From positions 1-45,758 of the forward strand of contig JARHYD010000049.1 in the NCBI GenBank assembly GCA_029258655.1: a DNA stretch of 45,758 bases. Direction: 5' to 3'. The position numbers and the translations under genes are program-made. Positions 1 through 45,758 of this stretch are shown piece by piece. How positions within the stretch are numbered: position 1 is the first letter of the stretch; each line of letters starts with the position of its first letter. Source of the DNA: Mailhella sp. Its GTDB lineage: Bacteria; Desulfobacterota; Desulfovibrionia; Desulfovibrionales; Desulfovibrionaceae. The notes under the pieces were generated by a model. The model saw nothing but the letters and a program-made list of their open reading frames with translations. It was not told the origin of the DNA and did no database searches.

Positions 1-23
1 TCAATACCAATAATTTTACTCAT
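1..23 (-). CDS. dnaK: N-terminal fragment, probably chaperone DnaK
   Basis: Only the first seven codons lie in the window, on the minus strand. They read MSKIIGI, with the next base pair consistent with D. A strong ribosome binding site (GGAGG) lies about 6 bases before the ATG. The start MxKIIGID is characteristic of DnaK (Hsp70), whose ATPase domain opens with GIDLGTTNS. DnaK is the cytoplasmic ATP-dependent folding chaperone. The assignment rests on very few residues, so another actin-fold ATPase is possible. Confidence 0.5.
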
Positions 24-260
24 ATATTCCTCCAAAAGGATTATCTACTAAATTTCTAGGGTTTTTATCCTTACAAACAATAAATAAGTATAATATTTTA
101 TTAGTCTAGGGGGAATTTATAAAAAAATAATTATTTTTATAAAAAAATATTATAACATACTGAATTAATATAAAATATAAAATTAAATTTTATTATTTCC
201 TTTATTATTTTCTATTTTTATTCTTAATTTAAATGAGAAATAACAAAAAAATAATTATAA
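24..260. other. AT-rich intergenic leader upstream of the dnaK-like gene
   Basis: This stretch is almost entirely A and T with no credible open frame. It must hold the promoter of the minus-strand gene that starts at base 23. Several TATTAT-like boxes occur on the minus strand, but I see no convincing paired -35 box, heat-shock sigma-factor promoter or CIRCE inverted repeat, so no promoter is called. Confidence 0.4.
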
Positions 261-509
261 TAGGGTGTGTTTCCAAATTATGTATAATTAAAACTCTGTG
301 TTTTAATAATGAAAATAAAAGACTTACAGTGTAGTGGTATTTATAGATAACTTTTTTATTTTTGAGAAAAAAACTTTTCTACTCATACCCTAAAATAGGT
401 ACATTTATTGAAACATATTTCAATAAATTTGCCTGATTGAGGGGGCTTGGGGGAAATCATTTCCCCCAAAGAAAAAATAGAATAAAATTAATTTAAAAAC
501 ACCCCCTAA
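261..509 (+). mobile_element. MITE-like inverted-repeat element, copy 1
   Basis: The left end reads TAGGGTGTGTTTCCAAATTA and the right end, in reverse complement, reads TAGGGGGTGTTTTTAAATTA, so the ends form imperfect terminal inverted repeats with TA at both edges. Inside are two dyads: a stem at 397-413/418-434 around TTTATTGAAA, and GGGGGAAATCATTTCCCCC at 449-467. The same two-dyad core recurs near 21.55, 36.0 and 45.55 kb. There is no transposase frame inside. TA flanks are typical of IS630/Tc1-mariner type insertion. The mobile nature is inferred; the dyads and repeats are directly visible. Confidence 0.6.
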
Positions 510-540
510 ATATATTTCTACATTAATCTTATTTTACTTT

Positions 541-790
541 TTCTTTAGAGATTACGCTATCTTTATCCCTAATTTTCTTTATGATAACGGCTAAAGTGGA
601 ATAATTTTTCCTAATTCCCCCAATCAGGCTAATTTATCTAAAGTTACATAAAAAGAACTAAGAAAAAAATTAGAATTTATTAATAATAGACCTAGAAAAT
701 ATTTAAATTGGAAAAGTTCCATTGAAAGTTTTCTACATGAAGTATCGCACTTGAATTTACAATTTAACTATTATAACTATTTGAAAATAC
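541..790 (+). pseudogene. IS30-family transposase C-terminal remnant
   Basis: In the frame starting at 661 the sequence reads KKLEFINNRPRKYLNWKS and continues with SIESFLHEVSHLNLQF. INNRPRK-L-W/Y-K-(T/S)P-E is the hallmark C-terminal end of IS30-family DDE transposases. Just upstream the same frame gives NG*SGIIFP and ANLSKVT*KEL, which resemble the family's NGLIRQFFPK and FSKVT segments but carry in-frame stops (near 592 and 649). The catalytic N-terminal part is missing. The track ORF 751-984 is only the run-on of this frame from a TTG codon and is not a gene. This is a decayed insertion sequence, not a functional transposase. Confidence 0.7.
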
Positions 791-818
791 ACATTTTAAA
801 AAAAAGATACATTCTAAC

Positions 819-859
819 AAAGAAAAAACTCTTTGAAAATTTCAAAGAGTTTTTTCTTC
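819..859 (-). terminator. Intrinsic terminator of the pyk/HD-GYP unit
   Basis: A near-perfect hairpin with 19-base arms (820-838 and 840-858) is built on AAACTCTTTGAAA/TTTCAAAGAGTTT, with A/T tracts on both sides, so it could act on either strand. It lies about 90 bases past the HD-GYP stop codon, which fits termination of the minus-strand unit. Confidence 0.7.
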
Positions 860-945
860 TAAAAAAGAATTTAAAAAATTATTTCCATAAATTCTTTACA
901 ACTAGATTAACCTTTATCAAAACTACCCTAGTTTTCTCAGTAATT

Positions 946-1938
946 TTATTTATCTGGAAAATGTCTATCTGTATATGCTTTTAATAATACCCCTGTAATA
1001 GCAATAGGTAATGATGCATCTTTAGCCATTGCTTTTACTGCTTCAAAGGTTGTCACTCTTGGAACACCATGCTTTGGCACTATAAGATTTGCAAAAGCAT
1101 TTGCTACAATAGCAATACAACCAGATTTTGAAATTCTATCCACTTTCACATGGCGAGGATACCCAGAACCATCAACTCTTTCATGATGTTCTAATGCAGT
1201 TTCTAACGCTATATTTTGTGTTACCCCAAATTTATTAAGCAACATTGCTGTTTGGTTCACATGGCTTAAATATTTTTCAAGTTCTTCTTTATTTAACGCA
1301 CTACTCTTATAAACAATATGGGCTGGAAGTTTTGAAAGTCCAATATCATGTAAAAATAACCCTAATGCAAGTTGATCAAAATCTTTTCTTACTTTATTGG
1401 ATTCAGAATTTAAATATAACCAACACCCAATCATTAACGTAGTAATACTATGAGAAGCTATTTTAAATTCTGACAACTCAATTTTTGGAATAAAGGCGTT
1501 TATTCTTTTAGGATCTTTCCAAATATATTCTGTAAAGACCATTACATCATGGAAAAGTGGTTCATAATAAATAGGCAATGGTTGCTCAATAAGATTTTCC
1601 AATCGCATGGTTAAAGCTTGATATAAAATTTGTACAATTTCAGACTCTAATAAATGAGAATTAAAAAGAATTAATTCAGCTTGTTTTGCGATTAAATCAA
1701 CATAAATATGTTGATCACCTCTTGATACAAAAAGAACACCCTCTTTACACGCTTCATGTATTTCTTCTAATTGTGTATCATTTAATCTACAATCTTTTTG
1801 TGCAATAGGATATAATTGAGCAATATCTTCTTTAAAAACAAATAAATCAACTTTAGGTCTAAATTTTGGAAAACTTTGTAAAATTTCCATGCTAATTGGG
1901 TAGTATTCTTCCGTAATGGATTGCTTAGTTTTTTTCAT
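946..1938 (-). CDS. HD-GYP domain protein (putative c-di-GMP phosphodiesterase)
   Basis: The 330-residue protein carries a C-terminal HD-GYP domain: the HD pair at H197-D198 in LFLHDIGLSKLP and the signature HHERVDGSGYP starting at H251. These motifs are the metal ligands and GYP loop of cyclic-di-GMP phosphodiesterases, so the catalytic set looks intact. The N-terminal 140 or so residues match no family I recognise and may be a sensory or dimerisation region. There is no signal peptide or membrane helix, so it should be cytoplasmic. It starts 9 bases after pyk stops, on the same strand, and probably shares its transcript. AGGA abuts the ATG, a tight ribosome binding site spacing. The cyclic-di-GMP activity is inferred from the family; some HD-GYP proteins are degenerate. 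Confidence 0.8.
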   Translation of the reverse strand: MKKTKQSITEEYYPISMEILQSFPKFRPKVDLFVFKEDIAQLYPIAQKDCRLNDTQLEEIHEACKEGVLFVSRGDQHIYVDLIAKQAELILFNSHLLESEIVQILYQALTMRLENLIEQPLPIYYEPLFHDVMVFTEYIWKDPKRINAFIPKIELSEFKIASHSITTLMIGCWLYLNSESNKVRKDFDQLALGLFLHDIGLSKLPAHIVYKSSALNKEELEKYLSHVNQTAMLLNKFGVTQNIALETALEHHERVDGSGYPRHVKVDRISKSGCIAIVANAFANLIVPKHGVPRVTTFEAVKAMAKDASLPIAITGVLLKAYTDRHFPDK

Positions 1939-1947
1939 TTCCTATGC

Positions 1948-3354
1948 CTATTTTGTATAAATTTTTACTAAATTTGTTCCTTGAGCTTGTAATTCATAAG
2001 GCTGATCACCAACTGTAAGAACAATTTTTTCTTTAGGAGGAATTTCTTTTAAATTATCAATAAATTCCTGTACTCGCACTAAATGATTTAATTCTTCAGA
2101 ATTTTTCACAAAAGATGGAATTACACCCCAAGCAAAATTAAGTTTATGTAAAACATTTTTACTTTGTGTAAGGGCATAAATTTTATGCTTTGGTCTACAT
2201 GAGGAAAGATACAAAGCACTTTTTCCAGAGCGAGAATGAGCTGCCAGAGCAAAAGCATTTGCTTTTTCAGCTAAAACACAAGCAGAGTATGCCAAAAATT
2301 GAGGTAAACCGCAACTATTTTCTGGACTTTTTAAAACATTATTTCTAATCATAAAATCTTCTGCTCTATCAGTTATTTCACGCATATATCTTACTGTTTC
2401 AACGGGATAATTTCCCATAGCTGTTTCTTCTGACAGCATAACACAATCAGCTCCATCAATAACAGCATTGGCAACATCAGTAACCTCTGCTCTAGTAGGT
2501 GCTTTTGCATGAACCATAGATAAGAGCATTTGTGTTGCAACAATAACAGGTTTTGACGCTTCATTACACGCTTTAATAATATGTTTTTGTATAGAAGGTA
2601 AAGCAGGTAAAGGACATTCAACCCCTAAATCTCCTCTTGCTACCATTATCATATCACTTTCTTCAATAATACTTTCAAGATTATCAATAGCTAATTGCCT
2701 TTCTAATTTTGCTACAATAGGAAGTTCTGTTCCAAACTCCCGCATTTTTTTTCTTAACAATTTTATATCATCAGCTCTTTGAACAAAAGATAAAGCAATA
2801 GCATCAACTCCAAGATCAATCCCTGTGGCAAGATCATTTAAATCTTTGTCTGTTAATGCTGGTAAATTAATAGCTTTTTGTGGGAGAGCTAATCCTTTTC
2901 TGGAAGTAATAATACCATAACTTTGTGATTCTATGATAATGCCTTTCTCAAGATTTTCTTTAACAAAAAATTGTAAAGAGCCATCAGCTAATACAAGAGA
3001 ATCACCTATTTTAAGTGTTTGAAGTAATTCCTCGTATTCAAATGGTAAAAAACGATAATTTTTTTCAGTATGTTCTTTACCTAAAAAAAACATATCCCCT
3101 TTTTGTACTTCATAGCTATCAACAGGCAATAAGCCTATACGAATTTTAGGACCTGATAAATCCTGTAAAATAGTTAATGATACCCCTAATTTTTTTTCCA
3201 CCTGTCTTATCGTACTGATTACATTATAAAAAAATTCTTTATTTCCATGAGAGAAATTTAACCGAAAAATATTAACTCCAGCTTTTGCAAGATCATACAA
3301 TGTTTGCTCATTAGCTGAATTTGGCCCAATAGTAGCAATAATCTTTGTACGCAT
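1948..3354 (-). CDS. pyk: Pyruvate kinase
   Basis: Converts phosphoenolpyruvate and ADP to pyruvate and ATP in glycolysis. The 468-residue length is normal for the family. Visible motifs are the N-terminal RTKIIATIGPNS, the substrate-loop segment FRLNFSHG, the Mg-binding stretch MIMVARGDLGVE and PTRAEVTDVANAV. The usual ATQMLESM reads ATQMLLSM here. The C-terminal allosteric domain is present but short. A strong AGGAGG site precedes the ATG, and a good sigma-70 promoter lies at 3378-3406. The gene is divergent from mraZ, and pyk beside the dcw cluster is an arrangement I associate with Desulfovibrio-type genomes. Confidence 0.95.
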   Translation of the reverse strand: MRTKIIATIGPNSANEQTLYDLAKAGVNIFRLNFSHGNKEFFYNVISTIRQVEKKLGVSLTILQDLSGPKIRIGLLPVDSYEVQKGDMFFLGKEHTEKNYRFLPFEYEELLQTLKIGDSLVLADGSLQFFVKENLEKGIIIESQSYGIITSRKGLALPQKAINLPALTDKDLNDLATGIDLGVDAIALSFVQRADDIKLLRKKMREFGTELPIVAKLERQLAIDNLESIIEESDMIMVARGDLGVECPLPALPSIQKHIIKACNEASKPVIVATQMLLSMVHAKAPTRAEVTDVANAVIDGADCVMLSEETAMGNYPVETVRYMREITDRAEDFMIRNNVLKSPENSCGLPQFLAYSACVLAEKANAFALAAHSRSGKSALYLSSCRPKHKIYALTQSKNVLHKLNFAWGVIPSFVKNSEELNHLVRVQEFIDNLKEIPPKEKIVLTVGDQPYELQAQGTNLVKIYTK

Positions 3355-3377
3355 AATTCCTCCTAAAAGTTAAAAAG

Positions 3378-3406
3378 AATATACAAAAATTTTTTAAGTA
3401 AAGCAA
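3378..3406 (-). promoter_or_regulatory. Sigma-70 promoter of pyk
   Basis: On the minus strand TTGCTT and TATATT are separated by exactly 17 bases, ending about 24 bases before the pyk ATG. The match to TTGACA/TATAAT is 4 of 6 and 5 of 6. Confidence 0.6.
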
Positions 3407-3513
3407 GTTAAGCTCTGTTAATAGGTGGAAATAAATACTTTTTTAGTTTTATATACATTATCCAATAAATAAAATACTCAATAATACTAAGTGTATAAAA
3501 ATTATACCCTCAC

Positions 3514-3543
3514 TTGACAAAAAACATTTTTGAGGGGTAAAGT
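3514..3543 (+). promoter_or_regulatory. Promoter of the dcw operon (mraZ promoter)
   Basis: A perfect -35 box TTGACA at 3514-3519 is followed after 18 bases by TAAAGT (4 of 6 match to TATAAT) at 3538-3543. The putative -10 box lies inside the MraZ repeat array, so a bound repressor would cover it. The -35 box is certain by eye; the -10 is a best guess. Confidence 0.55.
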
Positions 3544-3570
3544 GGGAAAAAGTGGAAATAAGTGGATAAA
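3531..3570 (+). promoter_or_regulatory. MraZ operator: four 10-bp direct repeats
   Basis: Four consecutive 10-base units read TGAGGGGTAA, AGTGGGAAAA, AGTGGAAATA and AGTGGATAAA, in perfect 10-bp register, ending directly before the mraZ ATG at 3572. Known MraZ operators are arrays of TGGG-like or GTGG-like repeats with a 10-bp period, bound by the ring-shaped MraZ multimer. The last unit also supplies the only purine-rich sequence available as a ribosome binding site, so operator and translation start overlap. Autoregulation is inferred from the family. Confidence 0.8.
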
Positions 3571-3571
3571 A

Positions 3572-4126
3572 ATGAATTTTCGAGGTAGATCACAACGCAA
3601 TTTAGACCCAAAAGGTCGCTTTATGCTTTCTCCTGAATATAGAGAAAGTCTTTTCTTGCGTATGAAAAATGCTTCTTCCCTTGCAAATACTCAAAATCCA
3701 CAAGTTTCCGAATCCAACGCAAATAACACCACATTAGATACTATTAATCCACTTATTTCCACAGAAATTGAAACTAAACTTGTTATTACAACATACGATG
3801 ATTGTCTTGTTGCATACCCTTGGTATGATTGGATTAAATTAGAAGAACAATTTACTAGAATAACTAATCCGTCACCTAGTGTACGAAATTTTCGCCGTCT
3901 TTTTATTGGTGGAGCAGAAGAACATACTCTTGATGCACAAGGCAGAATACGTCTTTCACAAGAACATCGTGATTATGCAAAATTAGAAAAAGAAATTACC
4001 ATTCTTGGGCTTACAAATCGCTTTGAAATATGGAATACAACACTTCTAAAGCAACGAATGGAAGCAGAAAGCTTTGAAAGTGTAAGTGATGAGCTTAATA
4101 ATAGTGGTATTGATTTTGCTTTATAA
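3572..4126 (+). CDS. mraZ: Transcriptional regulator MraZ with an inserted segment
   Basis: DNA-binding AbrB/SpoVT-fold protein and first gene of the dcw operon, usually an autorepressor. The start at 3572 gives MNFRGRSQRNLDPKGRF, the family's standard N-terminus; the longer track ORF uses a TTG and would run through the operator. Both halves carry the DxxxR motif (NLDPKGRF and TLDAQGRIRL). The protein has 184 residues against the usual 140-150, because a polar, low-complexity insert of about 30 residues (roughly 30-63, with SSLANTQNPQ and ESNANNTT) sits inside the first half. rsmH starts 12 bases downstream. Confidence 0.9.
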   Translation: MNFRGRSQRNLDPKGRFMLSPEYRESLFLRMKNASSLANTQNPQVSESNANNTTLDTINPLISTEIETKLVITTYDDCLVAYPWYDWIKLEEQFTRITNPSPSVRNFRRLFIGGAEEHTLDAQGRIRLSQEHRDYAKLEKEITILGLTNRFEIWNTTLLKQRMEAESFESVSDELNNSGIDFAL

Positions 4127-4138
4127 TGAGGCTTCATT

Positions 4139-5146
4139 ATGTCAGTAACAGCACAAAATGCTCAACATATTTCTGTCTTATTGCATGAAGTTATCCATGC
4201 TTTAATGAGTGATGAAAATAAACTCTGTCAAGAACCTTGGTTTTTTGATGGCACACTAGGGCTTGCTGGTCATAGTAAAACATTATTAGCAGAATTTCAA
4301 AAACTAGGTATAAAAGCACAACTTTGTGGATTAGATAGAGATCCTCAAGCATTATCAAGAGCTACAAAAAATTTACAAGATTTTCCTCATCAAATTCATT
4401 TATTTGAATCTGATTATGCCTCTTATGAAAATATTTTGCCAGCTATTAATAGTCCTCTTTTTAATGGAGTATTATTAGATTTAGGTGTTTCTTCTTTACA
4501 ACTTGATGTAGCAGAACGAGGCTTTAGCTATCATAAAGAAGGACCATTAAATATGCGTATGGATATGGGATATTTACAACAAAAGGAAGCTAAACCCTAT
4601 TCTGAAACAGCATATAGTTTTGTTAATAAAGCTGATTTTAATACCATAAAGCACGTTATTGATGAATATGGTGAAGATCCACAAGCAGGAAGAATAGCAC
4701 GGGCAATTATAGATAAAAGACAAGAAAAACTTATAGAAAACACAAAGGAATTAGCAGATATTATTTATTACGCATATCCAGCTAAATGGCGTGCTACAGC
4801 AAGAAATCACCCTGCTACACGTACATTTCAAGCTATACGTATGTATGTTAACGATGAATTAGGGCAATTAAACCGTTTTTTGGACAGTATAATTCATCAT
4901 GTTGCTCCAAATGGAATTATTGCTATCATTACTTTTCATTCTCTTGAAGATAGAATGGTAAAACAAAAATTTAAGGAATGGGCAACAGACTGTATTTGCC
5001 CTCCTCATCTTCCACAGTGTGTATGTAATCATAAAAAACTTGCTGATATACTTACTAAAAAACCTCTTTTACCAAGTAAAGAAGAATGTGGATTAAACCC
5101 TAGAGCAAGCAGTGCAAAATTACGAATAGCAAAAAAAGTAGGCTAA
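4139..5146 (+). CDS. rsmH: 16S rRNA (cytosine(1402)-N4)-methyltransferase RsmH
   Basis: SAM-dependent enzyme methylating C1402 of 16S rRNA, formerly MraW. The 335-residue protein has the SAM-binding DGTLGLAGHSKTLL (usually DGTLGGGGHS, so the glycine loop is slightly changed), the LLDLGVSSLQLD motif, the NMRMDM segment, ARNHPATRTFQAIRM and the C-terminal ITFHSLEDRMVK. It is the second gene of the dcw operon, with ftsL starting one base after its stop codon. Confidence 0.95.
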   Translation: MSVTAQNAQHISVLLHEVIHALMSDENKLCQEPWFFDGTLGLAGHSKTLLAEFQKLGIKAQLCGLDRDPQALSRATKNLQDFPHQIHLFESDYASYENILPAINSPLFNGVLLDLGVSSLQLDVAERGFSYHKEGPLNMRMDMGYLQQKEAKPYSETAYSFVNKADFNTIKHVIDEYGEDPQAGRIARAIIDKRQEKLIENTKELADIIYYAYPAKWRATARNHPATRTFQAIRMYVNDELGQLNRFLDSIIHHVAPNGIIAIITFHSLEDRMVKQKFKEWATDCICPPHLPQCVCNHKKLADILTKKPLLPSKEECGLNPRASSAKLRIAKKVG

Positions 5147-5147
5147 T

Positions 5148-5501
5148 ATGGCAGAAGAACAAATACAAAAACAAGAACAATTAAAAAAAGAAGTTCTTAC
5201 AGATCCTATGGATGTCATTCAATCTTCCTCACCAAGTGGTGCTTGGGGTCTTGTTATGATGATTTCTTTGCTTTTTAGTCTTGCTATGGGAGTTTCTCTT
5301 ATTTGGATTAGTATAGCACGCAATGATTTAGGTTTTGAAATTTTTAAACTTCAAAAAGAAATTAATAATGGCACTGCACATATTACAAAACTGGAAGTTG
5401 AACGAGATAGCCTTCTTTCTCCTTATGTTTTAGACGAAAAGGCAAAAAAACTTGGATTACGTATAGCTGATCCCGGACAAATTAGAAGGCTTATTGATTA
5501 G
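5148..5501 (+). CDS. ftsL: FtsL-like division protein
   Basis: Small 117-residue bitopic protein: a cytoplasmic N-terminus of about 30 residues, one membrane helix (about 31-57, GLVMMISLLFSLAMGVSLIW) and a periplasmic heptad-rich region (FEIFKLQKEINNG onward) fitting a coiled coil. FtsL pairs with FtsB in the FtsQLB complex that activates FtsWI. Sequence conservation is low in this family, so the call rests on architecture and position between rsmH and ftsI. Confidence 0.8.
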   Translation: MAEEQIQKQEQLKKEVLTDPMDVIQSSSPSGAWGLVMMISLLFSLAMGVSLIWISIARNDLGFEIFKLQKEINNGTAHITKLEVERDSLLSPYVLDEKAKKLGLRIADPGQIRRLID

Positions 5502-5511
5502 GTTTTATATT

Positions 5512-7716
5512 ATGATGTCACGAGTGCAACAAAACACAACGGGATTACGCCGAAAAAAAAATACATTAAATCCCCCTAAAGCGTCCAATAAAAAAACAAA
5601 AGAAAATTGGAAGTCTCCACACTTACCTCACTTTAATGTACCTTTTGATGTTTCAAAAGTTCGTTTTCAAGTTGTTGCTTGGATCTTTGTAACTATCTGG
5701 ATTATTTTATGGTGTCGAGCTTTTTATTTACAAATTATTATTGGTCCAGAACTTAGACAAATGGCATCAAAACAACATCAAATTACCCAATTAGTTGAAT
5801 CAAAACGCGGTAATATTTATGATAGAAATGGACAAATCTTAGCTCGTAGCGTGGAAGCAAAATCTGTTTATGCCCACCCAAAACAAATTACAGATAAAGA
5901 ATTTGCAGCAAAAACAATAGCACCAATTCTAGGACTTGATAAAAAACGATTACAAAAACATTTTGAAGAAGATAAATCTTTTATTTGGTTAAAACGTAAA
6001 ATTGATGATGCAACAGCATTGGCTATTCAAAAAACAAATATTCCGGGTATTGGACTTAGCACAGAATACGAAAGAGTTTATCCTTATAAACATTTAGCAG
6101 GACAATTATTAGGTTTTGTAGGTGTCGATAATAAGGGTCTTGAAGGTGTTGAACGTGCATTTAATGATAAATTAGTTGGCGATTCACAAAAACAAGTAGT
6201 ACCAAGAGATATTGCAGGTCGTGCATTATATGATATTAATGATGAAGATAGTAAAGGTGAAGATTTATACCTCACTATTGATGTTCAATTACAATTTATT
6301 GCAGAAGAAGTTATTGCAAAAGCAGTAGAAGCCAATGAAGCAAAATGGGGTGGAGTTCTTATTGTTGATGCTAAAAAAAGTAATATTTTGGCATGGGCAC
6401 AATACCCTTTCTTTAACCCTAATAACTTTAGAAATTATAATCCAGCAATTTATAGAAACCGTTTAGCTGCAGATGCTTTAGAACCTGGTTCTACATTTAA
6501 ACCTCTTATTATTGCTGGAGCATTACAAAATAATATTATTAAGTTAGACACAAAATTTTATACTGAAAAAGGTGTATGGACACTTGATCATATAAAAATA
6601 GGAAAAAGCAAAAAACCTTTTACTATTGGTGATGATGGACGTGCCTTTGAAGATCTTACTCCTGAAGAAATTCTTGCTTATTCCAGTAATATTGGTATGG
6701 CAAAAATAACCCAAGCTATGGGTGCTAAAATTACTCGTAATTTTCTCCTTGATTTAGGTTTTGGTAATTACACAGGCGTTGGAGTAGCAGAAAGTAAAGG
6801 TATTATCCACTCTTTACGCGATTGGAGCGAAGCTGACCTTTTATCTTCTGGTTTTGGGCAAAGTTTGTCTGTTACTTCCTTACAAATGGTACAAGCATTT
6901 AACATACTTGCTAACGATGGTGAACGTGTACAATTAAATTTATTATTAAATGAAGATAATAATAATGTTGCACAACAAAATGTTGTTAGTCGTAAAACTG
7001 CTCGCGATGTTCTTAAAATGATGGAAACTGTTGTAGATGGAAATGGTACAGGTAAAAATGCACGTATTCCTGGTGTTAGAGTAGCAGGAAAAACTGGTAC
7101 AGCCCAAAAAGCTCATGAAAATAATACGGCAGGATACAGCGATAAACGTATGGCTTCTTTTATTGGTATAGTTCCTGCTGATAATCCTAAATATGTTATT
7201 TATATTATTTTAGATGATTTAGAAAAAAACTCTTATGGAGGTAAATTAGCTGCTCCTGTTTTTCAAGAAATAGCACAAAGAAGTATGGCATATAGTGGTG
7301 ATTTACCAGATGTTATTTTTGCTAGTGAATCAAATAAATTTACTGGAGATCCACTAAAAAAAGCAAATCAAAAAACAAATATAAAACGTGGTATTATGCC
7401 TAATGTTACAAAACTAAGTCTAAAAAAAGCCATAGAAATTTTTCAAGAATTAGGACAATTACCACAAATTATTGGTGAAGGTCTTTATGTTGTAAAACAA
7501 GAACCACCTGCAGGCACACCTATTGTTATTGAAGATGATAAGAAAAAAGAAAAAGCAATAAATCATACTTATAAACTTTATTTATCAGAACAAAGTTTTC
7601 TTGCTGAACAAAAAAAAGCGGAACAAGAAAAAATAGCACAACAAAAAAATGATAAAAATAACACAATAAAAAAAATAGAACAATCAACTGAAAACAAACA
7701 AAATAAAGGTAAATAA
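5512..7716 (+). CDS. ftsI: Peptidoglycan transpeptidase FtsI (PBP3-type) with a C-terminal PASTA domain
   Basis: Class B penicillin-binding protein that cross-links septal peptidoglycan. From the ATG at 5512 (TAGG 8 bases upstream) it has 734 residues; the track start at 5494 is a TTG. It has a basic cytoplasmic N-terminus, one membrane helix (VVAWIFVTIWIILWCRAFYL), a PBP dimerisation domain, then the transpeptidase domain with SxxK at S327 (GSTFK), SSN at 391-393 and KTG at K527 (AGKTGTAQ). A PASTA-like module follows (MPNVTKLSLKKAIEIFQELG), then a Lys/Glu/Gln-rich low-complexity tail. It partners FtsW, encoded further down the operon. Confidence 0.93.
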   Translation: MMSRVQQNTTGLRRKKNTLNPPKASNKKTKENWKSPHLPHFNVPFDVSKVRFQVVAWIFVTIWIILWCRAFYLQIIIGPELRQMASKQHQITQLVESKRGNIYDRNGQILARSVEAKSVYAHPKQITDKEFAAKTIAPILGLDKKRLQKHFEEDKSFIWLKRKIDDATALAIQKTNIPGIGLSTEYERVYPYKHLAGQLLGFVGVDNKGLEGVERAFNDKLVGDSQKQVVPRDIAGRALYDINDEDSKGEDLYLTIDVQLQFIAEEVIAKAVEANEAKWGGVLIVDAKKSNILAWAQYPFFNPNNFRNYNPAIYRNRLAADALEPGSTFKPLIIAGALQNNIIKLDTKFYTEKGVWTLDHIKIGKSKKPFTIGDDGRAFEDLTPEEILAYSSNIGMAKITQAMGAKITRNFLLDLGFGNYTGVGVAESKGIIHSLRDWSEADLLSSGFGQSLSVTSLQMVQAFNILANDGERVQLNLLLNEDNNNVAQQNVVSRKTARDVLKMMETVVDGNGTGKNARIPGVRVAGKTGTAQKAHENNTAGYSDKRMASFIGIVPADNPKYVIYIILDDLEKNSYGGKLAAPVFQEIAQRSMAYSGDLPDVIFASESNKFTGDPLKKANQKTNIKRGIMPNVTKLSLKKAIEIFQELGQLPQIIGEGLYVVKQEPPAGTPIVIEDDKKKEKAINHTYKLYLSEQSFLAEQKKAEQEKIAQQKNDKNNTIKKIEQSTENKQNKGK

Positions 7717-7718
7717 CA

Positions 7719-9236
7719 ATGAAAATGACATACCAAGCACTTTGTGAACTTTTACAATCACAAAAAATATCTCTTGTTACAGATTCAAGAAAAGTACAAG
7801 AAAATGACATTTTTGTTTTCATGCCCTTAGCACTTTCTTCTCATAAAAATGTGCAATATCCGCCTTTATCCTATATTAATAATGCCATACAAAATGGTGC
7901 AAAATATATTGTATTAACAAACGAAAATTACCAGCAATTAGAAAATAACAACGAAATTAACAATGCAATTCAATATATTATAGTAAAAAATATCCGTACT
8001 ATACTTGGGGAACTTGCAAGTATTTTTTATGAAACACAAAACTACCCTATTCCAGTTATTGCTATTGTTGGAACAAATGGAAAAACAACATCTAGCTATC
8101 TTTTAGAACATTTATATAAAGAAAGTGGTAAAGAAGTTGCTGTACTTGGAACAGTAAGTTATCATTGGAAAAATCATTTTGAAGATGCACCTCTTACTAC
8201 GCCTGATTGCCTCACTTTACATAAAGCACTTGCAGAAATAAAAAAAGAAAAATGTGATGTTGTTATTATGGAAGTTTCTTCACACGCTATTGATCAAAAT
8301 CGTGTAGCAGGTATTGCTTTTGATGGTGCAATTTTTACAAATCTAACCCAAGATCATTTGGATTATCACGAAACAATGGAAAATTATTTTGAAGCAAAAG
8401 CAAAACTTTTTGTTTCAATGCCAAAACCTAATAAAGCTATGAGTATTTTTGGCAATGATGAATATGGCAAACGTATTCTTGATCTTTGTAAAAATGCTCA
8501 CCCATTTTACCTTCATCAAAAAAATAAAGCAGATTGTTCTTATCTTGATTGCTCAAGTCCTATTATGCATGGACAATTAATTAAAAATACTCCGCAAGGT
8601 CTTGTTATTCAACACTGCTATAATGGCAAAAAATGGGAATTACACAGCCAACTTGTGGGAGAACATAATGCTTGCAATATCTTAGGTGTTGAATGTCTTG
8701 CTTTACAGCTTGGATTTAGTGTTGAAGATATGCAAAAATTATCTAGTTTTACTGGTGTTCCTGGTCGTCTTGAACGGATTTACGATGAAACAAAAAATGT
8801 CAATTACTTTGTTGATTATGCACATACTCCTGATGCATTAATCCATGCACAAGATGCACTTAGAAAAGCAGGATTTTCTCGTATTCTTACCGTCTTTGGT
8901 TGTGGTGGTGACAGAGATAGAACAAAACGTCCCCTTATGGGAAAAGCTGTTGCAGAGGCAAGCGATATTGTTATTCTTACTTCTGACAATCCAAGAACAG
9001 AAAATCCAGAACAAATTTTAGATGATATTATGCCAGGTCTAAAAGAAGCAAAGGAAATACATCGTATTGTAAACCGCAAAGAAGCCCTTCACTTTGCAAC
9101 AAAAATTGCACAAAATGGTGATGCTATTCTTATTGCAGGCAAAGGACATGAAACCTATCAAATTCTTGGAACAACAAAATATCATTTTAGCGACCAAGAA
9201 ATTATAAAGGAGAAAATTTATGCAAATAACAATTAA
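7719..9236 (+). CDS. murE: UDP-N-acetylmuramoyl-L-alanyl-D-glutamate:meso-DAP ligase MurE
   Basis: ATP-dependent cytoplasmic ligase adding the third residue of the stem peptide. The 505-residue protein has the Mur-ligase P-loop GTNGKTTSSY, the carbamylated-lysine region, VDYAHTPDA and, in the C-terminal domain, SDNPRTENP. The DNPR motif marks meso-diaminopimelate specificity rather than lysine, which fits a Gram-negative wall. It starts 2 bases after ftsI and overlaps murF by 17 bases, so translation is probably coupled. Confidence 0.95.
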   Translation: MKMTYQALCELLQSQKISLVTDSRKVQENDIFVFMPLALSSHKNVQYPPLSYINNAIQNGAKYIVLTNENYQQLENNNEINNAIQYIIVKNIRTILGELASIFYETQNYPIPVIAIVGTNGKTTSSYLLEHLYKESGKEVAVLGTVSYHWKNHFEDAPLTTPDCLTLHKALAEIKKEKCDVVIMEVSSHAIDQNRVAGIAFDGAIFTNLTQDHLDYHETMENYFEAKAKLFVSMPKPNKAMSIFGNDEYGKRILDLCKNAHPFYLHQKNKADCSYLDCSSPIMHGQLIKNTPQGLVIQHCYNGKKWELHSQLVGEHNACNILGVECLALQLGFSVEDMQKLSSFTGVPGRLERIYDETKNVNYFVDYAHTPDALIHAQDALRKAGFSRILTVFGCGGDRDRTKRPLMGKAVAEASDIVILTSDNPRTENPEQILDDIMPGLKEAKEIHRIVNRKEALHFATKIAQNGDAILIAGKGHETYQILGTTKYHFSDQEIIKEKIYANNN

Positions 9237-10647
9237 TCAAGCACAACAAGATTGTGATGCAAAAATCCTTTATAATGGCGATACTAGCTCCCTCTTTTTT
9301 GATGGGGCAGCATTTGATAATCGTCTTGTAAAAGAAGGTAATCTTTTTGTATGTATTAAAGGCGAAAATAATGACGGTCATAATTTTGCTGAAAATGCTG
9401 TAAAACGTGGTGCAAAAGCTATTTTAGCAGAACATAATCCTTTTAAAGATCAACTTCCTGTTCCTGTTTTATTAGTGGAAAATAGTGTACAAGCTCTTGG
9501 TAAAATTGCTCATGCTGCACGGATTCGTTTTGGTGAAAATAAAGATCACAAAGTTATTGGAATTACAGGAACAGCGGGGAAAACATCATTAAAAGAATTA
9601 ATTTCTCACATCTTATGCATAGAAAAAGATTTATCTTTTAATGAAACAAAAGTTGCAAAAAATATTCTTAATTATAATACACAAATAGGTATGCCTATTT
9701 CTATTTTAAATGCAACAGGAAAAGAAAAATATTGGGTTTTAGAACTTGGTATTAGTCACCCACAAGATATGCATGAATTAGGATTAATCCTTGTCCCTGA
9801 TATGGCTATTATTTTAAATGCTGCAAGTGGTCATACAGAAGGACTTGGTGATAAAGGTGTAGCTTTTTATAAAAGTCAAATTCTTAACTTTTTACCACAA
9901 GATGGTGTTGGTTTTGTTAGTGCAGACTATCCAGAATTATTTGTCCACTCTGCTTTTAATAGGCCTGATACAAGATTTTTTAGTACAAGTGCTAAACTTC
10001 CTTATCGTGCAAAATTTAAAGAAATCAATCTCGAAGGATTTGGAATTTATGATATTGTAACACCTCAACATCATTTTGAAGTAGAAAGCGTATTTATTGG
10101 TAATTATGGAGCAGAAAATTGTATTGCTGCCTGTGCAATAGCACTTGAACTTGGTTTTACAGAACAACAAATCCAACAAGGTATTAAAACAGCTCTTCCA
10201 CCTCAAATGCGTTTTAATAAATATGAAAAAGAAAACTGGACTATTATTGATGATACCTATAATGCTAACCCTCTTTCTACTGCCCGTATGATTGAATCTG
10301 CTGTTGCTCTTGCAACTAATAAAGATTTTATTATGGTACTTGGAGAAATGAAAGAACTTGGTGATCTTGCAATATCTGAACACCAAGAAATAGGAACATT
10401 ATTAGGTTCTTCTAATCCTCTTGCTATTTATTATATAGGCAGTTTAGCAGAAGCTGTTGAAGAAGGCTTGAAAAAAACTTCTTATAAAGGAATTTTTAAA
10501 TCTATAACACAAAAGCAAGAACTTCTTGATTCCATAAATTCTCTTTCATTCAAGCATGAAAAACACGTTATTTTATTTAAAGGTTCACGTTCTAATCACT
10601 TAGAAGAATATTTTAATGCTTTTATGGAGCAAAACCATGCTTTATAA
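9220..10647 (+). CDS. murF: UDP-MurNAc-tripeptide:D-Ala-D-Ala ligase MurF
   Basis: Completes the UDP-MurNAc pentapeptide by adding D-Ala-D-Ala. The 475-residue protein carries the P-loop [13 protein letters not shown], where family members often have GTNGKTT or GSSGKT, and the C-terminal [12 protein letters not shown] motif characteristic of MurF. An AAGGAG site lies inside the murE end, giving a 17-base overlap. No ddl gene for the D-Ala-D-Ala donor is present in this cluster. Confidence 0.94.
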
Positions 10648-11713
10648 TTTTGTTGTACCTTTAACCGAATATTTTAGTTTTTTTAATATATTACGTTATA
10701 TAAGTACACGTACGCTAGGTGCTATGTTTTTAGCTCTTATTGTAACTATCTTAGTTGGCCCGTATTTTATTCGTGTATTACATAAATTAAAATTCGGTCA
10801 ACAAATTCATGAAGATGTTGCAGCACACCAAAAAAAGGCTGGTACTCCTACTATGGGTGGTATTCTTATTATTTTTGGAACGTGCCTTTCTACTCTTTTA
10901 TTTGCTGATTTAACTAACCCTTATATTTGGTTGACACTTTTTGTTTTTTTAGGTTTTGGATTAATTGGCTTTATTGATGATATGAGCAAAATAAATCATC
11001 ATAAAAATCAAGGTATAAAAGCTAAAACAAAATTTTTAGGACAAGTTATTATTGCTAGTATATCTCTTGGTCTTATGATTAAATTTACTCAATATGATAC
11101 TGTATTATCCATTCCATTTTTTAAACAATTTGTACCAGATTTAGGCTTATTTTATATTGTTTTTGCTATTATTGTTTTAGTTGGATCATCAAATGCTGTA
11201 AATCTTACTGATGGATTAGATGGCTTAGCTATCTTACCAGTAGTGATTTGTACTTTAGTTTATTCCATTTTTCTTTACGTAGCAGGGCATAATAATTTTG
11301 CCAATTATTTACAAGTTCCTTTTGTTCCCGGAGTTGGTGAAGTTGTTGTTTTTTGTGGAGCATTAATGGGAGCAGGACTTGGTTTTCTTTGGTATAATGC
11401 ACAACCAGCTCAAGTTTTTATGGGTGATGTTGGCTCATTAAGTTTAGGTGGTGTAATTGGCTTTTTAGCTATTTTAGCAAAACAAGAATTAATTCTTGTT
11501 GTTGCTGGAGGCTTATTTGTTATTGAAACATTAAGTGTAACCTTACAGGTAGGATATTTCCGTTACACAAAAGGAAAACGCTTATTTAAAATGGCTCCGC
11601 TACATCATCATTTTGAACTTAAAGGTTGGACAGAATCGAAAATCATTGTACGTTTTTGGATTATTTCTGTTATTTTTGCATTAATGTCTCTTTCTGTTTT
11701 AAAACTTCGTTAG
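10637..11713 (+). CDS. mraY: Phospho-N-acetylmuramoyl-pentapeptide transferase MraY
   Basis: Integral membrane enzyme transferring phospho-MurNAc-pentapeptide to undecaprenyl phosphate, forming lipid I. I start at 10637 ([14 protein letters not shown] upstream), giving 358 residues and an 11-base overlap with murF; the track ORF start at 10616 adds seven unlikely residues. Diagnostic motifs are [10 protein letters not shown], the catalytic aspartates in FIDDMSK and [26 protein letters not shown] and MAPLHHHFE. About ten membrane helices are visible. Confidence 0.95.
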
Positions 11714-11723
11714 GGTATTTAAA

Positions 11724-13049
11724 ATGATACAATTAGAAGATATAAAAAATGCTCTTTATGCAAAAAAGAAGGTTCATGTTGTTGGTGGTGGAGCTTCTGG
11801 ACGTGCTGTTATCAAACTTTTGCAATATCATAATATTCCTCTTGTTTTTCATGAAAAGAATAAAGAAAACCTTTTACCAGAATTTGTAGAATTTTTAGAA
11901 AAAAATACTATTTCTTGTTTTTTTGGTGAACATAAAAAAGAAAATTTTGCAGATTGTGATATATTTATTCCAAGTCCCGGTGCAGCACTTGCAATGTTTA
12001 AAGATTTTCTTCCAAGTACAGCATTAGCTGTTTCTGAAACAGAAATTGCATATCTTTTTTGTGGAAATACCCCAATTCTAGGCATTACTGGAACAAGTGG
12101 AAAAACCACAACCACAACTATTTGTGATGCTATGCTAAAGGCTCAAGGTTTAACTGTATTTACTGGTGGAAATATAGGAACTCCTCTTTCTGAATATGCC
12201 CTTGCCATAACACAAAACCCAAATATAAAAAAAGCTGATGTGATTGTTTTAGAACTTTCAAGTTTTCAATTACAAACTTGCAATGCTCTTAAACCTCATG
12301 TTGGTATTTGTCTTAATATTTCTGCAAATCATTTAGATTATCATGCAGATATGCAAGAATATATTGATGCAAAAATGCAATTATTTGCACATCAAACAGA
12401 AAATGATTTTGCTATCTTAGGACAAGATATTGCTCTATTAGCAAACAAATATCATTTTAAAGCAAAAACAATCATTTTTGATGCCAACAAAAGAAATTTT
12501 CCTAAAACAAAACTTTTAGGACAACACAACCAAAGTAATGCAGAAGCAGCATGGCAAGCTTGCCAGATTTTTGGTGTTAGTTTTGAAAATGCCCAAAAAG
12601 CAATGCAAAACATTTGTCCTATGGAAAATAGACTTGAATTTGTTCGTGAGCTTAATGGCGTAACATATATCAATGATTCTAAATGCACAACAGTTGTTGC
12701 TCTTGAAGTAGCATTAAAAGCTGTATCTGAAGCAAATCACCCTATTATTTTACTTGCAGGAGGAAAATTTAAAGGTGGTGATTTAGAAGCATTGATTCCA
12801 CTTATACAAAAAAATGTTAAACATATTGCTTTATACGGTGGAGGACGTGAATTTTTTGAAAAAGCTTGGCAAGGAAAAGTTGCACTTTCTTATGATGAAA
12901 CCCTAGATCAAGCATTATTGCGTTCCCAACAATTAGCCACACAAAATGATGCTATACTTTTAGCTCCTGCAACTGCAAGCTTTGATCAATTTAAAAGTTA
13001 CATAGCTAGAGGTTCTCATTTTAGAGAACTTGTTCTTCAACTTAATTAG
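11724..13049 (+). CDS. murD: UDP-N-acetylmuramoyl-L-alanine:D-glutamate ligase MurD
   Basis: Adds D-glutamate to UDP-MurNAc-L-Ala. The 441-residue protein has an N-terminal Rossmann-like segment (VHVVGGGASGRAVIKLL), the P-loop GITGTSGKTTTTT, the ELSSFQLQ motif and a C-terminal domain with NDSKCTT and LLAPATASFDQF, all typical of MurD. It follows mraY by 10 bases and precedes ftsW by 16. Confidence 0.95.
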   Translation: MIQLEDIKNALYAKKKVHVVGGGASGRAVIKLLQYHNIPLVFHEKNKENLLPEFVEFLEKNTISCFFGEHKKENFADCDIFIPSPGAALAMFKDFLPSTALAVSETEIAYLFCGNTPILGITGTSGKTTTTTICDAMLKAQGLTVFTGGNIGTPLSEYALAITQNPNIKKADVIVLELSSFQLQTCNALKPHVGICLNISANHLDYHADMQEYIDAKMQLFAHQTENDFAILGQDIALLANKYHFKAKTIIFDANKRNFPKTKLLGQHNQSNAEAAWQACQIFGVSFENAQKAMQNICPMENRLEFVRELNGVTYINDSKCTTVVALEVALKAVSEANHPIILLAGGKFKGGDLEALIPLIQKNVKHIALYGGGREFFEKAWQGKVALSYDETLDQALLRSQQLATQNDAILLAPATASFDQFKSYIARGSHFRELVLQLN

Positions 13050-13065
13050 TATTTTTGAGGATAGA

Positions 13066-14274
13066 ATGAATACTACTTTAACCAAAACAATGCAAAATAA
13101 AACAACAGAAAATGTTGAATACCACAATATAGATTGGTGGTTGCTTGTTTCTGTACTTATTCTTATTACTTTTGGTTTACTTATGGTTTTAAGTGCTGGA
13201 AGTGTTGTTGCTGAAAGAGATTTTGGTGATAAATATTTCTTTTTTAAACGCCAATTTATTTTTGTTATTATTGGTCTTATCACGCTTGTTTTCTGCACGT
13301 ATCTTTCACGTAAAATTATTAATAGTATTCATTATTTTTCTATTATTATTACTATCTTCTTATTGCTTTTAACACTTTCTCCTTTTGGTTCAAACATCAA
13401 TGGAGCAAGCCGTTGGATACAGTTTTTTGGTTTTTCTTTACAACCTATGGAATTTGCTAAAATATCTTTAGTTCTCTACCTTTCATATTTTTTAAGTACA
13501 CACCAACATTTAGGAAGAACTTTTAGTAAAGGTGTTATTCCTCCTTTTGCTATTACAGGAATTTTTTGTATGCTTCTTTTATTACAACCAGATTTTGGAG
13601 CATCAGTTATTTTATTAGCTATTTTATTCTTTCTTTGTCTTGCTGGTGGAACTCGTTTTATTTATTTAGCTTTTTCATTTACTATGATGACAACAATGGC
13701 TATAAGCCTTATGCTCAACTCAACATATCGTATGCGTCGTTTACTTGCTTTTATTGACCCTTTTAAAGATGCTCAAGGAACAGGATACCAATTAGTTCAA
13801 TCTTTTTATGCTCTTGCAGAAGGAAGTTATCTTGGCGTTGGCATGGGAAATGGTCGCCAAAAACTTCTTTATCTCCCAGAAGCACATAATGACTTTATTG
13901 TTTCCGTTATTGGTGAAGAATTAGGACTTTTAGGCATTACCCTTATGATGGCTCTTTTTATGATTATTTTTGCACGTTGTTATCGCATTATTTTAGGACA
14001 AAAAGATTTACGTGATAAACTCATGGCTTTTGGACTTACTCTTATCATTGTTTTAGGAACAACATTAAATCTTGCTGTTATTATGGGAATGGTTCCTCCT
14101 AAGGGAGTTGCTATGCCATTTTTAAGTTATGGTGGTAGTTCTCTTATTGCAAGTATGATTTGTATGGGACTTTTATTAAATTATTCTCGAACAGTAAGTT
14201 ATGAAGAAAAGAAACCTGTAAAACGTCAATTATCTAAAACATATATGCAAAAAACAAACAAAGAGTATGCATAA
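13066..14274 (+). CDS. ftsW: Septal peptidoglycan glycosyltransferase FtsW (SEDS family)
   Basis: Polytopic membrane protein that polymerises lipid II at the septum together with FtsI. I place the start at 13066 (MNTTLTKTMQ, preceded by GAGGATAG) rather than the in-frame codon at 13030, which lies inside murD. That gives 402 residues and about ten membrane helices. Conserved SEDS features are RWIQFFGFSLQPMEFAK, LLLQPDFG, the periplasmic loop AHNDFIVSVIGEELG and the C-terminal PFLSYGGSS. Its stop codon overlaps the murG start by one base. Confidence 0.94.
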   Translation: MNTTLTKTMQNKTTENVEYHNIDWWLLVSVLILITFGLLMVLSAGSVVAERDFGDKYFFFKRQFIFVIIGLITLVFCTYLSRKIINSIHYFSIIITIFLLLLTLSPFGSNINGASRWIQFFGFSLQPMEFAKISLVLYLSYFLSTHQHLGRTFSKGVIPPFAITGIFCMLLLLQPDFGASVILLAILFFLCLAGGTRFIYLAFSFTMMTTMAISLMLNSTYRMRRLLAFIDPFKDAQGTGYQLVQSFYALAEGSYLGVGMGNGRQKLLYLPEAHNDFIVSVIGEELGLLGITLMMALFMIIFARCYRIILGQKDLRDKLMAFGLTLIIVLGTTLNLAVIMGMVPPKGVAMPFLSYGGSSLIASMICMGLLLNYSRTVSYEEKKPVKRQLSKTYMQKTNKEYA

Positions 14275-15377
14275 TGAATAAAGAATTAAATATTATTGTT
14301 TCAACAGGGGGTACAGGGGGGCATATCTTCCCTGCGATTGCTGTGGCAAATGCAATAAAAGAAACTTTTACTCAAGAGAATATTACAACAAATGTTCTTT
14401 TTGTTGGTTCTTTATATGGCAAAGAAAAAACTCTTTGTGAAAAAAACAATATTCCTTTTTATGGCTTACAAGTACAAGGTTTTAAAGGAAGAGGATTTAA
14501 AGCTATTTCTGCATTTTTTAATATGCTTAAGGCAATTTATGAAAGTTATTCTTTTTTAGGAAAAAACAAAACTAATGCTGTGATTGGTTTTGGTGGATAT
14601 GCTTGTTTTGCTATGCTTCTTGCTGCAAAATTACGTGGTATCCCAACAATGATTCATGAACAAAACGCTATTCCAGGATTAGCTAATAAAATTCTAGCTA
14701 AATTTGTTAATACTATTTGTTTAACCCTTAAAGATAATAATCATCAATTTAATGAAAAAAAATGTATTATTACAGGAAATCCCATTAGAAAAGAAATAGC
14801 TCAAATTGTAAAAGAACCGCATACTCAAAAACATTTGCTTATTATGGGTGGAAGTCTTGGAGCTGTGGCTCTAAACTCTCTTGCTATAACATTATTAGAC
14901 TCTTTACGCGAAAATAATATAACTTTTACCCATCAATGTGGTGAAAAAGATTATCAACGTGTTTATGAAGCCTATAAAAGTCATGGTTTTAGTTCTGCAG
15001 AAATAGAAAAAATTCTCTTTCCTTTTATAGATAATATGGCAGAACTCTATAAAAAAACTGACTTAGCACTTTGTAGAGCTGGAGCAACAAGCATAGCAGA
15101 ACTCACGGCAACAAAAACACCCGCAATTTTTATTCCTTTTCCTTATGCAGCTAATGATCATCAAACTGCCAATGCTCAAACACTTGTTAATGAAAAGGCT
15201 GCCTATATGGTACAAGAAAAAGAATTAAAAAATTTTCCTATGGCTAGAGTAATTATAAAACTTTTAAATGATGAAAAAGAATTAAATGAAATGGCAGAAA
15301 ATATGGGCAAACTTGCCTATAAAAATGCAGCACAAAATGTTGTTACAGAATTAAAAAAATTACTACTTACTAATTAG
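14274..15377 (+). CDS. murG: UDP-GlcNAc:lipid I GlcNAc transferase MurG
   Basis: Peripheral membrane GT-B transferase converting lipid I to lipid II. The 367-residue protein opens with the glycine-rich [12 protein letters not shown] and has [31 protein letters not shown] and the donor-binding [11 protein letters not shown] followed by [11 protein letters not shown]. All are MurG signatures. TAATG overlap with ftsW indicates coupled translation. Confidence 0.96.
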
Positions 15378-15385
15378 AGAAAAAA

Positions 15386-16786
15386 ATGAAAAAAGTTCGT
15401 GCAATACATATGATTGGTATAGGTGGCAGTGGTATGAGTGGTATCGCTGAAGTATTATTAAATCTTGGTTATACTGTTACAGGCTCTGATATGAGTGATA
15501 GTAAAACAGTACAACGATTAAAAAATCTTGGTGCAACTATTTATCAAGGCCATGCAGAAGAAAATATTAAAGCACCACAAGTTGTTGTTCGTTCCACAGC
15601 TATTTCTGATGATAATCCAGAAATTATAGCAGCTAAAAAACATAATATTCCTGTTATTGCTCGTGCTGAAATGCTTGCTGAACTTATGCGACTTAGACAA
15701 GGTATTGCCATAGCAGGAACACATGGCAAAACAACAACAACATCTCTTACTGCGTCAATTTTTGATGCAGCAGAACAAGATGCAACTGTTATTATTGGTG
15801 GATTACTCAATGCCTATGGTACTAATGCTCGTCTTGGAAAAGGAGAATATTTAATTGCAGAAGCTGATGAATCTGACGGTTCTTTTTTATACCTTTTTCC
15901 TATTATCAATGTTGTCACAAATGTTGATTATGATCATATAGATCATTACAAAAATCAAGAAAATATTGATGATGCTTTCATTAGTTTTATGAATAAAGTT
16001 CCATTTTATGGAATGAATATTGTGTGTGGTGATGATGAAGGTTGTAAACGTATTTTGCCCTATATTAAACGCCCTGTAATAACTTATGGATTTGGAGAAA
16101 GTAATACTTTACGTGCTGAAATAATTGATTGTCAACGAATTAATCATTTTAACGTTTATCAAAAAATTACTAAACAAAATGCTGAAGTAGAAGAAATTTT
16201 TTGGGGAGAAGTAACACTTAATCACCCAGGAAAACATAATATTTTAAATGCATTAGCAGCTATTGGTGTTAGTATTGAAGCAGGTATTTCTAAAGAAGCT
16301 TGCCTCAAAGGTTTAAAAGATTTTACAGGTGTTGGACGCCGATTTGAATTTAAAGGTGAAATTAATGGCATAACCATTATTGATGATTATGGTCACCATC
16401 CAGCAGAAATTAAAGCAACAATAAATTGTGCAAAACAAGCTTTTCCTAATCGTCGTATTATTATGGCATTCCAACCTCATAGATTTTCAAGAACAGAAGC
16501 ATTGTTTGGTGATTTTTGTGGTTGCTTTGATGGTGTTGATAAACTTTTTCTTACAGAAATTTACGCTGCAAGTGAAAAACCAATTCCTGGTATAAACAGT
16601 GAAAGTTTAGCACATGGTATTCGTCAAATAACAAAAAATATCACCATACAAAATTTTTCAACTATTGATGAATTAGAAAAAAATATTTGTACTGATTTAC
16701 AAAACGGTGATGTTGTTCTTACACAAGGTGCTGGAAATATTACTACTCTTGGCACAAAAATTTTAACTCATTTACAAAATAACTAG
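15386..16786 (+). CDS. murC: UDP-N-acetylmuramate:L-alanine ligase MurC
   Basis: First Mur ligase, adding L-alanine to UDP-MurNAc. The 466-residue protein has the N-terminal [16 protein letters not shown], the P-loop [21 protein letters not shown], the [10 protein letters not shown] segment, [12 protein letters not shown] and FQPHRFSRT. All are standard MurC motifs. It lies 8 bases after murG and 9 before murB. Confidence 0.96.
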
Positions 16787-16795
16787 GTATCTTCT

Positions 16796-17764
16796 ATGCT
16801 TACTATACAAAATAATATAGAACTTAAAAATAAAACTACCATTCGTCTTGGTGGAGTAGCTCCCTATTATCTTTGTATTAAAGAAGCAAAAGATCTTCTT
16901 GAATTTCAAAATATAGAAACAAAACTTTCTATTCCTTTTAAAATTTTAGGTGGTGGTAGCAATTTAATTATTGCAGATAATAGCCTTTATTCTGAATTAC
17001 CTTTTGGTATTCTTGATATTGATATTAATGAAAAACCTATTATTACAGCAATAACAAAAACTGCATACCCACTTCCACCCTTAGCAGAAAAAATATTAAC
17101 ACAAAATAAACAACTTTTTTCTGTAAGCGTTGGTGCTGGTTACAAAATTCCAAAACTTTTACAACTTTGTAAAGAAAACGGTTTTACAGGATTAGAAGGA
17201 TTAGTAGGTGTACCAGGTCGTATTGGTGGAGCTGTTTTTATGAATGCAGGAGCTTATAAAACAGAAATAAATGATGTTTTATATAGTGTTACCCTTTTTC
17301 ATAAACAATATGGGCTTATTACTCTTTCCCGTGAAAATTTTTATTGCGAATATAGAAAATTTATTCCTTCTTATCAACATACACAATTAACTGATTTTAT
17401 TATTACTAATGTAGAATTTATTTTTCCAGTTATAGAAAAACATATTGTTACAAATACGATAAAAGAAAATCTTATAACAAAAAAAAATACACAACCTGTT
17501 AATGCATTTACTGCTGGTTGTGCATTTAAAAACCCTTATAACGAAAAAGGTGAAAAATTAAGTGCAGGACGTTTACTTGAAAAAGCAGGACTTAAAGAAA
17601 TAAACATTAATGATATGTGTTTTTCACCTATTCATGCAAGTTTCTTACAAAATAAAGGAAATGGTAGAACAAAAGACGCATTAGAATTATTAGCATTGGC
17701 AAAAGAAAAAGTTTCAGCATTATTTAACATTCATTTAGAAGAGGAAGTAAAATTATGGATTTAA
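16796..17764 (+). CDS. murB: UDP-N-acetylenolpyruvoylglucosamine reductase MurB
   Basis: FAD and NADPH-dependent enzyme making UDP-MurNAc from its enolpyruvyl precursor. The 322-residue protein has the FAD-binding LGGGSNLIIAD, GLEGLVGVPGRIGGAVFMNAG, AGCAFKNP and HASFLQNKG. At the position of the catalytic serine of the E. coli enzyme there is a cysteine (C242 in AGCAFKNP), a variant known in part of the family. It overlaps ftsQ by 10 bases. No ddl gene follows, unlike in many gammaproteobacterial clusters. Confidence 0.94.
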   Translation: MLTIQNNIELKNKTTIRLGGVAPYYLCIKEAKDLLEFQNIETKLSIPFKILGGGSNLIIADNSLYSELPFGILDIDINEKPIITAITKTAYPLPPLAEKILTQNKQLFSVSVGAGYKIPKLLQLCKENGFTGLEGLVGVPGRIGGAVFMNAGAYKTEINDVLYSVTLFHKQYGLITLSRENFYCEYRKFIPSYQHTQLTDFIITNVEFIFPVIEKHIVTNTIKENLITKKNTQPVNAFTAGCAFKNPYNEKGEKLSAGRLLEKAGLKEININDMCFSPIHASFLQNKGNGRTKDALELLALAKEKVSALFNIHLEEEVKLWI

Positions 17765-18627
17765 GAAAAAACTCTTTTAAAAAAATAAAAAAGAATGTTT
17801 ATAATTCTGACAAAAATAAAACAACTTTTCTTAATAAATTAAAACAAGATAAAGAAGAAAATAATACTAAACCACATTTTTTTGATAAAATATCGTATAT
17901 TTCATTAAAAAATAACAACATTCTTATTTCTATTCTTATTTCTATTCTTTTTATAAGCATAATGATTTTTGCAGGTTATGCATTATTTAATTATGTTACA
18001 AAATCAAGTTATTTCAACATAACAGAAATAAAAATAATAGGTAATAATTATCTTACAGAAGAAGAAGTTATTGATATAACAGGATTAAAAACAGATACAA
18101 ATATCTTAAATTATAGAATCAATACCATTGAAAATAATTTATTAAAATGTGATTGGATTCAAAAAGTAAAAATTAGACGTTCCTTACCTTCAACCTATGA
18201 AATAGAAATTCAAGAAAGAAAACCAATTTTTCTTGTTATTAATAAAAATGAATTATATTACTTAGATAGCAAAGGACAATACATTGCAAAAGTTGAAAAT
18301 GGAAGATTTATCTCTTTGCCTGTTTTATACATCAATAATGCAACAGCAAATGAAATTAATTTACTTCCAGAATTTATTAATGATTTAGAAATATCAAAGT
18401 TTCCCTATGCATTAAAAGACATAAGTTGGGTAAATATAAACGAACTTTATGGCTTTGAACTCTTTATCGAAGAAAATAATTTAATTCTTCAAATTGATTT
18501 CAAAAATTTTGGAGAAAATATAAAAAATTTAGTAAAAGTTTTGGAGGATTTAAAAAAACGAAACGAAATCAAAAAAGTAAGAAAAATTAGAGCTGCTTTT
18601 AACAAGGTTATGATCATTAACGATTAA
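17755..18627 (+). CDS. ftsQ: Cell division protein FtsQ/DivIB
   Basis: Bitopic scaffold of the FtsQLB complex. The 290-residue protein has a highly basic N-terminus of about 55 residues, a membrane helix (about 58-80, ILISILISILFISIMIFAGY), a POTRA domain (YFNITEIKIIGNNYLTEEEV onward) and a beta domain with RRSLPSTYEIEIQERKP. Similarity is typical of the poorly conserved FtsQ family, and position between murB and ftsA supports the call. A GAGGAAG site sits inside murB. The N-terminal part is especially rich in Lys and Asn. Confidence 0.88.
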   Translation: MDLRKNSFKKIKKNVYNSDKNKTTFLNKLKQDKEENNTKPHFFDKISYISLKNNNILISILISILFISIMIFAGYALFNYVTKSSYFNITEIKIIGNNYLTEEEVIDITGLKTDTNILNYRINTIENNLLKCDWIQKVKIRRSLPSTYEIEIQERKPIFLVINKNELYYLDSKGQYIAKVENGRFISLPVLYINNATANEINLLPEFINDLEISKFPYALKDISWVNINELYGFELFIEENNLILQIDFKNFGENIKNLVKVLEDLKKRNEIKKVRKIRAAFNKVMIIND

Positions 18628-18653
18628 TAATTACTAACTTTTTTTAAAAACAT

Positions 18654-18685
18654 TGTCTAAAAATTATCCAAAATTTTTCTAGACA
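18654..18685 (+). repeat. Inverted repeat in the ftsQ-ftsA gap
   Basis: TGTCTAAAAATT (18654-18665) faces AATTTTTCTAGACA (18672-18685) with a two-base bulge. The 112-base gap is the widest in the dcw operon. The dyad could be a weak attenuator after ftsQ or an operator for ftsA-ftsZ. A TATAAA box follows at 18691, but I find no good -35 partner, so no promoter is called. Confidence 0.4.
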
Positions 18686-18739
18686 TTTTGTATAAATTAT
18701 GTTGAAATTCTCTTTATCAATTGTGCAAGGAGTTATGTA

Positions 18740-19981
18740 ATGTCCAAGTCAGAATTAATAGTCGGACTTGATATCGGAACTACTAAAATTTGTGTTGTTG
18801 TTGGCGAAGTTAATACCAATGGCAATATAAATATTGTTGGTGTTGGCAATAGCCCTTCAACTGGTCTTCGTAAAGGAGTTGTTGTTAATATTGAACAAAC
18901 TGTTCAATCTATTCGACAAGCTATCGAAGAAGCTGAAGCTATGGTTGGCTGCACTATTGGTTCTGTTTATGCAGGCATTGCAGGAAGTCATATTAAAGGC
19001 ACAAATAGTCACGGAGTTATTGCCATTAAAGGTGGCGAAGTAAGTCAAAAAGATATTGAACGTGTTCTTGAAGCAGCAAAAGCTGTTGCTATTCCTATGG
19101 ATAGAGATGTTATCCATATTTTACCACAAGAATACATTGTAGATGATCAGCGTGGCATTGTGGAACCACTTGGAATGAGTGGTGTTCGCCTTGAAGTAAA
19201 TGTACATATTGTTACAGGTTCTGTAACCTCTGCACAAAATATTTTACGCTCATGCAATAAAAGTGAAATTGATGTTACGGATATTGTACTTGAGGCTCTT
19301 GCTTCTTCAAAAGCAATACTAACAGAAGAAGAAAGAGAAATTGGTGTTGCGATTGTTGATATTGGTGGTGGAACAAGTGATATTGCTATTTTTGCAGATA
19401 ACGCAATTAAATATACAGGAGCAATTCCACTTGGAGGGCAAAATCTCACAAGTGATATAGCTTTTGGATTAAGAACCCCATTATCAGCAGCGGAAAAAAT
19501 TAAAATAAAATATGGTTGTTGTCTTGGTGATATGGTTTCACCTGATGAAACTATTGAAGTTCCAAGTGTTGGAGGTAGACCATCAAGACAAGTAGCTCGC
19601 CAAGTGCTTGCTGCTATCTGTGAACCTAGAATGGAAGAAATTTTCTTTCATATAAACCAAGAATTAGAACGTTCAGGATTTAAACGTAAAATCGGTGCGG
19701 GTGTAGTTCTTACTGGTGGTGGCTCATTAATTGAAGGAGCTCAAGAATTAGCTGAACAAATTTTTGGTTTACCAACGAGAATTGGTGCACCACAAAATTT
19801 AGGTGCAGGATTTACAGAAATGGTTAACAACCCCAAATATGCAACGGCTGTTGGTTTGCTTTTTTATGGTGCTGAGCAAGAAGGTATTAGCGAACCAGTA
19901 TACACCGAATCATACAATGAAAACGGTGTTGTTTCAAAAGTTTTAAACCGTATGAAAAAATGGTTTTCAGAAATTAAATAG
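18740..19981 (+). CDS. ftsA: Cell division protein FtsA
   Basis: Actin-like ATPase anchoring FtsZ to the membrane. The 413-residue protein shows the phosphate-1 motif VGLDIGTTKICVVVGE, the 1C insertion region, the phosphate-2 motif VDIGGGTSDIAIF, the adenosine motif VVLTGGGSLIEGA and a C-terminal amphipathic helix (VLNRMKKWFSEIK) that serves as membrane target. A strong AAGGAG precedes the ATG. ftsZ follows after a 27-base gap. Confidence 0.96.
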   Translation: MSKSELIVGLDIGTTKICVVVGEVNTNGNINIVGVGNSPSTGLRKGVVVNIEQTVQSIRQAIEEAEAMVGCTIGSVYAGIAGSHIKGTNSHGVIAIKGGEVSQKDIERVLEAAKAVAIPMDRDVIHILPQEYIVDDQRGIVEPLGMSGVRLEVNVHIVTGSVTSAQNILRSCNKSEIDVTDIVLEALASSKAILTEEEREIGVAIVDIGGGTSDIAIFADNAIKYTGAIPLGGQNLTSDIAFGLRTPLSAAEKIKIKYGCCLGDMVSPDETIEVPSVGGRPSRQVARQVLAAICEPRMEEIFFHINQELERSGFKRKIGAGVVLTGGGSLIEGAQELAEQIFGLPTRIGAPQNLGAGFTEMVNNPKYATAVGLLFYGAEQEGISEPVYTESYNENGVVSKVLNRMKKWFSEIK

Positions 19982-20008
19982 GATTACTTGGTACGAGTGG
20001 GAGGAAAT

Positions 20009-21229
20009 ATGGATGTAAAAATTTCAGGCGATTTTTCTGAAATGGCAAAAATCACAGTATTTGGTGTTGGCGGTGGTGGAGGAAACGCCGTTGAACATAT
20101 GATTAATAATGGATTAAGCGATGTTATTTTTGTGTGTGCCAATACCGATGCTCAAGCCTTAAATCGCTCAAGTGCAGAACATAAAATTCAATTAGGACCT
20201 CAATTAACTAAAGGTCTTGGTGCTGGTGCAAGGCCAGAAGTAGGACAAAAAGCAGCAGAAGAAAGTATGCAAGAAATTGCAAAATATCTTCAAGATACTG
20301 AAATGGTTTTTATTACTGCTGGCATGGGTGGTGGTACAGGTACTGGTGCTGCTCCTATTATTGCTAAAATGGCAAAAGAAAAAGGTATTCTTACTATTGG
20401 TGTTGTTACAAAACCTTTTTCTATAATTGAAGGAAAACGTATTCACGTTGCTAATAAAGGTATTGAAGAATTAAGACAATATGTTGATAGCTTAATTGCT
20501 ATTCCAAATGATAGACTTCGTGCTATTGCTCCTAAAAAAGCAACAGCAAAAGAAATGTTTATGAAAGCAAATGATGTACTTCTTTCTGCCGTTCGTGGTG
20601 TTACAGAAGTTATCACAAAACCAGGTTTCATTAACGTTGACTTTGCAGATATTAAAACAGCTATGACCATGAAAGGCTCTGCCATTATGGGAGAAGGTTG
20701 TGCTAGTGGTGAAAATCGTGCCTTAGAAGCAACCAAACAAGCTATTTCTAGTCCTCTTTTAGATGATATTAATATCTTTGGAGCAAAAGCTCTTTTAGTT
20801 AACATTACTGGCGAATTAACTATGGATGAATTTGCAGAAATTGGAGAATATATCAATAATGCTGCAATTTCTGATTCTGGTGAACTCCCTGAAGTATTCA
20901 TTGGTGTTGCTGATGGAAATGAACAAAGTGATGAAATCCACATCACTATCATTGCAACAGGTATTGATCCAGAAAATAATACACAATCTTCACCTTCAAA
21001 TGCTAATGTTATTTCTTTTCAAAAAGCTGTAAATAAAGTTGAAGAAGAACAATCAGAACAAAAAGTGACAGAAGAAAAAGCTCCCGTTGTAAGAAAACCA
21101 TATTTTACAGCTGATGAATATACAGCTAATCTTCCACGTAGTAATAGACATACCCCCGGTGCAATGGAATTTACTTTTGATAATGAAACTGACGATATTC
21201 CAGCTTTTATTAGAAAACAAGCAAATTAA
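20009..21229 (+). CDS. ftsZ: Cell division protein FtsZ
   Basis: Tubulin-like GTPase that forms the division ring. I start at 20009 ([12 protein letters not shown]), after GGGAGGA, not at the track codon 19988, giving 406 residues. Motifs: [15 protein letters not shown], the tubulin signature [16 protein letters not shown], the T7 segment and a variable linker ending in [12 protein letters not shown], the conserved peptide that binds FtsA and other partners. It is the last gene of the cluster; four hairpins follow. Confidence 0.97.
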
Positions 21230-21273
21230 CTTTCTTACTCTCTTAGAAAAATTATTCTAAGACTAGTAATCCT

Positions 21274-21308
21274 AAAAAAGAGTGAGCCTCCCCTCACTCT
21301 TTTTTAGT
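21274..21308 (+). terminator. Intrinsic terminator of the dcw operon
   Basis: The hairpin AAAAAGAGTGAG/CTCACTCTTTTT (arms 21275-21286 and 21293-21305) ends in a T-run 45 bases after the ftsZ stop. This is a textbook rho-independent terminator for the forward operon. Confidence 0.85.
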
Positions 21309-21328
21309 GTTTATTCTTATTTTATTTA

Positions 21329-21384
21329 TGGGAAGGACTTTTTATAAAAAGTCCTTCCCATACCCCTTTTCAAAAATTTTAATG
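21329..21384. repeat. Perfect 32-bp palindrome with tail (palindrome family B, copy 1)
   Basis: TGGGAAGGACTTTTTA is followed directly by its exact reverse complement (21329-21360), then by ACCCCTTTTCAAAAATTTT. The same layout, palindrome plus a CCC-CTTTCAAAAA-TTTTAA tail, occurs at 34081-34140. The stem sequences differ in composition, but the tails match, so I treat them as one family. Confidence 0.6.
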
Positions 21385-21385
21385 C

Positions 21386-21423
21386 AAGTCCTCTCTCTTT
21401 TGTATCCAAAAGAGAGAGGACTT
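21386..21423. repeat. 17-bp-stem hairpin after ftsZ
   Basis: AAGTCCTCTCTCTTTTG pairs perfectly with CAAAAGAGAGAGGACTT around the loop TATC. No T-run follows it closely. It also contains AAGTCCT, echoing the AAGTCCTTCCC arm of the preceding palindrome. Confidence 0.6.
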
Positions 21424-21440
21424 TATTATATTAAAACAAT

Positions 21441-21472
21441 AAAAAAAGACTACCGTTAAGTAGTCTTTTTTT
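21441..21472. terminator. Bidirectional intrinsic terminator
   Basis: AAAAAAAGACTA/TAGTCTTTTTTT forms a 12-bp stem with an 8-base loop and a T-run on either strand. It sits between the converging dcw and RND units and could end transcription from both sides. Confidence 0.75.
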
Positions 21473-21503
21473 ATCCCTTAAAATTAATGTCACTATACTT
21501 TTT

Positions 21504-21610
21504 ATAAAAAAACTTTTTCCAATATCCTAAAATAAACAAATTTATTGAAACTTAGTTCAATAAATTTGTCTAATTGAGGAGGTGTGGGGGAAATCATTTC
21601 CCCTACAAAA
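21504..21610 (+). mobile_element. Two-dyad element, copy 2 (core only)
   Basis: The core has a stem ACAAATTTATTGAA/TTCAATAAATTTGT (21536-21549 and 21556-21569), TAATTGAGGAGG, then GGGGGAAATCATTTCCCCT (21586-21604). It matches the copies at 0.4, 36 and 45.5 kb, including the upstream TATAAAAAAACTTT and CCTAAAATA. The terminal GGGTGTGTTT/AAACACACCC sequences are absent here, and the right side runs into the RND gene end, so this copy is truncated or diverged. Confidence 0.55.
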
Positions 21611-21622
21611 AATTTTCTCACT

Positions 21623-24600
21623 TTACTTTTTTTCTAATCTAATTTTATAAGTAAATGCATATAAAACTGGAAAAATAAATAATGTCAAACAAGTAGAAAC
21701 AAAAAGACCAAAAATAATTGTTGCTGACATATCACCAAAAAGTGGGTCAATTAAAAGTGGCAACATACCAAAAATAGTAGTAATAGCAGCAAGAGCAACA
21801 GAACGTATTCTACTAACAGCAGAATCAATTAACGCTATAAATTTATTTTTTTTGAGAACATCAATTTCAAAATTAATTTCATCAACAAGCACTATAATAT
21901 TTTTTATCATCATGCCTGATAAACTAATTGTACCAACAATAGACATAAATCCATAACTTTTTCCTGTAAGTAATAAACCCGGAACTATTCCAATAAAAGC
22001 AAAAGGCAATGACGCAAAAATAAGCATTGGCACTTTAATATTTGAAAAAAGAAGTACACAAATAGTTAACATAATTAAACCTGCAATAGGTACATACGCC
22101 ATTAATGCTTTATTATTTTTTATTTGTTCATGGTATTCACCAAGCCAAAACTTTTTATAACCTTTTGGCACTTCAATTTGCTGAATACCTTTTAATAATT
22201 CTTTTCTTACGGTTTCGGGCATAATACCCAGCTTTACATCACATTGTACTATAATTGTTCTCTCTCTATCTCTCCGCCAAATTTGACTTTCTTTAAATGC
22301 CATTTCATTATCCGAAATAATAGCAGATAATGGCTTTGCGTTTCCATTTATACCCCATACAGGCGTTTGCATAATATTTGCTAAATCAGCAGAAGATGCA
22401 TTATTTTCTTTTAAAATAACAGAAACTAATCTATCTTTATCTTTTATTTGCCCTATGGTTAAACCATCACCATTTGCTTTTAAAGCTAAGCTTATATCAC
22501 TTGGCGTTATATTAGCTTGCCGTGCAAAAAGTTCAGAAAAATCCCCTTGCCAAACCATAACTTGATTACGCCAATCTGTTGTAATATTAGTAATATTTTT
22601 ATTAGCTCGAAAAACTGCCAGAGCTTGATCTGCTAAAGAATGTAGCACCTCTGGATCAGAACCAGAAAAAGCGACTTCCACAGGATAAACAGTAGGTACA
22701 CCATTGGGATATTGACGTATACTTACCATAACACCAAGCAATTTTTCATCTGCAAACTGCATAAGCTTTTCTGTAAGTTCTTGCATATAATCAATATCAT
22801 CAATATTAACAATTAATTGTGCATAGGAAGTATTAGGCATTTGTGGAATAGTTGCTACATAATAACGTGGAACAGACGCCCCCACAGCAAGCACAACAGC
22901 ATTAACACCTTCTTGCTTTTCCATAAAATCTGATAATTTTTTTGCTTGTTTTTCAATACGTTCAATTTTACTTCCTTCTGATACCCAAAGATTTACAGTA
23001 AAACCTTTTTTATCAGAAGGTGGGAAAAATTCCTTTGGAATAAAACTAAATAAAAATAACGAAATAACAAAAGCCAAAAAAACTATACCTAATGTCTTTT
23101 TTTGATTTTTTAAAAGTACATATAAAATACGGCGACATTTTCGATAAAAAATACGTTCACGTTGAGAAATTTCTGTATCTACATCTTTAGTTAAATAAGT
23201 TTTACAATAAACAGGAGTTTGCGTTAAACATAAAAACCAGCTTAAAATCAAAGAAATTCCTACTACCCAAAAAAGCGAACCAACATATTCACCTCCATAA
23301 GTAGGCATAAGATAAGCAGGTAGAAACGCTAAAGCAGCGATAAGTGTTGCTCCCAATAATGGCAGAGCTGGTTTATGCGTTGATTCAAGCAAAACATCAC
23401 GCATATTCATACCTTTTTTACGAAGTACCAATACTCTATCTACAACCACGATAGAATTATCAACCAACATTCCCATAGCAATAATAAAAGCTGCTAAAGA
23501 AACACGCTGCATATCAATTTTTAATAAAAGCATAAAAACAAGTGTGCCTAAAATAGAAAAAATCAAACCACTGCCAATAATAAGCCCACTTCGCATTCCC
23601 ATTGTAAAAAGTAAAACACCAACAACCGTAATAACTGATAATAATAAATTCCAAACAAAATTATCAATAGCTGCATTTACAAGATCAGGTTGATAATATA
23701 CTTTTTCAATATTGATACCTACGGGTAAACGCTCTTTTAATTCAAGTAATTTTTCGTCAATTTTTTCCCCTGTTTTTACTACGTTACTACCAGATTCAGG
23801 AGAAAGAGATATACCCATAGCCCTTTTACCATTATAATACATTTTTTGTGTTATAGGCTCAACATACCCTCTACGTATAGTAGAAATATCTTTTAAACGA
23901 ATAATTTGATAACTGCTATCTGGTAATTTTTGCGAAAAAATAATAAGATTTTCTAATTTTTCTAATGAATTAACTTCATTATTTAATCGTAAGCTTATTC
24001 GTAAATCACCATAATTAACTGCTCCAGCTCCTGTTAAAAAATTATCTGTTAATAAACTGCTTACAATAATTCTTGGATTTAATCCCATTGCTTGCACACG
24101 TTCTTTATCTAGTTCAATAATAAATGCATCATTAACTTTACCAAATTCAGCAACTTGTGCAACACCATCTATTCTATTTAATGTTTTTAAAACAAATTCC
24201 GTATATTTTCTAAGTTCTGATAAACTATATCCATCATCAGCTGTAATGGCAAAAAACATTCCATATACAGCACTATAATCATCAATAACCATTGGTGACA
24301 TCACGCCAAGCGGTAATTGTATTTTACAATCATTTACCTTTTTTCGTACATTATCCCAATATTGATCCAATTCACGGGAAGGAACAAATTCCTTTATTTT
24401 AATAGTTATTTGTGAATACCCTTCCTTTGAAACACTTTGAATAAAATCAACATTAGGCACTTTTTGCAACGCTTGTTCTATAACATCTGTAACATACAAT
24501 TCAACACTATGTGCATCAGCTTCTGGATAAAGGGTAATAACCATTGCTTCTTTTATTTTAAATTCAGGGTCTTCTAATTTTCCTAATTTTGCATACGAAA

Positions 24601-24679
24601 AAAGACCTCCTATAACAAGAAGCAATACTAAAAATCGTACAACAATAGGGTTATCAACAGAATAATCTATAAATTTCAT
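21623..24679 (-). CDS. RND-family efflux transporter inner-membrane subunit
   Basis: Proton-driven HAE1/AcrB-type exporter of 1018 residues, the usual length. It begins at the cytoplasmic start SVDNPIVVRFLVLLLVIGGL, has large periplasmic loops and about 12 membrane helices, and carries GMLVDNSIVVVDRV in helix 4, which includes a conserved aspartate of the proton path. It is the last gene of the tolC-MFP-RND operon, 2 bases after the adaptor. Substrate (drug, metal or other) cannot be told from the sequence. Confidence 0.93.
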   Translation of the reverse strand: MKFIDYSVDNPIVVRFLVLLLVIGGLFSYAKLGKLEDPEFKIKEAMVITLYPEADAHSVELYVTDVIEQALQKVPNVDFIQSVSKEGYSQITIKIKEFVPSRELDQYWDNVRKKVNDCKIQLPLGVMSPMVIDDYSAVYGMFFAITADDGYSLSELRKYTEFVLKTLNRIDGVAQVAEFGKVNDAFIIELDKERVQAMGLNPRIIVSSLLTDNFLTGAGAVNYGDLRISLRLNNEVNSLEKLENLIIFSQKLPDSSYQIIRLKDISTIRRGYVEPITQKMYYNGKRAMGISLSPESGSNVVKTGEKIDEKLLELKERLPVGINIEKVYYQPDLVNAAIDNFVWNLLLSVITVVGVLLFTMGMRSGLIIGSGLIFSILGTLVFMLLLKIDMQRVSLAAFIIAMGMLVDNSIVVVDRVLVLRKKGMNMRDVLLESTHKPALPLLGATLIAALAFLPAYLMPTYGGEYVGSLFWVVGISLILSWFLCLTQTPVYCKTYLTKDVDTEISQRERIFYRKCRRILYVLLKNQKKTLGIVFLAFVISLFLFSFIPKEFFPPSDKKGFTVNLWVSEGSKIERIEKQAKKLSDFMEKQEGVNAVVLAVGASVPRYYVATIPQMPNTSYAQLIVNIDDIDYMQELTEKLMQFADEKLLGVMVSIRQYPNGVPTVYPVEVAFSGSDPEVLHSLADQALAVFRANKNITNITTDWRNQVMVWQGDFSELFARQANITPSDISLALKANGDGLTIGQIKDKDRLVSVILKENNASSADLANIMQTPVWGINGNAKPLSAIISDNEMAFKESQIWRRDRERTIIVQCDVKLGIMPETVRKELLKGIQQIEVPKGYKKFWLGEYHEQIKNNKALMAYVPIAGLIMLTICVLLFSNIKVPMLIFASLPFAFIGIVPGLLLTGKSYGFMSIVGTISLSGMMIKNIIVLVDEINFEIDVLKKNKFIALIDSAVSRIRSVALAAITTIFGMLPLLIDPLFGDMSATIIFGLFVSTCLTLFIFPVLYAFTYKIRLEKK

Positions 24680-24681
24680 AC

Positions 24682-25803
24682 TTATAAAATTTCACCAACA
24701 TTTGCTTTTGAAAATTCTTCTAAAATACGAACCTGTTGCCCTTCATAAAGTTCATGTACTCCTTTGGCAACAATTTTATCATTAACAAGCAAACCACGAA
24801 CTAATAATTTCCCCTCTTGTGTTACTTGAATAATTTCTATTATTTTTTTTACAATAATATTATCTTGTACAACCCAAACAAAAGATTGATCATGTTCTTT
24901 TAAAACGGCTTCAACTGGTATTTCAAGACTATTTTCTAACATATTTGCATAAGTAACTCGTACTTTCCCCTCTGTTCCAGCTAATAACGCATTTTCTTTT
25001 GTAAAAAATAAAATAACAGGATAAACAAGTTCTAAACTTTGCTTTATTTTTCCTAATGTCTGCATTTTTAAGGGATAACTGTTTTCATTAGCAAGAAAAG
25101 AAAAACTCTGTGCTTTTTCAAATAATTGTATATCTTTTTCAGAAATATTTAATTGTACTTTTTTCTTACCATTGGAAGAAAAACTAACAATAGGCATTCC
25201 TTGCGAAACTACTGCCCCCACATCTGCAAATTTTTTGGTTATATAACCATCAAAAGGTGCAAATAATTTAGTATCCTTTTTTTGATCTTGTTTATTATAA
25301 TAGCCTTGTTCAGCTTCTTTATATTGAGCAAAACTTGCTTTTTCTTTAGCAATAGCTCCATCATGCATGGCTAATGCTTCATCATATTTTTTCTTTGCAA
25401 GAGCTTTTTCACGGTATAAAGCTCTTACTCGAACAAATTGTTTTCTGGCATTATCAGCTTGTGCCTTATTAGCAACATAAGCATTTTTCGCTGCAAGCAT
25501 TTTTTCCTTTGCTGCTTGTAATTGTGTTTCATAATCACGTTCATCAAGACTTGCAATTACTTCTCCTTTTTTTACAAATGCCCCCAATTCCTTATGAAAA
25601 GTTAAAATTGGTCCTGATACTTTATAGGATAAAAGAGAACTATTGCCAGCTTCCACCACAGCTGGAAATTCAAGTGTTAAATATTTTTGAAAATCAGCAA
25701 CACGGTAAATAGCAACTGGTCTAATAATTTCTTGTTCCTTTTCACAAGCCCCAAGAAAAAGACCAATACAAACACAACATACGAATATTATTTTATTTTT
25801 CAT
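24682..25803 (-). CDS. RND periplasmic adaptor (membrane fusion) lipoprotein
   Basis: From MKNKIIFVCC (GGAA 7 bases upstream) the protein has 373 residues. It has a lipoprotein signal with lipobox LGAC, a barrel-sandwich hybrid split around a long alpha hairpin rich in Ala and Lys (about residues 80-160), then KLFAPFDGYITKKFADVGAVV, typical of AcrA/MdtA-type adaptors. It bridges the RND pump and the outer membrane channel. Its start overlaps the end of the channel gene by about 11 bases. Confidence 0.9.
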   Translation of the reverse strand: MKNKIIFVCCVCIGLFLGACEKEQEIIRPVAIYRVADFQKYLTLEFPAVVEAGNSSLLSYKVSGPILTFHKELGAFVKKGEVIASLDERDYETQLQAAKEKMLAAKNAYVANKAQADNARKQFVRVRALYREKALAKKKYDEALAMHDGAIAKEKASFAQYKEAEQGYYNKQDQKKDTKLFAPFDGYITKKFADVGAVVSQGMPIVSFSSNGKKKVQLNISEKDIQLFEKAQSFSFLANENSYPLKMQTLGKIKQSLELVYPVILFFTKENALLAGTEGKVRVTYANMLENSLEIPVEAVLKEHDQSFVWVVQDNIIVKKIIEIIQVTQEGKLLVRGLLVNDKIVAKGVHELYEGQQVRILEEFSKANVGEIL

Positions 25804-27175
25804 TGATATTCCATTCATACGGATTTTTTCCTATAATAATTGCTAAAGCTCCACGTGCTAATTGATATTGATAATACGATTTCTCATGAAAACTTATTGC
25901 TTCATGATATTCTTTTAATGCTGTATAATATTCTCTAAAATCAATAACTTCGTGCTTTAATTCAGCTTTTTTTTGTTGCATTTTACCTTGAGCTGCTAAT
26001 AAATTTGTTTGAGATAAAGCATAAACTTCCTGTGCTGTATTGGCTCTATGATGTGCATTTGTTAATTCTATAAAAAGAGATTGATATTCATTTACAAGTT
26101 CATATTCAGCTATTTTTTCTTGTCTTAATGCTTTACGATATTCATTCACAGTTTTAAAACCATTAAATACACTTAATAAGCCTAATACTGACCCATATAA
26201 TGTATTTTTTTCTACAATCAAATCTTGATTAAATCCTAAAATTCCACCACCTAAAACTATTTTTGGCAAAAATTCACTTATAGCAATATTTCTTATATCT
26301 GCTTGCACTTCTACATTTTTTCGACGTATTTTAAATTTTTCGTTTGCTTGATACGCTTGTTCAAAACATTCTTGTATACTTGGTAGTGTATTAATTTCAT
26401 GAGGAATTTTTTCTAATTCAAAAAAATGATCAATAGGAAGAAAAAGACTTTTATTTAATTTATATTGAGCAATTTTCTGTTCTCGCAAATTTTGTTGATA
26501 ATACACTTCTTTTGAAAGCAAATATGCCTTTGCTTCCTCATATTCCCAAGATAAAATACTTTCTGTTTGTAAAGAAATTTTTGCTTGCTTTACAAGCTCT
26601 TTTGCAGCTTTTACTTCATTTTCAAAAATCTTTTCTTCAGATTTTAACGCTAAAATATAATAATACTGATTCATTACCTCAAGAGTTACAAGTTTTTCAC
26701 TCAAACTTGTTAATAACGCTTGAATTTCTTCTCCCTTTTTTTTAGCACTCACTAAAAACCAAAAACTAGGTACAAAAATAGGTAATTGTGCATTTAAAGA
26801 ATAAGTATAATACGATTCATCTAAAATAGGAAGAGCAATATTTTGTGGCATTCCTAAAAGCGTAGTAGGCAAATTTATATGTAATGCATCGTCATTTTTT
26901 GCAATACCTGCTATTAAATCCACACGTGGTAATAAATTTCCAATAGCAAGCTGTTTATCTATTTGAGCTATTTCTTGTTTTAGATAAGCTATCTGCAAAT
27001 CTATATTACGTTTTTTAGCTAATTCAATAGCATATTTTAAATTCAAAGTTTTTTGTGTAGTAAGAATTTCTTCTGCCTGTTTATCAATAACAAAAAGAGC
27101 TTGCGTATTTTTTGAAAAACACCCAACAAGAAAAAAAGATAAAAATAGATATAAATAAGTTCTCATTTTATGCAT
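25793..27175 (-). CDS. TolC-like outer membrane efflux lipoprotein
   Basis: The 460-residue protein starts MHKMRTYLYL, with a signal peptide and lipobox FLVGC, then the duplicated long-helix layout of the outer membrane efflux family (for example TLNLKYAIELAKKRNIDLQIA). AGGA lies 9 bases before the ATG, and a sigma-70 promoter is close upstream. It is the first gene of the three-gene efflux operon. The lipid anchor suggests an OprM/NodT-type channel. Confidence 0.9.
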   Translation of the reverse strand: MHKMRTYLYLFLSFFLVGCFSKNTQALFVIDKQAEEILTTQKTLNLKYAIELAKKRNIDLQIAYLKQEIAQIDKQLAIGNLLPRVDLIAGIAKNDDALHINLPTTLLGMPQNIALPILDESYYTYSLNAQLPIFVPSFWFLVSAKKKGEEIQALLTSLSEKLVTLEVMNQYYYILALKSEEKIFENEVKAAKELVKQAKISLQTESILSWEYEEAKAYLLSKEVYYQQNLREQKIAQYKLNKSLFLPIDHFFELEKIPHEINTLPSIQECFEQAYQANEKFKIRRKNVEVQADIRNIAISEFLPKIVLGGGILGFNQDLIVEKNTLYGSVLGLLSVFNGFKTVNEYRKALRQEKIAEYELVNEYQSLFIELTNAHHRANTAQEVYALSQTNLLAAQGKMQQKKAELKHEVIDFREYYTALKEYHEAISFHEKSYYQYQLARGALAIIIGKNPYEWNINEK

Positions 27176-27196
27176 AATACATTCCTACTGCCGAAT

Positions 27197-27224
27197 ATCA
27201 TACGCAAAAAATAAAATAGGTCAA
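27197..27224 (-). promoter_or_regulatory. Sigma-70 promoter of the efflux operon
   Basis: On the minus strand TTGACC and TATGAT are 16 bases apart, about 22 bases before the ATG of the outer membrane channel gene, implying a short leader. No obvious operator palindrome or regulator gene lies next to it. Confidence 0.65.
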
Positions 27225-27247
27225 ATGTTTAATTTGTTTAATATATA

Positions 27248-28084
27248 TTATTTTTTTAAAATAATATTATCAGCATAATATCTAAATAAAGGATAACTTA
27301 TTCTATGAGATAATAATTTTAATATTAATTTTTGTATAAAACTTCCTTTTTTATATTCATATCCTTGTGCAGTCACAATATACCCTAGATATGCCTCCAT
27401 TATATATGAATAATACGCAAATTTTTCACCTGATTTAACAACTTCAAAATCTTTTTTTCCAAAATTACCTTGCAAACACTTTAATAAGCTTGCACGAATC
27501 ATAAACATTGTTCCAGCATAAAACTTGTATTGTTGACATAAAGGCAACTTACATACTTTATTTTCTTTAGAAAACTCATCAGGATAATGATAGCGTTTAT
27601 CACCTCCAAACTTTACTAAAATTAAATATGGAAAAAACCCACTTTCTCCTAACATAGGATTAATTATAAAATCATTTAGACGAGAAGAAATTAATGATTT
27701 TCCTAAAATATCATTTATCATAAATTCCCGCCAATATTTTAATCCACAATTAATACCTTCTACTTTTACTCTTTGGTCAAGATCTCTTTTAGTATGAATT
27801 TTATATATTACATCATAATCATCTAAATTAATAGAATTAATCACTTCAATAAAAGGATATAAATCTGCACCTAAATTTTCAACAATTTGAATTTTTATAT
27901 GCACACTCTCAGAAAACGAATTTTGTATATCATGAAATAATTCTTCATTATATCGAGGGGTTGTAATATATAAATCAAAACCACTTATTTCTTCTAAATT
28001 TTTTAAATAGGATTTAAATTTTTCCCACATTTCTTGGTAATATAAATGAAAAATAACAGCTTTTCGTAAACAATATATATCCAT
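27248..28084 (-). CDS. RgpF-like (rhamnan synthesis F) glycan protein
   Basis: The 278-residue protein resembles the RgpF/rhamnan synthesis F family: AVIFHLYYQEMWEKFKSYL, DLYITTPRYNE, NLGADLYPFIEVI and DVIYKIHTKRD are the conserved blocks of that family, which acts in rhamnose-rich polysaccharide or O-antigen assembly. No signal peptide is evident. It is transcribed from its own promoter (28159-28187), with no other glycan genes nearby. The exact reaction is unknown. Confidence 0.75.
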   Translation of the reverse strand: MDIYCLRKAVIFHLYYQEMWEKFKSYLKNLEEISGFDLYITTPRYNEELFHDIQNSFSESVHIKIQIVENLGADLYPFIEVINSINLDDYDVIYKIHTKRDLDQRVKVEGINCGLKYWREFMINDILGKSLISSRLNDFIINPMLGESGFFPYLILVKFGGDKRYHYPDEFSKENKVCKLPLCQQYKFYAGTMFMIRASLLKCLQGNFGKKDFEVVKSGEKFAYYSYIMEAYLGYIVTAQGYEYKKGSFIQKLILKLLSHRISYPLFRYYADNIILKK

Positions 28085-28158
28085 AACAATCTTATTTCTC
28101 TAACTTATTTTAATTATTATATAATTACCTATATAAATTAACATTTATTAATCATACC

Positions 28159-28187
28159 ATTATACTATAAATTCCCTATTTGTACAA
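28159..28187 (-). promoter_or_regulatory. Sigma-70 promoter of the RgpF-like gene
   Basis: On the minus strand TTGTAC and a perfect TATAAT are separated by 17 bases. The ATG lies about 75 bases downstream, leaving an AT-rich leader without clear hairpins. Confidence 0.7.
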
Positions 28188-28222
28188 TTTTATGTAAAAT
28201 GCACACAATAATTCTTATTTGC

Positions 28223-28918
28223 CTACTGTCCAATATCTTCTACTATAACATTCTGATTTTCATCAAATTGTAAACGAACAATTTTCTGTCCTCGTGTATC
28301 TTCATGTAAAAAACGAGAAAGAGGAGCAAGCAAAGCTGAAATAGAACTTCTAAAATCCTTTGAACGCGTTTCATTAACAAGTTCAATTTGCCATTCTAAT
28401 TTACCTTTTTTTTGTTTTTGATTGGAATAAACAGAAATCATTAAATATTTTGGATAAATAGTATATTCTCTTTCATAATATTTTGAACCAGTACGAGTAA
28501 TAATAGGCTCATAATCATAAGGATAAATAGAACGTCCATAAATATTTGTATACCAAACAGGATAATAGCCAACAACTTCATACTGTGGTTGCTCTATTAT
28601 TTTTCGTACTTTTTCACCAGGTCTTACGCCAAAATCAACAATAGCAATATAATCTGCAACTTTTTTATCTTTTATGGGATTCATACCATTAAGATAAAAA
28701 GCACCTTCAATATGTGGATACATTTCTTCATACAATAAATCATTAATACCATTATCTGATTTTTTATGTTCAATATAAAATTTTTTCTTTTCAATGGCTT
28801 GTTGCTGATATGCTTGTGATCCAATGGTATTAACTTCAACGTATTTTATTGTTTTATTTACACAACCAACTAAAAATATATAACAAAAACAATAAATAAA
28901 TATAGTAAATTTTTTCAT
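28223..28918 (-). CDS. Hypothetical lipoprotein
   Basis: I start at 28918 (MKKFTIFIYCFCYIFLVGC), giving 231 residues with a clear lipoprotein signal and lipobox LVGC; the track start 33 bases upstream runs through a terminator. The mature part contains a YYPVWYTNIYGRSIYPYDYEP stretch with many tyrosines and a segment PKYLMISVYSNQKQKKGKLEW, broadly like DUF4136-type lipoproteins, but I cannot assign a family. It is probably envelope-anchored. It follows gltX after a terminator, so it may have its own promoter or live on read-through. Confidence 0.65.
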   Translation of the reverse strand: MKKFTIFIYCFCYIFLVGCVNKTIKYVEVNTIGSQAYQQQAIEKKKFYIEHKKSDNGINDLLYEEMYPHIEGAFYLNGMNPIKDKKVADYIAIVDFGVRPGEKVRKIIEQPQYEVVGYYPVWYTNIYGRSIYPYDYEPIITRTGSKYYEREYTIYPKYLMISVYSNQKQKKGKLEWQIELVNETRSKDFRSSISALLAPLSRFLHEDTRGQKIVRLQFDENQNVIVEDIGQ

Positions 28919-28934
28919 TATATTCTCGTTGATA

Positions 28935-28962
28935 TAAAAAAGCCTATCCAAAAGATAGGCAT
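28935..28962 (-). terminator. Terminator after gltX
   Basis: On the minus strand GCCTATC-TTTTG-GATAGGC is followed by a run of T, starting within 10 bases of the gltX stop codon. Confidence 0.75.
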
Positions 28963-28968
28963 ATATTT

Positions 28969-30351
28969 TTACATTGTTAAAGCCTTTTCAAGACGCGCTA
29001 TTGTTTCATCTTTACCTAAGGCAAACATAATAAGATGTATAGAAGGCCCACCAGCTAAACCAATTAATGCAGAACGCAAAGGAGTACCAACTAATTTAAA
29101 TTTTACACCACTTGTTTCTACATAATCATGGATAACTTTTTCCAAATTTTCCACAGAAAATTCTGTATCACGAATAAGAGCAAGGATATTTTTAATTTGT
29201 TCCTTTCCTTGTTCATCAATAGCTTTTATGGCTTTTTCTTCCATAATAACTTCATTAGCATTTTGTAAAAATGGTTTAATTTGTTCTGCCAAATCTTTTA
29301 AATTACTTGCTCTTTCTAAATAAAGAGAAATTGCTGCTTCAATGTTTTTTCCCTCAATAGAAAAGCCTAATTCTTTTATAAAAGGAGTTGTTAATGCAAC
29401 AGCTTTAGAAAGAGGCGTATTTTTTAAATAATATCCATTAAGCCATTGTAATTTATCTGGATCAAAAGCAGCAGCAGAACTATTTAAATTATTGCCATCA
29501 AAAAGTTTTACTAATTCTTCAAGACCAAAAATTTCTTGATCTCCATGTGACCAACCAAGACGCACAAGATAATTAACCAAAGCTTCTGGCAACAAGCCAT
29601 CTTGTTGATATTCCACAACAGCTCTAGCTCCATGTCGTTTAGATAATTTTTGTTTATCTGGACCTAAAATCATAGGTACATGGCCAAAAGTTGGAACTTC
29701 TAATCCTAATGCTTGATAGATTAAAATTTGTTTTGGTGTATTAGAAACATGATCATCACCACGCAATACGTGTGTAACGCCCATTTCATAATCATCAACA
29801 ACAACAGCCATATTATATGTAGGCATACCATCAGCACGGCGAAGAACCATATCATCAAGTTCATTCACATCAACTGCAATATGTCCTTTGACCATATCAT
29901 TAAAAACAACACGACCTTCACTAGGAACTTTTAAACGAACAACCCTACCTTCTGCATATTCCAAACCTCTTTCACGGCATTTACCATTATAACGAGGTTT
30001 TTCTCCTTTAGCACGGGCTACTTCCCGCATAGCCTCTACTTCTTCCACAGAACAATCGCAATAATATGCATGACCAGAGGCAAGAAGTTTATCAACATAA
30101 GCATTATAAACATCTTTTCTTTGACTTTGATAGGTAAGTTCCCCGTCCCAATCAAGCCCAAGCCATTTCATAGAGGCTAAAATTGAATCAGTATATTCTT
30201 GTTTTGAACGTTCTGTATCAGTATCTTCTATTCTAAGACGAAATTCACCACCAAAATGGCGAGCTAATAACCAACAAAAAATAGCAGTACGACCACCGCC
30301 AATGTGTAAATGTCCAGTAGGACTTGGTGCAAAACGGGTTACAACTTTCAT
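28969..30351 (-). CDS. gltX: Glutamyl-tRNA synthetase
   Basis: Class I aminoacyl-tRNA synthetase charging tRNA-Glu. The 460-residue length is normal. The HIGH motif appears as PSPTGHLHIGGGRTA, and the KMSKS loop as KLSKRHGA. A CDCSVEE segment with a zinc-ligand-like CxC lies near residue 100. An AGGAAA site precedes the ATG. It lies 43 bases after the DUF2156 gene on the same strand. Confidence 0.95.
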   Translation of the reverse strand: MKVVTRFAPSPTGHLHIGGGRTAIFCWLLARHFGGEFRLRIEDTDTERSKQEYTDSILASMKWLGLDWDGELTYQSQRKDVYNAYVDKLLASGHAYYCDCSVEEVEAMREVARAKGEKPRYNGKCRERGLEYAEGRVVRLKVPSEGRVVFNDMVKGHIAVDVNELDDMVLRRADGMPTYNMAVVVDDYEMGVTHVLRGDDHVSNTPKQILIYQALGLEVPTFGHVPMILGPDKQKLSKRHGARAVVEYQQDGLLPEALVNYLVRLGWSHGDQEIFGLEELVKLFDGNNLNSSAAAFDPDKLQWLNGYYLKNTPLSKAVALTTPFIKELGFSIEGKNIEAAISLYLERASNLKDLAEQIKPFLQNANEVIMEEKAIKAIDEQGKEQIKNILALIRDTEFSVENLEKVIHDYVETSGVKFKLVGTPLRSALIGLAGGPSIHLIMFALGKDETIARLEKALTM

Positions 30352-30394
30352 ATTTATTTCCTAAAATATAATAATGATAAGCAACATACACTTT

Positions 30395-31351
30395 TTACAT
30401 AGTAAAGACAAGTGTACTTTTTTTCAAGAAATCCACAGGATTATAAGAAAGTTTCGCTTTTCGTATACCTTCTTCATCTAAATCTTGTTCTCTATTAATA
30501 AAAGAATATCCGTCTGTACAATTATTAACAAAAGCATGATTTATTGCTTGATAAATACCACGAAAATCAGCTTTTGCTTTTTCAAAATGAACAACAACGG
30601 TTTTATCATCTAATCTTTCACCAACTGCGAATGCAACCATTTGATTTTCAATATAAAATGAACCACCAAAAAGTTTACCAAGTTTATCCCAGTTACCAAT
30701 AACTCTAAAAACAGCATCATTTTCTGCATAAAGAGAAGGGCTATGTTCGCAATCATGCCATTTGCACCATTCATTTTGCAATTCCAACAAATCATTTAAA
30801 CTACCCTTAACGCCATTTTCTGTTGTTAATGGATGAAATTCGCATTGATAACTTTTATAAAAGCTATTGACATGATTTTTCTTTTTATGAAATCTATTTC
30901 CAGCTAAGGTTGCTAAATCTTGTTGAGAATAAATATATTCCCATTGTCCTTTAGCTTCAATAATAGCAACATTTTTTTTATAATTTTGTTGAATATATTG
31001 TGCCAAATCATCAGTTACTCTATGCATACAAAGTTTTCCATGCAAAGAGCTATCCTCTAAATGCATAGTTGGAACATCTTCAGAAGAAGGCACATAAACA
31101 GAATGAAGAAGTTTTTCAAAATGATCCATTTGCAAATTATACCAATTTCCCACAGGAGCCCAAATACAATGATAGGGAAATTTTTGATGAATAAATGCAA
31201 AATGTTCAGTAAAAGCAATGGAAAGTCCGTACTTATCAGCCCACCCCCACAAATTAGTAAAAGTATAATCAGCTGATTTTACAGGACATTGTTCTCTACG
31301 TTTTTCATATTCATCACGTAAAGACAATGTAACAGGTTTAAAGTCTAACAT
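30395..31351 (-). CDS. DUF2156 (MprF C-terminal-like) domain protein
   Basis: The 318-residue protein matches the DUF2156 family, a double GNAT-type fold related to the catalytic domain of lysyl-phosphatidylglycerol synthase: DYTFTNLWGWADKYG at the N-terminus, FHKKKNHVNSFYK in the middle and KLSYNPVDFLKKS at the end. There is no membrane part, so it would be a soluble aminoacyl- or acyl-transferase-like protein. It starts 8 bases after the MATE gene stop, with AGGA upstream, so the two are co-transcribed. The substrate is unknown. Confidence 0.8.
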   Translation of the reverse strand: MLDFKPVTLSLRDEYEKRREQCPVKSADYTFTNLWGWADKYGLSIAFTEHFAFIHQKFPYHCIWAPVGNWYNLQMDHFEKLLHSVYVPSSEDVPTMHLEDSSLHGKLCMHRVTDDLAQYIQQNYKKNVAIIEAKGQWEYIYSQQDLATLAGNRFHKKKNHVNSFYKSYQCEFHPLTTENGVKGSLNDLLELQNEWCKWHDCEHSPSLYAENDAVFRVIGNWDKLGKLFGGSFYIENQMVAFAVGERLDDKTVVVHFEKAKADFRGIYQAINHAFVNNCTDGYSFINREQDLDEEGIRKAKLSYNPVDFLKKSTLVFTM

Positions 31352-31359
31352 AATTTATC

Positions 31360-32739
31360 CTAATCTTTTATTTTTCTCATAGTAAATTGTGTCCAATTTG
31401 CCTTTAAAAAGACAAAAAACATAGAACTAGCTTGAATTGCCATAGAAATAAGCATGGCAGCATATACTCCAATAGGCCCATAGCCTAAGGTATGTGCCAA
31501 AACCCAACCAAGAGGCAAGCGAATACACCATACACAAATAGGGTTAATAAAAAGAGCATAAATTGTCGCTCCAGCACCAACCATAATACCATTTACAATA
31601 AGCCCCCCAACGGTAAACGGTGTACTAAAAATATTAATATACAAATATGCAACAATATTCCATTGAGCATTTACATCATCGCTTAAAATTAACGCTAAAT
31701 TATCAACAAAAGGTAGTAAACAAAGCCCTACAAAAGACATTAAAACAGAACCAAAAATAATAATAGCCAAGCCTATTTTTTTAGCTTCTTTTTTTTTTCC
31801 TGCCCCCAAAGCATTGCCTACCATAATAGAGGCAGTAGCATTAAAAGCAACTGCTGGCATAAATAAAATACTTTCTATTCGCACTCCAACAGTCAACCCT
31901 GCCAAAGCAGAAACGCTATCAGGCAATGCAGCAACAATAGCAAATAAAACAAGATAGCCAAATTGCCATAAAAATTGCATAGTAATAGCTGGTAATGCAA
32001 CCTTAAAAAGATAGGGAGCAGCTTTTTTCATCCAGCGAACTTGTGGAAAAATATATTTTTCAAAAATATTATTTTTATAAAGAGCAACCATAGCAATAAT
32101 TGCACCTAAAAAATACGAACACCAAGTAGAAAAAGCAATACCCTGCCCACCATACGCAGTAAAGCCAAAATATCCTAAGCCTAATGCAAAATCCCCAAAA
32201 ATATTAAATACAGCAATAACAATAATAATAAGTAAGGGTTTAATAACTTCCTTATTTGCTCTAAAAAGTGTTGTGCTAATATAATGAGTATATTGAAAAG
32301 GAAGAGCAAATAAAATAAAATTAAAGAACATAATTGCAGTATCGAGCATTTCTTCTCGAACCTGTAACAAATTCATTATTTGATACCGAAATGCATAACC
32401 TAAAAAAGCTAATAAAATAGCCATAAAAACGGCATAAATAATAACAAGACCAGCGTATTTTTTTGCTCTGCCAAAACGTCTTGCCCCTAAGGATTGACTA
32501 ACAGCAGAAATAGCCCCAACCCCAATACTTGTGCCAATAACCATAAATAACGCATGAAGTTGTGCTCCAACGCCAATGGAAGCCTGCACATTAGAATTTA
32601 TTTTTCCTCCAACATATACATCAGTTAAGGAAATAATAATAGTGCAAAGCATTGTTGCAGTTTGAGGCCAAACAAGCGTCCAAATTTCATTATAAGGAAT
32701 ATCAGAAAAAAAACTTTTCCATTTTATTAACATAGACAT
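31360..32739 (-). CDS. MATE-family multidrug efflux protein
   Basis: Polytopic membrane exporter, 459 residues from the ATG at 32739 (MSMLIKWKSFFSDIP). The pattern of about 12 helices in two bundles, with WPQTATMLCTIIISLTDVYV, SQSLGARRFGRAKKYAG and the second-half repeat NATASIMVGNALGAGKKKEA, identifies the family. Such proteins use Na+ or H+ gradients. The track start is a GTG inside the lysA terminator stem. There is no clear ribosome binding site except GGGTG in that stem, so start choice is uncertain. Confidence 0.88.
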   Translation of the reverse strand: MSMLIKWKSFFSDIPYNEIWTLVWPQTATMLCTIIISLTDVYVGGKINSNVQASIGVGAQLHALFMVIGTSIGVGAISAVSQSLGARRFGRAKKYAGLVIIYAVFMAILLAFLGYAFRYQIMNLLQVREEMLDTAIMFFNFILFALPFQYTHYISTTLFRANKEVIKPLLIIIVIAVFNIFGDFALGLGYFGFTAYGGQGIAFSTWCSYFLGAIIAMVALYKNNIFEKYIFPQVRWMKKAAPYLFKVALPAITMQFLWQFGYLVLFAIVAALPDSVSALAGLTVGVRIESILFMPAVAFNATASIMVGNALGAGKKKEAKKIGLAIIIFGSVLMSFVGLCLLPFVDNLALILSDDVNAQWNIVAYLYINIFSTPFTVGGLIVNGIMVGAGATIYALFINPICVWCIRLPLGWVLAHTLGYGPIGVYAAMLISMAIQASSMFFVFLKANWTQFTMRKIKD

Positions 32740-32740
32740 A

Positions 32741-32773
32741 AAAAAAAGCACCCATAAATTACAGGTGCTTTTT
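32741..32773 (-). terminator. Terminator or attenuator after lysA
   Basis: On the minus strand AAAAGCACC/GGTGCTTTT forms a stem of about 9 bp followed by a T-run, directly after the lysA stop. It ends only 1 base before the chosen start of the MATE gene, whose leader it therefore covers. Confidence 0.7.
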
Positions 32774-32778
32774 CTATT

Positions 32779-34044
32779 TTATTCTGGAATTGTTGCAAAA
32801 ATATCGTCAAAGGTATCGCGTCGTCTAATGAGCTTTGCAGAACCGTCTTTTTGAATAAGCACTTCTGCTGGTTTTAACCTTTGTGTATAATTGGAACTCA
32901 TTGAAAAACCGTAAGCACCCGCATCAAGCATGGCGATAATATCATTTTCTTTTATAACTGGCAATACACGATTTTTTGCAATAATATCACCTGATTCACA
33001 AATATTACCTACAATAGTTTGTTCTTTTTCTTCAATTTTTTGTCCGTCAAAATTTTTTCTATAAATTTCAACATCATGGAAAGAATCGTATAGCATAGGA
33101 CGTGCTAATGTGTTAAACCCTAAATCTGTTCCAACATAAGGCTTTATACCATTTGTTTTGGTATTATATACAGTCCCTAAAATCAAGCCACATTCGGCAG
33201 CAATATATCGACCCGGCTCTAAATAAAATTTTCCTTTATAATGATATTCCTTTGCCCAAGAAGATAAGGTTTCATTGAGTAATTGGCTAAATGCTTGCAA
33301 ATCAAAACGTTCTTGTTTTTCATATTTATGATACGGAATACCAAAACCACCACCAAAATCTATAATTTCTAAATCATCAAAATGAGGCAATGTTAATGCT
33401 AAATCAAGTAAAATTTCTGCAGCAGCAATGTAACTTTCCCCTTCCATAAAAAGAGAACCTATATGATGATTAATACCTGCTAATGTTACATTATACTTAT
33501 CTAAAATTTGTAAAAGTTCTGGGAGTTTTTCTGGGTCAACACCAAATTTTGTTTCTTTTCCACCTGTCACAACTTTTGCACTATGCCCTGCCCCAATACC
33601 GGGATTAAAACGAACCATTATTTTACCACCGGGATTTAATTGACAAAGCTGTTCCACTTGCAATAAAGAATCCACACTAATAAGAACACCTTTTTCTAAA
33701 GCATTTTTCATTTCTTCTTGGCTAACATTATTACAAACATACAAAATTTCTTGTGGTTTATAGCCCACTTTCATATCTAGGAAAAGCTCTCCGGGACTCA
33801 TAGCGTCAACAAGACAGCCCTCGTCTTTTATGATTTTTAATAAATGAGGATTAGCATTTGCTTTGGCAGAATAATTTATATGCAAGCCATCAGTTTTACA
33901 TAAGGATACAAGATCCTTACATCTTTCACGCAACACATTTTCATTATAAACATATAAAGGTGAACCAAATTTTTCAATAAGGCTATGGGGAGTTTCTTTA
34001 CCATAAAAATTAAGCGAATCAGTATATTCTGAACGAATGGACAT
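32779..34044 (-). CDS. lysA: Diaminopimelate decarboxylase LysA
   Basis: PLP enzyme converting meso-diaminopimelate to L-lysine. I start at 34044 (MSIRSEYTDSLNFYG, GAGGAAA upstream), giving 421 residues; the track ORF begins at a TTG and passes through a palindrome. Motifs: LHINYSAKANANPHLL with the PLP lysine, GINHHIGS, DFGGGFGIPY, LEPGRYIAAECG and the C-terminal CESGDIIAKNR with the active-site cysteine. It is the first gene of a unit running into the MATE, DUF2156 and gltX genes. Confidence 0.94.
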   Translation of the reverse strand: MSIRSEYTDSLNFYGKETPHSLIEKFGSPLYVYNENVLRERCKDLVSLCKTDGLHINYSAKANANPHLLKIIKDEGCLVDAMSPGELFLDMKVGYKPQEILYVCNNVSQEEMKNALEKGVLISVDSLLQVEQLCQLNPGGKIMVRFNPGIGAGHSAKVVTGGKETKFGVDPEKLPELLQILDKYNVTLAGINHHIGSLFMEGESYIAAAEILLDLALTLPHFDDLEIIDFGGGFGIPYHKYEKQERFDLQAFSQLLNETLSSWAKEYHYKGKFYLEPGRYIAAECGLILGTVYNTKTNGIKPYVGTDLGFNTLARPMLYDSFHDVEIYRKNFDGQKIEEKEQTIVGNICESGDIIAKNRVLPVIKENDIIAMLDAGAYGFSMSSNYTQRLKPAEVLIQKDGSAKLIRRRDTFDDIFATIPE

Positions 34045-34080
34045 AATATTTTCCTCATACCATGTTATTTTAGATTTAAT

Positions 34081-34140
34081 GAGGGGGAAAACTTTTGCAA
34101 AAGTTTTCCCCCTCAACCCTCTTTCAAAAACTTTTAAAAT
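34081..34140. repeat. Perfect 34-bp palindrome with tail (palindrome family B, copy 2)
   Basis: GAGGGGGAAAACTTTTG is followed directly by its exact reverse complement (34081-34114), then by AACCCTCTTTCAAAAACTTT. It lies in the lysA leader, 37 bases before the ATG, without a T-run in the lysA direction. Layout and tail match the palindrome at 21329-21384. It could form a stable leader hairpin or a cruciform; I see no lysine riboswitch around it. Confidence 0.65.
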
Positions 34141-34360
34141 ATATTTTTATTAATATAATTTTTCTTTTTAAAATTTTAATGTATTTCAAAATTATTACAT
34201 AAAATAGTAAGTAGGGAATTTTTAATTTATTCAATATAATAAGCTAACTATTTTATAACAATACACGTATACTCAATTAATTAGTAATAATAACAAGTTG
34301 TTACTTAAATAACATAAAAATCTGATAACAAAAATTATCCAAAATGCTTTATATAATATT
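34141..34360. other. AT-rich intergenic gap between ilvC and lysA
   Basis: This stretch of about 220 bases has no open frame, tRNA or recognisable riboswitch. It probably holds the lysA promoter, but no box pair stands out. Confidence 0.4.
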
Positions 34361-34387
34361 AAAAAATAGGGGCAATATAATTGCCCC
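34361..34387 (-). terminator. Terminator of ilvC
   Basis: GGGGCAAT/ATTGCCCC (34369-34376 and 34380-34387) with a three-base loop is followed on the minus strand by TATTTTTT, 11 bases after the ilvC stop codon. Confidence 0.85.
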
Positions 34388-34397
34388 ATTATAATAA

Positions 34398-35402
<1,005 letters not shown>

Positions 35403-35432
35403 TTATTTTTTACTAAAACGTATATAAAAAAA

Positions 35433-35461
35433 ATAATACATTACAAAACCCATTGTGTCAA
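35433..35461 (-). promoter_or_regulatory. Sigma-70 promoter of ilvC
   Basis: On the minus strand a perfect TTGACA and TATTAT are separated by 17 bases. The ATG lies 46 bases further. No T-box leader, terminator hairpin or leader peptide is visible in between. Confidence 0.8.
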
Positions 35462-35524
35462 ATAAGGAAAACCTCAAAAATATTTTTACATTTTTGTAAC
35501 AATCTATTCATTTATTTAATATTC

Positions 35525-35868
35525 CTTTAAAGTATGTTTCTTAATTAATCGCATTGTAGTTTTTCTTTTGGGGGGTACCCTATCTTTATCCGTAACTTCC
35601 TGTGTCATAATGGCTCAAGCGAGGGTGAAAGTTTACGAGGTTTAGAGAATTAGACAACAATACTAAGGGGGATTTCCCCTATTAGCTTATACCCTGCACC
35701 CCCAAGCAATGCCTCCCAAGAGTTCTTTCTGGTACACACTTTTTCAGCAAGTCGCTTTGCTCCTCGCTTCCAGAGAGTGAAACCTTTTAAGACAATGCCT
35801 TTATAATTTTTTATTTTATCAGTCTAATATGTTAAAATAATTATAAATATTTTAGAAACACACCCTAA
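35525..35868. mobile_element. Decayed mobile-element-like segment with G+C-richer core
   Basis: The right edge TTTAGAAACACACCCTA (35851-35867) equals the right end of the adjacent two-dyad element. A degenerate left counterpart AGTATGTTTCTTAATTAAT starts near 35531. In between, 35560-35795 is clearly richer in G and C than its surroundings. It holds a minus-strand open stretch (about 35656-35787) reading KGFTLWKRGAKRLAEKVCT and on to GGAGYKLIGEI, with no start codon or ribosome binding site. A 45-bp piece (35578-35622) also matches 550-594. I cannot name the source element. Confidence 0.35.
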
Positions 35869-35874
35869 TATAAT

Positions 35875-36086
35875 AGTATTAGAAAATACTTATAATAAAA
35901 TATTTATGGTTACGATATAAAAACAAAAAACTTTTTTATTTTAAGAGAAAAAATTTTTACTAATACCTAAGATAAGCAAATGTATTGAAACGTATTTCAA
36001 TACATTTGCTTAATTGAGGGGGATTGGGGGAAATCATTTCCCCCAAAAGAAAAAAAAATAAAATTAATTTAGAAACACACCCTAAG
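35875..36086 (+). mobile_element. Two-dyad element, copy 3
   Basis: A perfect 16-bp stem AGCAAATGTATTGAAA (35975-35990) with TTTCAATACATTTGCT (35995-36010) is followed by TTAATTGAGGGGG and GGGGGAAATCATTTCCCCC (about 36026-36044). The right end is AATTTAGAAACACACCCTA. The left part shares ATAGTATTAGAAAATACT with copy 4. Compared with copies 1 and 4, the stem carries changes on both arms that keep pairing. Confidence 0.6.
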
Positions 36087-36106
36087 ATTATAATATTATT
36101 GGACAT

Positions 36107-36138
36107 AAAAAAAACTTCTCTTTCGAGAAGTTTTTTTT
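36107..36138. terminator. Terminator after fliS
   Basis: AAAAAAAACTTCTC/GAGAAGTTTTTTTT is a 14-bp stem with loop TTTC and long A/T tracts, 19 bases from the fliS stop codon. It can work on either strand. Confidence 0.8.
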
Positions 36139-36156
36139 TACTTTTTCATGCAAATT

Positions 36157-37110
36157 TTATGCATTTTTATATAAAGATATTTTTTTACTTAAAAGACCAG
36201 AAGATTTTAATGTTGGTTGCTGTAACGGCTTTTGCTCAATAACAGAATCCGACATATTAATTGTTTCTTGACTTTGACGCATAGTAAGGGTTTGATTTTC
36301 TAATGCATTATTTTCTGTTTTTGCTTTTTCTTCATTTTCTTTTAATAGTGCATTTTGCTTTTGTAATTGCGTTGCAAATTGTTCTCCTGTTTGTGAGGGA
36401 ACAGAGTGAGACATTTGTCCCAAATTATTTATTGCATTTTGTTGTTGTACAAAAGCCCTACTTGCTTTTTGTGCCATTGCCATAGAAACGGGTTTAGTAG
36501 CAGTTTTTACAATGCCATTTCCTAAAAGTTCTTCTAATTCTTTTTTAGCAAGCATTTTTTCTTCATCAGTTTTTGCTTGCTCTAATTTTTTCTTAACTAT
36601 TTCAATAGCTTCAGCACGTTCTTGTGCTATTTTTATTTGTTTAGAACGCTCTTGAATACTACCACCTGCCATAGTAGCAGAAAAACCAGAAGTAGCAGTA
36701 CCTTGTGTTACAGGTCCCATTTTAGCTAAAACTTGTTTTGCTTCGGGAGTTTGCATAGCTTCTGAAAAAGTATCACGAATTACTTGCATATTATTTCTAA
36801 CACTTTGCAATAACTCAAGATCATTTTTCAAGTTAGCCATAAGAAGATTTTTATTCATCAAAAGGTAAAGATTATGCAAGCCTTTAGAAACTTCGCCTCC
36901 CTGTTCCATGTTTAAAGTACAGTCCAGTTCATTAATAATATCTAAAGCACGTGAAATGTAATTACCTTTTGCCTGAATATTTTTTTGTTTCATGTTCTCG
37001 GCAGCCAAATCTAAAAAGCGTAATAACCCATCATAGAGCATAAGCGTTACTTCTGCTCTGCCAACAGTATTTACTTGCGCATTTCTATACGATTGAGTTG
37101 CGTTAATCAT
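36157..37110 (-). CDS. fliS: Flagellin chaperone FliS with a long C-terminal extension
   Basis: FliS binds flagellin in the cytoplasm and prevents early polymerisation. Residues 1 to about 125 match the family: NATQSYRNAQVNTVGRAEVTLMLYDGLLRFLDLA and NIQAKGNYISRALDIINEL. The family is normally about 130 residues; here 317, the rest being a Gln/Lys/Ala-rich, mostly helical and low-complexity tail (AKTDEEKMLAKKELEELLG, QNAINNLGQMS). It starts 20 bases after fliD on the same strand. The role of the tail is unknown; the FliS core assignment is firm. Confidence 0.87.
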   Translation of the reverse strand: MINATQSYRNAQVNTVGRAEVTLMLYDGLLRFLDLAAENMKQKNIQAKGNYISRALDIINELDCTLNMEQGGEVSKGLHNLYLLMNKNLLMANLKNDLELLQSVRNNMQVIRDTFSEAMQTPEAKQVLAKMGPVTQGTATSGFSATMAGGSIQERSKQIKIAQERAEAIEIVKKKLEQAKTDEEKMLAKKELEELLGNGIVKTATKPVSMAMAQKASRAFVQQQNAINNLGQMSHSVPSQTGEQFATQLQKQNALLKENEEKAKTENNALENQTLTMRQSQETINMSDSVIEQKPLQQPTLKSSGLLSKKISLYKNA

Positions 37111-37130
37111 TACTTACCTCTATACCTTAC

Positions 37131-39452
37131 TTATTTAGCCCCAGCCATCATTCCGCCTGCAATAGAAGCAATGGAACCCATTTGTTGGTTGTATTTTGTT
37201 AATGTTTCTTCTAAACGAGAGAATTTTAAACGTTCGCGTCTTTCCCATTGAGCAATACGTTCTGTTTCTAATTTAATTTTTGCTTCTACATTTTCAATAG
37301 TCTTTTTGAAACCAGAAATAATGGTAGGGATTTTACCTTGTTCTACACCAGCTACATCACTTTGTACTAGTTCACGATCAATAAATGATGCCATTTCATT
37401 AATCTTACCTTGTCTAATACGGATTTCACTTTTATTACCTGTTCCTGGTTTCATACCACCACTAGTTGGGAATTGAATAGCAACACCAACTGCTGGGTTT
37501 TTAGGATCACCAACAGTCCAACGACCAGGGTATTGAGGGTCAGTTTGTGCTAATACACCATTAATTTTTACATTAGTAGCGTGTCCCTTAGCATCAACAT
37601 CATAAGTTACTTCATAAGTTCCTGGTCTTGCGTGTAAACCAGCAGAAGCCACAGTAAATTCATTAGAAGGAGTTGTACCACCTAAAGGTGAAGATAAAAG
37701 TTCCATAACTGCATCTGGATCATCTGCAAGAGCTTTATCTAATGCTTCTTCATCAATTTCTAATAAACCAAAGTTTGGGTCACCAGATTTAGCATTGGTT
37801 TTAATGCCTATTTCACTTAATACGGTAAAGGCATCACCAAAAATATCATTAACATCACTTTTCTTTCTAAAGCCACCACCCATGCTCGTAGTAACTTTAT
37901 TGAAATCAGATAAGAAAAGCTGAATACCATAGTTCCCAGTTAAAGCACTACCTTTTTGCCATGTAAGTTGAGAAGACATTTCCCCATCTTCTGGCTTTGT
38001 AGTTTCTTTTTTCTCATCAACTTTTGAAAGTTCAAGAACTGTCTTTTTAATTAAGTTAATAGCGTCAACAACTTCATGGATATTTTCTTTTAATTTACTT
38101 CTATCTGATGCAACGGTAAGAACTGTTTCCCCTTCACTTTTAAGGGTAATTTCCATACCTTCAACAACTTCTGTTAATTTATTTGTATCAGAAGTAAATT
38201 CTCTATTTTGACCACCTAATTTAAAAATAGCGTCTTGAGCGTGTTGTACGTGCCAGTTATCTTTAGAACCTGCTGTTACAGATAAACTAGGAATACCATT
38301 AGCTTGTTCTGGTTTAATTACTTCACCTTTATCATCTTTATATTGTACAGTATAACCAGAACCATTACCCACAAGCTCTGCTTTTATTCCTTGATTATTT
38401 TTATTAAATTCTTCTACAAACTTATCTAAAGTCATATTTGCAGAAACATTAACACTTACATTTTTTCCACCTGCAAATTGAGCAGTAAATGTAGTTGCAC
38501 TTGTACTTACAACAGAATTTTTTCCAGAAAGAGTAGTACCTTTTGTTAATATATCTGGACCAGACATATTTGTTAACTCTTTATTAGTTAACTCCGTATC
38601 TGAACTTTTATCAAAAAATTTAATTTTATAATCAGAACCTTCACGAACAAGCTTTGCTTGAACAGCATCTTGTTTGGTATCTTTATTAAATTCTTCCACA
38701 AACTGTTCTGCAGTCATACCAGCTTTTACATCAAAACTATATTTTTTACCATTATATTCATAGGCAAAAGATTGTTGACTTGTACTAATAACAGTTTCTT
38801 TACCTGTAAAAAGAGCAGAACCACCAGAAGAAGAAAAACCATCCAAATCTGAAGAAATAAAGAGTTCTGATTCCTTACCTGTATCTTTACCTTGAACTTG
38901 AAGTACATAGCCACTACCATTTTTTACAATGGAAGCTTTTACACCAGGGTTTAAAGAGTCGTTATTAAGACGTTTTACAAACTGTTCCAACGTAGTATTT
39001 GCTGGAACGTCTATTTCTCTTTTTTCCCCTTTATATGTATAACTAAATTTACCGTCTTTTGTCGTAATAACGGAATCTTTCTTATCAAAAGTTTTTTCTA
39101 ATGTATAAATAGAAGATTTTGCAAGTTGTTTTACATCAATCTTATATGAACTTTCGGTAAGGTCTGCATTACCTACAATAGTAGCAGACGCAACACCTTC
39201 GTTTGAACTTTCAATATTCAAACTTAACATTTTCCCCGGAGTATTAAATTTTTTCAAAATACTGTTAGATTCACGCATTTGTTTAAGAACAGCTTCTAAC
39301 GCATTAATACGATACTCATTTTCGGCTTTTGTAAGTGTAAGTCTGTTTACTGGAATTTCTTGTACTTTTTTAAGCTGTCCAACTATGGCATTCATATCCA
39401 TACCAGAACCAATACCGCCAAAACTAATTCCACCAGATATTGTATTTGACAT
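37131..39452 (-). CDS. fliD: Flagellar filament cap protein FliD with three internal repeats
   Basis: Caps the growing filament and promotes flagellin insertion. The 773-residue protein opens with the FliD N-terminus (GGIGSGMDMNAIVGQLKKVQ) and ends with the FliD C-terminal heptad region (RERLKFSRLEETLTKYNQQMGS). Between them, residues about 126-190, 218-282 and 312-374 are three tandem copies, period about 93, of a hook-IN-like unit: a V-(I/V)-(S/T)-T strand, then (T/A)-x-(D/E)-(Q/K)-F-V, then GSxY. Extra repeats probably form surface-exposed cap domains. It is transcribed from a sigma-54-type promoter and followed by fliS. Confidence 0.93.
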   Translation of the reverse strand: MSNTISGGISFGGIGSGMDMNAIVGQLKKVQEIPVNRLTLTKAENEYRINALEAVLKQMRESNSILKKFNTPGKMLSLNIESSNEGVASATIVGNADLTESSYKIDVKQLAKSSIYTLEKTFDKKDSVITTKDGKFSYTYKGEKREIDVPANTTLEQFVKRLNNDSLNPGVKASIVKNGSGYVLQVQGKDTGKESELFISSDLDGFSSSGGSALFTGKETVISTSQQSFAYEYNGKKYSFDVKAGMTAEQFVEEFNKDTKQDAVQAKLVREGSDYKIKFFDKSSDTELTNKELTNMSGPDILTKGTTLSGKNSVVSTSATTFTAQFAGGKNVSVNVSANMTLDKFVEEFNKNNQGIKAELVGNGSGYTVQYKDDKGEVIKPEQANGIPSLSVTAGSKDNWHVQHAQDAIFKLGGQNREFTSDTNKLTEVVEGMEITLKSEGETVLTVASDRSKLKENIHEVVDAINLIKKTVLELSKVDEKKETTKPEDGEMSSQLTWQKGSALTGNYGIQLFLSDFNKVTTSMGGGFRKKSDVNDIFGDAFTVLSEIGIKTNAKSGDPNFGLLEIDEEALDKALADDPDAVMELLSSPLGGTTPSNEFTVASAGLHARPGTYEVTYDVDAKGHATNVKINGVLAQTDPQYPGRWTVGDPKNPAVGVAIQFPTSGGMKPGTGNKSEIRIRQGKINEMASFIDRELVQSDVAGVEQGKIPTIISGFKKTIENVEAKIKLETERIAQWERRERLKFSRLEETLTKYNQQMGSIASIAGGMMAGAK

Positions 39453-39502
39453 AAAAACCTCACAAGGAAATTATTACCTATAAAATATTTTTTGATAGTT
39501 TT

Positions 39503-39518
39503 TGCAAAAATCATACCA
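39503..39518 (-). promoter_or_regulatory. Sigma-54 promoter of fliD-fliS
   Basis: On the minus strand TGGTATGATTTTTGCA matches the sigma-54 consensus TGGCACG-N4-TTGCA, with the invariant GG and GC separated by exactly 10 bases. The predicted start lies about 40 bases before the fliD ATG. Sigma-54 control of flagellar genes is common in this kind of bacterium. Confidence 0.75.
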
Positions 39519-39588
39519 AAAAAAAATAACTTATCTTTTTTATTCTTGAATATAGTTATCGGACAATTACTTAAAAAGTTTAGTAATT

Positions 39589-40437
39589 TTATTTTTGACA
39601 ATAAGGACAAAAAATTGTTGTTCTGCCTGCTACTTTCTTTTTTTCAAGAGTATGTTGGCATAAAAAACATTTTTCCCCAAGCCTGCCATAAACATTAAAT
39701 TTATTTTGAAAACTGCCTACATCACCTTTTGCTGTACGATAATCTTTTATACTACTACCACAAAATGCAATGGATTCTTCTAATACTGCTACAAGACAAG
39801 AATGTAAAAGAATTAATTCTTCTTTTGTTATAGTATTTGCTTGTCTGTAAGGTAAGATTTTTGCTTGAAAAAGAGCTTCATCTGCATAGATATTTCCAAT
39901 TCCTGAAATAATATCTTGCTGTAATAATAAAGATTTTATACTTGCATTTTTCCCTAACAATAAGGAAACAAATTCCTCACTTGTTAACTCTAAAGGATCT
40001 TTGGCAAGTTTTTCCCAAAAGCTCCATTTTTCCTTGCTCTTATTTGTAAAAAAGCGTGCATAGCCAAATTTTCTTATATCATCAAAAAAAACACAAGAAT
40101 TATCTTCTAAATGCAAAATAAGACGCGTATGCTTTTCCACTTCTTTTAATGCTGGGTAATAAAAAAGCCTACCCGACATTTTTAAATGAAAAGCTAAACC
40201 ATAAATAATTTCATTATCATATTCTGGAGTATATTCTGTTTCGTCAAAATAGAGCAAAAGCAGTTTTCCCCGTCTACCAACTTTTTTAATACAAGGGGTT
40301 TGCTCTTTAAAAAAAGTATAAGCTATATCATCTTGCCACGATTTTTCATTTAAACAAGAAAAATTGATTATTCTTTTACCCAATATATCTGGAGCTAATG
40401 TTCTTGCTACTGTTTCTACTTCTGGTAATTCTGGCAT
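39589..40437 (-). CDS. mutM: Formamidopyrimidine-DNA glycosylase MutM (Fpg)
   Basis: Base-excision repair enzyme removing 8-oxoguanine and formamidopyrimidines. The 282-residue protein starts with the diagnostic MPELPEVETVAR (catalytic P2 and E3 after Met removal), has HLKMSGRLFY, the helix-two-turn-helix ISGIGNIYADEALF and the C-terminal zinc finger CFLCQHTLEKKK with FCPYC. It lies 17 bases after the hybrid kinase stop and probably shares its transcript. Confidence 0.95.
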   Translation of the reverse strand: MPELPEVETVARTLAPDILGKRIINFSCLNEKSWQDDIAYTFFKEQTPCIKKVGRRGKLLLLYFDETEYTPEYDNEIIYGLAFHLKMSGRLFYYPALKEVEKHTRLILHLEDNSCVFFDDIRKFGYARFFTNKSKEKWSFWEKLAKDPLELTSEEFVSLLLGKNASIKSLLLQQDIISGIGNIYADEALFQAKILPYRQANTITKEELILLHSCLVAVLEESIAFCGSSIKDYRTAKGDVGSFQNKFNVYGRLGEKCFLCQHTLEKKKVAGRTTIFCPYCQK

Positions 40438-40454
40438 AAAATCTCTATTCCATA

Positions 40455-43400
40455 TTAATCCATTAAATACCCAATACCTAATGTTAATAATGTTTTTATT
40501 AACATATCATTAATAACAGGTTTTGCTATATGTCCATTCATTCCTACTTCAAAACATTTTTTTATATCTTCTTCAAAGGTATTTGCAGTCATAGCGACAA
40601 TAGGAATAGTTTTTGCCCTTGGGTGATTTGATTCCCGTATGGCTATTGTGGCGTCAAAACCATTTAATACTGGCATTTGCAAATCCATAAAAATTATATC
40701 AAAAGTATTTTTATCGGATTTTATAAAAGTTTCTGCACCTTCTTTTCCGTTTTTCGTTATGGTTATTTTCATACCCAATTTTTCAAGCATTTTCTTTATT
40801 ACTACAATATTTATAGGGTGATCCTCTACCAACAAGGCTGATATATCTTGAAAACTATATGATTGGGCTTTTTCTGCTTTATTTATCTCACCTTCATTTT
40901 TCTTCTTTTCCACAGCAAAAGGAAGATCCAACATAAAGGTACTTCCTTTATCTATCACAGATTCTACCTTTATAGTTCCACCTAAGCCCTCTACCAATGC
41001 TTTTACAATGGCAAGACCAAGCCCTGAACCTTCTATTTTACTAATCATAGAGCTTTCTACTCTATGAAATGGATCAAAAATAAATTGTAATTGTTCTTCT
41101 GGAATACCTATACCTGTATCTTTTATTGTAATAAGAAATTGAGCTATATTATTCCTAATGGTTAATACTTCCTTAACACATACAGAAACACTACCATTTT
41201 GCGGAGTAAATTTTAATGCATTGCTAATAATATTAGAAATAATTCTTTGATAACGCGTTTCATCACTTTCCACAAATTCATGTACTATATCTTCAAAAGA
41301 AAGCTTAAATGTTATATTTTTTTGCTTTACAAGAACTATAAAAACATCACAAGCTCTTTGCGTTACTTCTTTTATAGAAAAAACAGATTTGCTATACGAC
41401 ATTTTTCCACTTTCTATTTTTACCATTTCAAGAATATCATTTAAAAGATTTAATAAATGATTAGAACTTGATTTTATAATATCTAAACTTTCTTTTATTT
41501 GTTTATCATCTTTTAAATCTGAAAGAGCTAAATTAGTCATTCCTATAATAGCATTCATCGGTGTTCTTAAATCATGGCTCATTGACGCTAAAAAAGAACT
41601 TTTGGTTCTATTTGCTTGCCGTGTATTTTCTAGTGCTTGATATAATTCATCATTTCTTCTTTGCTCTTCAAGAGAAAGCTCTGTAATATCCATACAGCCA
41701 ATACAAATTGTTTGTAAAATTTCATCATATAAAAAAATATGAAAACGTTTATACCGAATTTCTTCTTGTCCGTTTCTTCTTCTAACAAATCGACAACCTA
41801 TTTCAAAATTATTCCCTTCTAAAGAACGAGATACAATTTTTGATAAACTCATTTCATAAATAATTCTTGATCTGTCTTCTTCTACTGCATAATATGATAA
41901 AATTCTTGGTGCATCATACGAATATAAACCAACAAGATTTTCCTCTACTTCTTTATCAAATGTATTATTTTCTGCCCAATAACTATATGTATCATTTTTT
42001 AAATCAATTTGAAAAATAAAATCTATTTGATATAATAAACAAACTTCTGCAAATTTCGCTTTTAATGTGCTATTAGTAATATCATGCAAAGAAAGAAATG
42101 CTAATAACTGCCCTGTTTCATAATGCTTCATTACCTTCATTTCACATTCAAGCCACATAGGCTTATTATAAAAACGACCCTGAAAAATACAAGAACATAC
42201 GGTTATCCCATTATTATAATTTGTTATAATGGTATCTAAATCCACCATTTTTTCAAATTGTTCTTGCTGGTCTTTTTTCAAAATAAATTGCTTAAAACGT
42301 GCTAATTCTATATCTATATCATTTGTTGCTATATCATTAAATTTTCCTAAACGACTTTTAATAATTTTTTTCGTGTTAACATTAAATACTAAACAACCAA
42401 AAGTATTATGTTGGGCTATTTCCCAAAGCTGTACTTGTTCTTTATATTGTGCCTCTGCTTTTTTTATCTCACTTATATCAATGGCTGTTCCTAAGGCAAA
42501 TTCTGGCTCATTTTTATAATCTAGCATTAATGTATAGTTTAATTTTACCCACGTATACTCCTGCTTTTTATAATCAAAAACCCGTATTTCACATGAACCA
42601 TTTGGAATGCCTTCTCGAATATTATTATAAAAAGTACGATAGGTTTCTATATCTTCACTAAAAATTGCACCTGATTCAATACGATTTTCTGGATAATGTT
42701 TTACCATACTTTGCATTGGGAAATTAGTCATTGTATCATTTTCAACAGAAATTTCATTTGTTTGAATATTATATATCCAAATAGTTATACCTGCTTGCTG
42801 TGTGGCTATGGCAAGTTTATTTTTTATTTCCATATAGGCATTTATATCTTCACTCGTGCCTATACAAAGCAATGGTTTTTTATCATTATCAAATATTGTA
42901 GAATAACGAAATTTCTTCCAAACTCGCTCTTGATTTTCTCCTTGCAAAAGTAATATATTTGCCTCTGCATACGATACCCCAGTAGCTAATCGCTCATGCA
43001 AATCACAAAAAAGTTCAAAATAATCTGGGTCCACTAAATTCTTATCTAACATAAACGATACAAAATTATTAATTTCTTCTTTACACGTTTTATCACTTTT
43101 AAATCGTGTAATATATGCATTGCCCGTTCTTGGATTATATTCCCAAAATGAAATATTTAAATGTGCTACCGCTAATTCTAACTTTTGCTTTGCAAGCTGC
43201 AAATCTTCTTCATATTGATAAACTTCTGTTCTATCATATCCTACACAATAAAGATATGGTACTCCTTCCTCATTATACATTAACCGTGTTCTCAACACTA
43301 AATGCTTAATACTATTATTTTTTGTTTTTATTCTTGTTTCTACTAAAATAGGTTCTTCTTTATTCAAAAAAATGTTTTTTGATATGGTATGCCAAACAAA

Positions 43401-44375
43401 AATACTATCATCTTGTACCATTATTTGACTAAAAGAATTCGCAAAGTTATCCGAAAATTCTTCTTCACTATATTCTATAAAATCATAAAAAGCTTGGTTA
43501 GCAAAAGAAATAATCCTTTCTTCACTAAAAGAACAACGAAAAACAACACTTGGTATACTATTATAAATAAAATTAATCTCTTCTGCTGCTTTTTGAATTT
43601 TTTCCTTTTTTCGCTTAATAAGTGCTGAATTTGTAACTAAAATATCTACATACTGCTTACCATTCTGCTCGATTAACTCACCAGTTAAAAATACAAAAAT
43701 TGACGCATTATTTATTAAAAATGTTGTTACAAATTCAAAATAATCACCTTGACGCAAATCTGTTATTATTTTTTGAAAAGATTCTCTATCTTGTGGGCTA
43801 ATAAGTGATAATAAATTATTCTCATAACGACTTTCTAACTCTATTTTTGAAAAATTAAATTTCTTATAAAAAAAATCTGTGGCTTCTAATATGGATAATG
43901 TTACAGAACATCTTAAAATTCCCGCTTGCATTCCTGTATATAATGAATACAATCGAGGAGATATGGTTAATAAATTCTTATGATTATCTTCCATAACAAT
44001 ATCACAATAAAAATTTATCGCCCCAATTTGCCAAGCCTGTGCTACTTTCTGCCAAGTAAATGTTGCTTGCAATGTATTATTTTCTGTAAGATAATACCTT
44101 AAACAAACAATACAAATATCTTCGCCCACAAAACTATATGAACCATTTAAAAATTGGAGATTAAAAAATGTTTTGATCGAAAACTTTTTCTTTAAAGCTG
44201 AAAATACACAAGTCTTATTGTCTTTATTTTCTTGAAGTAAAGGTACTGTTTCATCATTAACCATAATTGTTATATTTTCCCATAACAATATGGCTTTATT
44301 TATAGTTTTTTCTATAAATATTGCTTCAATAAATTCCTTAGAAAAAGCTAAATTTTTTAAACCTATGTCTTGCAT
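40455..44375 (-). CDS. Multi-PAS hybrid sensor histidine kinase/response regulator
   Basis: A 1306-residue phosphorelay protein. The start has GGAG 8 bases upstream. Residues 1-130 look like an NTF2/SnoaL-like fold (TFTWQKVAQAWQIGAINF); about six PAS-like modules follow (roughly 150-905). Then come the HisKA box with phospho-acceptor H934 (SMSHDLRTPMNAIIG), the HATPase with ISNIISNALKFTP, DTGIGIPEE and GSGLGLAIVKALVEGLGG, and a receiver domain with D1231 (IIFMDLQMPVLNG). No membrane helix or signal is visible, so sensing should be cytoplasmic. No output regulator sits next to it; mutM follows. Stimulus and target are unknown. Confidence 0.9.
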   Translation of the reverse strand: MQDIGLKNLAFSKEFIEAIFIEKTINKAILLWENITIMVNDETVPLLQENKDNKTCVFSALKKKFSIKTFFNLQFLNGSYSFVGEDICIVCLRYYLTENNTLQATFTWQKVAQAWQIGAINFYCDIVMEDNHKNLLTISPRLYSLYTGMQAGILRCSVTLSILEATDFFYKKFNFSKIELESRYENNLLSLISPQDRESFQKIITDLRQGDYFEFVTTFLINNASIFVFLTGELIEQNGKQYVDILVTNSALIKRKKEKIQKAAEEINFIYNSIPSVVFRCSFSEERIISFANQAFYDFIEYSEEEFSDNFANSFSQIMVQDDSIFVWHTISKNIFLNKEEPILVETRIKTKNNSIKHLVLRTRLMYNEEGVPYLYCVGYDRTEVYQYEEDLQLAKQKLELAVAHLNISFWEYNPRTGNAYITRFKSDKTCKEEINNFVSFMLDKNLVDPDYFELFCDLHERLATGVSYAEANILLLQGENQERVWKKFRYSTIFDNDKKPLLCIGTSEDINAYMEIKNKLAIATQQAGITIWIYNIQTNEISVENDTMTNFPMQSMVKHYPENRIESGAIFSEDIETYRTFYNNIREGIPNGSCEIRVFDYKKQEYTWVKLNYTLMLDYKNEPEFALGTAIDISEIKKAEAQYKEQVQLWEIAQHNTFGCLVFNVNTKKIIKSRLGKFNDIATNDIDIELARFKQFILKKDQQEQFEKMVDLDTIITNYNNGITVCSCIFQGRFYNKPMWLECEMKVMKHYETGQLLAFLSLHDITNSTLKAKFAEVCLLYQIDFIFQIDLKNDTYSYWAENNTFDKEVEENLVGLYSYDAPRILSYYAVEEDRSRIIYEMSLSKIVSRSLEGNNFEIGCRFVRRRNGQEEIRYKRFHIFLYDEILQTICIGCMDITELSLEEQRRNDELYQALENTRQANRTKSSFLASMSHDLRTPMNAIIGMTNLALSDLKDDKQIKESLDIIKSSSNHLLNLLNDILEMVKIESGKMSYSKSVFSIKEVTQRACDVFIVLVKQKNITFKLSFEDIVHEFVESDETRYQRIISNIISNALKFTPQNGSVSVCVKEVLTIRNNIAQFLITIKDTGIGIPEEQLQFIFDPFHRVESSMISKIEGSGLGLAIVKALVEGLGGTIKVESVIDKGSTFMLDLPFAVEKKKNEGEINKAEKAQSYSFQDISALLVEDHPINIVVIKKMLEKLGMKITITKNGKEGAETFIKSDKNTFDIIFMDLQMPVLNGFDATIAIRESNHPRAKTIPIVAMTANTFEEDIKKCFEVGMNGHIAKPVINDMLIKTLLTLGIGYLMD

Positions 44376-44445
44376 ACCATTACTCCACAGATTTTACTCA
44401 TAACCATTTAATACAATTTAAGCAATATGTTTTTTCGTTTCCTAT

Positions 44446-45381
44446 ATGATTATTAGTGTTAGCCGCAGAACAGATATTCCCGCATTTTATAGTGATTGGT
44501 TCTTCCAAAGATTAAAAGAAGGGTTTTGTTATGTGCCTAATCCTAGAAATCCCCTGCAAATAGCTAAAATTCCCCTTAATCTTGAATTTACTGATGCTTT
44601 TGTCTTTTGGACTAAAAACCCTTATCCTATGCTAAAAAAATTAGTAAATCTAAAGGAATATCCTTATTATTTTCACTACACTATTACTTCTTATTCAAAT
44701 GATATTGAAATTAATTTACCTAGAAAACGCTACCTTGTGAATACTTTTATTCAATTATCCAAACTTATTGGAAAAGAACGCATTATTTGGCGTTATGATC
44801 CTATTTTGCTTAATGAACACTACACTATTGAATATCATATCAAATACTTTGAAATTCTTTGCAAAAATATTGCCCCATACACAAATAAAGTTATTATTAG
44901 CTTTCTTAGTCTTTATAAAAAAAATCTCTATCGATGCAACAAAGTTCAAGCGTATTCACCTAACAAACAAGAGCAAATTATACTTATTAAAGCATTACAT
45001 ACAATCTGCTTATCCTATAATATAAAATTAGAAATTTGTGCCGGTGAAACTATGTATATTGAAAACTTTTCTATTAATCCAGCTAGTTGTATTGATATAA
45101 AACTTATCAATTCCATAAAAAAAGACCCTATCATAGCAGAAAAAGATAAAGGACAAAGAGAAGGTTGTGGGTGTACCAAAAGTTTTGATATTGGTATGTA
45201 CAATAGTTGTTTTAATGGATGTATTTATTGTTACGCTGCTTTTAAAGATGAATACCTTGAAAACAACAAAAGTAAACACGACCCCAAAAGCCCCTTGCTC
45301 TTAGGACAAATTCCTTCAAAAGCTACTATCACAGAAAAAAATATCAACACTATTTTTGATAATCAATTATCCTTATTATAA
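44446..45381 (+). CDS. DUF1848 family protein with radical-SAM-like cysteine cluster
   Basis: The 311-residue protein opens MIISVSRRTDIPAFYSDWF, the signature of the DUF1848 family, and contains FVFWTKNPYPM and RIIWRYDPILL. The C-terminus has C241-x-C243, then C255-x3-C259-x2-C262 in the segment SCFNGCIYCYA, a CxxxCxxC arrangement like radical-SAM iron-sulfur sites. The family's reaction is unknown to me. The gene is divergent from the hybrid kinase across a 70-base gap. No good ribosome binding site precedes the ATG, so expression may be weak or the start is less certain. Confidence 0.85.
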   Translation: MIISVSRRTDIPAFYSDWFFQRLKEGFCYVPNPRNPLQIAKIPLNLEFTDAFVFWTKNPYPMLKKLVNLKEYPYYFHYTITSYSNDIEINLPRKRYLVNTFIQLSKLIGKERIIWRYDPILLNEHYTIEYHIKYFEILCKNIAPYTNKVIISFLSLYKKNLYRCNKVQAYSPNKQEQIILIKALHTICLSYNIKLEICAGETMYIENFSINPASCIDIKLINSIKKDPIIAEKDKGQREGCGCTKSFDIGMYNSCFNGCIYCYAAFKDEYLENNKSKHDPKSPLLLGQIPSKATITEKNINTIFDNQLSLL

Positions 45382-45454
45382 ATATATAATAATATATATA
45401 AATAATATATTTTTTCTTATTTATATACATCTAACTATAATAAACAATACAATA

Positions 45455-45636
45455 GTATTAGAAAATACTCATGATTACTATGCGAAAATAAATAACTTTT
45501 TTATAAAAAAACTTTCTACTCATGCCCTAACATAGGTAAATTTATTGAAATTTATTTCAATAAATTTACCTGATTGAGGGGGCTTGGGGGAAATCATTTC
45601 CCCCAAAAAAATAATATTAATTTAAAAACACCCTAA
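45455..45636 (+). mobile_element. Two-dyad element, copy 4
   Basis: A perfect 17-bp stem AGGTAAATTTATTGAAA (45534-45550) with TTTCAATAAATTTACCT (45555-45571) is followed by GATTGAGGGGGCTT and GGGGGAAATCATTTCCCCC (45586-45604). The right end is AAAAACACCCTAA. Upstream it shares AATAGTATTAGAAAATACT with copy 3. It separates the DUF1848 gene from the converging HAD gene and may end transcription of either. Confidence 0.6.
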
Positions 45637-45649
45637 TATTATTCATTTT

Positions 45650-45758
45650 TTAGCTTAAAAGGAATTTTTCTAAATCTTTTACTGTATTAATAACAAAATC
45701 TGTCTTATATTCCGCAAATTCTTCCTTTGTACCATAACCATATAAAACAGAGGCTACT
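45650..45758 (-). CDS. HAD-family phosphatase, C-terminal fragment
   Basis: The last 35 residues of a minus-strand gene read VASVLYGYGTKEEF and on to DFVINTVKDLEKFLLS. The V-x-x-GYG pattern followed by (T/A)D-(Y/F)-V-I-x-x-(V/I)-x-(D/E)-L matches the end of HAD hydrolases of the phosphoglycolate phosphatase (Gph) type. The catalytic part lies beyond the window, so substrate and symbol are left open. Confidence 0.65.
   Translation of the reverse strand, partial: VASVLYGYGTKEEFAEYKTDFVINTVKDLEKFLLS

Follow-up and report, generated by a model that had tools for sequence, protein, structure and literature searches.

The window, that is, the whole stretch of 45,758 nt analyzed here, contains 4 copies of a repeat built from 2 adjacent hairpins, and the dyad that concerns us is palindrome 1, the first of these hairpins, in copy 3 (Table 1). 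The original prediction had quoted the copy 3 sequence at 35975-36010, and this sequence is present there letter for letter. It had also claimed that at least 3 positions differ from copy 4 on both arms at once, that pairing stays perfect in each copy, and that copy 2 is different again and still pairs. We observed that copies 3 and 4 do differ on both arms, at exactly 3 stem pairs, numbered 9, 14 and 16 from the loop, where the changes are G-C/T-A, C-G/T-A and A-T/G-C, respectively, and that both stems are perfect; in copy 4 a 17th pair, A-T, lies immediately outside the tabulated segment. Perfect pairing does not extend to copy 2, which is paired apart from a single mispair, its innermost A.G, or to copy 1, which had not been quoted and whose stem has 2 mispairs, C.T and T.G.

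Table 1. Positions in the window of the elements of copy 3 and of the other 3 copies of the repeat
Feature	Positions	Strand	Remarks
Copy 3, palindrome 1, left arm AGCAAATGTATTGAAA	35975-35990	+	Read from the window sequence
Copy 3, palindrome 1, 4-nt loop CGTA	35991-35994	+	Read from the window sequence
Copy 3, palindrome 1, right arm TTTCAATACATTTGCT	35995-36010	+	Read from the window sequence
Copy 3, GGGGG tract between its 2 hairpins	36018-36022	+	GGGGG also in relatives
Copy 3, hairpin 2 GGGGGAAATCATTTCCCCC	36026-36044	+	Motif recurs across the family
Copy 3, right terminal inverted repeat (TIR) TTAGGGTGTGTTTCTAAAT	36067-36085	-	
Copy 1, complete MITE-like element with both TIRs	260-508	+	Palindrome 1 at 398-433, hairpin 2 at 449-467
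Copy 2, palindrome 1, then a degenerate hairpin 2	21535-21570	+	Loop at 21551-21554
Copy 4, palindrome 1 GGTAAATTTATTGAAA TTTA TTTCAATAAATTTACC	45535-45570	+	Hairpin 2 at 45586-45604

Copy 3 is without a left TIR of its own and adjoins the TIR of another repeat at 35850-35868. This neighbor, at 35565-35868 directly upstream of copy 3, belongs to a second, more G+C-rich repeat family that has the same TIR at its end, and pieces of it recur beside other copies (e.g. L041, L060, L076). Farther along, immediately downstream of fliS, the segment 36107-36138 folds into a 14-bp hairpin without mispairs (AAAAAAAACTTCTC/GAGAAGTTTTTTTT) that has runs of T and A and is likely a bidirectional terminator.

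The dyad is best explained as the first palindrome of a double-hairpin DNA module that is dispersed in intergenic regions and occurs in the window's own family, judged from the closest ketol-acid reductoisomerases to be the Desulfovibrionaceae. The plan of the module is palindrome 1, whose sequence is free, then 5-9 nt, a GGGGG tract, 2-4 nt and hairpin 2, GGGGGAAATNATTTCCCCC; at the foot of the palindrome we found TGATTGA, CAATGA, ATATC or GCAACAA, followed by GGGGG. Triplex or slipped pairing of duplicated GGGGG/CCCCC tracts is conceivable from the sequence, although runs of G and C do not distinguish parallel from antiparallel pairing. Over a hundred copies are present in the 2.14-Mb genome of the window (G000), and 130 of them were used in several of our counts. 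The pattern TTGAAA..TTTCAA followed by GGGGGAAAT matched this genome 90 times, with 0 matches for the backwards control; a search pattern of this kind, which contains part of the stem, forces pairs 1-6 to 100%. Among 297 genomes of the order, the exact hairpin 2 motif with GGGGG was found in 39, representing 13 genera, all of the window's own family; in the other families of the order there was none, and the backwards control was again 0. In 5 other genomes of the window's genus, BLAST matches covered mostly the right half of the repeat, that is, hairpin 2, and most of the copies examined there carry a differently sequenced palindrome in the place of palindrome 1. Conservation of hairpin 2 is strong, yet this hairpin shows one double change, from GGGGGAAAT..ATTTCCCCC to GGGGGGAAT..ATTCCCCCC. 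No account of this repeat turned up in the papers that could be searched, including a search on Desulfovibrio.

Part of the G000 copy number is due to MITE amplification, since the ends of the element that carries the module are shared with a decayed transposase. This MITE-like element is non-coding and has a median length of 263 bp. With up to 4 mismatches allowed to the ~20-bp TIR, both TIRs were found in 24 of 130 copies, the left one in 48 and the right one in 55 (reversed-text control, 0); many copies, copy 3 among them, are truncated or composite. A decayed match to DDE_Tnp_1 (PF01609), with stops, lies at G000:C22:12219-12614 between TIRs at 11830 and 12664, and the TIRs of this decayed IS5/IS4-type insertion sequence match the ends of the MITE-like element. 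Many elements have TA at both ends, which in an AT-rich genome may or may not reflect a target-site duplication. The element resembles MITEs of IS5/IS4-type insertion sequences in its ~20-bp TIRs on 2 sides, its TA ends, its non-coding nature and the presence in the same genome of a decayed DDE_Tnp_1 element with matching ends. Unlike such MITEs, however, the double-hairpin module is also found without TIRs and in other genera, so that the MITE is the carrier of the module and not its definition; the module is older than the MITE.

Several loci depart from the general plan. At L176, L184 and L195, and at L021, L031, L040 and L179, all in G000, the palindrome at the same site before GAGGGGG is unrelated in sequence (AGCCAGATTATTTTGAATAGTCAAAATAATCTGGCT) or like a gene terminator hairpin. 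At L004, L024, L031, L049, L063, L073, L075, L185 and L205 of the same genome, hairpin 2 stops after GGGGGAAATCATTTC and is followed by GCTTTAGCCGTTACGACAAAGGAAGTTA..., which represents an insertion or a longer variant of the element. A third G000 repeat, AGGGGGAAAACTTTTGAAAAAGTTTCTCCCCCTAAAACCCCC... (L012, L016, L025, L052, L058, L061), is built in a similar way, with a hairpin, a duplicated C5 tract and then often a terminator-like hairpin; ten TTTTGCRYGCAAAA-type hairpins have fully compensated outer pairs. In G004/G005, at loci L220, L221 and L263, 2 modules in inverted orientation, spaced about 340 bp from each other, lie on either side of a sequence that has a TIR-like end, and similar inverted module pairs occur in G001 (L230, L235, L244).

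For the analysis of covariation between arms we used 88 G000 copies that were gathered through an exact match to hairpin 2 only, were chosen to have the GGGGG tract, and were kept where the stem was homologous. Standard pairs made up 95.8% of the 1,342 stem cells in this alignment, as compared with a mean of 91.3% in shuffles. Cells changed on both sides numbered 57, against 14.6 ± 3.0 in shuffles (the observed number was reached in 0 of 500), and such cells fell to 6-12 when the partner columns were slid by 1-3 positions. When whole right arms were shuffled 2,000 times, such cells averaged 14.6 and never exceeded 25, as compared with 58 observed. Kinship among the copies was handled with a tree constructed from the left flanks alone, on which 43 both-arm Watson-Crick changes fell on single branches; 30 arm shuffles gave 7.1 on average and never more than 12. 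The covariation between the arms is real, and it has arisen many times.

On the same flank tree, all 43 double Watson-Crick changes are located in pairs 7-16, and pairs 1-6 show 0 double and 30 single changes. Single-arm changes in total (108) outnumber the double changes, so any correction of one arm by the other would be incomplete. Loop-closing position 0 exhibits pyrimidine..purine variation without clear covariation (chi-square about 3.4, an estimate). The original prediction had named independent arm changes in a larger alignment as the result that would refute it; such changes were not seen for pairs 7-16, whereas they were seen at pairs 1-6 and at position 0.

We also examined G090 and G071, 2 complete genomes from a genus other than the window's. 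Their 19 palindromes, with arms of 19-25 bp and 3-nt loops, have 414 of 418 pairs in Watson-Crick form (99%), the leftover mismatches being 1 G.T and 3 A.C; the same scan found no long palindrome at 3 of 22 motif copies. Among copies that share an upstream block, the arms differ by 44% from copy to copy (33% with gaps allowed), the upstream flank by 27%, and hairpin 2 plus 26 nt by 5%, and the mismatch between the 2 arms within a copy is 0.4%. The outer and inner ends of these palindromes are conserved (CCGGGCG, GC-nnn-GC). From ~50 copies, only 2 loci emerged with intact palindromes in both genomes, and the orthologue test is confined to these. At L317/L321 (86% identical over 3 kb by BLAST) the palindromes differ at 8 pairs, all on both arms, and the changed pairs are 8 of 9 adjacent pairs, without an intermediate; at L311/L324 (about 85% by BLAST) they differ at 3 pairs, again all on both arms. 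The 2 loci together give 11 double changes and 0 single changes.

Sister copies in G000 show footprints of arm rewriting. L052 and L002 have in common a unique composite flank (95.4% over 175 nt), and the left flank beside the stem has the usual form, GCCCTAACATAGGC, in L002 and reads GCCCCCTCAATCAGGC in L052. When reverse-complemented, the L052 form matches the right flank of that copy exactly, which shows that symmetry has been extended past the end of the stem. An ancestral extended palindrome at L052 is unlikely, given the sister copy L002; the extended palindromes of L183, L191, L199 and L201 could in principle be ancestral. In L009 and L190, whose sister relation (89% over 103 nt) is weaker than that of L002 and L052, the right arms are nearly identical and the left arm of L009 differs at about 9 positions; in L009 the 2 arms are exact reverse complements of each other. 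Complementarity of several bases acquired by an arm in one step, as is expected from a template switch, was thus observed in L009/L190, in L052/L002 and at the orthologous loci. The original prediction had preferred selection or replacement preserving a structure to drift. Preservation of a structure is strongly supported by the covariation, and replacement has direct support from the sister copies with rewritten arms; of the structures it had in mind, the RNA hairpin is disfavored, as described below.

Selection on an RNA stem is expected to leave G.U in preference to A.C on the transcribed strand. The mismatches in the 88 aligned copies were 42 G.T and 36 A.C, or 26 and 28 when pair 16 was left out, and a second method, in which pairing was extended differently and all 130 G000 copies were used, gave 26 G.T and 55 A.C. 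By neither method, nor in G090/G071, was there an excess of G.T on the + strand. Folding energy favored the + strand in 26 copies and the - strand in 30, and was equal in 67; as the minus strand does not fold better, the A.C excess of the second method is unmatched by a minus-strand signal. Only 1 of 130 copies lies inside an ORF, and 47 are located between convergent and 7 between divergent ORFs, which here are simple open frames and not curated genes; copies in tandem gene pairs have no orientation preference (23 versus 20). There is no T-tract directly after the stem of copy 3, where the next sequence is TAATTGAGGGGG on the + strand and TATCTTAGG on the - strand, and an Rfam search of the window gave no match. 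The similar numbers of G.T and A.C, the lack of a better-folding strand and the unbiased tandem orientation, all of them properties read from sequence, argue against an RNA hairpin.

On balance, we lean toward the explanation that the covariation arose through template-switch copying of arms at the DNA level, on a module kept by some DNA-level use or by mobility. Replication would stall and the nascent strand would fold back, prime on the inner, loop-proximal stem, and copy the opposite arm outward (quasipalindrome correction, or template switching), so that a change in one arm would be carried to the other in a single event. With its arms homogenized in this way, palindrome 1 would stay symmetrical with or without selection, and the module itself would be maintained by some use as DNA, possibly a cruciform, a protein site or transposition. 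Template switching is the agent that we infer from the footprints. If the inner stem serves as the fold-back primer, double changes are expected in pairs 7-16 and none in pairs 1-6. However, a protein-bound core would predict the same absence of double changes in pairs 1-6, and the conserved inner core of the G000 palindromes, TTGAAANNNNTTTCAA, might serve as a protein site instead of a primer. The conserved outer and inner ends in G090/G071 look like constraint, which alone might explain the clustering of changes in mid-stem, and the block changes at the orthologous loci could be due to gene conversion with another copy. Persistence over 13 genera implies selection or mobility, beyond what template switching alone supplies.

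An unlikely alternative is stepwise compensation driven by selection on a DNA dyad, in which recognition by a protein or as a cruciform needs 2 matching half-sites and uncompensated single-arm mutations are removed. The near-perfect symmetry in G090/G071 would be expected from it, as would the conserved inner cores (that of G000, GTAAACNNNGTTTAC in G003, and GC-nnn-GC in G090/G071), the strong conservation of hairpin 2 with a double change of its own, and the placement of copies away from promoters. Yet a sequence-specific protein would not tolerate arms that diverge by 44% between copies of one genus, a 16-bp site does not require the rewriting past the stem end in L052 and L009, and at one orthologous locus the block of adjacent pairs changed without an intermediate. 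It is doubtful, to a somewhat greater degree, that the repeat represents a class of self-templating palindromic elements, in which a dedicated process would use one arm of the first palindrome to regenerate its partner, the sequence of this palindrome drifting fast and hairpin 2 remaining constant in many genera of one family; the candidate process would be a structure-specific activity or a mobility cycle that passes via a DNA hairpin.

We consider improbable an RNA hairpin in 3' untranslated regions, selected for pairing in the transcript as a terminator, stability or processing element. The intergenic, 3'-end-associated placement of the copies is in its favor, and some palindrome-1 copies of relatives resemble intrinsic terminators (L221, L263), but it is opposed by the strand and mismatch data given above, including a single G.T among 418 pairs in G090/G071, and by the missing T-tract and Rfam match in the window. 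Very improbable is subfamily inheritance alone, by which a few master copies with perfect, differing stems were amplified by transposition and no arms co-evolved in place. Stem types common to many copies (e.g. GGCAAATTTA, GGTAAATTTA) are consistent with such a history, and so are the elements with 2 TIRs and the related decayed transposase in the same genome. Against it stand the double changes on separate branches of the flank tree, 43 where chance gives 7.1, the sisters L002 and L052, which differ by arm rewriting, and the double changes in place at the 2 orthologous loci, unless gene conversion replaced whole palindromes there.

Work with E. coli QP reporters has established that template switching can make the arms of inverted repeats identical (PMC7202029), and a template-switch origin has been inferred for RNA stems, in ancestral rRNA (PMC8794818). 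Our repeat is like these quasipalindrome cases in that arms become identical in one event, adjacent compensatory changes occur together, and the palindrome can be extended by copying. Those reports cover engineered reporters, rRNA and microRNA stems, whereas the present case is a dispersed bacterial repeat family with near-perfect arms and fast turnover, in some copies of which symmetry reaches past the consensus stem. Like REP/BIME and RAYT systems (GTAG/CGTC tags, PMC3733652; REPINs, PMC3116915), the repeat has short palindromes that are dispersed in intergenic DNA and whose stem variants are complementary. However, G.T pairs are a frequent feature of GTAG repeats (PMC3733652) and show no enrichment in our repeat. 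Neither a GTAG nor a CGTC tag was found at the foot of the palindrome, and a search for the Y1 (RAYT) transposase PF01797 gave no match in G000, G001, G003, G090 and G237, genomes that all have copies of the repeat and mostly many; on these 2 grounds membership in the REP/RAYT group was rejected. The repetitive or double hairpin-forming elements of sponge mitochondria (PMC2800124) are likewise dispersed single and double hairpins. In most of those elements the stems are conserved and substitutions occur in loops (PMC2800124), whereas here the sequence of the stem turns over and its pairing is kept.

Compensatory changes are commonly taken as proof of a selected RNA stem. The repeat described here provides a large natural set in which strong stem covariation occurs without the marks of RNA selection and with marks of arm-to-arm copying of DNA, orthologous loci included, and it calls for caution when covariation is used to discover RNAs in the intergenic DNA of bacteria. 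As a natural test bed, the set also allows a quantitative look at the persistence of perfect palindromes and at the extent to which template switching alone can mimic selection.
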